A stretch of 37,067 nucleotides of DNA from NCBI GenBank assembly GCA_019057675.1, contig JAHLWX010000009.1, positions 1 to 37,067 of the forward strand. Direction: 5' to 3'. Shown here piece after piece: positions 1 to 37,067 of this stretch. The number at the start of each line of letters is the position of its first letter. Position 1 is the first letter of the stretch. This stretch comes from Candidatus Jordarchaeum sp. LHC_1308 (GTDB lineage: Archaea > Asgardarchaeota > Jordiarchaeia > Jordiarchaeales > Freyrarchaeaceae). A program made the position numbers and the translations under genes. Under the pieces are notes generated by a model that searched no databases, had not been told where the DNA came from, and saw nothing but the letters and a program-made list of their open reading frames with translations.

Positions 1-565
1 CGATCTTGCTGAATCCTATGCCTTCACTCATAGACCAGTCTAGGATCGAGGTCAGCATAGCACCGCTTTGGGAGGCGAAGGCTATGTTTCCCCTCAGCGG
101 AGCTTTAGCTGCAAAGGTTGCGTTTAGAGGCGTGTGCATATCGGCGACGCCGACGACGTTTGGCCCAAGCATCCTCATGCCGTACTTCCTAACGATGGAG
201 ACCAGTTGGCTCTCAAGATTGACTCCTTCATAGCCTGTCTCCTTGAAGCCGGCACTTATGACGACGATGCATTTGACGCCGGCAATCCCGCAATCCTCAG
301 CTACTTCAGGCACAAGCTTGGCTGGAACTGTTATAACGGCCAACTCGACTTCTTCGCCTATGGACTTAACGCTCGGGTAGCAAGGTAAGCCAAGAATTCG
401 GTCAGCGTTGGGGTTTACAGGAAAAACCTTACCAGGATATCCTCCTTCGACTATGTTCCTTAGAACTTCGTATCCAACCTTCCCCTTGGCTCTGGAGGCT
501 CCCACTACAGCCACGCTTGAAGGTCTGAACAAAGCCTTAAGGTCATTCAAGGTATCTTCCTCCAC
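1..565 (-). CDS. ADP-forming acetyl/acyl-CoA synthetase, N-terminal part (runs off window)
   Basis: Only the first ~188 codons are present; the gene continues past base 1. Read from the GTG at 565, the protein opens with a CoA-binding Rossmann domain (RPSSVAVVGASRAKGKVG near residues 14-31). It continues with the family segments GYPGKVFPVNP, VISAGFKETG, LGPNVVG and ASQSGAM, as in the alpha subunit/domain of acetate--CoA ligase (ADP-forming). This family converts acyl-CoA, ADP and phosphate to the acid, CoA and ATP. The catalytic phosphohistidine and the ATP-grasp (beta) part lie outside the window, so substrate and subunit arrangement cannot be judged. An in-frame stop lies six codons upstream of the GTG, which fixes the start closely. 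The gene begins 15 nt after the zinc-ribbon gene on the same strand, suggesting an operon. In context it could be the ATP-yielding acetate-forming step. Confidence 0.85.
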   Translation of the reverse strand, partial: MEEDTLNDLKALFRPSSVAVVGASRAKGKVGYEVLRNIVEGGYPGKVFPVNPNADRILGLPCYPSVKSIGEEVELAVITVPAKLVPEVAEDCGIAGVKCIVVISAGFKETGYEGVNLESQLVSIVRKYGMRMLGPNVVGVADMHTPLNATFAAKAPLRGNIAFASQSGAMLTSILDWSMSEGIGFSKI

Positions 566-580
566 GCGTCTTCTTTCAGC

Positions 581-1333
581 TTATAAGGCGTCGAATAGTC
601 CCGGTGTAGGTAGATCTCCCACGATTATTTTTCCTTCAGTTCCGTCAACCAGCACTCTAAATCGCTTGCCTTTATAGCTGTATTTTATATTCCAAATTGG
701 GGCGTGGAGGTAACATGCTTCTCCGACCTTGAAGTCTGTTTCGTGTTCTATAACTCTGTCGACCTCTTTCCTTGCAAGGTATATGTGATGCTCCACGACC
801 TCGGCTTTAGCCTTTTCAACGGCTTCCTCCTCGCCGAACTCTGCATTAAGAACCTTGGCGTACTCTGGAATCTTGGTGAAGTCGTATGGCATTTTCCCCT
901 TCAAGGGAACATCGTACTCCTTAGTTGGAAAGTTGGCTGCTCTCTGAGCAATCACCAGCCAGTCGTACTTACCTCTTATCTTTCCCTCCTTAACTTGTCC
1001 CGCACCAATCCTCTCAAAAAAGCCTTTAAACCTAGTTGTGGCTTCTATGGGAACCACCCAGAAAGGATAGATGAAGAGATCGACCTCGTCAAACTTAGCT
1101 TTCCTAGATAGATCCCTTGGGGCCAGAAAGCTCGATGACATCCAGTCCTTAACTACCTCCACAACTGCTTTTTCATCGGTTATGCTAAGAGGTAAAAGAG
1201 CATGCTCCAACGTGAAGGGCTTGTTATGTGTAAGAACCGTGGTATAGCCACAGTAGCTACACGTAGCAACATAGTCCCCGGCCTTGTAGTTCAAAGGCGC
1301 CCCACAATGATCACATTTAATGACCACTTTCAA
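581..1333 (-). CDS. Conserved zinc-ribbon protein of unknown function
   Basis: A 250-residue protein with an N-terminal zinc ribbon: CDHCG near residues 8-12 and CSYCGYT near 26-32, spaced like a rubredoxin-type knuckle pair. The rest is soluble-looking, with one hydrophobic stretch (LFIYPFWVVPIEA) around residues 86-98 and no clear signal peptide. I do not recognise the family and assign no function. The TTG at 1333 is taken as the start; GTG at 1327 is an alternative. A TATA-like element at about 1351-1362 on this strand would place transcription start very near the start codon, so the message may be leaderless. It is followed after 15 nt by the acyl-CoA synthetase, so the two are probably co-transcribed. 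Confidence 0.7.
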   Translation of the reverse strand: MKVVIKCDHCGAPLNYKAGDYVATCSYCGYTTVLTHNKPFTLEHALLPLSITDEKAVVEVVKDWMSSSFLAPRDLSRKAKFDEVDLFIYPFWVVPIEATTRFKGFFERIGAGQVKEGKIRGKYDWLVIAQRAANFPTKEYDVPLKGKMPYDFTKIPEYAKVLNAEFGEEEAVEKAKAEVVEHHIYLARKEVDRVIEHETDFKVGEACYLHAPIWNIKYSYKGKRFRVLVDGTEGKIIVGDLPTPGLFDAL

Positions 1334-1443
1334 TAGAAAAACCCCAACGTGGAATTTTTATACGTTCAAAAATTTGCTAGAAACATTATATATATTATGC
1401 GCTCTACTAAATATTAATAAGACGTCAATGAGGCGCATGCTCA

Positions 1444-2685
1444 ATGGGTCGGCTTTTCTATCTTAAAGTCAGAATGGCTGTGGCTTTCGCCGCCATGACG
1501 CTACTGACGTTTGCGTTTTTTCTTGGAGTCAGCATAATTGTCAGAGCACTCCCCAACGCCCTCATGGGCCTCCTGTCAAGTGTTGAAGGAGAAAGCGAAG
1601 AAATCTTCATCAACCTCCTTGGAGGCGGGATAAGCACCCTCTCCTATCCGTTACAAGAAGACTTCCTCGAGCTAACAGAGTCTTACTGGAGCTACTTTTC
1701 CCTTCTAAGTTGGACGATTCAAGAATCCCCGTGGAGCTGGTTGTTTGACCCTTACGTCGTAGGAGGACTAGCAGTCTTAACGGTCTTCTTCATGTTTTTC
1801 GAGTGGCTCATAGGCCCATCGTTAGCCTTCAGAGCCTTAAGAGCAAGGTATATGTCTCCTGAAGACGCTCCATGGCTCCACTCAACAGTTGAGGAACTAG
1901 CTGAGAAAAGTGGCATACCTAAACCACGCGTCGCCATATCTAGCTATTCTTTCCCCAACGCATGCGTCTTCGGGAGAACTTTAGGTAAATCCACGCTGGT
2001 CGTCACAGAGGGGCTACTCAGGGAGCTCAATGCTGACGAGGTGAGAGCCGTCATAGGACACGAGCTCGGCCACTTAAAACATAAGGACTGCATAGTATTA
2101 ACACTACTAAGCGCTATACCAACGCTTTGCTTCATAATAGCCACTATAATTTTCTCCGGGCTAAGAATGACATATAGGTCGAGCAATAAAAAAGGGGGCT
2201 CGCCGGCATTAGTTCTCCTCGTCTTAGGAGTGGCCGCTATCGTAACGTACTTTGTAACATTGCTTGTGGTGAGGTATCTGAGCAGAATGCGCGAGTTTTA
2301 TGCTGACGTCTATTCCGCCTATACGACTAGCCCATACCACATGAAGAGCGCGCTGGCCAAGATCGCCTATGGCTTATCAACAAAGCAGGTGGAAGTTCAT
2401 GGGGCTAGAGCCTTCTTCATAGAAGACCCCGCCGCGGCATCGAAGGAGATAAACGAGATAATGTGCAACATCGAGGAACACGACCTAAACAAGGATGGCG
2501 TGCTGGACGAGAGAGAGCTCCAAATAGCAATGGAAAAGGAGGCGGCGAAAAGTAGGTGGAACAGGCTCAACATGCTCTTCTCAACTCACCCACCTACATT
2601 CAAAAGGATACTCCTTCTCTCCATAATAGAAAAAGAGCTTAAAGCAGGCCGCTTCTCCTCACAGAACATCTACAAGTACATCTAG
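1444..2685 (+). CDS. HtpX-like M48 membrane metalloprotease with an EF-hand loop
   Basis: A 413-residue integral membrane zinc protease of family M48. The catalytic HELGH is at residues 206-210 with the expected following context (GHLKHKD), and a downstream glutamate in SRMREFYAD supplies the third ligand. Hydrophobic segments occur near residues 12-34, 107-127, 220-240 and 255-280. Residues 347-358 form a full EF-hand consensus loop (DLNKDGVLDERE: acidic/Asn at 1, 3, 5, 9, 12 and Gly at 6), located between the protease core and the C-terminal THPP segment typical of HtpX. An EF-hand is not standard for HtpX, so calcium control is possible but inferred. A TATA-like stretch lies at 1385-1400. 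The stop codon overlaps by 4 bp the end of the convergent P-type ATPase. Confidence 0.85.
   Translation: MGRLFYLKVRMAVAFAAMTLLTFAFFLGVSIIVRALPNALMGLLSSVEGESEEIFINLLGGGISTLSYPLQEDFLELTESYWSYFSLLSWTIQESPWSWLFDPYVVGGLAVLTVFFMFFEWLIGPSLAFRALRARYMSPEDAPWLHSTVEELAEKSGIPKPRVAISSYSFPNACVFGRTLGKSTLVVTEGLLRELNADEVRAVIGHELGHLKHKDCIVLTLLSAIPTLCFIIATIIFSGLRMTYRSSNKKGGSPALVLLVLGVAAIVTYFVTLLVVRYLSRMREFYADVYSAYTTSPYHMKSALAKIAYGLSTKQVEVHGARAFFIEDPAAASKEINEIMCNIEEHDLNKDGVLDERELQIAMEKEAAKSRWNRLNMLFSTHPPTFKRILLLSIIEKELKAGRFSSQNIYKYI
2482..2517 (+). other. EF-hand calcium-binding loop inside the M48 protease
   Basis: Twelve codons reading DLNKDGVLDERE match every key position of the EF-hand loop: D1, N3, D5, G6, a hydrophobic residue at 8, D9 and E12. 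The loop is flanked by helical, charged sequence (IMCNIEEH before and LQIAMEKE after), as expected for helix-loop-helix. Only one loop is seen, whereas EF-hands usually pair, so dimerisation or a divergent partner loop would be needed. Calcium binding is inferred from sequence. Confidence 0.75.
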
Positions 2686-5342
2686 CTCCTTCTCTTTTTT
2701 CTTTGATAAGCCTTCTTAGCTTCGTAGAACGCTATGATGCTGCTTGAGGCGGCAATTATAAACATCCAGTCTAGTGCCGTTATCGGGTACGTTTCGAACA
2801 TTGGCTGAAGGGCAGGTATGTAAACTACGAGGAGCTGCAGGGTAAATGCCGCTAATACGGCCAGCACGAAGTACTTGTTCGAGAACGGGTGCATTGTGAA
2901 TATGGATTTATCCTCCGATCTGTAGTTTGCCGCGTTGAATATCTGGAAAAGTATGAGCGTCATGAAGGCTATCGCCTTAGCCCTCTCGTAGTTTCCAGAA
3001 AATGGTGTTCCGAGCTCCATCGAGTAAAGGAGTAGAGTTACGCAACTCATCACTAAGCCGCAACCCAGTAACTCTAGAATGGAGCCGCGCCCTATAAATG
3101 GGGCCTTTGGGTCTCTTGGTGGCCTTTTCATAACGTCCTCTTCGGGGGGCTCAACGGCTAAGGCAAGTGCTGGGAAGCTGTCGGTGACAAGGTTTATCCA
3201 CAGTATCTGGGCTGCAGTTAATGGAAGAGGAAGGCCTATCATCATGGCGATGAATATCGTTAAGAGCTCACCTACGTTTGAAGCCAGCAGGTAGTAAATC
3301 GCCTTCTTGACGTTGCTGTATATCGTGCGTCCTTCCTCCACGGCTGAGACCATGGTTGCGAAGTTGTCGTCGCTGAGCACCATGTCAGCCGTCTCCTTGG
3401 CTACGTCGGTTCCAGTTATTCCCATAGCCACCCCTATGTCTGCCTTCTTAAGTGCTGGGGCATCGTTTACTCCATCCCCCGTCATCGCAACCACGTGTCC
3501 CCTGTTCTTGAGTGCGGTCACTATCTTGAGCTTGTGCTCGGGGGAGACCCGCGCGTAGACCTTCACTCTCTCAACGATCTTTTCAAGTTCGTTAATCTCC
3601 GTTTTTTCTAGCTCAGCTGCGGTCATCGAGAAGTCGTTTTCCTCGAAAATGCCAACTTCTCTGGCGACGGCTCTAGCCGTCAGCTCGTTGTCGCCTGTTA
3701 TCATAACGACCTTTATCCCTGCACTCTTACACTTTTCAACAGCATCCTTGACCTCGTCTCTTGGGGGATCCATCATGCCGACCAGTCCTAGGAAGACCAG
3801 CCCCTCCTCGACTTCTCCCTCTTCATAAGCGTCCTTGACTTCCACTTCCTTGTAGGCCACAGCTAGGAGCCTCAGCGCCCTCTCAGCCATACTGCGGTTC
3901 GCATCCAGAACTTTCTTCTTATCCTCGTCGCTCATCTCCCTTAAAGCCCCGTCGACAAGCATCATGGATGATAACCCTAAAACTATTTCAGGCGCTCCCT
4001 TAACACATACGACAGCCCCACTATCCCATAGGTTAACCGTATCCATCCGTTTACGCTCAGACTCGAAAGGAACTTCAAATATTCTAGGCCGCTTCTCCCT
4101 TAACTCGTTGACTTTTATTCCCAGCCTTTCAGCTGCCACCAGCAGGGCGCCTTCCGTTGGATCCCCAATAACTTTCCATCCGCCTTTTTCCCGCCTCAGC
4201 TCGGCATCATTACAGAGCGCGGCAACCTCGAATAGAAGCCGCAAGTGCTGGCCACGTCCTCCACTTAGCGCCGCGTTCTCCTGGCTTGTAAGCGGGATCA
4301 TTTGGTGGGGAATATAGACCTCCCTGACCGTCATCTCGTTTTTAGTTATCGTCCCGGTCTTATCGCTGCATATGACGGTTGCACAGCCCAGCGTTTCGAC
4401 GGCTGGCAGCTTTCTGATTATAGCGTTCCTTCTCGCCATCCGTTGCACTCCTAGGGCCAAGATTATCGTTACTATTGCCGGCAGCCCTTCAGGTACAACG
4501 GCAACAGCCAAGCTAACCGACGCTAGGAAAATCTCAAGAACCTCTATTCCTCTCAGTAGCCCGGCGAGGAATATTACGCCGCAAGCCAGCACGGCAACTA
4601 AGCCAAGCTTCCTGCCAAGTTCTCCCATTCTCTTCTGAAGGGGGGTCTCCTCCTCCTCGACCGTCTGGACGAGAGTGGCGACCTTCCCGAACTCGGTGTT
4701 CATTCCAGTCGCAACAACAACCCCAGCCCCCCTCCCCCTAGTGATGACGGTGCCCATGTAAGCCATGTTAACCCGGCTACTGAGTGGCGTGTCACCACTC
4801 AAAACCATGGAAGCATCCTTAGCCACTGGAAGAGACTCCCCTGTAAGTGCGGATTCATCAACTCCGAGATTCACCGCCTCGATAAGCCTGACGTCAGCGG
4901 GAACCCTATCCCCAGCCTCTAGCAAAACAACGTCGCCAACTACAAGCTCCCTAGCGTATACTCTCCTCCTCTCGCCATCACGAATAACCGTGGCCTGAGG
5001 AGCAGCCATCTTCTTCAAGGCCCTAACAGCCTGCTCAGCTTTATATTCCTGATAGAAACCCAGAACAGCGTTTATGAAAAGTATGAAAGTTATGACGCCG
5101 GCATCAGCTAAATCCCCGAGAACGAAGGAAATCAAAGCGGCAATCACTAGGATCAAGATCAGAACACTCTTAAACTGGTCCAAGAAGAGGAAAATAGGGT
5201 GGCGCTTCGCCGCCTCCTTAATCTCGTTAAAGCCATAAATTTTAAGCCTTGCCTCAGCCTCCGGCTGTGATAAGCCATTTCTACCAGAACCAAGCTTCTC
5301 AAAAACGTTTTCAATAGCAAGCGAATGCCAAGTTTCTCCCAT
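2682..5342 (-). CDS. P-type calcium-transporting ATPase (type IIA)
   Basis: An 886-residue cation pump from the ATG at 5342, which follows a GGTGG site by 8 nt; a TTG at 5366 would add eight residues with no site. Domains in order are N-terminal cation ATPase domain, actuator with TGES, M4 with VVPEGLPA, the phosphorylation motif CSDKTGT (aspartate about residue 327), nucleotide-binding domain, hinge TGDGVNDAPA, and six C-terminal membrane helices. M5 (NVGE) and M6 (NLVTD) carry side chains used by SERCA/PMCA to hold calcium, so Ca2+ is the best substrate call; Mn2+ or Na+/K+ types are less likely. The length fits archaeal and bacterial SERCA-like pumps. It is convergent with the EF-hand protease, overlapping it by 4 bp at the ends. 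Confidence 0.92.
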   Translation of the reverse strand: MGETWHSLAIENVFEKLGSGRNGLSQPEAEARLKIYGFNEIKEAAKRHPIFLFLDQFKSVLILILVIAALISFVLGDLADAGVITFILFINAVLGFYQEYKAEQAVRALKKMAAPQATVIRDGERRRVYARELVVGDVVLLEAGDRVPADVRLIEAVNLGVDESALTGESLPVAKDASMVLSGDTPLSSRVNMAYMGTVITRGRGAGVVVATGMNTEFGKVATLVQTVEEEETPLQKRMGELGRKLGLVAVLACGVIFLAGLLRGIEVLEIFLASVSLAVAVVPEGLPAIVTIILALGVQRMARRNAIIRKLPAVETLGCATVICSDKTGTITKNEMTVREVYIPHQMIPLTSQENAALSGGRGQHLRLLFEVAALCNDAELRREKGGWKVIGDPTEGALLVAAERLGIKVNELREKRPRIFEVPFESERKRMDTVNLWDSGAVVCVKGAPEIVLGLSSMMLVDGALREMSDEDKKKVLDANRSMAERALRLLAVAYKEVEVKDAYEEGEVEEGLVFLGLVGMMDPPRDEVKDAVEKCKSAGIKVVMITGDNELTARAVAREVGIFEENDFSMTAAELEKTEINELEKIVERVKVYARVSPEHKLKIVTALKNRGHVVAMTGDGVNDAPALKKADIGVAMGITGTDVAKETADMVLSDDNFATMVSAVEEGRTIYSNVKKAIYYLLASNVGELLTIFIAMMIGLPLPLTAAQILWINLVTDSFPALALAVEPPEEDVMKRPPRDPKAPFIGRGSILELLGCGLVMSCVTLLLYSMELGTPFSGNYERAKAIAFMTLILFQIFNAANYRSEDKSIFTMHPFSNKYFVLAVLAAFTLQLLVVYIPALQPMFETYPITALDWMFIIAASSSIIAFYEAKKAYQRKKRRS

Positions 5343-5778
5343 TATAGACAACCACCCAGCAACCAACTTAAATGAAGCGCATAGTGAGAAGATGATCTAG
5401 ACCTACTTTCATGAACTCTCCTAATATAAAGGTAACCTACACAACGGAACCTAATTCCCTCTTTTTGGCAGTTCCTGATACCTTCGGGAATTCACGTTCT
5501 GTTCCAGCGTTAACTTTTATCGTTTTCCTTCCTTGTTTAATGGAGCGCGTTCAGGTGAACGGTTAATGCCGATGTGCCGGCGCATTAATCAGGTGCTTAT
5601 CGCTCATCATATGACTCACAAGAGGCATGGACTTCTGTAAAAACGCAAATATTCAAAGATAACCAGCTTTACGCTAATCGCTAATATAAAAGTAGCTTCT
5701 TAACTACCCTAAGCTCCATCAAGTTTTTTAATGATGAGATCTTTTGTTCGTGGAGAGAGCTTTCTGGAGGATGACGCT
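5343..5778. other. Intergenic region with a leuC promoter candidate
   Basis: Between two divergent genes I see no coding sequence. A TATA-like element (AATATAAAAG, about 5684-5693) could serve the downstream dehydratase gene with a leader of about 60 nt. A Shine-Dalgarno GGAGG at 5766-5770 sits 8 nt before its ATG at 5779. A small inverted repeat (TTAATGC at 5563-5569 with GCATTAA at 5582-5588) could form a 7-bp hairpin. Nothing else is recognised. Confidence 0.5.
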
Positions 5779-7067
5779 ATGGGGATGACTATTTCGGAGA
5801 AGATTCTGGCTTCCCATTCAGGCAGAGAACACGTCGAACCAGGCGAGATAGTTAATGCTAAAGTTGACCTTGCAATGGTTCACGAAATGCTCGGAAACGC
5901 CGCCTGCACGCGGGCTGCGCCGAAATGCGCATAGCAGACATATACGAGGAGCTGGAACTGGACAGGGTTTGGGATCCTAAGCGAGTAGTCGCATTGATAG
6001 ACCACTGGGTTCCCGCGCCAAGCATCGATGCAGCAATAGTCCATGCTACATGCAGGAGGTTCGTGGAGAAGTATGGAATCGAGAACTGGCTTGACATGCG
6101 TGAAGGAATATGTCACGTCGTCCTTCCCGAGAAAGGGTTCGTTAAGCCAGGGGACCTCGTTGTAGGAAGCGACTCTCATACGACCACCTACGGCGCGCTA
6201 GGCGCATTCGCAACAGGGATGGGGGCAACTGATATGGCCATCGTTTTGGCGACTGGCGAAATATGGTTCAAAGTTCCTTCAACCATTAGGTTTAACGTCG
6301 AGGGCAAGCTGCAACCAATGGTAATGGGCAAAGACATAATTCTCCACATAATAAGCGAGATAGGAGTCGAAGGTGCAAGCTACAAAACTATGGAGTTCGC
6401 CGGCGGCACTATAAAGAAGCTCAGCATGGACGCGCGCTTCACTCTCTGCAACATGGCCATAGAAGCAGGTGGAAAAACGGGCATAATAGAACCGGATGAA
6501 AAAACGCTAGAGTGGATCAAGGAAAGAGTTAAGCAGCCCTTTAAACCAGTTTTCAACGATCCAGACGCTGAATACGAGGAAGTCATAGATGTCGACGCGG
6601 CAGGCCTAGAGCCGCAGGTCGCTAAACCTCCAAGTCCAGAAAACTCTGTTCCAGTCTCAGAAGTTGAAGGAATCAAAATAGACCAAGCATTTATAGGTTC
6701 ATGTACCAATGGAAGACTCGAGGACCTCAGAGTCGCCGCAAAAATACTTAATGGAAGAGAAGTCGCAAAAATGGTCAGAGCGATAGTTATACCTGCATCC
6801 AAGGAGATCTACATGAAAGCCATGAGGGAAGGATTAATAGAAACGTTTCTCAAGGCAGGCTGCGTCGTTTGTAATAGTACGTGTGGTCCATGCATAGGGG
6901 CTCATCTAGGTCTTCTGGCGCCGGGTGAGGTTTGTATTTCATCTTCTAATAGGAACTTCGTTGGCAGGATGGGGAGTAAGGATGCCAAAATTTACCTTGC
7001 TTCGCCAGCAACTGTGGCCGCGTCGGCAGTAACGGGAGAGATAACTGATCCGCGTAGATTCGCCTAG
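5779..7067 (+). CDS. leuC: 3-isopropylmalate dehydratase / homoaconitase large subunit, frameshifted
   Basis: An aconitase-superfamily hydro-lyase large subunit, about 429 residues if one frameshift is repaired, which matches the usual archaeal length of about 420. The first frame (from the ATG at 5779: [15 protein letters not shown], then [12 protein letters not shown]) stops at 5933. The second frame picks up at [13 protein letters not shown] and runs to 7067. The change equals loss of one base between about 5895 and 5920 in a GC-rich run. The iron-sulfur cysteines are intact: GSCTNGR, and [11 protein letters not shown] near the C-terminus. [18 protein letters not shown] is typical of the family. 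No small subunit (leuD) is adjacent. The role could be leucine, lysine (homoaconitate) or a 2-oxosuberate-type pathway; the sequence does not decide. Either a real mutation or a base-calling error explains the shift. Confidence 0.85.
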
Positions 7068-7332
7068 AAACCATCGACCCTGCGGGGAAACTGAAAATAG
7101 GAGCTCAGAAAGACGAGGCAATTTAAGATAAAAGAGAAGGTTCACGGGAGACTTGGATAATGAAAACACGTGATACCATTTGATTGGCGAATGAAGTTGA
7201 CCGGAAGGAAAGGCGACGACATTAAAACTAGGATTAACTTGGAGGTCGTAATGAGGGAAGCAGGGCAACAAAATTTAAATTCTCATATTTTTGACTTATT
7301 TGTTGCATTGATATTGTAGGGAGGGCGGCGAT

Positions 7333-8271
7333 TTGTCTTTTCCAGGTGAGGATGAGGTGCTCGATGTTTTAGAGAAGGTTAGTAGGAGTGTTGTTAACAT
7401 TAGCACGGTGAGGCTTGTCCATGCTATGTTTTACCAGGTCGTTCCGGTTAGAGGTGTGGGTTCAGGTACCATAATAGATTCCAAGGGCTACATTTTAACG
7501 AATAACCACGTGATTAGGGGAGCTAGGAGGATTAGCGTGGCTCTCTGGAACGGTGATGTTTTTGAGGGGGAAGTTATAGGTTCATGTTCGCTTCACGACA
7601 TAGCGGTGGTTAAGGTTGACAGGGACGGGTTACCCGCAGCCGAGCTTGGAGACTCAGACAGGTTGAGGGTTGGACAGAGGGTTTACGCGATCGGGAACCC
7701 CTTTGGGCTCGCCGGTGGACCCACAGTCACGTCGGGCGTAATAAGTGCATTGAACAGAACTATAGAGGCTGAGGCTGGTTTTCTGCTGGAAAACCTGGTT
7801 CAAACGGATGCGGCCATAAATCCCGGGAATAGTGGTGGTCCCTTGGTCGACGTTAAGGGTAGGGTTGTGGCGATAAGCACCGCCATAGTTCCTTTTGCTC
7901 AGGGAATAGGGTTTGCTATCCCCATCAACATAGCTAAGAGGTGCTCTGCGGAAATAATCGACGGAAAAATGCCTTCAAGGCCATGGATTGGAATAATCGG
8001 GTTAAGCTTAACGGAGGGCGTAGCGCGGCAGTATAATTTGCCGCCAGTTGACGGGGTTCTGGTAACGAGAGTTGTTGAAGGCGGGCCAGCTTACCGGGCT
8101 GGAATAGAGGCGGGAGACATAGTACTAAAACTAGACGGCGTCAGAATTAAAAACATTGAGGGGTTACTTAGAGAGATACATAAGAGAAAAATAGGAGATA
8201 GGGTGCACCTCGACATCCTCAAGATGGGGGTTGAGCGGAGTCTCGAGGTAACATTGAGCGAAATGCCTTAA
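7333..8271 (+). CDS. HtrA/DegP-type serine protease with PDZ domain, apparently cytoplasmic
   Basis: A 312-residue trypsin-like S1C protease. The catalytic triad is visible: His59 (TNNHVI), Asp89 (HDIAVVKVD) and Ser167 (NPGNSGGPL). A single PDZ domain follows from about residue 215 (GIIGLSLTEGVARQ, GVLVTRVVEGGPAYRAGIEAGDIV). The protein lacks a signal peptide or membrane anchor, unlike most bacterial DegP/DegQ, so it should act inside the cell in protein quality control. The start is a TTG at 7333, preceded by GGGAGGG; no ATG fits. An AT-rich TATA-like element (AAATTTAAATT) lies near 7272-7282. It is convergent with the ferritin-like gene, with only 2 nt between stop codons. Confidence 0.9.
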   Translation: MSFPGEDEVLDVLEKVSRSVVNISTVRLVHAMFYQVVPVRGVGSGTIIDSKGYILTNNHVIRGARRISVALWNGDVFEGEVIGSCSLHDIAVVKVDRDGLPAAELGDSDRLRVGQRVYAIGNPFGLAGGPTVTSGVISALNRTIEAEAGFLLENLVQTDAAINPGNSGGPLVDVKGRVVAISTAIVPFAQGIGFAIPINIAKRCSAEIIDGKMPSRPWIGIIGLSLTEGVARQYNLPPVDGVLVTRVVEGGPAYRAGIEAGDIVLKLDGVRIKNIEGLLREIHKRKIGDRVHLDILKMGVERSLEVTLSEMP

Positions 8272-8273
8272 GT

Positions 8274-8558
8274 TTATTTCTTGAGTAATTCTTCAACCTC
8301 TTTTCGTCCTTCTTCAAGCTCCTTAACTTGCTCGCTGTCAAGCCTCAACAGCAACGCCTGAAACTCCCCGAAATGGGTCTTCTCTTCCTTTGCCACGTCC
8401 AAGAGAAGCTTCTTTAAGTTTTCATCATCAGTCATGGCCGCAAGCTGCTCGTACAGGCTAATAGCGTCTAGCTCGGCGATCATGGCGGCGCGCAGTAACT
8501 CTTTCTTAATGTTTTCCTTGCTTACCTTTTCTAATCTAATAGGTATTTCTGAAAGCAT
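8274..8558 (-). CDS. Small ferritin-like (rubrerythrin-type) di-iron protein
   Basis: A 94-residue, almost wholly helical protein containing E-x-x-A-I/L-x-L-Y-E-Q in its first helix and EEKTHFGEF in its second, the ExxH pattern of ferritin-like di-iron carriers. Its short form (RAAMIAELDAISLYEQLAAMTDD) is close to the half-ferritin proteins that act as dimers and are often packaged in encapsulin shells; no encapsulin gene is adjacent. The ATG at 8558 is chosen because GGTGG lies just upstream; the longer reading from TTG 8570 would overlap that site. The likely role is iron storage or peroxide/oxygen defence, inferred from family. A perfect palindrome and TATA-like sequence stand upstream and suggest specific regulation. 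Confidence 0.85.
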   Translation of the reverse strand: MLSEIPIRLEKVSKENIKKELLRAAMIAELDAISLYEQLAAMTDDENLKKLLLDVAKEEKTHFGEFQALLLRLDSEQVKELEEGRKEVEELLKK

Positions 8559-8623
8559 TAAAACCACCAATGTTCCCTCTCTAAGCGTAAACCAATTTAA
8601 AAGCTTTTAAAGGTTAGTTTCTT

Positions 8624-8646
8624 CTCGTGTTGAACTTCAACACGAG
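8624..8646. promoter_or_regulatory. Perfect 23-bp palindrome, candidate operator of the ferritin-like gene
   Basis: Arms CTCGTGTTGAA (8624-8634) and TTCAACACGAG (8636-8646) are exact reverse complements around a single central base. On the ferritin-like gene's strand it lies about 12 nt upstream of the TATA-like TTTAAAAG/CTTTTAAA block at 8600-8613, where archaeal activators or repressors often bind. It could also form a hairpin at the end of the mtd transcript, but there is no T-run right behind it in that direction, which favours an operator. Confidence 0.6.
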
Positions 8647-8692
8647 CTTTATGACAAAAATAGGATAAAAAAGAAAAAGGAGAAAACAGTGG

Positions 8693-9526
8693 CTATGATG
8701 GTTTCTCAAGGAGTTTTCTTTTCGAAACGATCTCTCCAGACTTCTTGTGAGGCATTCTTAAGACAGCGTCCCCGGACTTCTCGAGCTCCCTTGCCTCGTC
8801 AGCCAGCCGTGCTACCTGCTTCATGAGCTCGTGGGCTGCTGCAACTATCGGCACGTATTTTTCGAATTCCTGTATCTTGAAGCACCCTTCGACGGTTAGG
8901 TCTGCCACCTTTGATGCGGCTTCATATGCGGCTATGGCCTTGGCCTTAGCGTATGGGTTGCTAAAGCCCATGGCTTCTACGGCCGTCTCCTTGTCCACTA
9001 TGATCCTCGGCAGTTCAGGCGTCGCTCCCTTCTTTATCGATTCTATAACTTTGTCTATCTCTCGGTAGATTACCGTAAATGCGCCCGTTATTGCCAAGAC
9101 CCTTATGATGTCAGCGTTGAAAATGGCCATCTCGACGGGATCCAGAAACTCCCTTCTCGCGCCTATCATAGCGTCAGCGTTAACTATAATGTACCCTTGA
9201 TTCTTTCCCTCAATGTCCTCTCTAGCTTTTTTGCCAGGTGCGTCTGTTATAACTATGGTCGGCACTCCAGCCTTAGCCATGACCTCTCTGACCTTGCTTG
9301 GACCCGGAAGAGCAGCGTTTGGACTCACCACAAGTACGAGATCCGGCTTAAAATCGAGGGCTTTCTCTGCGACTTCCTCTGCCTGCTCCGGGTTAAGCTT
9401 GGCACCTGAGCTAATAACTCTCACGTCTATGTCGCCTCTGTCGGCTCTCTCGTCTAGCAAAAGCTCTAATAGCGGAGCTGAGCCAATGTTCCCCGTCTTA
9501 ACAACACATACTTTGACAACATCCAT
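8693..9526 (-). CDS. mtd: F420-dependent methylenetetrahydromethanopterin dehydrogenase
   Basis: A 277-residue enzyme that reversibly reduces methenyl-H4MPT to methylene-H4MPT with reduced coenzyme F420. Length and sequence follow archaeal Mtd closely: N-terminal VKTGNIGSAPLLELLLDERADR, then SGAKLNPEQ, LVVSPNAALPGP, ITDAPGKK, a segment around YIIVNADAMIGARREFLDP, and FSNPYAKAKAIAAYEAA. The ATG at 9526 is preferred because a GGTGG site (9532-9536) precedes it; the GTG at 9535 would destroy that spacing. It is divergent from ftr, the enzyme two steps earlier in the path, across 136 bp. Mch, which links the two, is not in the window. It is cytoplasmic. Confidence 0.97.
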   Translation of the reverse strand: MDVVKVCVVKTGNIGSAPLLELLLDERADRGDIDVRVISSGAKLNPEQAEEVAEKALDFKPDLVLVVSPNAALPGPSKVREVMAKAGVPTIVITDAPGKKAREDIEGKNQGYIIVNADAMIGARREFLDPVEMAIFNADIIRVLAITGAFTVIYREIDKVIESIKKGATPELPRIIVDKETAVEAMGFSNPYAKAKAIAAYEAASKVADLTVEGCFKIQEFEKYVPIVAAAHELMKQVARLADEARELEKSGDAVLRMPHKKSGEIVSKRKLLEKPS

Positions 9527-9587
9527 GACAACCACCTAAACACTCTTGGAGGGCTTTTAATAAAGTACGAACACTAAAACTTTTCCC

Positions 9588-9595
9588 TTTTAAAA
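9588..9595. promoter_or_regulatory. Palindromic TATA box TTTTAAAA between mtd and ftr
   Basis: The only strong TATA-like palindrome in the 136-bp divergent spacer. For ftr it would place transcript start near 9620 with a ~43-nt leader; for mtd it would place it near 9563 with a ~37-nt leader, keeping both ribosome-binding sites inside the messages. A weaker TTTTAATAAAG at 9555-9565 is an alternative for mtd but would put transcript start inside its ribosome-binding site. Confidence 0.5.
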
Positions 9596-9662
9596 GCCTG
9601 CCCGCGGAGAAGCACAAACCTATTAAAGGATTGACGCACGAGTAAGTAAGGGAGGGTTGATC

Positions 9663-10544
9663 TTGGTAGAGATTGAGGACACATTTGCTGAGGCATTCAA
9701 CCTCTGGGCTGCTAGGATCCTTATAACAACTGCGAACGAGAAGTGGGCTAGAACCGTGGCGTCGGTGGTCACGGGCTACGCCACATCCACCATAGCGTGT
9801 GACGCCGAGGCAGGAATAGACAAGTTCGTCTCAGCGTCAGAAACTCCCGATGGGAGACCCGGAGTAATAGTTATGTTTTTCGCCCCAAAGAAGAACCTTG
9901 ACCACGTGCTCCTGAACAGGATAGGACAGTGCGTGCTCACCTGCCCCACCACAGCGGTATTCGACGCCATGCCGGAGCCAGAAGAGAAACTCGACACCGG
10001 AGCCAAAATGAGGTACTTCGGTGATGGCTTCCAAACGAAGAGTGAGCTGAAAGGGAGAACGATACACGAGATACCAGTCATGGAGGGAGTATTCAAGATA
10101 GAAGCAGAGTTCGGCATAAGGAAGGGAGTAGCTGGCGGAAACTTCATGATACTAGCGGAGAGCTGGGAAAAGGGGTTAGCAGCGGCTGAGGCGGCTGTAG
10201 AGGCCATACAGAAAATAGATAACGTCATACTTCCGTTTCCCGGCGGGATATGTAGAAGCGGAAGCAAAGTGGGCTCACTTAAATACAAGTTCATGAAGGC
10301 AACCACAAACCACAAGCTCTGCCCAACTCTAAAGGGAGTTGTCGGGGACAGCGAAATACCGGAGAACGTCAGCTGTGTTTATGAGATAGTGATAAACGGG
10401 CTCACACTAGATCAAGTAAAACGAGCCATGAGAGATGGAATAAGAGCGGCAATGAAAATGCCAGGCATAGTCAAAATAACGGCGGGTAACTACCAAGGAA
10501 ACCTAGGAAAACACTTCATATACCTAAAAGAGCTTGAACTGTAA
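9663..10544 (+). CDS. ftr: Formylmethanofuran:tetrahydromethanopterin formyltransferase
   Basis: A 293-residue Ftr, which moves the formyl group from formylmethanofuran to H4MPT. The whole length aligns by eye with archaeal Ftr: VEIEDTFAEAFNLWAARILIT, CDAEAGIDKF, ETPDGRPGV, LLNRIGQCVLTCPT, FGDGFQ, GVAGGNF, PFPGGI, SKVGS, and YEIVINGL near the end. Two TTG codons compete as start. TTG 9657 directly abuts the GGAGGG site, whereas TTG 9663 has normal spacing, so 9663 is chosen. A TTTTAAAA box lies about 70 nt upstream. Methanofuran for this reaction would come from the mfn genes 4-6 kb downstream. It is a cytoplasmic enzyme; no truncation is seen. Confidence 0.97.
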   Translation: MVEIEDTFAEAFNLWAARILITTANEKWARTVASVVTGYATSTIACDAEAGIDKFVSASETPDGRPGVIVMFFAPKKNLDHVLLNRIGQCVLTCPTTAVFDAMPEPEEKLDTGAKMRYFGDGFQTKSELKGRTIHEIPVMEGVFKIEAEFGIRKGVAGGNFMILAESWEKGLAAAEAAVEAIQKIDNVILPFPGGICRSGSKVGSLKYKFMKATTNHKLCPTLKGVVGDSEIPENVSCVYEIVINGLTLDQVKRAMRDGIRAAMKMPGIVKITAGNYQGNLGKHFIYLKELEL

Positions 10545-10545
10545 A

Positions 10546-10568
10546 CATAATTCTCCTCTTTTTTTGTG
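10546..10568 (+). terminator. T-rich transcription terminator after ftr
   Basis: A run CTCCTCTTTTTTTGTG directly follows the ftr stop codon, matching archaeal T-tract termination. Confidence 0.5.
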
Positions 10569-10695
10569 TAACACAAGGTGAGGACATATAGAAGGATAAT
10601 TTAGATGTTCTTGCCGTATTTTCGGCGGCTCCTTAATTTAAAAACAAAAAATTCCATGGATCCAAGAGGATAAAAGGCCTACCAAGTAGACGAAA

Positions 10696-10705
10696 CTTTT
10701 AAAAC
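10696..10705 (+). promoter_or_regulatory. TATA box of cdhA
   Basis: CTTTTAAAAC, preceded by purine-rich GAAA, lies 58 nt before the cdhA ATG and would start a leader of about 35 nt. It resembles the box in the mtd/ftr spacer. Confidence 0.5.
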
Positions 10706-10762
10706 GAATACGAGTTCCCTGTTTCCACGGAAGTCCCTTAATAACGCTTGTGGAGGGCTAAA

Positions 10763-13123
10763 ATGGTAAAGCCAGCTGCAAAGATAAAGGTAGACTCGAT
10801 GAGCACTAGAACTGCTTCATTTAAAAATCTCGAGATGTACATAGGTGAGATCATAGAGGAAGAGGAAGAATGGGAGCCTCAGGGTCCGACACCCTTCCCG
10901 AACATACTCACTCTGAGGAACTGGTCACACACTCTACTTAGGAGGTATAAGCCGTTCTATGCACCTTTCTGTGATAGGTGTTGCTTGTGCACTTTTGGTC
11001 ATTGCGACCTGACAGCCGGTAAGAGAGGGGCATGTGGGATAAATATAGAGGATCAACAGGGGCGTATTGTGCTCCTTGCTTGTCTTATGGGTTGCTCAGC
11101 TCATGCAGGGCACGCTAGGCATATGCTCGATGAGCTAATACGCAGGTACGGCCCGGACTACCCGATAAATCTGGGGGACGAAGTGGCCGTTGAAGCGCCA
11201 ATAACGAGAACAGTGTGCGGTATAAGGCCCAAGACGCTCAGAGACTTCATTCCAGTGCTCGACTATGTTCAAGAACAGGTATTGCACTGTCTGTCCGCAA
11301 CACACACTGGTCAGGAGAGCAGCTACCTTGATTTTGAAGCTAAAGCTCTTCACATTGGGCTAATGGATACTCTAGCAATGGAGGTCGCAGACATTGTCCA
11401 AATAGTGACGCTCGGTTTCCCAAAGGGAGACCCAGAAGCTCCTCTTGTTGATATAGGAATGGGAGTAGTGGACTTAGAGAAGCCCGTAGTACTTGTTGTA
11501 GGGCACAACGTAATACCGGCAGTCGGCGTGATAGACTACTTGCGAGCGCACGGCTTAGAGGAACAGATTGAGGTTTGCGGCATATGCTGCACCGCGATAG
11601 ACATCACAAGGTATGATGCAAGATACAAGATTATTGGACCAATAAGCAGACAGTTAAGGTATATCAGGTCTGGTGCGCCAGACGTAGTTATGGTTGACGA
11701 GCAGTGCATACGCACCGACAACCTGCTGGAGGCTAGGAGAATTAAGGCCGCGTTCATAGCGACAACAGACAAGAACGCTGGTGGCTTGCCAGACAGAACC
11801 AATGACCCGGTTGACGAGATAGTGGAAGACCTGGTGAGGGGGGCGCTCAGCCAGACGAATAACGGCGTCTTCATATCCGACCCCGAGAAAGCGGGGGAGA
11901 TTGCAGTAAGAGTCGCCATGAAGCTTGCCCCCCTAAGGAAGAAGTATAAGGTTATACCCGACAAGAAGAAGCTTGTGGAGCTTGCCTCCAAGTGCACGCT
12001 CTGCCACACTTGCCAGAGGGCTTGCCCGGAAGATTTACCGACCGGATACGCTGTGAAGGCGGCAGCTGACGGGGACCTGAGCAAGCTTGCAGACATTTAC
12101 GATGCATGCGTCTCGTGTGGCAGGTGCAGCCAAGTCTGTCCTCAAGAAATACCGGTGCACGACCTCATAGTTAGGGCTGCCGAGAAGCAGATCAAAGAGG
12201 ACAAGTATAAGATGAGGAGTGGAAGAGGACCCATAAAGGACACTGAAATAAGGAATGTTGGGTCTCCGATAGTGCTCGGTGAGATACCCGGCGTCGTGGC
12301 ATATGTCGGATGCTCAAACTACCCCAACGGGCACAAGGATCTTGTTGAGATGGCTGAAGAGTTCCTGAAGAGAAGGTATATCGTGGTTGCAAGCGGATGC
12401 TCAGCAATGGATCTCGGCCGCTACAGAGATGAGGAAGGACTGACGCTTTACGAGAAGTACCCTGGCAACTTTGATGCAGGATGCTTAACTAATGTTGGTT
12501 CTTGCGTGGCGAACTCTCACATAGCTGGAGCCGCAATAAAGATAGCAAGCATCTTCGCCAGAAGGAACCTTAGAGGAAACTTTGAGGAGATAGCGGACTA
12601 CATCCTCAACCGCGTGGGCGCGGTAGGCGTAGCATGGGGCGCCTATTCGCAGAAGGCAGCCTCGATAGCTACTGGAGTTAACATGTGGGGTATACCGGTC
12701 ATTGTTGGGCCGCACGGAGCAAAGTACAGGCGGCAGTACCTCGGCAGGGCCGACGTCAACGAGGACTGGTATGTGTACAACGCTAGGACGGGGGAAAAAG
12801 TTTATGTTGGACCGGCACCCGAACACCTCATCGTGGTGGCGGAGACCAAGGAGGAATGTATAGCTCTAACAGCGAAGCTCTGCATGCGTCCAAACGACAC
12901 CACTAAGGGAAGGCAGATTAAGCTGAGCCACTACATTGACCTGACAAGGAAATATTTGGGCAAGGAGTGGCCAGATGACATAGACAAGTTCATCAGGGTT
13001 GAGGGCGACATCCCGATAACTTTCAAGGAAGACTTGCTACGCGAGTTGAAGGATAGAGGCTGGAAGCCCACTGAGATACCCGATCCCACATTACTACCAC
13101 GACTCATAAGGGAGAAGAAGTAG
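10763..13123 (+). CDS. cdhA: CO dehydrogenase/acetyl-CoA synthase complex, alpha subunit
   Basis: A 786-residue archaeal Cdh alpha subunit, the nickel-iron component that interconverts CO2 and CO for acetyl-CoA synthesis or cleavage. The N-terminal cluster-binding cysteines are CDRCCLCTFGHC from Cys70, followed by KRGACGI. Two 4Fe-4S ferredoxin motifs occur at Cys411 (CTLCHTCQRACP) and Cys449 (CVSCGRCSQVCP); these are diagnostic of the archaeal alpha subunit versus bacterial CooS. C-cluster candidates include GHN, GICC, GCSAMD and NVGSCVANSH. ATG 10763 is preferred to GTG 10748 because GGAGGG lies 5 nt before it. No cdhB, C, D or E is adjacent, so the complex would be encoded in more than one place. 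A T-rich terminator follows. Confidence 0.97.
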   Translation: MVKPAAKIKVDSMSTRTASFKNLEMYIGEIIEEEEEWEPQGPTPFPNILTLRNWSHTLLRRYKPFYAPFCDRCCLCTFGHCDLTAGKRGACGINIEDQQGRIVLLACLMGCSAHAGHARHMLDELIRRYGPDYPINLGDEVAVEAPITRTVCGIRPKTLRDFIPVLDYVQEQVLHCLSATHTGQESSYLDFEAKALHIGLMDTLAMEVADIVQIVTLGFPKGDPEAPLVDIGMGVVDLEKPVVLVVGHNVIPAVGVIDYLRAHGLEEQIEVCGICCTAIDITRYDARYKIIGPISRQLRYIRSGAPDVVMVDEQCIRTDNLLEARRIKAAFIATTDKNAGGLPDRTNDPVDEIVEDLVRGALSQTNNGVFISDPEKAGEIAVRVAMKLAPLRKKYKVIPDKKKLVELASKCTLCHTCQRACPEDLPTGYAVKAAADGDLSKLADIYDACVSCGRCSQVCPQEIPVHDLIVRAAEKQIKEDKYKMRSGRGPIKDTEIRNVGSPIVLGEIPGVVAYVGCSNYPNGHKDLVEMAEEFLKRRYIVVASGCSAMDLGRYRDEEGLTLYEKYPGNFDAGCLTNVGSCVANSHIAGAAIKIASIFARRNLRGNFEEIADYILNRVGAVGVAWGAYSQKAASIATGVNMWGIPVIVGPHGAKYRRQYLGRADVNEDWYVYNARTGEKVYVGPAPEHLIVVAETKEECIALTAKLCMRPNDTTKGRQIKLSHYIDLTRKYLGKEWPDDIDKFIRVEGDIPITFKEDLLRELKDRGWKPTEIPDPTLLPRLIREKK

Positions 13124-13458
13124 ACGGGAAAAGATCCCTTTTCTTCTTTCTTTTTGTTTTTCAGTTAAGTGGAAATGTACATAACCGTGCTTTCTTCTTC
13201 AACTGTTTTTAAGCGAGGTTAACTGGGAAGCTGCGCTTAGTGGATTTCCCGTTATTTAAGAAAAAGTATTTCTTTTAGTTTTGGATTTATGTTTGTTTGC
13301 AGACGATGATAGGTCTGACCCCCCAGACCCATTAAGGAATGATGATGATCTTGAGTGTTGAGTCTGCGTTTCTTCTGATTTTTATGTTATCGCTCGGGTA
13401 GCGAAAATTAAATATTTCAGAAGGGTAATTGGATAGTTTTGTGCCGGAGGGTAGTGTC
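13124..13458. other. Intergenic: cdhA terminator and mfnB promoter
   Basis: A T-rich tract at 13137-13162 behaves as a terminator for cdhA. A TATA-like AAATTAAATATTT at about 13404-13416 would start transcription near 13440, just before the GGAGGG at 13446-13451. This argues that mfnB begins at TTG 13459 and not at the upstream TTG 13429. No other feature is seen. Confidence 0.5.
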
Positions 13459-14181
13459 TTGAAGTTGCTGGTGAGCGTCGTCGACGAAGCTGAAGCTCTA
13501 GAGGTCATTTCTGCAGGTACAAGCATCCTCTTAGACATTAAGAACCCTGCTGAAGGGTCTTTGGGCGCTAATTTTCCGTGGGTGATCAAGAGGGTACGCG
13601 AGGTGGTTCCAAGGGAGGTTGAGGTCAGCGCCACTCTTGGAGATGCTCCCTTTAAGCCGGGTACTGTCGCGCTTGCGGCTCTGGGGGCTGCGGTGAGTGG
13701 TGTTGACTATGTTAAAGTTGGTCTTTATGGCGTAAGCAGGTTTGAGGATGCTGTTTATCTTTCAAGGAGCGTTGTGAGGGCTGTTAAGGAGTTCGACTCG
13801 AGGGTTAGGGTTGTCATTGCTGGGTATGCTGATGCGGAAAGGGTTGGGGCCATCGATCCTTTTCTCGTTCCTATGGTGGTTGAGGAGGCGGAGGCGGACG
13901 TTGCAATGGTTGACACTGCTATTAAGGACGGGACCAGATTGGTCAACCTTTGGGGGGAGGAGGGAATGAAAAGTTTTGTTTCGCTTGCTAAGGATAGAGG
14001 GCTAAGCGTTGCACTAGCAGGCTCGCTTCGCAAGGAGGATTTGCCATTGATTGCGAAGGCGGGGGCAGACATAGTTGGAGTCAGAGGAGCAGCGTGTGAT
14101 GGAGGGGACAGGTTGAGAGGACGTATAACTAGTTCGAAGGTTAAGGAGCTGATTGACATTATCAAAAAATTAGAAAGTTAA
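13459..14181 (+). CDS. mfnB: (5-Formylfuran-3-yl)methyl phosphate synthase (methanofuran biosynthesis)
   Basis: A 240-residue TIM-barrel enzyme of the DUF556/MfnB family, which makes the furan ring precursor of methanofuran from two molecules of glyceraldehyde 3-phosphate. Family signatures in order: LLVSVVDEAEALEVI at the start, LDIKNPAEGSLGANFPW, SATLGDAPFKPGT, GVDYVKVGLYG, IAGYADAERVGAIDP, VAMVDTAIKDG, ALAGSL and GVRGAACDGGDRLRGRI. The catalytic lysines of the DIKNP, VKVGLYG and AIKDG segments are present. TTG 13459 is chosen from the GGAGGG spacing, the TATA position and alignment with the M. jannaschii enzyme start. It lies in a cluster with mfnE and a GTPase, close to the Ftr gene that uses the cofactor. 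Confidence 0.95.
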   Translation: MKLLVSVVDEAEALEVISAGTSILLDIKNPAEGSLGANFPWVIKRVREVVPREVEVSATLGDAPFKPGTVALAALGAAVSGVDYVKVGLYGVSRFEDAVYLSRSVVRAVKEFDSRVRVVIAGYADAERVGAIDPFLVPMVVEEAEADVAMVDTAIKDGTRLVNLWGEEGMKSFVSLAKDRGLSVALAGSLRKEDLPLIAKAGADIVGVRGAACDGGDRLRGRITSSKVKELIDIIKKLES

Positions 14182-14298
14182 AAACAGTGGAAATTTAAAG
14201 AGGGATGTTCGGGTTGATTTTTGATATCCGAAGAATTTTTTAGGTCTACCAGTTTTTAATGAAATATGTTTTCAAAAAGTTGATGTTGGTGTGTTAGT

Positions 14299-15003
14299 TT
14301 GAAGGTGCTGGTTGCTGGTGGATACCACTCGGGCAAGTCAAGCGTTATAAGATCCCTTTCAGGCGGGAAAAGCATACATATCGACAAGCACGGAACGACG
14401 GTAGCTCTTGACTACGGACGAATTGACGTTGAAGGGCTTAAAATACATCTTTTCGGGACGCCGGGCATGAGGCATTTTAGGGTTTTAAGGGAGGTGCTTT
14501 CGAAGGGGGCTGACGGTGTCCTCTTCGTGATCGATAGTGCGGATCCGGGGCGGGACGAGGAGGCAGCCTCTGTAAAGAGGGAAATTGACGAGATTCTGCC
14601 GGATGTCACACGCGTGTACCTTGCAAATAAGCAGGACGTTGACGGGGCCCGCCGCCCAGAGATTATAAGGCAAGTTTTCAGGATTCCAGACGACGTTCCC
14701 GTGATAGGTACCAGCACTGTGACTGGTCTAAACCTTATGCTTGCCCTGAAAACGTTGCTCGCGAAGCTAATAGAAAAAGTGGCTCCACTGCTTAATGTCT
14801 TAGTTAGGTATGACGGAAAAGTTGGAGGGATCAGTCAATTTGCAGAAGCGATGATGTTTAATCTAGCCTCTATAAGAAAGGTGTTTAACTGGCTTGAACT
14901 GAGAGGCTATGTTGAAGTTGACTGGAGAGCAGGCATCTTCTGGCTTGTCCCGCCAATAAAAAGCATTTTAGAAAAGCCTGATGAAATATTGAAGGGAATT
15001 TAA
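14299..15003 (+). CDS. Small Ras/Arf-like GTPase with C-terminal extension
   Basis: A 234-residue protein. The first ~165 residues form a P-loop small GTPase: Walker A GGYHSGKSS at the N-terminus, G3 as FGTPG, and G4 as NKQD. The FGTPG form (instead of DTAGQ) resembles archaeal and bacterial MglA/Arf-like proteins. The last ~70 residues (VLVRYDGKVGGISQFAEAM to GIFWLVPP) are not part of a GTPase fold and look like a winged-helix-sized domain. TTG 14299 is the only reasonable start. The gene sits between two methanofuran genes but is transcribed toward mfnE, overlapping it by 4 bp at the stop codons. Its role is unknown; a link to cofactor synthesis is not implied by sequence alone. Confidence 0.8.
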   Translation: MKVLVAGGYHSGKSSVIRSLSGGKSIHIDKHGTTVALDYGRIDVEGLKIHLFGTPGMRHFRVLREVLSKGADGVLFVIDSADPGRDEEAASVKREIDEILPDVTRVYLANKQDVDGARRPEIIRQVFRIPDDVPVIGTSTVTGLNLMLALKTLLAKLIEKVAPLLNVLVRYDGKVGGISQFAEAMMFNLASIRKVFNWLELRGYVEVDWRAGIFWLVPPIKSILEKPDEILKGI

Positions 15004-15653
15004 TGAATTCTCGTTCCCAGAGTTCTTCCTTCCAAGAGAAGTTTCTCGAGGCGCTTGGGGTATTTTCCATTAATAACCCACGCCTCAACACCATATTCGC
15101 TTACAAGCCTAGAAAAGAAGGAATCAACACCCGTCGAAGCTCCCAAAGATGATAGTTCAAACGCCTTCACGCTCTCCAGTAGCCTAGCATCCTTATGCCT
15201 CTTGGGGTCAGCAGAAAAAACGCCATCGACATCCTTTAGGAGAATAACTCTTGGAGCACCAGCTTTCCAAGCTATGTAGGCGGCCACGGAGTCAGATGTA
15301 ATGTCCCAAGAGTGAGGTAAAGGATCCTCCTCGAAGATCAGCCGGAACGGGAGGAAGATAAGGGTTCGCCCACCGCTTAGGGTTTCACTGGTCTCAATTC
15401 CTGTTAGCTCGGCGAGCATAAGTCCGAACTGGTTCATAGCCATTAGAGCCATCCAGTGGGCGGTGTCCTCGCTTAACTTAAACTTACAGTACTCTTTTCT
15501 CACCTCATCAGCAAATGGCCCTCCTCCCGGAACTAGAAGCAACGGGTAAAGCTTTCCCAAGCGGGATAGCTCAAAGCAGAGACGCGTGAGAATTTTTCTT
15601 GAGCGAGCTAGGCTTCCTCCGACCTTAACAACCGCAGCGTACACGTCATTCAC
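15000..15653 (-). CDS. mfnE: [5-(Aminomethyl)furan-3-yl]methyl phosphate kinase (methanofuran biosynthesis)
   Basis: A 217-residue member of the amino-acid-kinase fold. It starts with AAVVKVGGSLARS (phosphate-binding loop), has VPGGGPFADEVR in the second glycine loop, and has PHSWDITSDSVAAYIAW, DVDGVF and the C-terminal AWVINGKYPKRL. This pattern matches MfnE of methanogens, which adds a second phosphate to the aminomethylfuran phosphate before coupling to tyramine-glutamate. GTG 15653 gives the longest reading; GTG 15644 aligns better with the M. jannaschii start, and a TATA-like AT-rich stretch at 15658-15672 suggests a very short leader. An ATG at 15649 is out of frame. It is convergent with the GTPase. 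Confidence 0.9.
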   Translation of the reverse strand: MNDVYAAVVKVGGSLARSRKILTRLCFELSRLGKLYPLLLVPGGGPFADEVRKEYCKFKLSEDTAHWMALMAMNQFGLMLAELTGIETSETLSGGRTLIFLPFRLIFEEDPLPHSWDITSDSVAAYIAWKAGAPRVILLKDVDGVFSADPKRHKDARLLESVKAFELSSLGASTGVDSFFSRLVSEYGVEAWVINGKYPKRLEKLLLEGRTLGTRIH

Positions 15654-15740
15654 CCGATAAAATTATATTAATGGCGAGGATTTCATGTTTAAATGTTATT
15701 ATGGCAGGTGATTTGTTGCCTTTTGTAGGGGTGTCCCCCC

Positions 15741-16565
15741 TTGATAAATATTGCAATTGTAGGTTGTGGCGCAATCGGGAGTACACTAGCCAGAGCGATT
15801 GATGAAGGAAAGGCTGGAGAGGTTGAACTAGCTTATCTCTTTGATGTCATTAGGGAGAAAGCAGTTAAGTTAGCGTCCTCCCTCAGAAAAAGGCCGAAAG
15901 TCGCGGAGAACATTAGTGAAATTCTGAGTGACGAAAAAGTTAACGTTGTTGTTGAAGCTGCAACCCCTACTGCAGTGAAAGAGTACGGTGAAAGAGTACT
16001 TCTTGCAGGGAAGGATTTCATGGTGCTGAGTGTGGGAGCCTTTTATGATCAAGACTTTTATGAACGAATACTCAGAACATTGAAGGAAAGAAATGTTCAT
16101 GTCTACATACCTTCGGGCGCTATAAGCGGGATTGACGCAGTTAAGGCTGCCGCCATGGAACACATAGACAAAGTTGAGCTCGTAACTAGGAAACCGCCTG
16201 TGGCCTTTAAGGGAAACGAATATGTGAAACAAAAAGGAATAAACGTGGATAAAATAGAGAAGCCCGTTGTCCTCTTCGAGGGCACTGCTAGAGAAGCGGC
16301 GCGGCTCTTCCCTAAGGGCATAAATGTGGCTCTGACGCTCGGTCTCGCCGGAATAGGAGCAGATGAAACGAAAGTTAAAGTAATTGCCGACCCAACGGTG
16401 AAAAAAAACATACATGAGGTACACGTTGAAGGGGCCTTCGGAAAGCTCACCTGTATAACTCAAAACTATCCTGCACCAGAAAATCCGGAAACAAGCTACC
16501 TAGCTGCACTAAGCGCGATAAGAACATTAAGACAACTGACAGAAAGATTTAAAGTTGGAACATAA
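15741..16565 (+). CDS. nadX: L-aspartate dehydrogenase
   Basis: A 274-residue NAD(P)-dependent enzyme oxidising L-aspartate to iminoaspartate (first step of NAD synthesis), or running in reverse to make aspartate. The N-terminal Rossmann motif is IAIVGCGAIGSTLARAID. Further family segments are VVEAATPTAVKEYGERVL, PSGAISGIDAVKAA, VTRKPPVAF, FPKGINVALTLGLAG and the C-terminal TSYLAALSAIRTLR. The length agrees with archaeal enzymes of about 265-275 residues. The start is TTG 15741, as no ATG fits. No nadA or nadC is nearby; instead it follows the methanofuran genes. It is a soluble enzyme. Confidence 0.9.
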   Translation: MINIAIVGCGAIGSTLARAIDEGKAGEVELAYLFDVIREKAVKLASSLRKRPKVAENISEILSDEKVNVVVEAATPTAVKEYGERVLLAGKDFMVLSVGAFYDQDFYERILRTLKERNVHVYIPSGAISGIDAVKAAAMEHIDKVELVTRKPPVAFKGNEYVKQKGINVDKIEKPVVLFEGTAREAARLFPKGINVALTLGLAGIGADETKVKVIADPTVKKNIHEVHVEGAFGKLTCITQNYPAPENPETSYLAALSAIRTLRQLTERFKVGT

Positions 16566-16586
16566 AAAAGGAAGATTGCCGGATGT

Positions 16587-17216
16587 TTATGGTGTGACTC
16601 TCAAGTATTCTTCGCATTTGAGTTGGAAGAAGCTTCTTTTGTGGCCGCATGAAGGATACTCTTCAGGTGGCTCTCTACCAAAGCGAATGTAACCGCACTC
16701 GCGGCAAACCCACCGGACTTCTTTGTCCTTTTTGAAGACTGCCCCCGCTTCCAACAGTGTAAGTATCTTCTGTATCTTTCTTCCCTGTATCTTTCCTCGT
16801 GATGTTGCTCAGCCTTAGCTATCGCTCTCAGCTTTTTCGCTATCTCAGTGAAACCTTCCTTTTCCACTATGTTTGCAAACTCGGGATACATTTTCATATG
16901 CTCATAGTTTCCCCCGCAATAGCCGCCTTCAAGTTTTCAATAGTACTACTGAGAATTAGCGGAGCAAAGGCTTCCACAACGAACCTCTCAGGTTTCCGCC
17001 GCCCTTTTTTCTCAGTTTGTTAATGAGTTTGAATAGATTGCTAGCGTGCTCCTCTCGTTCTCAGCGGTAATTAGGAATACTTCCGCTATCTGCTCGTAGC
17101 CTCCTCTTAGCCCTCTTCACGCAAAATGTGTATCTGTTTCTAGCTTGGGCTTTCACCTATGAAGGCCTTAACTAGTGCTTCAAGTGTCTTATTAATCCAG
17201 AATCCTCAAATTTCAT
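16587..17216 (-). pseudogene. Decayed rubrerythrin
   Basis: Stitching frames together on this strand gives a recognisable rubrerythrin: KTLEALVKAFIGES, QARNRYTF, GYEQIAEVFLITAENER, EHASNLFKLINKLRKKG, ENLKAAIAGE, NYEHMKMYPEFA, AKAEQHHEERY, then a rubredoxin-like tail with VCRECGY and PPEEYPSCGH. The pieces lie in different frames separated by at least six single-base shifts, near 16770, 16910, 17000, 17045, 17100 and 17145. Five behave like one-base losses and one like a gain. A 15-bp tandem duplication (16771-16799) adds five residues, and the third rubredoxin cysteine is Tyr. The longest intact frame is 98 codons (16601-16897). The product would not be functional as read. A sequencing-error hotspot is the alternative, but the lost cysteine and the duplication favour real decay. 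Confidence 0.85.
16771..16799. repeat. 15-bp tandem duplication inside the rubrerythrin relic
   Basis: TGTATCTTTCTTCCC at 16771-16785 is followed at once by a near-identical copy, TGTATCTTTCCTCG. On the gene strand this doubles the residues EERYR after the conserved HH. Confidence 0.8.
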
Positions 17217-17258
17217 GATGCGAAAAAAATTTATTTTTTGTCTTAATTATCATACTTT

Positions 17259-17681
17259 ATGGTTCGAATTTCGGATTTAAGGCTCATAGAGATCCTTAGA
17301 GAGAACGCGAGAACACCATTTATCAGGATAGCAAAGGAGTTAGGTGTAAGCGAAGCGGCAATTAGAAAAAGAGTAAAAACCCTTGAAAAAAGAGGAGTTA
17401 TAAAAAAGTACACCGTTGAAGTAGACCCTCGAAGGTTAGGGTTCGAAGTAAACGCATTAATAGGTTTAGATGCGAAACCTGAAAATTACTTGCAGGTAAT
17501 AGAAAAAATAAAGGGTATGAATGAAGTGACCAGTGTTTACGTAGCAAGCGGAGACCACATGATCTTACTTGAATGCTGGTTCAAAAACTCCAACGAACTA
17601 GTCTATTTCTGCAAAAAACTTGAGGAAATACGGGGGATAATAAGAGTTTGCCCGGCGATAATACTCGAAAAAGTAAAATAA
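17259..17681 (+). CDS. Lrp/AsnC-family transcription regulator
   Basis: A 140-residue regulator with an N-terminal helix-turn-helix (RLIEILRENARTPFIRIAKELGVSEAAIRKRVKTLEKRGVI, read in overlapping segments over residues 7-48) and a C-terminal RAM/ligand-binding domain (GFEVNALIGLDAKPENY, then VYVASGDHMILLE). This size and order are standard for archaeal Lrp-like proteins, which bind DNA as dimers or octamers and often sense amino acids. A TATA-like run (AAATTTATTTTTT) at 17227-17239 is only about 26 nt before the ATG, so the message is probably leaderless. Neighbours are a rubrerythrin relic and rubredoxin, and an AT-rich palindrome lies 80 nt after this gene. Targets are unknown. Confidence 0.92.
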   Translation: MVRISDLRLIEILRENARTPFIRIAKELGVSEAAIRKRVKTLEKRGVIKKYTVEVDPRRLGFEVNALIGLDAKPENYLQVIEKIKGMNEVTSVYVASGDHMILLECWFKNSNELVYFCKKLEEIRGIIRVCPAIILEKVK

Positions 17682-17760
17682 CAACTAACAAGCGTCGTCT
17701 CTTTTCTTCGATTTAAAAGTTATGTGAGCCTTAACGGTGTAACTTTTCATATGATGCAAA

Positions 17761-17781
17761 TGTCAATTTTAAATTTTGACA
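17761..17781. promoter_or_regulatory. Palindrome TGTCAA-N9-TTGACA upstream of rubredoxin
   Basis: Six-base inverted arms around an AT-rich centre containing TTTAAA, located about 20 nt upstream of the rubredoxin TATA-like box (17802-17814). Size and AT-rich spacer fit archaeal Lrp-type operators, and an Lrp-type gene is adjacent, but binding is inferred. Confidence 0.4.
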
Positions 17782-17851
17782 AAAAAGTTAAAAACGTAAA
17801 AGTATAAAATATAAACTGCAGGATAGGTTGGGCGTGAAAGGAGGACCAAAT

Positions 17852-18013
17852 ATGAAGAAGTGGCGTTGCACAGTTTGTGGCTATGTTTATGACCCGAAAA
17901 AAGGCGACCCCGACTCTGGTGTGAAGCCGGGAACACCCTTCGAGAAACTGCCTGATGACTGGGTCTGTCCAGTTTGTGGTGCAAGCAAGGATATGTTTGA
18001 AGAGTTGGAGTAG
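17852..18013 (+). CDS. Rubredoxin
   Basis: A 53-residue rubredoxin with the two cysteine knuckles CTVCGYVYD and CPVCGASKD and the family core [21 protein letters not shown]. It carries one iron and transfers single electrons, typically to rubrerythrin, superoxide reductase or similar oxygen-defence enzymes. The ATG at 17852 follows AGGAGG (17839-17844) by 7 nt; the longer reading from GTG 17828 would lie upstream of that site. A TATA-like AGTATAAAATATAAA sits at 17801-17815. The usual partner, rubrerythrin, is decayed just upstream, so another acceptor would be needed. Confidence 0.96.
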
Positions 18014-18050
18014 AGCTTTTTATCTACTAAATTTTTCTTTTTGTGAATTT
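18014..18050 (+). terminator. T-rich terminator after rubredoxin
   Basis: Clustered T-runs (GCTTTTTATC, AAATTTTTCTTTTTGTG) immediately follow the rubredoxin stop. Confidence 0.45.
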
Positions 18051-18105
18051 AGGAGGCCTCGGGTCACAGCTACTTCGCAGAAAAATTAAGGGAGGAAGGA
18101 AGTGT

Positions 18106-19272
18106 CTAGAAGTCTTTCATGATAGTTTGGTATTCTTTGAAGAGGTATCGTGAAATAATGTGACGCTGTACTTGAGATGTTCCTTCGTATATTTGGTAAA
18201 GTTTTGCGTCTCGGAAGAGCTTTGCTATTTTGTAACTTTCAAGGTATCCTCTTCCTCCGTAGATTTGGAGAGCATCTGTGACTATTTTCATCGCGTCCTC
18301 AGAGCCGACGAGTTTTGCTATGCTGGCAGCTATCCAAGCGTTTTCTCCTTGATCAAGGAGCCAAGCTGCCTTCCATGTTAGGAGCCTCATTGCTTCGATG
18401 CGGGCATACATGTCTGCGATCATATGTTGAATTGCTTGGAACTCGTAGAGCTTCTTTTCGAAAGCCTCTCGTTGCTTAGCATAGTTTATGGCGTACTCCA
18501 TGGCTGAGCGGGCTAATCCTGTTGCCATGGCGCCTATAGCAGGACGTGTATGCATGAATGTCATCATGGCTAGCATGAAGCCGCTCCCATCTGGGCCTAT
18601 TCTGTTCTCGGCGGGTACTCGTGCGTCTTTGAGAACTATGGTTGCTGTGTCAGACGCCCTGTGTCCAAGCTTCTTGAGGGGGCCGTAGGTTTTCATTCCT
18701 TCAGTATCGCGGGGGACGACGAAGGCGCACAGTCCTTCATGTCGTTTTGTGCCTTTAAGCCGGGCAAAGATCACTATAAAGTCGGCGTGATTGCCGTTTG
18801 TTATGAACATCTTACTGCCGTTGAGCACGTATTCGTCTCCGTCGCGTTCGCATGTTGTTTTGATGCCTGCAACGTCTGATCCCATTCCGGGCTCTGTTGT
18901 GGCAAACGATATTAGTAGAGGCTCTTTTGTTAGGGGAGTTAGAAATCTTCGTTTCTGCTCTTCAGTCCCCATGAGGATTATTGGTTCTGCTCCTAGGTCG
19001 TTGGCGTAGATGGTGGTGGTCATCCCAGCGCAGGCTGCAGCCATTTCCTCAACGACCAATACCGATTCGAGGACGCCATATCCAGGGCCGCCATACTCTT
19101 TCGGTATCCCAAGGTTCATAAGTCCCTCCTTGTGCGCCTTCTTTATGACTTCCATTGGGAACTCCCCGGTTTTATCGTAGTATGGAGCTACAGGGTAAAC
19201 CTCCTCAAGCGCGAATTTTCGGGCTTTCTCGCGAAGGGCAATTTGCTCTTCGGAGAGGCGAAAATCAACCAT
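18106..19272 (-). CDS. Acyl-CoA dehydrogenase
   Basis: A 388-residue FAD enzyme that introduces a trans-2 double bond into acyl-CoA. It has the full short/medium-chain family layout: N-terminal helices, AMTEP-type loop (ATTEPGMGSDVAGIKT), the FAD-contacting FITNG, a middle beta domain, and the C-terminal helical domain with QIYGGRGYLESYKIAKLFRDAK and the YEGTSQVQRHIISR segment holding the catalytic glutamate. Length is normal and no part is missing. The start is ATG 19272 with GGAGG about 8 nt upstream. No ETF genes or other beta-oxidation genes are in view. It could serve fatty or amino acid oxidation; chain length cannot be told from sequence. Confidence 0.94.
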   Translation of the reverse strand: MVDFRLSEEQIALREKARKFALEEVYPVAPYYDKTGEFPMEVIKKAHKEGLMNLGIPKEYGGPGYGVLESVLVVEEMAAACAGMTTTIYANDLGAEPIILMGTEEQKRRFLTPLTKEPLLISFATTEPGMGSDVAGIKTTCERDGDEYVLNGSKMFITNGNHADFIVIFARLKGTKRHEGLCAFVVPRDTEGMKTYGPLKKLGHRASDTATIVLKDARVPAENRIGPDGSGFMLAMMTFMHTRPAIGAMATGLARSAMEYAINYAKQREAFEKKLYEFQAIQHMIADMYARIEAMRLLTWKAAWLLDQGENAWIAASIAKLVGSEDAMKIVTDALQIYGGRGYLESYKIAKLFRDAKLYQIYEGTSQVQRHIISRYLFKEYQTIMKDF

Positions 19273-20347
19273 TTAATTCCTCCTGCCTCACGATTTTTAG
19301 TTTAAATATTAAACCAAGCAATAATAAACCTTTAGGTAAGTTAAGGGGATGAGCTTCGAAGAGCCCAAAAGCTCAACTAGCTTGTTAACGGTCTTACAAA
19401 TGACTTTCACGAGAAATATATCATCAAATTAACCTCCTCAAACCTAGAGAGAACACTATGATCAGTTTTTTTCAAACCTATAGCTGGCTTTACCAGCGCT
19501 GTAGCGTAGCCGACCTCAAAGGCGACCCCGGCATCCGCACCGGCTCCGTCCAGCACCGCAACGGAAGGTTCATCCAAGGGGGATACGTTGCGATGACATT
19601 AAGAGGCTGATTGAAGCTTGGAAGGAACGGACACGTTCATAGTTAGGATCGTCTCGTCTTATGGAAGCCTGCGTATAACTGCACTAGGATATGTATGGGG
19701 TTGAACCTTGAGCGTAGGCAGGCATACCTTATGCTACAAGCATTTTGAATGATCCCCAAAACATCTCTATGAGAAATACGGCTCATCCCTAATTAGGCTC
19801 CGCAACAGACCAGCAGATAATAAATAAGAACAACGGGGGCTTGGACGCGCTCAACATGGTGCCCTCCACAATGAAGAGTGTCCGGCCATCAGGTGATAGA
19901 ACTCACTTGCCTCTAAGGTGGAACGAGATGAAGTAAGAGCCTAAAAGTGCAATGAGCAACAGACCGATGAAAACCTTAGAGGCGAGAATTTCCCGGCTTT
20001 AGCCGTGAAGAGCCAAACCGCTCTCCTTAATCGAGGAAATGCTTAACTCATAAATGGATCTCTTCTCCCTCCTCAGACTCGCTTTCCCGCAATCGGCGAT
20101 TCTTGGGAGACGGCCGCTAAATCCCGTTTCACGAAGTTTTACGGCTAACTCTTTTGTTGAAAACACATTCAGCTTCACAGAACAAGCGTGCAGAAAAAGT
20201 AGATGTGCATAACAGACGCCTTAACTTTATTCTTTGATATTTTAAGCAACAGTGTTATAGAAAATAAGTATATATCTTTATTTTGAGGAATATATTTAAA
20301 CACTTGATTTTATACTTCTCAAGAGACACATATTTGTGGTGGGTTAA
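19273..20347. other. About 1 kb without an intact gene
   Basis: Apart from the deoxyribosyltransferase relic on the minus strand (19340-19600), I see no intact gene. Plus-strand frames from 19590 to about 19930 give short protein-like stretches broken by stops and frame changes (for example DIKRLIEAWKE, FIVRIVSSYGSLRITALGY, PKHLYEKYGSSLIRLRN), consistent with another decayed gene that I cannot name. The right end holds the TATA-like region of the next gene (about 20289-20300). Confidence 0.5.
19340..19600 (-). pseudogene. Relic of a nucleoside 2-deoxyribosyltransferase-like protein
   Basis: On this strand a ~60-codon stretch reads SVAVLDGAGADAGVAFEVGY, then ATALVKPAIGLKKTD and FEEVNLMI. This matches the heart of the nucleoside 2-deoxyribosyltransferase family, where VxDGxxxDSGTAxEIGYAYALGKPVIGLRTD forms the active site. 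The frame stops at 19407-19409; the family's C-terminal helix continues in another frame (VNKLVELLGSS). An in-frame stop lies directly upstream and no N-terminal half can be found. It is a truncated, frameshifted remnant. Confidence 0.65.
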
Positions 20348-21355
20348 ATGGAAATTCGGAAAATAATATCACTCGGCCGGTCTTCGCTGGTTGTTTCTTT
20401 GCCAAGAGAGTGGCTTGAATTTCACAAGTTGAAGAAGGGGGATGCTATTTCAATTTCCGTGAGGCGGGACGGCTCACTGGTTTTGTCTCCAGTCTCCCTC
20501 TCGGAAAAAGAGGATAGACATGTGGAGATCACTATTGGTAAAGATGAGCAGTTTGCGTCGCTTTCTAGGAAAATAATAGCGTGCTACTTGAATGGTTATA
20601 AAAGCATTGTGGTCAAATCTGATGGAGTCTTGTCTCCCTCCCAGCAGAAGGGGATACGAAAAGTGGCGAGGATGCTTTATCTCAGGATTATGGAGGCGAC
20701 TTCAAAGTACATGTATCTTGAGGCGACCTTAGATGAGGCTAAGGTTTCACTAAACATGAGTGTTAGGCGCATGCACTCCGTGACGTACTCCATGTGCGAG
20801 AGTGTTGTTAAGGCGCTGGAGGAGGGGACTTTAGATGTTGCTAGGTCGGTTTACACGCTCGATGACGACGTGGATCACTTTTCGTTCTTCCTTATGAGAG
20901 TGCTAAAAAAGGCAACGCAGGATCCACTACTTGCGGAGAAGCTGAACGTCGATGCTGCAGACTGCCTAGATTACCAGACGCTGGTTAACAAGATAGAGCA
21001 CACCGCCGACTGCGCCTCAGAAATAGCTAGGACTTACATACTTCTGCACGGACGCGGGAAAAAAATGGCCACTGATGTGCTAACTCTGCTCGTAGATCTT
21101 GGAAAGCAATCGTTAGGGATATATGACGATGCTGTAAAAGCGTTTTTCTCTGAGGAATTGGGCACAGCGAATTTGATCATAGATGAAAGATGGCCTAGAA
21201 TACAAGAAAAGTCATTTAGAATATCGGAGGAACTGATAAACGAAACGGATCCATACGTGGGATGCGCTATATGTTCCATACAAAAAGCAATGGAAAAAAT
21301 AGGGGAATATGCAGTGGACATAGCGGAAATAGTGATAGACAGAAGTTTTTGCTAG
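20348..21355 (+). CDS. AbrB-domain/PhoU-like regulatory protein
   Basis: A 335-residue protein. Residues 1-50 form a SpoVT/AbrB-type swapped-hairpin DNA-binding domain (IRKIISLGRSSLVVSLPREW, then LKKGDAISISVRRDGSLVL). From about residue 125 there are two PhoU-type helical repeats (NMSVRRMHSVTYSMCESVVKAL, HTADCASEIARTYILL, and a C-terminal KAMEKIGEYAVDIAEI). This fusion is a common archaeal protein family, usually tied to phosphate uptake, but no pst genes are adjacent. GGTGGG at 20338-20343 precedes the ATG, and a TATA-like AATATATTTAAA lies near 20289-20300. It overlaps the convergent MtdB-like gene by 4 bp. Confidence 0.88.
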   Translation: MEIRKIISLGRSSLVVSLPREWLEFHKLKKGDAISISVRRDGSLVLSPVSLSEKEDRHVEITIGKDEQFASLSRKIIACYLNGYKSIVVKSDGVLSPSQQKGIRKVARMLYLRIMEATSKYMYLEATLDEAKVSLNMSVRRMHSVTYSMCESVVKALEEGTLDVARSVYTLDDDVDHFSFFLMRVLKKATQDPLLAEKLNVDAADCLDYQTLVNKIEHTADCASEIARTYILLHGRGKKMATDVLTLLVDLGKQSLGIYDDAVKAFFSEELGTANLIIDERWPRIQEKSFRISEELINETDPYVGCAICSIQKAMEKIGEYAVDIAEIVIDRSFC

Positions 21356-23010
21356 CGTGAAACGGTTAAAGTGAATGATTGCACAAGCTCCACTTTTCTT
21401 CCGAGAATTTCCCTTGCTTTTTCGAGCGCGCAGTTGTAGTCGAAGAAGCCATCACCGCTTGTCCTAGCATCCTGCAGCATTTCCATTTCAACTTTGTACT
21501 TCAGGTCTCCCACAGCCAACGAACCGATGCCATATATGCCTCGTCTTATTTCCTTCATGTCGTCCTTTGCTTCTAATCCCTCAACTCCAGACGGTGGGAC
21601 AGCATTTATGTCCACGAATAACGTGGCTTTCCTTAGCTTTTCAATTATCGTGGCGTCAATAACTCTGACTCCGGCCGCTGCAGCGGTGAAGACCACGTCA
21701 GTGTTCTGCACGATTTTTGCCCTTTCAATCTTTGTCGGAGCAAAAACACCCTTGACATTAACCCCGTATCTCTCCTTAAGGCGGTTTACGACTGAGTCGA
21801 CGTATGCTTGGCTCAGTTTCTCGTATGGCTCAGCTATCACTGTCTCACAGCCAAGCTTGGACAGCAAGACGGCGGCTATCATTCCCACGGGACCTGTTCC
21901 GAACACTACGCATGATTTTCCTGCAAGCTCTCCAAGACCGACTTTCTGAAGACCTTCCTCCGCTTTAGCTATCATGGCTGCTGCGGTAGTGTAAGCGCCT
22001 CTCGGATCCGCCACGATGGATGTCTTGAAGGGCTTAAACATGGTTTTCTTGATGACTTCAGCCACGTCTTCAACCTTGTCGATGTCCTTCCCGCTCACGA
22101 AGAAGCATGTGTACTTGACTCCCTTCGTTCCACGTGAGAATATCGCGTCTTGGACTATGATTTTTGCTTTCTCAGGAGTTACGGCCTCATAAGGCTTGAC
22201 AGTATCGAAGCCAGCATCGTACGCCATGCATATGTCGAATGGGCTTGCAATGTCGTCAGTCGTCAGAAAAAAGAGTATGTATGGAAATTTTCCTACAGCA
22301 CCTTTTACGACGGGCTTAACTTTCACTTTTATGGAGGCGAGGCTACTCCCCTCGGCCTCCTCAATGACATACTCCTTTTTCATGGATGCTATCTCCACTT
22401 TGACGCCAAGAGACTCTAAAAGCTTTATAACTTCGTTGAGGTGCGCCGGGGAACACACGTGAACGCCAATCAGCTCCTTCTTACTGGCTGCAACTTTCTC
22501 GGCGGCATCCACTATACCTTTGACTATCCAAGCAGGCCTGACCTCTCGTTTTATGCGATCAACGCCCTCCTTCAACTCGTCCTTCAGGTAGTCCGCGTAA
22601 GCCACTAAGTAGTCTACGTCTGCTTCACGCCCACTCTTTTTCTTCATCATGTTTAGGTTCTCCAGCGTCTCCTTTAGCTTATCTTTCAGCGTGTCCAGTT
22701 CGTTGAGAATGTAGTTCTTTGCGTTCTCGTCGATATCAACAGTAAAGAATGGAACCTTTAGGGACTCGAAGACCTCTGCAAGCTCGGTTTTTCCTCTTGG
22801 GTCGCGATCACCTAATTCTTCTGTTGCAAAGTCGGGTTTCGTTGTTGAAATAAGTTTCTTCAGGAATTCCTTAAAAGCTGGCGTTGGAACCTTTATCTCT
22901 AGCCCACCATTCCCGGCAATCTCGAGCTCCTTAATGTCTTCATTATACTCCTTCTCGACTACTATCATTGTAAGTTTCCTGCCGGGCTTCTTTAACTCAA
23001 GGGTTTCCAT
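21352..23010 (-). CDS. Two-domain protein: unknown N-terminal domain fused to an MtdB-like methylene-H4MPT dehydrogenase
   Basis: A 552-residue protein. Residues ~243-545 match the NAD(P)-dependent methylene-H4MPT dehydrogenase family (MtdB/MtdA): FPYILFFLTTDDIASPFD, AYDAGFDTVKPYEAVTPE, FSRGTKG, MFKPFKTSIVADPRGAYTTAAA, the Rossmann loop VVFGTGPVGMIAAVLLSKLG at residues 368-387, VFTAAAAGV, VDINAVPPSGVEG and GIYGIGSLAVGDLK. Known MtdB proteins are about 290 residues; here an extra ~240 residues precede the enzyme and are unrecognised, with a charged helical segment at 96-160 and an alpha/beta-looking part at 178-212 (IGVHVCSPAHLNEVIKLL). The start is ATG 23010 with GGGGTGAT 6 nt upstream. Together with the F420-dependent Mtd it gives two routes for the same step. 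Cofactor choice is not proven. Confidence 0.85.
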   Translation of the reverse strand: METLELKKPGRKLTMIVVEKEYNEDIKELEIAGNGGLEIKVPTPAFKEFLKKLISTTKPDFATEELGDRDPRGKTELAEVFESLKVPFFTVDIDENAKNYILNELDTLKDKLKETLENLNMMKKKSGREADVDYLVAYADYLKDELKEGVDRIKREVRPAWIVKGIVDAAEKVAASKKELIGVHVCSPAHLNEVIKLLESLGVKVEIASMKKEYVIEEAEGSSLASIKVKVKPVVKGAVGKFPYILFFLTTDDIASPFDICMAYDAGFDTVKPYEAVTPEKAKIIVQDAIFSRGTKGVKYTCFFVSGKDIDKVEDVAEVIKKTMFKPFKTSIVADPRGAYTTAAAMIAKAEEGLQKVGLGELAGKSCVVFGTGPVGMIAAVLLSKLGCETVIAEPYEKLSQAYVDSVVNRLKERYGVNVKGVFAPTKIERAKIVQNTDVVFTAAAAGVRVIDATIIEKLRKATLFVDINAVPPSGVEGLEAKDDMKEIRRGIYGIGSLAVGDLKYKVEMEMLQDARTSGDGFFDYNCALEKAREILGRKVELVQSFTLTVSR

Positions 23011-23273
23011 TTTTTAATCACCCCGATACAAAAGGAGGATAGAACTGAATATATATTTTATCGAAATATTATATATAAATGAAATATTAGTATATACAAA
23101 ATGAACACGTAATAGAAACGCGCATGCTAATAAAGTCTAGAACATCAAAACAAGAAAGAATTAATAAGGGCAATGTGGAAAAAGAAGCTTGCACTTAGGA
23201 AGAAAGCCATACTGTTTCTCCATCTAAAACTTTTTAGGATTTACTTACGGGATTAAATTGTCTGGTGATGTTT

Positions 23274-24218
23274 ATGGAGCCGCGGGCTTACTTAGAGATT
23301 ACTCGTCCGCACAACTGCCTTATGGGTGGATTAACCGTCGTTTCCTCCGTTCAGGTTGCGAAGGTTTTTTATGGGGTTTTCTTCTTAAACTGGTTTTGGC
23401 CCAGATTCTGGATTTTTCCTAACAGGTTTTGGGAGATGGGGGTTCTCGCTTACTTCGTCTATGTTTTCATAGCTGCCGCTGGGAATGTTGTAAACGACAT
23501 ATATGACGTGGAAGTTGACAAGGTCAATAAGCCTAACAGGCCTCTTCCCCGAGGAGCCATGAGTGTTAGAGAAGCTAAGGTGCTGGCGGGAGTTTTGTGG
23601 GGTGCAGGCTGTGCCCTTGCTTTTCTGATAAGTATTCCATCCGGGGTCCTAGCTGTTATATTCTCAACTGTTGGGCTGCTTTACGCGGCTAAAGTTAAGG
23701 TTTTAGGGTTGCTCGGAAACTTTGTTGTCTCCTTCAGCTTTGCTTTCGGGTATATTTATGGCTCACTCGTCGTGTCAGGCGAGTTTGGCTTGTTTTCTCT
23801 TCCAATTATAGTTATCCTTTTCTTCCTTACAGCATTCTGCGTTCTTCAGGGAAGGGAAATAATAAAGGTCATGGAGGATGTTGAGGGCGACGTGCTCAGG
23901 GATGCAAAGACGATCGCTAGGGTTTACGGGTTGAAGATTGCTTCGTATGCCGGCGTGGCCTTTAACGTGGCGGGGATCGTATGCTTCACGCTTTGCCCGG
24001 TCATAGATAGGCTAGGAGCATGGTGGATTAGAGCGCTCGGCTTCTGGTTCTATCCATTCTACTTTCCAGGGGTTATAGCCGTGGGGGCTTCAACAGCCTT
24101 AATTCTTATAAGGTACGCGTCTCGCGAAGCCCAGAGCAAGGCGAGCCTTCTAGATAAGATCGGAGCTTTCTTTGGTATTTTGGCGTTTCTGGCTGGACCA
24201 TATTCCTCGGGGTGGTGA
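23274..24218 (+). CDS. UbiA-family prenyltransferase, probably digeranylgeranylglyceryl phosphate synthase
   Basis: A 314-residue membrane enzyme with eight or nine hydrophobic segments. The two aspartate-rich motifs of the UbiA superfamily are present: NDIYDVEVDKVNKPNRPLP near residues 79-97 and EDVEGD near residue 200. In archaea the general role is attachment of the second geranylgeranyl chain to glycerol 1-phosphate ether lipids; some homologues make other prenylated products, so this assignment is moderate. The ATG at 23274 is chosen because GGTGAT (23264-23269) lies 4 nt before it; the GTG and ATG at 23265 and 23268 fall inside that site. Adenine deaminase follows with a 2-nt gap, so the two probably form one transcript. 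Confidence 0.85.
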   Translation: MEPRAYLEITRPHNCLMGGLTVVSSVQVAKVFYGVFFLNWFWPRFWIFPNRFWEMGVLAYFVYVFIAAAGNVVNDIYDVEVDKVNKPNRPLPRGAMSVREAKVLAGVLWGAGCALAFLISIPSGVLAVIFSTVGLLYAAKVKVLGLLGNFVVSFSFAFGYIYGSLVVSGEFGLFSLPIIVILFFLTAFCVLQGREIIKVMEDVEGDVLRDAKTIARVYGLKIASYAGVAFNVAGIVCFTLCPVIDRLGAWWIRALGFWFYPFYFPGVIAVGASTALILIRYASREAQSKASLLDKIGAFFGILAFLAGPYSSGW

Positions 24219-24220
24219 GT

Positions 24221-25972
24221 ATGCAGTTGGAGGATGTTATTAGGGCGGCTTTAGGAGAATTAAAGGCCGACCTTGTTCTTGAGGGTGGAGAGATTATTAA
24301 TGTTTTCACTGGGGAACTGGAGAAGGCGAATGTTGCAATCAAGGGTGACGCTATAGTTTGTGTCGGTGACGTAGATGAACATGTGGGGGCGAATACCAGG
24401 GTTTTGAATGTGAAGGAGATGTATCTTTCCCCAGGGTTTTTCGATGCGCATATACACGTTGAGAGCAGTCAGATTACTCCAACAGAATTCGCCCGGATGT
24501 GCCTCCCGCATGGTACTACTAGCGTCGTTTGGGATCCTCACGAAGTAGCAAACGTTGCGGGCGTTGATGGTGTGCTCGAGTTTCTTCAAGAAGTTAGAAG
24601 GCTGCCCGTGAACTTCTTTGTTGTAATACCAAGCTGTGTTCCGGCGTCTGACCCTAGACTCGGAGGAGCTGGAGGAAGAATAGGTGTGGAGGAGATTAAG
24701 AAGTTGAAGGATGAAAGGGGAGTTGTTGGGCTGGGTGAAATGATGAATTTCCCTGGCGTACTCGGGCTCGACCCCGATGTTGTCGCTAAGCTTAAAGTAG
24801 CTATGGAAATGAGGGTTATCGATGGACACTGCCCTGGACTTTCTGGCAAGGAACTTTGCGCCTACATCGCTGCTGGCATAAGGTCTGACCATGAAAGCGT
24901 GTCTGGTGAGGAGGGAATCGAGAAGCTTAGGAGGGGAATGTTCATCAAGTTAAGGGAGGGAACAGCCTCCAAGAACCTTTCGGAGCTACTTAAGCCAATT
25001 GTGAAGTTGGGACTTGATACAAGAAATTGCCTTCTGGCTTGCGACGACATAAGCCCCGAAGACCTTAAGAAAGGACATATAAACTTGCGTATCAGGATGA
25101 GCATCGAGGAGGGAGTTGATCCAGTTAAGGCGTACCAGATGGCGACGTTAAACGCCGCAACATACCTAGGAGTTGACAGAGTTCTCGGCGGGTTGGCGCC
25201 GGGTAGAAGAGCAGACATAGCTGTCATCAGTGACCTTGAAAAGGTTAAGGTCGAAAGGGTGTTTGCAGGAGGAGTAATGGTGGCTGAAAATGGGAAGTTA
25301 ACTGTTAAGCTTGAGCAGTTCAGCTACTCGGGTAAAGTAAGGGGGAGCGTGCGTGTAGCCCAAAAAATAGATCCCGAGCTTTTCGCTGTGAGACACGACA
25401 AGAGCAGCGCTGTCGTAAGGGTGATAAAAGTGGAGGAGGGAAGTATTCTCACTCATGAGGATGAAGCTGAACTAAAGGTTATAAATGGGGTTGTTGAGCC
25501 TAGCCCAGCTGATGATGTGCTCCAAGTTGCCGTTCTGGAACGGCACAGGGAGACAGGGGAGATGGGGTTAGGCTTTGTTAGAGGATTCGGCATCTCCTCA
25601 GGGAGTTTTGCGTCAACGGTAGCTCATGACTCGCATAACCTAGTTGTAATGGGAGCCAGCCGGAAGGATATGGCTGTAGCAGCTAGAGAGGTTGTGAGAA
25701 TGCAGGGAGGCATGGTTGTGGCAGATGGAGGAAAAGTCTTGGAGTCACTTCCGCTGGAAGTAGCGGGGCTGATGAGTACGGAGAGCGCAGACATCGTAAT
25801 AGAGAAGCGGCGGAGACTACTTGAAGCCGCCAAAAAACTTGAGTGCACATTGCATGACCCGTTCATGACGCTGTCATTTATAAGCCTGCCAGTGATACCC
25901 TTCCTGAAGATAACCGAGAAGGGACTTGTGGACGTAACCGCACAGAGGATAGTTGAAGTTGTGAAGAAGTAA
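24221..25972 (+). CDS. ade: Adenine deaminase
   Basis: A 583-residue amidohydrolase converting adenine to hypoxanthine and ammonia in purine salvage. Family features: LYLSPGFFDAHIHVESSQITP-type metal site (FDAHIHVESS), GTTSVVWDPHEVANVAG, DGHCPGLSG, SDHESVSGEEG, ACDDISPEDL, and the C-terminal domain with FVRGFGISSGSFASTVAHDSHN and VVADGGKVL. The length is normal for bacterial/archaeal Ade (about 570-600). ATG 24221 follows GGTGGTGAG, which spans the stop codon of the prenyltransferase gene. No decay is seen. It is a soluble, metal-dependent enzyme. Confidence 0.95.
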   Translation: MQLEDVIRAALGELKADLVLEGGEIINVFTGELEKANVAIKGDAIVCVGDVDEHVGANTRVLNVKEMYLSPGFFDAHIHVESSQITPTEFARMCLPHGTTSVVWDPHEVANVAGVDGVLEFLQEVRRLPVNFFVVIPSCVPASDPRLGGAGGRIGVEEIKKLKDERGVVGLGEMMNFPGVLGLDPDVVAKLKVAMEMRVIDGHCPGLSGKELCAYIAAGIRSDHESVSGEEGIEKLRRGMFIKLREGTASKNLSELLKPIVKLGLDTRNCLLACDDISPEDLKKGHINLRIRMSIEEGVDPVKAYQMATLNAATYLGVDRVLGGLAPGRRADIAVISDLEKVKVERVFAGGVMVAENGKLTVKLEQFSYSGKVRGSVRVAQKIDPELFAVRHDKSSAVVRVIKVEEGSILTHEDEAELKVINGVVEPSPADDVLQVAVLERHRETGEMGLGFVRGFGISSGSFASTVAHDSHNLVVMGASRKDMAVAAREVVRMQGGMVVADGGKVLESLPLEVAGLMSTESADIVIEKRRRLLEAAKKLECTLHDPFMTLSFISLPVIPFLKITEKGLVDVTAQRIVEVVKK

Positions 25973-25989
25973 AGGGAGGAAGCAAGAAA

Positions 25990-26958
25990 ATGAAGAAGCA
26001 CTTCTGCCCAGTTTGTGGAACTGAGCAACCTGAGGGAAAAGGGAAAAAATGTGTATACTGCGGTGGCAGAATAGGTAATGGCACTAATGTTTCTTGGGGA
26101 TGGATTGAGGCAACAATAGGCTTCACCGCATCAATAATACTCCTCTTCATATTTCAGAGTATGATGTATTTTTTAGGACTCACAATAATGCTAGCCATAA
26201 ATCCTCTTTCCCTCTTAAGGTTACAATTTACCTTTAACATATTTACCATGACCTATGAGACCAAATTAGAATTAGTATCAACGCCTGAGATACTATCATT
26301 CGTAACATTAGGAGAGCTGGCACTCTTAATCATCCCAGTGCTCATCCTCAAACTTAAGAAAGTCTCCCTTAGAGAGCTGGGATTTCCCTTTACGGATAGG
26401 AGAACCACAGTGATGGATGTTACAATTGGATGCCTAGCGGGAGTAGGCATGATTGTGGCGGCAAACATCATAAGCATTACGACCACATTGCTTCTGCTAG
26501 CCGTACTTCAAACAATCTATGGTCCCTTTTTTGGTTCAATGCTCATCTTCCTCTCTGAGGAGTTTATATCAGGAATTAACGCGCCCTTTGTAGCAACTAA
26601 CTACGTTCAGCTCATCCTCCTCATAACATCAGTAACTTTACTTGTAGCGCCATGTGAAGAAATAGCCACAAGAGGCTTCCTGCAACAGGGACTGGAAAAA
26701 AGTTGGGGACGATGGAAAGGACTAATAGCAGCAGCAGTGATATTCTCCATACTTCACGTGATCCTTTATCCACAGAGCGCTTCCGCAACGGGCTTGCCTG
26801 GGATAGGACTAATAAGCATATTATTAGCCCTTCCGACATATATCACGTTATCTCTGATACTGGGAGCGTTATTCCAAGCAAGAGAATATAGGATAATAAC
26901 AACAATAGCCGCCCACGCCTCATACATGACCATACTAGTGATAATGCTCAGTATGTAA
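25990..26958 (+). CDS. CPBP-family intramembrane metalloprotease with N-terminal zinc ribbon
   Basis: A 322-residue membrane protein. Residues 6-25 form a zinc ribbon (CPVCGTEQPEG, CVYCGGR), and a series of hydrophobic helices follows from residue 37. The CPBP/Abi signature is present: CEEIATRGFLQQGL (EExxxR), then FSILHV and a late AAHASYM, which supply the conserved His and Glu of CAAX prenyl protease-like enzymes. Substrates of archaeal members are mostly unknown. The ATG at 25990 has GGGAGG at 25975-25980. It starts 17 nt after ade, so it may be co-transcribed. The zinc ribbon recalls those of the zinc-ribbon protein at 581-1333 and the SPFH protein at 28725. Confidence 0.85.
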   Translation: MKKHFCPVCGTEQPEGKGKKCVYCGGRIGNGTNVSWGWIEATIGFTASIILLFIFQSMMYFLGLTIMLAINPLSLLRLQFTFNIFTMTYETKLELVSTPEILSFVTLGELALLIIPVLILKLKKVSLRELGFPFTDRRTTVMDVTIGCLAGVGMIVAANIISITTTLLLLAVLQTIYGPFFGSMLIFLSEEFISGINAPFVATNYVQLILLITSVTLLVAPCEEIATRGFLQQGLEKSWGRWKGLIAAAVIFSILHVILYPQSASATGLPGIGLISILLALPTYITLSLILGALFQAREYRIITTIAAHASYMTILVIMLSM

Positions 26959-27027
26959 TGCAAATACAGACTACGAACTCTTTTCTGCGAAAGCAATTAT
27001 TAATGGGAACAAGTTGAGGAGCCATAT

Positions 27028-27117
27028 ATGAAACTTAAGAATGAAGAGTACAAAGACAAATTGAAAGAGAGTAAACGAAAAATTGCGATAAAATTCATAT
27101 ATGAAAATCAACATTAA
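27028..27117 (+). CDS. Possible small basic protein (29 residues)
   Basis: An ATG at 27028 with GAGGAG 7 nt upstream opens a 29-codon frame rich in Lys and Glu (MKLKNEEYKDKLKES, then KRKIAIKFIYENQH). Its leader GGAACAAGTTGAGGAG (27006-27021) is nearly the same as that of the next gene (27171-27186). No family is recognised, and the coding call rests mainly on the ribosome-binding site and shared leader. Confidence 0.3.
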   Translation: MKLKNEEYKDKLKESKRKIAIKFIYENQH

Positions 27118-27192
27118 AAATCCTAAATAACACGTTGAAAAGTAACCTTTAAGTAAGAGTAAAAAAAATAGGAATAAGTTGAGGGGACGACT

Positions 27193-27687
27193 TTGCCTAA
27201 AAAAGAAGAGAAGGTCCTTAAAGCCGTATTAAACTTGTGTAAGTCCCTTGTGAGCACTTCAGAGAAGTATTTCGCTAACTTCCAGAAAATACACGACTCG
27301 TACATTACCTCAATCAAGAAGATACAAAAAGAAATAGAAAAACTAGCTAAGAGCACTGAAATACCGCCAGTAGAGGAAGAAGAAATAGTAATATCAGCAC
27401 CAGAAATAGAAGCACTCGCCCAAAGAAAGCCAGAGGAAGTATTCGATGTTTTCATAGGTGCACCCCGAGCTGAAAGACCACCATTAATAGAGATAGAGGC
27501 AAAGGCCCCACCAGCAGCCCCACCAGCAGCCCCACCGGCAAAGGCCCCACCAGCAGCCCCACCAGCAGCAATTTCCGCATCCGCTCCTAGAGTTGCACTT
27601 TCCTCTGAGACATCATCAATTACTGAGCTAAGGAGCGCCATGTTAGCTGAATTGGAGAGGCTAAAGAAATTATTCAGTGAAGCATAA
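27193..27687 (+). CDS. Hypothetical protein with Pro/Ala repeat linker
   Basis: A 164-residue soluble protein in three parts. The N-terminal part is helical, probably coiled-coil (residues 1-55, rich in Lys, Ser and Glu). Next is an acidic stretch (VEEEEIVIS) and then a low-complexity linker near residues 104-131 made of repeated APPAAPPA units. The C-terminal part is a short amphipathic helix (LRSAMLAELERLKKLF). The start is TTG 27193, with GAGGGG 7 nt upstream. The repeat DNA (27505-27570) contains two near-identical blocks of GCAAAGGCCCCACCAGCAGC. I do not recognise the family. The layout resembles a scaffold or tether joining two helical modules, but that is inference. Confidence 0.65.
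   Translation: MPKKEEKVLKAVLNLCKSLVSTSEKYFANFQKIHDSYITSIKKIQKEIEKLAKSTEIPPVEEEEIVISAPEIEALAQRKPEEVFDVFIGAPRAERPPLIEIEAKAPPAAPPAAPPAKAPPAAPPAAISASAPRVALSSETSSITELRSAMLAELERLKKLFSEA
27505..27570 (+). repeat. In-frame CCACCAGCAGCC-type repeats encoding APPAAPPA
   Basis: Repeats of GCCCCACCAGCA recur five times, grouped in two blocks each opened by GCAAAGGCCCC. They stay in frame and encode the Pro/Ala linker of the surrounding gene, so slippage here would change only linker length. Confidence 0.75.
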
Positions 27688-27937
27688 GAAGAGTAACCGT
27701 GATTTCCAGCATATAACCAACAATTTGTTTTAACTTTTAGCTTCTCAGTAGTAATACTTTATTTCTAAAAGATGAATTAATTTTGTAATTAAAAACCGTT
27801 GCAAGAAGTGGTTTGCCAAAGTATATCTCATCGCAGGTTACGAATGGACTTGGGAACCGCGTTTTATGGATTTAGAGTAAGGTTTTATTTGTATCTTCCA
27901 GTTTCAGCTTGGATTTTATGTTTGGAATGGTCGTAGT

Positions 27938-28031
27938 TGGTGGGCGGGCCAGGATTTGAACCTGGGACCTCCACGTTGTAAGCATCGCCCGTTTTTTATG
28001 TGTGGCGTCATAACCGCTAGACTACCCGCCC
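27938..28031 (-). tRNA. tRNA-Val (anticodon TAC) with an 18-nt intron; CCA encoded
   Basis: Read on the minus strand: acceptor GGGCGGG (28031-28025) pairs with CCCGCCC (27948-27942); D arm GTCTAGCGGTTATGAC; T arm CCAGG-TTCAAAT-CCTGG; discriminator A; and an encoded CCA. The anticodon stem pairs only if 18 nt (27984-28001) are removed, giving CCACG-CTTACAA-CGTGG with anticodon TAC (valine). Mature length is 73 nt plus CCA. The intron lies between positions 30 and 31, in the stem, and not at the canonical 37/38. The D stem has three good pairs and one mismatch, which is common. Confidence 0.93.
27984..28001 (-). other. Noncanonical tRNA intron with bulge-helix-bulge core
   Basis: The junctions that restore the tRNA also give a textbook bulge-helix-bulge: a 4-bp helix CGCC (positions 25-28) with GGCG of the intron, a 3-nt bulge ACA cut after its second base, and a 3-nt bulge AUG cut after its second base. 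The outer and inner helices are weak, as in relaxed motifs processed by crenarchaeal-type splicing endonucleases. Confidence 0.75.
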
Positions 28032-28121
28032 TAGTTGGGTTTAGATTTATGTTTTTACTATAAATTTTTTATCCTCCAGTTTTTGTACCGCTTATTATGG
28101 TTGTATCCCGGAGGTGAGTTT

Positions 28122-28716
28122 TTGTCTTTGTGGAAGAAAGAAGGTGAGAATGTCGAGGATAAGATTAAGAGAGAGGTTTCCTTTCAGAGTAAAAGAAACT
28201 TGTTGGAGAAGTTGATGTACCTTGTTCCTGGCTATAGGCTCTGAGTTTTGTCGGGCCGGCTAGCATGGGTACAAGGCTAAGGAAATTAGAAGGGAGACAG
28301 ACAAGGTTTTCAGAGGTTATGTTTATACGAGGCTGAGGCAGTGTAAGTCTGATTTGAGCTTGATTCAGGAAATGCTTGTTGATTATGATATTCGTGAAAG
28401 TTGGGAGCAGATGGATAGGCTTATGGCGTTGCTTGACAGGGTTTCTGAGAGAATTAACCACGCGGACTACGGTTACTCTGGATTTTTCGATGCTGTAAAG
28501 GTTGAGGAGCGTGAACTTGACAGGCTTTATGATTTTGACGTGAGGATACTTGAGGATGTTGAAGCTTTCCACAAAGAGGTGCTTGAGCTTAAGGAGAAAA
28601 TGGAAAGAGGGAACTTAAAGGACGTTTATCAAGACGTGTTCAAATTGAGGCGTGTTCTGGATGATGTTGATAAGAAATTCAATGAGAGGAAGGAGCATAT
28701 GTTAGGGTTTAGGTAG
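28122..28716 (+). CDS. Helical partner of the SPFH protein, interrupted by 28 nt
   Basis: A very strong GGAGGTGAG (28110-28118) precedes the TTG at 28122. The first frame (MSLWKKEGENVEDKIKREV to YLVPGYR) hits TGA at 28242. Removing 28239-28266 joins it to GYKAKEIRRETDKVF and restores a PGYRGYKxKExRRE sequence that I recall as conserved in proteins next to SPFH/virion-core genes. The repaired product is 188 residues, nearly all helical, ending in FNERKEHMLGFR at 28716. The SPFH gene starts 8 nt later, so both form one unit. The second frame alone could start at TTG 28354 (120 residues). The interruption may be an intron, a small insertion that kills the gene, or an assembly error. No function is known. 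Confidence 0.65.
28239..28266 (+). other. 28-nt frame-breaking insert
   Basis: The segment begins CTCTGAGTTTTG and ends GGCTAGCAT. It holds stops in both flanking frames and, when removed, joins two segments into one conserved-looking protein. A GGCTA pentamer occurs at 28230 and again exactly 28 nt later at 28258. Flanking exon segments CCTTGT (28220-28225) and ACAAGG (28271-28276) are complementary. Confidence 0.5.
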
Positions 28717-28724
28717 GTGAGAGT

Positions 28725-29675
28725 ATGCCTAAGGTTATAGAGTGGAAGGGTGGACGGGACGAAATAGTTTGGAAGTATCCTGAGGACAGGATCGAATGGG
28801 GGTCAAACCTCATAGTCAAGGAGAATCAGGTGGCAGTGTTTTTCAGGGATGGGAAGGCTTATGACGTGTTTGGTCCAGGCAGGCATCAGTTGACTACAGC
28901 CAATCTTCCATTGCTCACCGGTCTTATAAGACGCCTTCAATTGCTGGACAGGTCGGCTTTCGCTGCCGAAATAATGTTCGTTTCAACGTCACAGTTTCAA
29001 GGAAAGTTTGGAAGTCAGGGTCAAACTATTGATCTGGCGCCTCTTAAGTTCCACGGCACATTCTGGTTTAAGGTCGAGGAGCCAAAGATCTTCGTTACCG
29101 AGGTAGTTGGAAACACCCATTTGTTCACGACAGACGCTGTAAACCAGTTCATGAAAGGGTTCATAACGGAGAACATGATAGACACCTTAGCATCCTTTAG
29201 ATTACAGGAGGTTTTCACGCAACTGGATGAGACGAGCATGAAGGTTAAGGTTAAGATCAGGGAGGCATTCAAGAGAATCGGACTGGAACTCGTCGACCTC
29301 AAGTTCGAAGGGATGGATACGACGCCGGAGTACAGGGAAAGGCTCTTCTGGCTTCAGACAGGAAGGGTTACTGGGGAACGTGCCAGAACATTGGAAACGG
29401 TTGAGAGGGCGGCAGAATCGCTTGGCAAGTCTTCGGGAGCTGCTTTCGGTGCAGGAATAGCTGTTCTGCCTCCTCTTCTTCAGCAATCTCAGCCTCTTCA
29501 AAACGTGGTTATTTGCCCGAAGTGTGGGGCTCAGAACCTTCAGGGTGCACGGTTCTGCAGCAATTGCGGACAAAAAATGGCGGGTGGAGGAGGATTCTGT
29601 CCTCAGTGTGGCTCGCCAGTACCATCCAACGCTAAGTTCTGCCCTAATTGCGGAGAAAAGATTAGCCAGCAATAA
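28725..29675 (+). CDS. SPFH-domain protein with C-terminal double zinc ribbons (virion-core/YdjI type)
   Basis: A 316-residue protein. Residues ~20-230 are an SPFH (stomatin/prohibitin-like) domain of the soluble 'virion core protein' subgroup: NLIVKENQVAVFFRDGKAYDVFGPGRHQL, TTANLPLLTGL, then a helical tail with LFWLQTGRVTG. No N-terminal membrane hairpin is present. The C-terminus has two zinc ribbons: CPKCGAQN with FCSNCGQK, and FCPQCGSP with FCPNCGEK. Such proteins often sit at membranes as rings and recruit partners; the function of this subgroup is unclear. The ATG at 28725 has GGTGAG just before it. The gene ends 14 bp inside the convergent YdjM-like gene. Confidence 0.88.
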   Translation: MPKVIEWKGGRDEIVWKYPEDRIEWGSNLIVKENQVAVFFRDGKAYDVFGPGRHQLTTANLPLLTGLIRRLQLLDRSAFAAEIMFVSTSQFQGKFGSQGQTIDLAPLKFHGTFWFKVEEPKIFVTEVVGNTHLFTTDAVNQFMKGFITENMIDTLASFRLQEVFTQLDETSMKVKVKIREAFKRIGLELVDLKFEGMDTTPEYRERLFWLQTGRVTGERARTLETVERAAESLGKSSGAAFGAGIAVLPPLLQQSQPLQNVVICPKCGAQNLQGARFCSNCGQKMAGGGGFCPQCGSPVPSNAKFCPNCGEKISQQ

Positions 29676-30402
29676 AGCTTACCAAGATAGACGCTAGTTG
29701 GGTAACTGAAAAGGACAACTCGAGCATGAAGTATCTTGCTAGAAGAGCTAGGGCTACTCCGACTAGTACAAGGCCGTTAACCATAAGCCAAGTTTTTGTT
29801 TTCTTCTCGCTCAAGGTGCGTCTCTCCTTTCCTTTTTCTGTTTTAATGTTCCACCAGAAGTGTATTAGGTAGCTCCCGGACATTCTTTTGCCGAACTCCG
29901 TCAGAATCATGCCTCTGATGGCGCTGTCAGCCATACGGACAGCCAACTCCACGTACCTTCCTTTTTTACTAAGCTCCTCGATGGGCACGCTGGGAAAGAG
30001 GTCAATTAAGAGGTGGGATGCTGCTGTGAGTACCAGAGGGACTACTGCAAGTAGAAGGGAGAGGGCTAGATGCGCTTCCTGCATGAAAGTGCTACTGAAA
30101 GTTGCGGCTAGAACTATGACGGCTGGTATTGAAGGTATTATTGCCGAGTGAGTTAGCCAGTCACGGTGGTTCATCCATGTTATCGCGTGGTCGAAGTCCG
30201 CGATCTCTGATCCTGTGAGGGAGAGAAAGAACGCTATAGTCAGCCAAACCACATCTCTTGATGAGAAGGAGCGTGGTGTTGAAAAAATGTTTTTTCCTAT
30301 TTCGGTTAAAGTCCACGTTCCCAAGTACCACATGTAGAAAGTTACGGCAAACGCTACGAAGACCAGAACTCCTACGGCAAGATGATATTTTCTAGCAGCC
30401 AT
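29662..30402 (-). CDS. YdjM/DUF457-like membrane metal-dependent hydrolase family protein
   Basis: A 246-residue membrane protein with about five hydrophobic segments (residues 7-27, 52-66, 92-110, 115-135, 210-225). It carries the pattern of the YdjM/LexA-binding inner-membrane hydrolase family: GSEIADFDH, HRDWLTHSAIIP and ASHLLIDLFPS, that is, an acidic patch, HR-x3-THS and SHxxxD. These residues are believed to bind metal in relatives, but substrates are unknown. The ATG at 30402 is preceded by AGGAGAG. Its 3' end overlaps the SPFH gene by 14 bp in convergent orientation. Confidence 0.75.
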   Translation of the reverse strand: MAARKYHLAVGVLVFVAFAVTFYMWYLGTWTLTEIGKNIFSTPRSFSSRDVVWLTIAFFLSLTGSEIADFDHAITWMNHRDWLTHSAIIPSIPAVIVLAATFSSTFMQEAHLALSLLLAVVPLVLTAASHLLIDLFPSVPIEELSKKGRYVELAVRMADSAIRGMILTEFGKRMSGSYLIHFWWNIKTEKGKERRTLSEKKTKTWLMVNGLVLVGVALALLARYFMLELSFSVTQLASILVSFIAG

Positions 30403-30524
30403 AACGAAACTCTCCTAAACCTTTAAACTAATTCTTTCTCTTGAGGAATTATTAATACTTTACTTTCTTTTTTCAGGAGAAGAGTTTTAATGATGAATTT
30501 GTTTTCTTTCTTTTGGTGATTATT

Positions 30525-31259
30525 ATGCATTGGCTGGCTCGATTGGTTAACGGTGTCTCGGATGAAGGACTTCATAGAAAGTTCGTAAAATACTCAGTTG
30601 GTGTCTTTGATGGTCCTCGACTGGAGGTCACGGTTAAGGGGCGCAACGTGACCTTGAAGGGCGATTTCGGGTACGAGGACCTCATTGGCTGGTTTGCTTT
30701 AAGTCTTATGGACGAGGATGAGGAGTGTGATGTCAGCGGGATTGTTCTAGGCAAGCCGTGCGCCGAATTGTTCAGGGATTACTGTGGTAAACTTGAGACG
30801 AAGGGCGACTCATACAAGGTGAAGGTGAACTTTTCTTTTAGGGCAGGCGAGCTGAGAAGGATTTACGAGAAGCATATTGACGAGTGTACCTTTCTTCTGA
30901 GCATCAAAGCCGTTCGGGGATTGAGCGTTAAATGCAAGACTAAACTTGATTGGACGGTGAACGTCAGGGGGGAAGAGGAGGGAATAAAGTTTTGTGTGGG
31001 AAAGATTGTAGTTGAAAGAGAAGCGTTAAGAAGACTTTTCGAGCAAGCTGTACCTGACTTCATTAACTTGGTTCCACAAGATTTCAAGAGCATGCTTATT
31101 ACAAATGAGTTTGTGGTAGAAGAACTGGTTGTCCCTGAGGACAAAGAGGGACTTACGGCAAGGGAACTTAGACTCGTGTCGAGAAGACGTGGGAAGGTTA
31201 GAAGGACTTTGAATGTTGATGGTGAAACGTTTCATAACGAGGTAAGCTTCATAGTATAA
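30525..31259 (+). CDS. Conserved-looking protein of unknown function
   Basis: A 244-residue soluble protein starting at ATG 30525, which follows GGTGAT (30515-30520) by 4 nt; the longer reading from 30513 lies upstream of that site. It is rich in charged residues and predicted beta/alpha segments (KGRNVTLKGDFGYEDLIGWF, FSFRAGELRRIYEKHIDE, TKLDWTVNVRGEEEG) with no membrane helix and no recognisable catalytic motif. Two cysteines near residues 73 and 87 and two near 120-140 are not in zinc-binding spacing. It meets the small unknown gene at 31261 tail to tail with 1 nt between. I do not recognise the family. Confidence 0.6.
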   Translation: MHWLARLVNGVSDEGLHRKFVKYSVGVFDGPRLEVTVKGRNVTLKGDFGYEDLIGWFALSLMDEDEECDVSGIVLGKPCAELFRDYCGKLETKGDSYKVKVNFSFRAGELRRIYEKHIDECTFLLSIKAVRGLSVKCKTKLDWTVNVRGEEEGIKFCVGKIVVEREALRRLFEQAVPDFINLVPQDFKSMLITNEFVVEELVVPEDKEGLTARELRLVSRRRGKVRRTLNVDGETFHNEVSFIV

Positions 31260-31260
31260 G

Positions 31261-31527
31261 TTATTTTTTAAACCTCTTTTCGAGGATGAATTTTTTGTAG
31301 AACAATGAAATATCCTTTAAATCACATTTTTCTGTGACCTCTGATGCCAGCCCTTTGAGGGCTTCAATCCATTCGCTCGTCTTTTCATCTTTATGAAGAA
31401 GAAGGGCAAAACACATCTTCCTATCGCCGTTATCTGTAAGATAGCTGATAACTTTCCGGCCGAATACTTGAAGTGTAACCATCGGAGTAAAATTGTTCAG
31501 GTCGCCTTCAAAATGTGCTGAGAACAC
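31261..31527 (-). CDS. Small protein of unknown function, start uncertain
   Basis: An 88-residue reading from GTG 31527. The frame stays open upstream for about 19 more codons that look coding (FPQDLKLPPDFVTQ before VFSAHFEGDLNN) but contain no accepted start before a TAA. Either the start is the GTG or a frameshift has cut the N-terminus. The body has a beta-rich segment (TPMVTLQVFGRKVISYL) and a C-terminal basic helix. No ribosome-binding site is clear. The family is unknown. Confidence 0.45.
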   Translation of the reverse strand: MFSAHFEGDLNNFTPMVTLQVFGRKVISYLTDNGDRKMCFALLLHKDEKTSEWIEALKGLASEVTEKCDLKDISLFYKKFILEKRFKK

Positions 31528-31792
31528 TTGCGTTACAAAATCTGGTGGAAGCTTTAAGTCCTGAGGAAAAGATGTTTCTTATTCCAACCGATTATCATAA
31601 TGCCAGCCGGGATAAACAAAGCCCCCATGACTTTTTTAAAGGAAAGGCACATCAGCATAAATTTAATCATTCGTTATATTTTTATTCATTTTGATCTTCT
31701 TAAAGTCGCTGTGGGAGGCATTTAGCTTCTCATATCTCGTAACCCTTATATTTTAGTGACTCTGTTCTCTGGTAGGAGTCGAGGGAAACACT

Positions 31793-33196
31793 ATGAGAGT
31801 GAGCAGAGTAGTCATGAAGTTTGGCGGAAGCTGCCTGAGAGACGCGGGCGCCTTTAACGGGGTTTTGAGAGCCATTAGAGAGTATGGTGGAGAAAGCCAG
31901 CTTGTCCTAGTCCCATCGGCGCTTTCAGGTGTAACAGATCAGCTCATAAACATGGCTAGGTCAGCTATTAAGAATAAATTGGACGATGAATTGGATTTGA
32001 TCGTCAAGCGGCATATTGAAATAGCGGAGGAGGTGCTGGGGCAGGGGAGATCTTCTTTCATTGAGAGAATGAAGGCTATGAAGGAGGAGCTGGCTAAGGC
32101 GCTTAGCAGAGTTAGGCTTGAAGGTTTGAACGATGCTCTCCTCGCATTTATAGAGGGGTTTGGAGAAAGGTTTTCGGGAGTGTTGCTCGAATTCTTCCTC
32201 AATGAAAATGGACTTAAAACAACTTTGGTTGAAGCTGAGGATATTATAGTGGCGTTTAACAGCTACCTTAATGGTCTCCCTCTTTTAGAGGAGACTGCCG
32301 CCAATATTAGGGATAAGGTTATTCCCTTGCTTAATGATGGAGTGCATGTCGTGGTTCCGGGTTTCATCTGTAGAAATGCTGATGGAAAAATCGCAGTCCT
32401 CGGGAGGGGGGGAAGCGACTTCACCGCAACAATACTGGCTTATGGGTTGAAGGATGAGAAAAGCAACGTTAAGGTGATTCTCTGGAAAGATGTTGATGGG
32501 TTACTCACGGCAAACCCGGAGTATGAGGAGAATGCAAGAATTATCCGAGAAATTTCCTATGCTGAGGCAAAGGAGCTGGCTTTCTTCGGCGCAAAGCTTC
32601 TCCACCCTCTCTGCCTGATACCAGCTGAAAGGAAAAGCATATCTGTCGAAATAAGAAACTTCTGGAGGATGGGTTCAGACGATTTTACCGTTATTTCAAA
32701 CGTTGTGGAGGCAAAGGTGAGCGTGGTGAAGGCAGTCTCGGGAATGAAGGATGTAGCAATGGTAACAGTTGAGGGGGAAGCTATGGTTTCGAGGCCGGGG
32801 ACGGCGGCCAAGCTTTTCAAAATCATGGGGGATGAAAACGTTAACATTAGAATGATATCTCAATCGTCTTCCGAGAACAACATAACGCTCGTGATAGATT
32901 CCGTAGATAAGGATAGGGCAGTTGAAGCAATAAGGAGATCCAATTTCTTCGGAAGCCACTGGATAAAGATAAACGTTGAAGACGATGTCGGACTGGTGAG
33001 TGTAGTGGGTGCAGGAATGAAAAGCACTCCAGGAATAGCTGCTAGGGTATGTTCAGCACTCGGAAGTAGAGGTATAAACATAAGGGCGATAGCTCAGGGA
33101 AGCAGCGAGTTAAACATAACTCTTGTGGTCTCGAGGAAAGACCTGAAAGAAGCCGTGAAAGCAATACATGATGAATTTAAACTCTCGGAAAGATAA
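31793..33196 (+). CDS. lysC: Aspartate kinase
   Basis: A 467-residue monofunctional aspartokinase, first step from aspartate to threonine, methionine and lysine. N-terminal VVMKFGGSCL is the phosphate loop; VVVPGFICRNADGKIAVLGRGGSDFTAT and VILWKDVDGLLTANPEYE are kinase-core motifs. Two ACT domains follow (AMVTVEGEAMVSRPGTAAKLF with VNIRMISQSSSENNITLV, and GLVSVVGAGMKSTPGIAARV with INIRAIAQGSSELNITLVV), so feedback control by an end product is expected. The ATG at 31793 has GAGGG upstream. It leads a cluster with an ACT protein, homoserine dehydrogenase and threonine synthase. Confidence 0.96.
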   Translation: MRVSRVVMKFGGSCLRDAGAFNGVLRAIREYGGESQLVLVPSALSGVTDQLINMARSAIKNKLDDELDLIVKRHIEIAEEVLGQGRSSFIERMKAMKEELAKALSRVRLEGLNDALLAFIEGFGERFSGVLLEFFLNENGLKTTLVEAEDIIVAFNSYLNGLPLLEETAANIRDKVIPLLNDGVHVVVPGFICRNADGKIAVLGRGGSDFTATILAYGLKDEKSNVKVILWKDVDGLLTANPEYEENARIIREISYAEAKELAFFGAKLLHPLCLIPAERKSISVEIRNFWRMGSDDFTVISNVVEAKVSVVKAVSGMKDVAMVTVEGEAMVSRPGTAAKLFKIMGDENVNIRMISQSSSENNITLVIDSVDKDRAVEAIRRSNFFGSHWIKINVEDDVGLVSVVGAGMKSTPGIAARVCSALGSRGINIRAIAQGSSELNITLVVSRKDLKEAVKAIHDEFKLSER

Positions 33197-33273
33197 TTTT
33201 TCATAACTCCAAAGGAAAAAATACCCCTTTCTGTGGAGGGTACGGTTATTTGGCTAGGCCGGAAGGAGGAAGC

Positions 33274-33759
33274 ATGAGGGTAAAGATAAAATTCAATTTG
33301 GTCGACGAGCCGGGGCAACTCTTAAAGGCTCTGCGCCCCATAGCCGAGTTTGGGGGCAACGTCAGAGAGATATCTCATCTTAGGGAGGAAAAAAGAGGGA
33401 ATATGCTTCCGGTGGCAGTAACCTTTGATGTTAAAGACCTAGATCAGCTTTTCAGGATAAGAGATGCCGTGGAGGCAACTGGCATTCAAGTGGCGAGCAT
33501 AGAGCCACTCATGGAGTTTCATAGAAAGGTGGTTATCATGGTCGGGCACGTCTTCGCGACCAATATAAAGGACACTATAGATAGGGTTTTAGAGAGAGGA
33601 GTGATGGTTAGGAGGCTTGTTGCTAGAATAAAGAGCGCAGAAGATGTTTCCACGGTCAAAATCGTCCTTGAAGCCGATTCAAGTGAGAAGTTGGAAAGTA
33701 CTCTCAGGGTTCTCAAGAAAGTGGCTGTTGAGAAAAATTTGTTTATTGCTTGGAGCTGA
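33274..33759 (+). CDS. ACT-domain protein linked to homoserine dehydrogenase
   Basis: A 161-residue protein with an ACT domain at residues 1-75 (RVKIKFNLVDEPGQLLKALRPIAEFGGNVREISHLREEKRG) and a second, diverged half. Archaeal genomes often carry such a gene directly before hom, and a regulatory subunit role for amino acid feedback is inferred from that. ATG 33274 is chosen because GGAGG (33265-33269) precedes it; TTG 33250 would lie upstream. The hom gene starts 4 nt after its stop, so translation is probably coupled. Confidence 0.9.
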   Translation: MRVKIKFNLVDEPGQLLKALRPIAEFGGNVREISHLREEKRGNMLPVAVTFDVKDLDQLFRIRDAVEATGIQVASIEPLMEFHRKVVIMVGHVFATNIKDTIDRVLERGVMVRRLVARIKSAEDVSTVKIVLEADSSEKLESTLRVLKKVAVEKNLFIAWS

Positions 33760-33763
33760 AAGC

Positions 33764-34768
33764 TTGAATCTTATCCTGATAGGCTTCGGAAACGTTGGAC
33801 GAGCTTTAACCTACATTCTATGGGAAAAAGGGGATCGGCTTAAAGGGCTAAAATTAAACATTAACGTTACAGGCATCTTTAAGAGCGACGGCGGATTCAT
33901 AGATCATAATGGGCTTAAGTTAGGCGAGATTCTAGAAAAAGGGAAGCAGCACCAAAGCTGGGTTCCGGAGGCAAGTCCTTTAAGTTACATTGCTGAGTTG
34001 CCCTGTGACGTGGTAATTGAAATGACTCCTACCAATGTAAAGAACGGGGAGCCAGGGGTAAGCTTCATAAGGAAAGCACTTGAAGAAGGGAAGGATGTTG
34101 TGACATCCAACAAAGGACCACTCGTCGTCTCGATGAAGGAGCTTCTCTCGCTGGCTGATAAGAAGGGATGCTTTTTCTTCTATGAAGCGACGGTCGGAGC
34201 AGCCATACCGATATTCACAGTCGCTAGGGAATTCCTGAAACATGACAGAATATTATGCATTGAAGGGATACTTAATGGCACAACAAACTATATTCTCTCA
34301 AGGATGAGCGAAGACAAGGTTTCCTTTGATGATGCACTAAGGGAAGCACAGGAAATGGGGTACGCCGAAGCAGACCCGACCTACGACGTTGAAGGAATAG
34401 ATGCCGCCTGCAAGCTTGTAATCCTAGCAAATGGATTGATGAACATGAATAAGCACCTTTCCGACGTTGAAATAGAGGGAATAAGCAGAGTGACCCCTGA
34501 GATGATAGAATTAGCTGAGGAGGAGGGCTACCTCGTAAAGCACATAGCATACCTCGACGAGGAAAAAATGGAGGTCGCCCCAAGACTCGTCCCCAAAAAT
34601 TCTCCCCTAACCGTCGGAGGAACATTTAACGTCATAACCATCAACACAGAGTTGTCTGGTTCATTGACTTTCATAGGTAAGGGAGCAGGACCGAGGGAGA
34701 CCGCCAGCGCCATACTTGCAGACGTTATAACAATAGCCAACAAGAGAGGAGGAATTAAAAGTGGATAA
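33764..34768 (+). CDS. hom: Homoserine dehydrogenase
   Basis: A 334-residue NAD(P) enzyme reducing aspartate semialdehyde to homoserine. The Rossmann motif ILIGFGNVGRAL begins at the N-terminus; TSNKGPLV, YEATVGAAIPIF, EGILNGTTNYILSRM, AQEMGYAEADPTYDVEGIDAACKLVILAN are the catalytic and substrate-binding segments with the key lysine in ACKL. The start is TTG 33764, which makes the Rossmann strand begin at residue 2; the longer reading would run 120 nt into the ACT gene. No ACT domain is fused here; it is supplied by the preceding gene. The stop overlaps the start of thrC. Confidence 0.95.
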   Translation: MNLILIGFGNVGRALTYILWEKGDRLKGLKLNINVTGIFKSDGGFIDHNGLKLGEILEKGKQHQSWVPEASPLSYIAELPCDVVIEMTPTNVKNGEPGVSFIRKALEEGKDVVTSNKGPLVVSMKELLSLADKKGCFFFYEATVGAAIPIFTVAREFLKHDRILCIEGILNGTTNYILSRMSEDKVSFDDALREAQEMGYAEADPTYDVEGIDAACKLVILANGLMNMNKHLSDVEIEGISRVTPEMIELAEEEGYLVKHIAYLDEEKMEVAPRLVPKNSPLTVGGTFNVITINTELSGSLTFIGKGAGPRETASAILADVITIANKRGGIKSG

Positions 34769-35963
34769 TATGTGGCTTGAATGCATAAGATGCCATAAAA
34801 AGTTTTCATGGAACACTGTGATATATACATGCGACCAATGCGGTGCGCTGCTAGACGTGAAATACCACTTCGAAGAGCCCAACCCTGAATTGTGGAGAAA
34901 GAAGCCGCTTTCGGTCTGGAGATACGAGGACTTCCTTCCAAAAGTAAGGGAAAAAATCTCTCTCAACGAGGGAGGAACCAGCCTATACAAGTGTGACAGG
35001 CTGGCGGAGAAGCTAGGAATTAAAAACCTCTGGGTCAAAAACGAGGGAGAAAACCCGACTGGCAGTTTCAAGGACAGAGGAATGACCGTCGGTGTGTCCC
35101 TCGCCAAGGAACTTGACAACAGAATTGTCGCCTGCGCCTCAACCGGAAACACATCAGCATCCTTAGCCGCCTACGCTGCCAGAGCGGGACTAAAGTGTGT
35201 CGTGATGATTCCATCCGGAAAAATCGCCTTAGGAAAACTCGCCCAAGCAATTATGTATGGAGCATTGGTTCTCGCCGTGGAAGGGAACTTTGATCAGGCC
35301 CTAAACCTCGTTGAGCAAAGCAGCAAACGCCTCGGACTTTATATTCTAAACAGCTTAAACCCATACCGCCTAGAGGGGCAAAAAACCATAGCTTACGAAG
35401 TAATTGAACAGTTGGGACAAACACCCGACGCGATAATACTCCCAGTTGGGAACGCCGGAAACATAAGCGCAGTACACAAGGGGATAACAGAATGGAGGCA
35501 ACTCGGGCTTATAGAAGATGCCCCTAGACTCATCGGCATCCAAGCAGAGGGAGCTGCTCCGATAGTTCATGCATACAAGAAAAGAAGAAGAGAAGTAACC
35601 TTCGTTGAAAATCCTGAGACTGTAGCAACGGCAATAAGAATAGGTAAACCAGTCAACTGGGAAAAAGCACTCAGGGCGATCTATGACACAAAAGGAGCGG
35701 CAGAAACGGTAACGGACGAACAAATACTGCAAGCACAAAAGCTTCTCGCCAGAACAGAAGGAATATTCGTCGAGCCAGCATCAGCAGCATCGATAGCAGG
35801 ACTAACAAAACTAATAGATGCGGGACTAATAGACAAGGACGAAAAAATAGTCTGCATAACAACGGGACATGGACTCAAAGATCCGGACACGCCCATCAAA
35901 ACATGCGAAAAACCCATACAAGTAAAACCAGACCCTGAAACCATAGAAAAAATACTTCAATAA
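34761..35963 (+). CDS. thrC: Threonine synthase
   Basis: A 400-residue PLP enzyme converting O-phosphohomoserine to threonine. A short N-terminal zinc ribbon (CIRCHKKF, CDQCGA), usual in archaeal ThrC, precedes the fold-type II core. The PLP lysine is in NPTGSFKDRG; ACASTGNTSASLAAYAARAG and LPVGNAGN bind cofactor phosphate; VEPASAASIAGL and TTGHGLKDPD are near the C-terminus. GTG 34761 has AGGAGG 8 nt upstream, while ATG 34770 is too far from it, so GTG is chosen. The start overlaps the hom stop by 8 nt, consistent with coupled translation. No homoserine kinase is in the window. Confidence 0.96.
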   Translation: MDNMWLECIRCHKKFSWNTVIYTCDQCGALLDVKYHFEEPNPELWRKKPLSVWRYEDFLPKVREKISLNEGGTSLYKCDRLAEKLGIKNLWVKNEGENPTGSFKDRGMTVGVSLAKELDNRIVACASTGNTSASLAAYAARAGLKCVVMIPSGKIALGKLAQAIMYGALVLAVEGNFDQALNLVEQSSKRLGLYILNSLNPYRLEGQKTIAYEVIEQLGQTPDAIILPVGNAGNISAVHKGITEWRQLGLIEDAPRLIGIQAEGAAPIVHAYKKRRREVTFVENPETVATAIRIGKPVNWEKALRAIYDTKGAAETVTDEQILQAQKLLARTEGIFVEPASAASIAGLTKLIDAGLIDKDEKIVCITTGHGLKDPDTPIKTCEKPIQVKPDPETIEKILQ

Positions 35964-36061
35964 GAACCAAGCAGCAGTCAAAAACACTGAAAATACAACG
36001 ACCAGGAAAAACAAAAATCCAGACTAGGAAACGATACCGCACAAAGAAAAAATAAAAAATG

Positions 36062-36069
36062 TTTATATA
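36062..36069 (+). promoter_or_regulatory. TATA box of the tbp gene
   Basis: TTTATATA lies 37 nt before the tbp ATG, an unusually good TATA box; with a normal 25-nt spacing the leader is about 13 nt and begins near the strong GGAGG-type site. Confidence 0.6.
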
Positions 36070-36105
36070 TCAATTATAACCCTCCATAGAAGGAGGCGGG
36101 GAGGA

Positions 36106-36660
36106 ATGCCGAAGGCAAAATCAATACACATCGAAAACGTCGTAGCCTCCGTCATCTTGAACCAGAGGTTAGACCTGAACCTGATAGCTGAAAAACTACC
36201 GAACACAGAGTTTGACCCAGACCAGTTCCCCGGACTTGTCCTGAGACTTGACCAACCCAAAACGGCAACGTTAATATTTAACTCAGGAAAAATGGTTTGC
36301 ACAGGTAGCAAGTCGGAGAAGGACGCTGTAAAAGCGGTCAAGAAAATAATTGAGAGCCTCAGAGAAGTGGGAATAGACATTAAAAACGAACCGATTATCC
36401 AAGTGCAAAACATAGTGGCGTCAGCCAACTTAGGTGTTGAACTAAACCTTGAAGAAGCAGCCTTCCTCCTAGAAAACACGCTTTATGAACCCGAGCAGTT
36501 CCCTGGCCTGATCTACCGCATGCAAAACCCCAAAGTGGTTATTTTGCTTTTCGGGTCAGGAAAAGCTGTTATAACTGGTGCTAAGCGTGAAGAGGACATT
36601 TTTTTGGCCGTGGATAGGGTGATGGAGGTTCTGACAGAGAAAGGGATCATAAGGGAGTGA
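36106..36660 (+). CDS. tbp: TATA-box-binding protein
   Basis: A 184-residue TBP, the general transcription factor that binds promoter TATA boxes and recruits TFB and RNA polymerase. The two imperfect repeats of the saddle are plain: IENVVASVILNQRLDLNLIAEKLPNTEFDPDQFPGLVLRL with TATLIFNSGKMVCTGSKSEKDA, and VQNIVASANLGVELNLEEAAF with EPEQFPGLIYRM, VVILLFGSGKAVITGAKREED. Length is normal for archaea. A GGAGG-rich leader precedes the ATG. The gene stands alone after the threonine cluster. A T-rich terminator follows. Confidence 0.98.
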   Translation: MPKAKSIHIENVVASVILNQRLDLNLIAEKLPNTEFDPDQFPGLVLRLDQPKTATLIFNSGKMVCTGSKSEKDAVKAVKKIIESLREVGIDIKNEPIIQVQNIVASANLGVELNLEEAAFLLENTLYEPEQFPGLIYRMQNPKVVILLFGSGKAVITGAKREEDIFLAVDRVMEVLTEKGIIRE

Positions 36661-37067
36661 GCTTTATTAAGTCTCCTTCTTTTCTCCATAGTTTTATTTT
36701 CTATTTCTATTCCACTCATTAACCAATCGTAACAATTAATATCTCTTTATTTTAGGGGTCTGATGAGCAGTTTTTGAATAGATGGATTTTATGGATTTTT
36801 ATTCTGATTGGTTTAAGGGAGGCACTACACGATAAAAGAGGGAAGCTGGTGAGATTCTCGGGGAGGGCGGCGTTAGGCACTTCAGAATTGGGATAAAGAA
36901 GGCGGAGTAAGATGCGTTGGGATTCCTGAGAGGGGGGAGGAGAGAGAGATGTCTGGAAGCAAGCTGAGAAGGCTTCCTAGAATAGAGGGAGGTTGATGTA
37001 GTTAAAGTCGTGGTCTATGTTAGAATTTCTTCCCATAATTAAAGCAGGGGGTCTGGAGTGGTAGAAG
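36661..37067. other. Right-end region without a supported gene
   Basis: T-rich tracts at 36661-36710 (CTTCTTTTCTCC, GTTTTATTTTC) probably terminate tbp. The remainder is purine-rich on the plus strand and broken by stops in all frames; the last ~60 bases give VDVVKVVVYVRI in one frame but too little to call. A TGATGA at 36761 and CTGA at 36804 resemble C/D RNA boxes but the internal boxes are poor. Confidence 0.45.

Follow-up and report, generated by a model that had tools for sequence, protein, structure and literature searches.

Genes at the locus

The window analysed here, 37,067 nucleotides long, is contig C9 in an 84% complete MAG of 1.9 Mb from the Asgard genus Ca. Jordarchaeum. It carries a gene in which a domain of no known family is fused to a one-carbon dehydrogenase of the bacterial MtdA/MtdB type (Table 1). 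Because the window also encodes an F420-dependent methylene-tetrahydromethanopterin (methylene-H4MPT) dehydrogenase (Mtd), the formyltransferase Ftr, a prismane/CO-dehydrogenase-family protein and the methanofuran enzyme PF04476, it is a Wood-Ljungdahl gene region. A first, sequence-only reading of the window had placed the F420-type Mtd at 8693-9526; this assignment was correct except for the start codon, which extends the gene to 9535. Elsewhere in the window (14299-15003), a Ras/Arf-like small GTPase gene sits between the PF04476 methanofuran gene and an AA_kinase-family gene, an order that is conserved within the genus.

Table 1. Features of the fusion gene and of neighbouring genes in the window
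Feature	Position	Strand	Evidence or remark
Fusion gene: N-domain of no known family + MtdA/MtdB-type dehydrogenase	21352..23010	-	Intact 552-aa ORF, ATG start
N-domain, residues 1-240, no known family	22291..23010	-	No database match; free paralogues
MtdA/MtdB dehydrogenase domain, residues 245-536	21403..22278	-	Pfam Mpt_N and PDB
GTGPVG nucleotide-binding loop, residues 371-376	21883..21900	-	Alignment with MtdA
Glu394, at the position of MtdA Gly150 (then Arg151)	21829..21831	-	Alignment with MtdA
Mtd, F420-dependent methylene-H4MPT dehydrogenase	8693..9535	-	PF01993 2.1e-124; PRK00994 413.6 bits vs cut-off 297
Ftr, formylmethanofuran:H4MPT formyltransferase, same pathway	9657..10544	+	FTR, FTR_C
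AbrB/PhoU protein, tail-to-tail with the fusion, 4-base overlap	20348..21355	+	Also adjoins second-phylum fusions

The catalytic half of the fusion

From the letters alone, residues 243-545 had been read as MtdB-like, and the structure matches bear this out over residues 245-536. First, Pfam Mpt_N (PF09176) matches residues 257-336 with an E-value of 8.3e-27 and 93.6 bits against a cut-off of 27. Second, the MtdA structures 6tlk, 6tge and 1lu9 align end to end with residues 245-536 (E ~1e-39), and a Rossmann NAD(P) domain with its GxGxxG loop (GTGPVG) continues the MtdA match along the whole C-terminal chain. Third, in the pterin half the equivalents of MtdA D18, R52, D94, G97, N221, G227 and K255 are invariant in 52/52 aligned proteins, and those of D24, T100 and E239 vary conservatively across the same 52 proteins. 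The Pfam search gave no match to the F420-dependent Mtd family (PF01993) in the fusion protein, and npdG (TIGR01915, Fno) was not among its NCBIfam matches. With 552 aa against about 290-310 aa for single-unit MtdA/MtdB, the protein is a variant architecture of this family.

The fusion is carried by the window's genome and by the three others of the genus (one copy being cut off by a contig end), and the same fusion in these three other genomes rules out a chance ORF or an assembly chimaera. The protein matches records of Ca. Jordarchaeia and Ca. Jordarchaeum MAGs at 84-90% identity. Both halves are under purifying selection: between congeners, dN is about 0.14-0.17 against a dS of at least 1.46 in the N-domain and 0.05-0.07 against at least 1.15 in the C-domain, synonymous sites being near saturation in both.

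The N-terminal domain

Residues 1-240, which the sequence-only reading could relate to nothing familiar, indeed gave nothing above threshold in Pfam, NCBIfam or PDB, whether searched alone or as profiles of 29-31 relatives, so that no known family could be assigned. Nor is this an ordinary domain found in all MtdB relatives, since neither bacterial MtdA nor the stand-alone MtdB-like proteins of archaea have it, and it bears no family name. AlphaFold models were obtained for the full fusion (three sequences, mean pLDDT 41.9) and for the N-domain (two sequences, 42.5), a confidence of about 42 that is too low for fold assignment; in these low-confidence models, residues ~95-176 appear mostly helical. 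Free and fused N-domains have the motifs PDFAxEExG, VDIxENA and VRExW(I/M) in common, and their alignments contain no conserved cysteines and no cofactor motif.

Several other relationships were considered and rejected. A degenerate Mtd reached only P=0.1 in hhalign, glutaredoxin-like PDB matches (E=0.18 and 0.75) covered one short motif, and a resemblance between N- and C-domain (hhalign P=0.0017) was an artefact of 16 columns of overlapping linker. An apparent second N-domain gene in G000 was a coiled-coil chance match only. In viral contigs, we found no relatives.

Distribution and phylogeny

The fusion is widespread beyond the window's genome. An MtdB-like match was found in 75 of 228 Asgard genomes and the N-domain in 69 of 224; in G075 (95% complete), the N-domain was found in the fusion only. 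A second archaeal phylum, that of the MAG labelled Thermoprotei archaeon HyVt-129, has eight full fusions in 7 of the 300 genomes sampled (E <1e-190) and, in the same sample, about 24 stand-alone MtdB-like proteins; no free N-domain was among the matches listed for these 300 genomes.

In the tree, the Jordarchaeum fusions cluster with the Asgard fusion L046, which also adjoins an AbrB/PhoU gene, and with the second-phylum fusions (support 88/93). Asgard fusions that are linked to Hdr genes and come with a free N-domain make up a second branch (support 99/93), and L048 and L049, Asgard fusions beside hdrA genes and without a free N-domain, fall outside both. The stand-alone MtdB-like proteins of the second phylum make up a separate branch. 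On this tree, the fusion may be either old or transferred between phyla. Four loci (L055, L041, L157 and L158) encode N and C in separate genes, a split that is probably secondary given that the C proteins nest within the fusion branch. At L043:8325-11960 (G086), a divergent fusion is followed by two more MtdB-like genes, all of them on long branches.

Gene neighbourhoods

Six of the eight second-phylum loci (L120, L121, L123, L125, L126 and L127) have mtd directly upstream of the fusion in the same orientation, and the two of these mtd genes that were tested match PF01993 at 4e-114 and 4e-116. The exceptions are L122, where a different gene lies upstream, and L124, a short contig that lacks mtd. 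An AbrB/PhoU gene neighbours the fusion in seven of the eight loci; conserved across two phyla, the AbrB/PhoU protein of the window is possibly a regulator of the fusion locus. In Jordarchaeum, mtd and the fusion are 10-12 kb apart, and in the window they are separated by 12 kb and do not share an operon.

In most Asgards, the neighbours of the fusion are Hdr/hydrogenase genes rather than mtd. Most Loki-like Asgards have a free N-domain paralogue of 200-220 aa immediately upstream of the fusion, with hdrA-mvhD, mvhG and mvhA, or hdrD, hdrA and frhB, nearby. At L048, hdrA, mvhG and mvhA precede the fusion in the same orientation, and the fusion is apparently the last gene of that operon. Such HdrA/mvh adjacency occurs in many other Asgard loci, but neither in the window nor in most second-phylum loci. 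At several Loki-like loci with split genes, for example L055, L157 and L158, mtd lies ~3 kb from the N and C genes; at these three, ftr is also a few kb away.

At eight further loci (L040, L053, L145, L146, L147, L148, L150 and L151), a free N-domain protein occurs as a pair with a flavoprotein of the PF07992+PF02852 type, called by Pfam on two loci and by a profile built from those on the remaining six. The extra domain had been proposed to be a regulatory, cofactor-binding or partner-docking module; of these, docking gains support from the free N-domain standing beside the fusion and beside an unrelated FAD/NAD(P) oxidoreductase. The N-domain goes with two NAD(P) oxidoreductases that are unrelated to each other and stands close to Hdr, hydrogenase or F420 enzymes, so that the synteny is most simply read as pointing to a module that docks NAD(P) oxidoreductases.

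We also noted that, at L040:9494-11701 and L053:8226-10435, a free N-domain protein of ~200 aa stands with a flavoprotein resembling dihydrolipoamide dehydrogenase. No MtdB-like gene lies within the fetched stretch in seven of the eight flavoprotein loci, L151 having both. At L155:7353-10082 and L159:11133-13901, proteins of ~900 aa that each match both the FrhB and the HdrA profile adjoin NADP-type fusions.

Predicted cofactor preference and possible pathway partners

At the end of the second Rossmann strand, MtdA has Gly-Arg and the second-phylum stand-alone proteins Ser-Arg, most Asgard fusions have Glu-Thr and those of Jordarchaeum Glu-Pro; the second-phylum fusions carry Ser-Leu/Pro-Asn-Pro, which is neither of the Arg nor of the acidic type. 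In Rossmann folds, an Arg after the second strand usually goes with NADP and an acidic residue there with NAD. Glu394 therefore predicts that the Jordarchaeum fusion would use NAD rather than NADP. Two genomes, G097 (L037) and G110 (L154, L155), have one fusion each with the NAD-type and the NADP-type motif, which suggests a division of labour.

Two clusters, L037:8314-14149 and L038, have the gene order N, fusion, N, N, fusion, and in L037 the motifs of the two fusions predict different cofactors (Glu-Thr versus Ser-Arg). At L042:7699-11196, three stand-alone MtdB-like genes lie in tandem, two carrying the NAD-type motif and one the NADP-type; this locus belongs to G101, an Asgard genome that is 99% complete and has no detected Mtd.

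The company of an F420-type Mtd and an MtdB-type dehydrogenase, pointed out in the window by the sequence-only reading, recurs in 63 of 75 MtdB-like carriers and in the mtd-fusion gene pairs. In the other 12 carriers, among them G101 (99% complete) and G102 (98%), Mtd was undetected. These two genomes have kept Mch and have stand-alone MtdB-like genes only, so that the enzyme can apparently be the sole methylene-H4MPT dehydrogenase. Carriers without Mtd thereby point to a real methylene-H4MPT dehydrogenase function. Mch is found in 31 of 34 carriers; it was not found in G000 but was in G075 and G074, which is consistent with MAG incompleteness.

When carriers were searched for canonical Fno, none of 30 passed the npdG cut-off, and three (G116, G118 and G437) had weak, sub-cut-off Fno-like matches. 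McrA was not found in 29 of 30 carriers, so that carriers are mostly without mcr. The exception, the fusion-carrying Asgard genome G081, encodes an MCR alpha N-terminal domain (G081:C103:29848-30633, E 4.4e-73).

Since Mtd and the MtdB-type enzyme share their intermediate, having both would permit F420H2 + NAD+ -> F420 + NADH through the H4MPT pool. Hydride exchange of this kind via methylene-H4MPT is made plausible by the absence of canonical Fno from the 30 carriers, and the shuttle between F420H2 and NAD(P)H that had been proposed for the window, for which the mtd-fusion gene pairs also provide context, stays at the level of a plausible route. The potential of NAD is about -320 mV. With F420 at -340 mV (PMC8498797), the standard direction would be slightly towards NADH.

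Discussion

Taking these observations together, we propose an account that seems to us quite plausible, if just short of probable as a whole. The fusion would serve the archaeal Wood-Ljungdahl pathway as an MtdB-type methylene-tetrahydromethanopterin dehydrogenase that depends on NAD(H), and its N-terminal half would act as a docking module that keeps the dehydrogenase close to the redox enzyme with which electrons or substrate are exchanged. For Jordarchaeum and the second phylum, the docking partner would most likely be the F420-dependent Mtd. Working on the same methenyl/methylene-H4MPT pair, Mtd and the fusion could move hydride between F420H2 and NAD+ with H4MPT as the shuttle, which would link the Wood-Ljungdahl pathway to the NAD pool. 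Lokiarchaeia-like Asgards would have a second fusion lineage and a free N-domain subunit, used with HdrA-hydrogenase or HdrA-FrhB complexes. Against this account, the gene clustering could reflect a shared pathway only; the 12 kb between mtd and the fusion in the window and the weak Fno-like matches of three carriers also speak against it.

A wider claim, which we regard as rather unlikely, is that the N-domain founds an archaeal redox-docking family that attaches different NAD(P) oxidoreductases (MtdB, the flavoprotein resembling dihydrolipoamide dehydrogenase) to F420 or HdrA-hydrogenase partners. Together with Mtd, the fusion would then form a two-enzyme F420H2:NAD transhydrogenase that has methylene-H4MPT as its mobile hydride carrier and replaces Fno.

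The MtdB-type enzyme might instead act in the one-carbon pathway on its own, simply making or using NAD(P)H regardless of Mtd, with the N-domain only stabilising the oligomer or regulating activity. This is a possibility, albeit a doubtful one: genomes without Mtd have retained stand-alone MtdB-like proteins that have no N-domain, and the shared pathway can explain the co-occurrence with Mtd. However, the free N-domain pairs with an unrelated flavoprotein at eight loci and the domain follows redox partners, neither of which a pure stabilisation role would predict. We find it unlikely that the dehydrogenase is a subunit of an HdrA-based bifurcating complex in all carriers, encoded elsewhere in Jordarchaeum, even though many Asgard loci have the fusion and a free N-domain beside hdrA-mvhD/mvhG/mvhA or hdrD/hdrA/frhB and Moorella MetFV-HdrABC-MvhD offers a precedent (PMC9012536). 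The branch of Jordarchaeum and the second phylum (88/93) has no free N-domain and mostly no Hdr neighbours, and most second-phylum loci adjoin mtd instead.

Linkage to mtd and ftr, both H4MPT enzymes, together with Mch in most carriers and the pterin-site residues in common with MtdA, makes it very improbable that the fusion acts on methylene-tetrahydrofolate (H4F) as a FolD substitute and not on H4MPT. Nevertheless, a passage of PMC9012536 has MtdA reacting with H4F or H4MPT, and since the methylotroph enzyme according to that passage also accepts methylene-H4F, H4MPT is the probable rather than the certain substrate of the fusion. Finally, an N-domain that is a divergent TraB/PrgY-fold enzyme, making the fusion bifunctional, is scarcely credible: the motif order is alike by eye and the hhalign P-value of 0.03 against TraB/PrgY/GumN (PF01963) is the lowest of the panel apart from the overlap artefact, but this value is not significant, 22-45 columns only were aligned, and the TraB Pfam family is not among the families listed for 31 N-domain members.

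How electrons pass between F420, NAD(P), ferredoxin and H2 in anaerobic archaea with the H4MPT Wood-Ljungdahl pathway is an open question; the missing Fno in ANME-1 has been pointed to as unexplained (PMC9012536), and the source of F420H2 in Bathyarchaeia has been called unclear (PMC7886697). Dehydrogenases of the MtdB type flagged by this common but unnamed domain, which goes along with mtd or Hdr/hydrogenase genes, make up a defined protein set for this question, one that includes Asgard archaea, whose energy metabolism bears on models of eukaryote origin. The architecture and its gene contexts in two archaeal phyla suggest an unrecognised electron route between F420, NAD and H2. We found no description of the fused domain in the open-access literature, in a search that was not exhaustive. 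The catalytic type is already known; the fused architecture, the free subunit and the gene contexts appear to be undescribed.

With MtdA/MtdB of methylotrophic bacteria (1lu9, 6tge, 6tlk), the fusion shares its whole C-terminal half, the pterin-site residues and the GTGPVG loop. Unlike them, it has a 240-residue N-domain and Glu394 in place of Gly-Arg, and its context is strictly anaerobic and archaeal, beside Mtd or Hdr genes. The stand-alone MtdB-like protein of Bathyarchaeia belongs to the same catalytic family and to the archaeal Wood-Ljungdahl pathway, is closer to the NADH-dependent bacterial homologue and, as far as reported, has no N-domain (PMC7886697). The second-phylum stand-alone proteins differ from the window's fusion by their Ser-Arg (NADP-type) motif and their separate branch. 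Mtd (PF01993), encoded by a neighbouring gene, catalyses the same reaction on the same one-carbon intermediate, with an unrelated fold and cofactor. Fno (F420H2:NADP oxidoreductase) achieves by direct transfer in one enzyme the same net reaction as that proposed for the Mtd and MtdB pair. Finally, Moorella MetFV-HdrABC-MvhD (PMC9012536) resembles the Asgard loci in tying a one-carbon pterin oxidoreductase to HdrA/MvhD genes; MetFV, however, catalyses the methylene-to-methyl step and is of another enzyme family, whereas the fusion comes with a dedicated domain of no known family.
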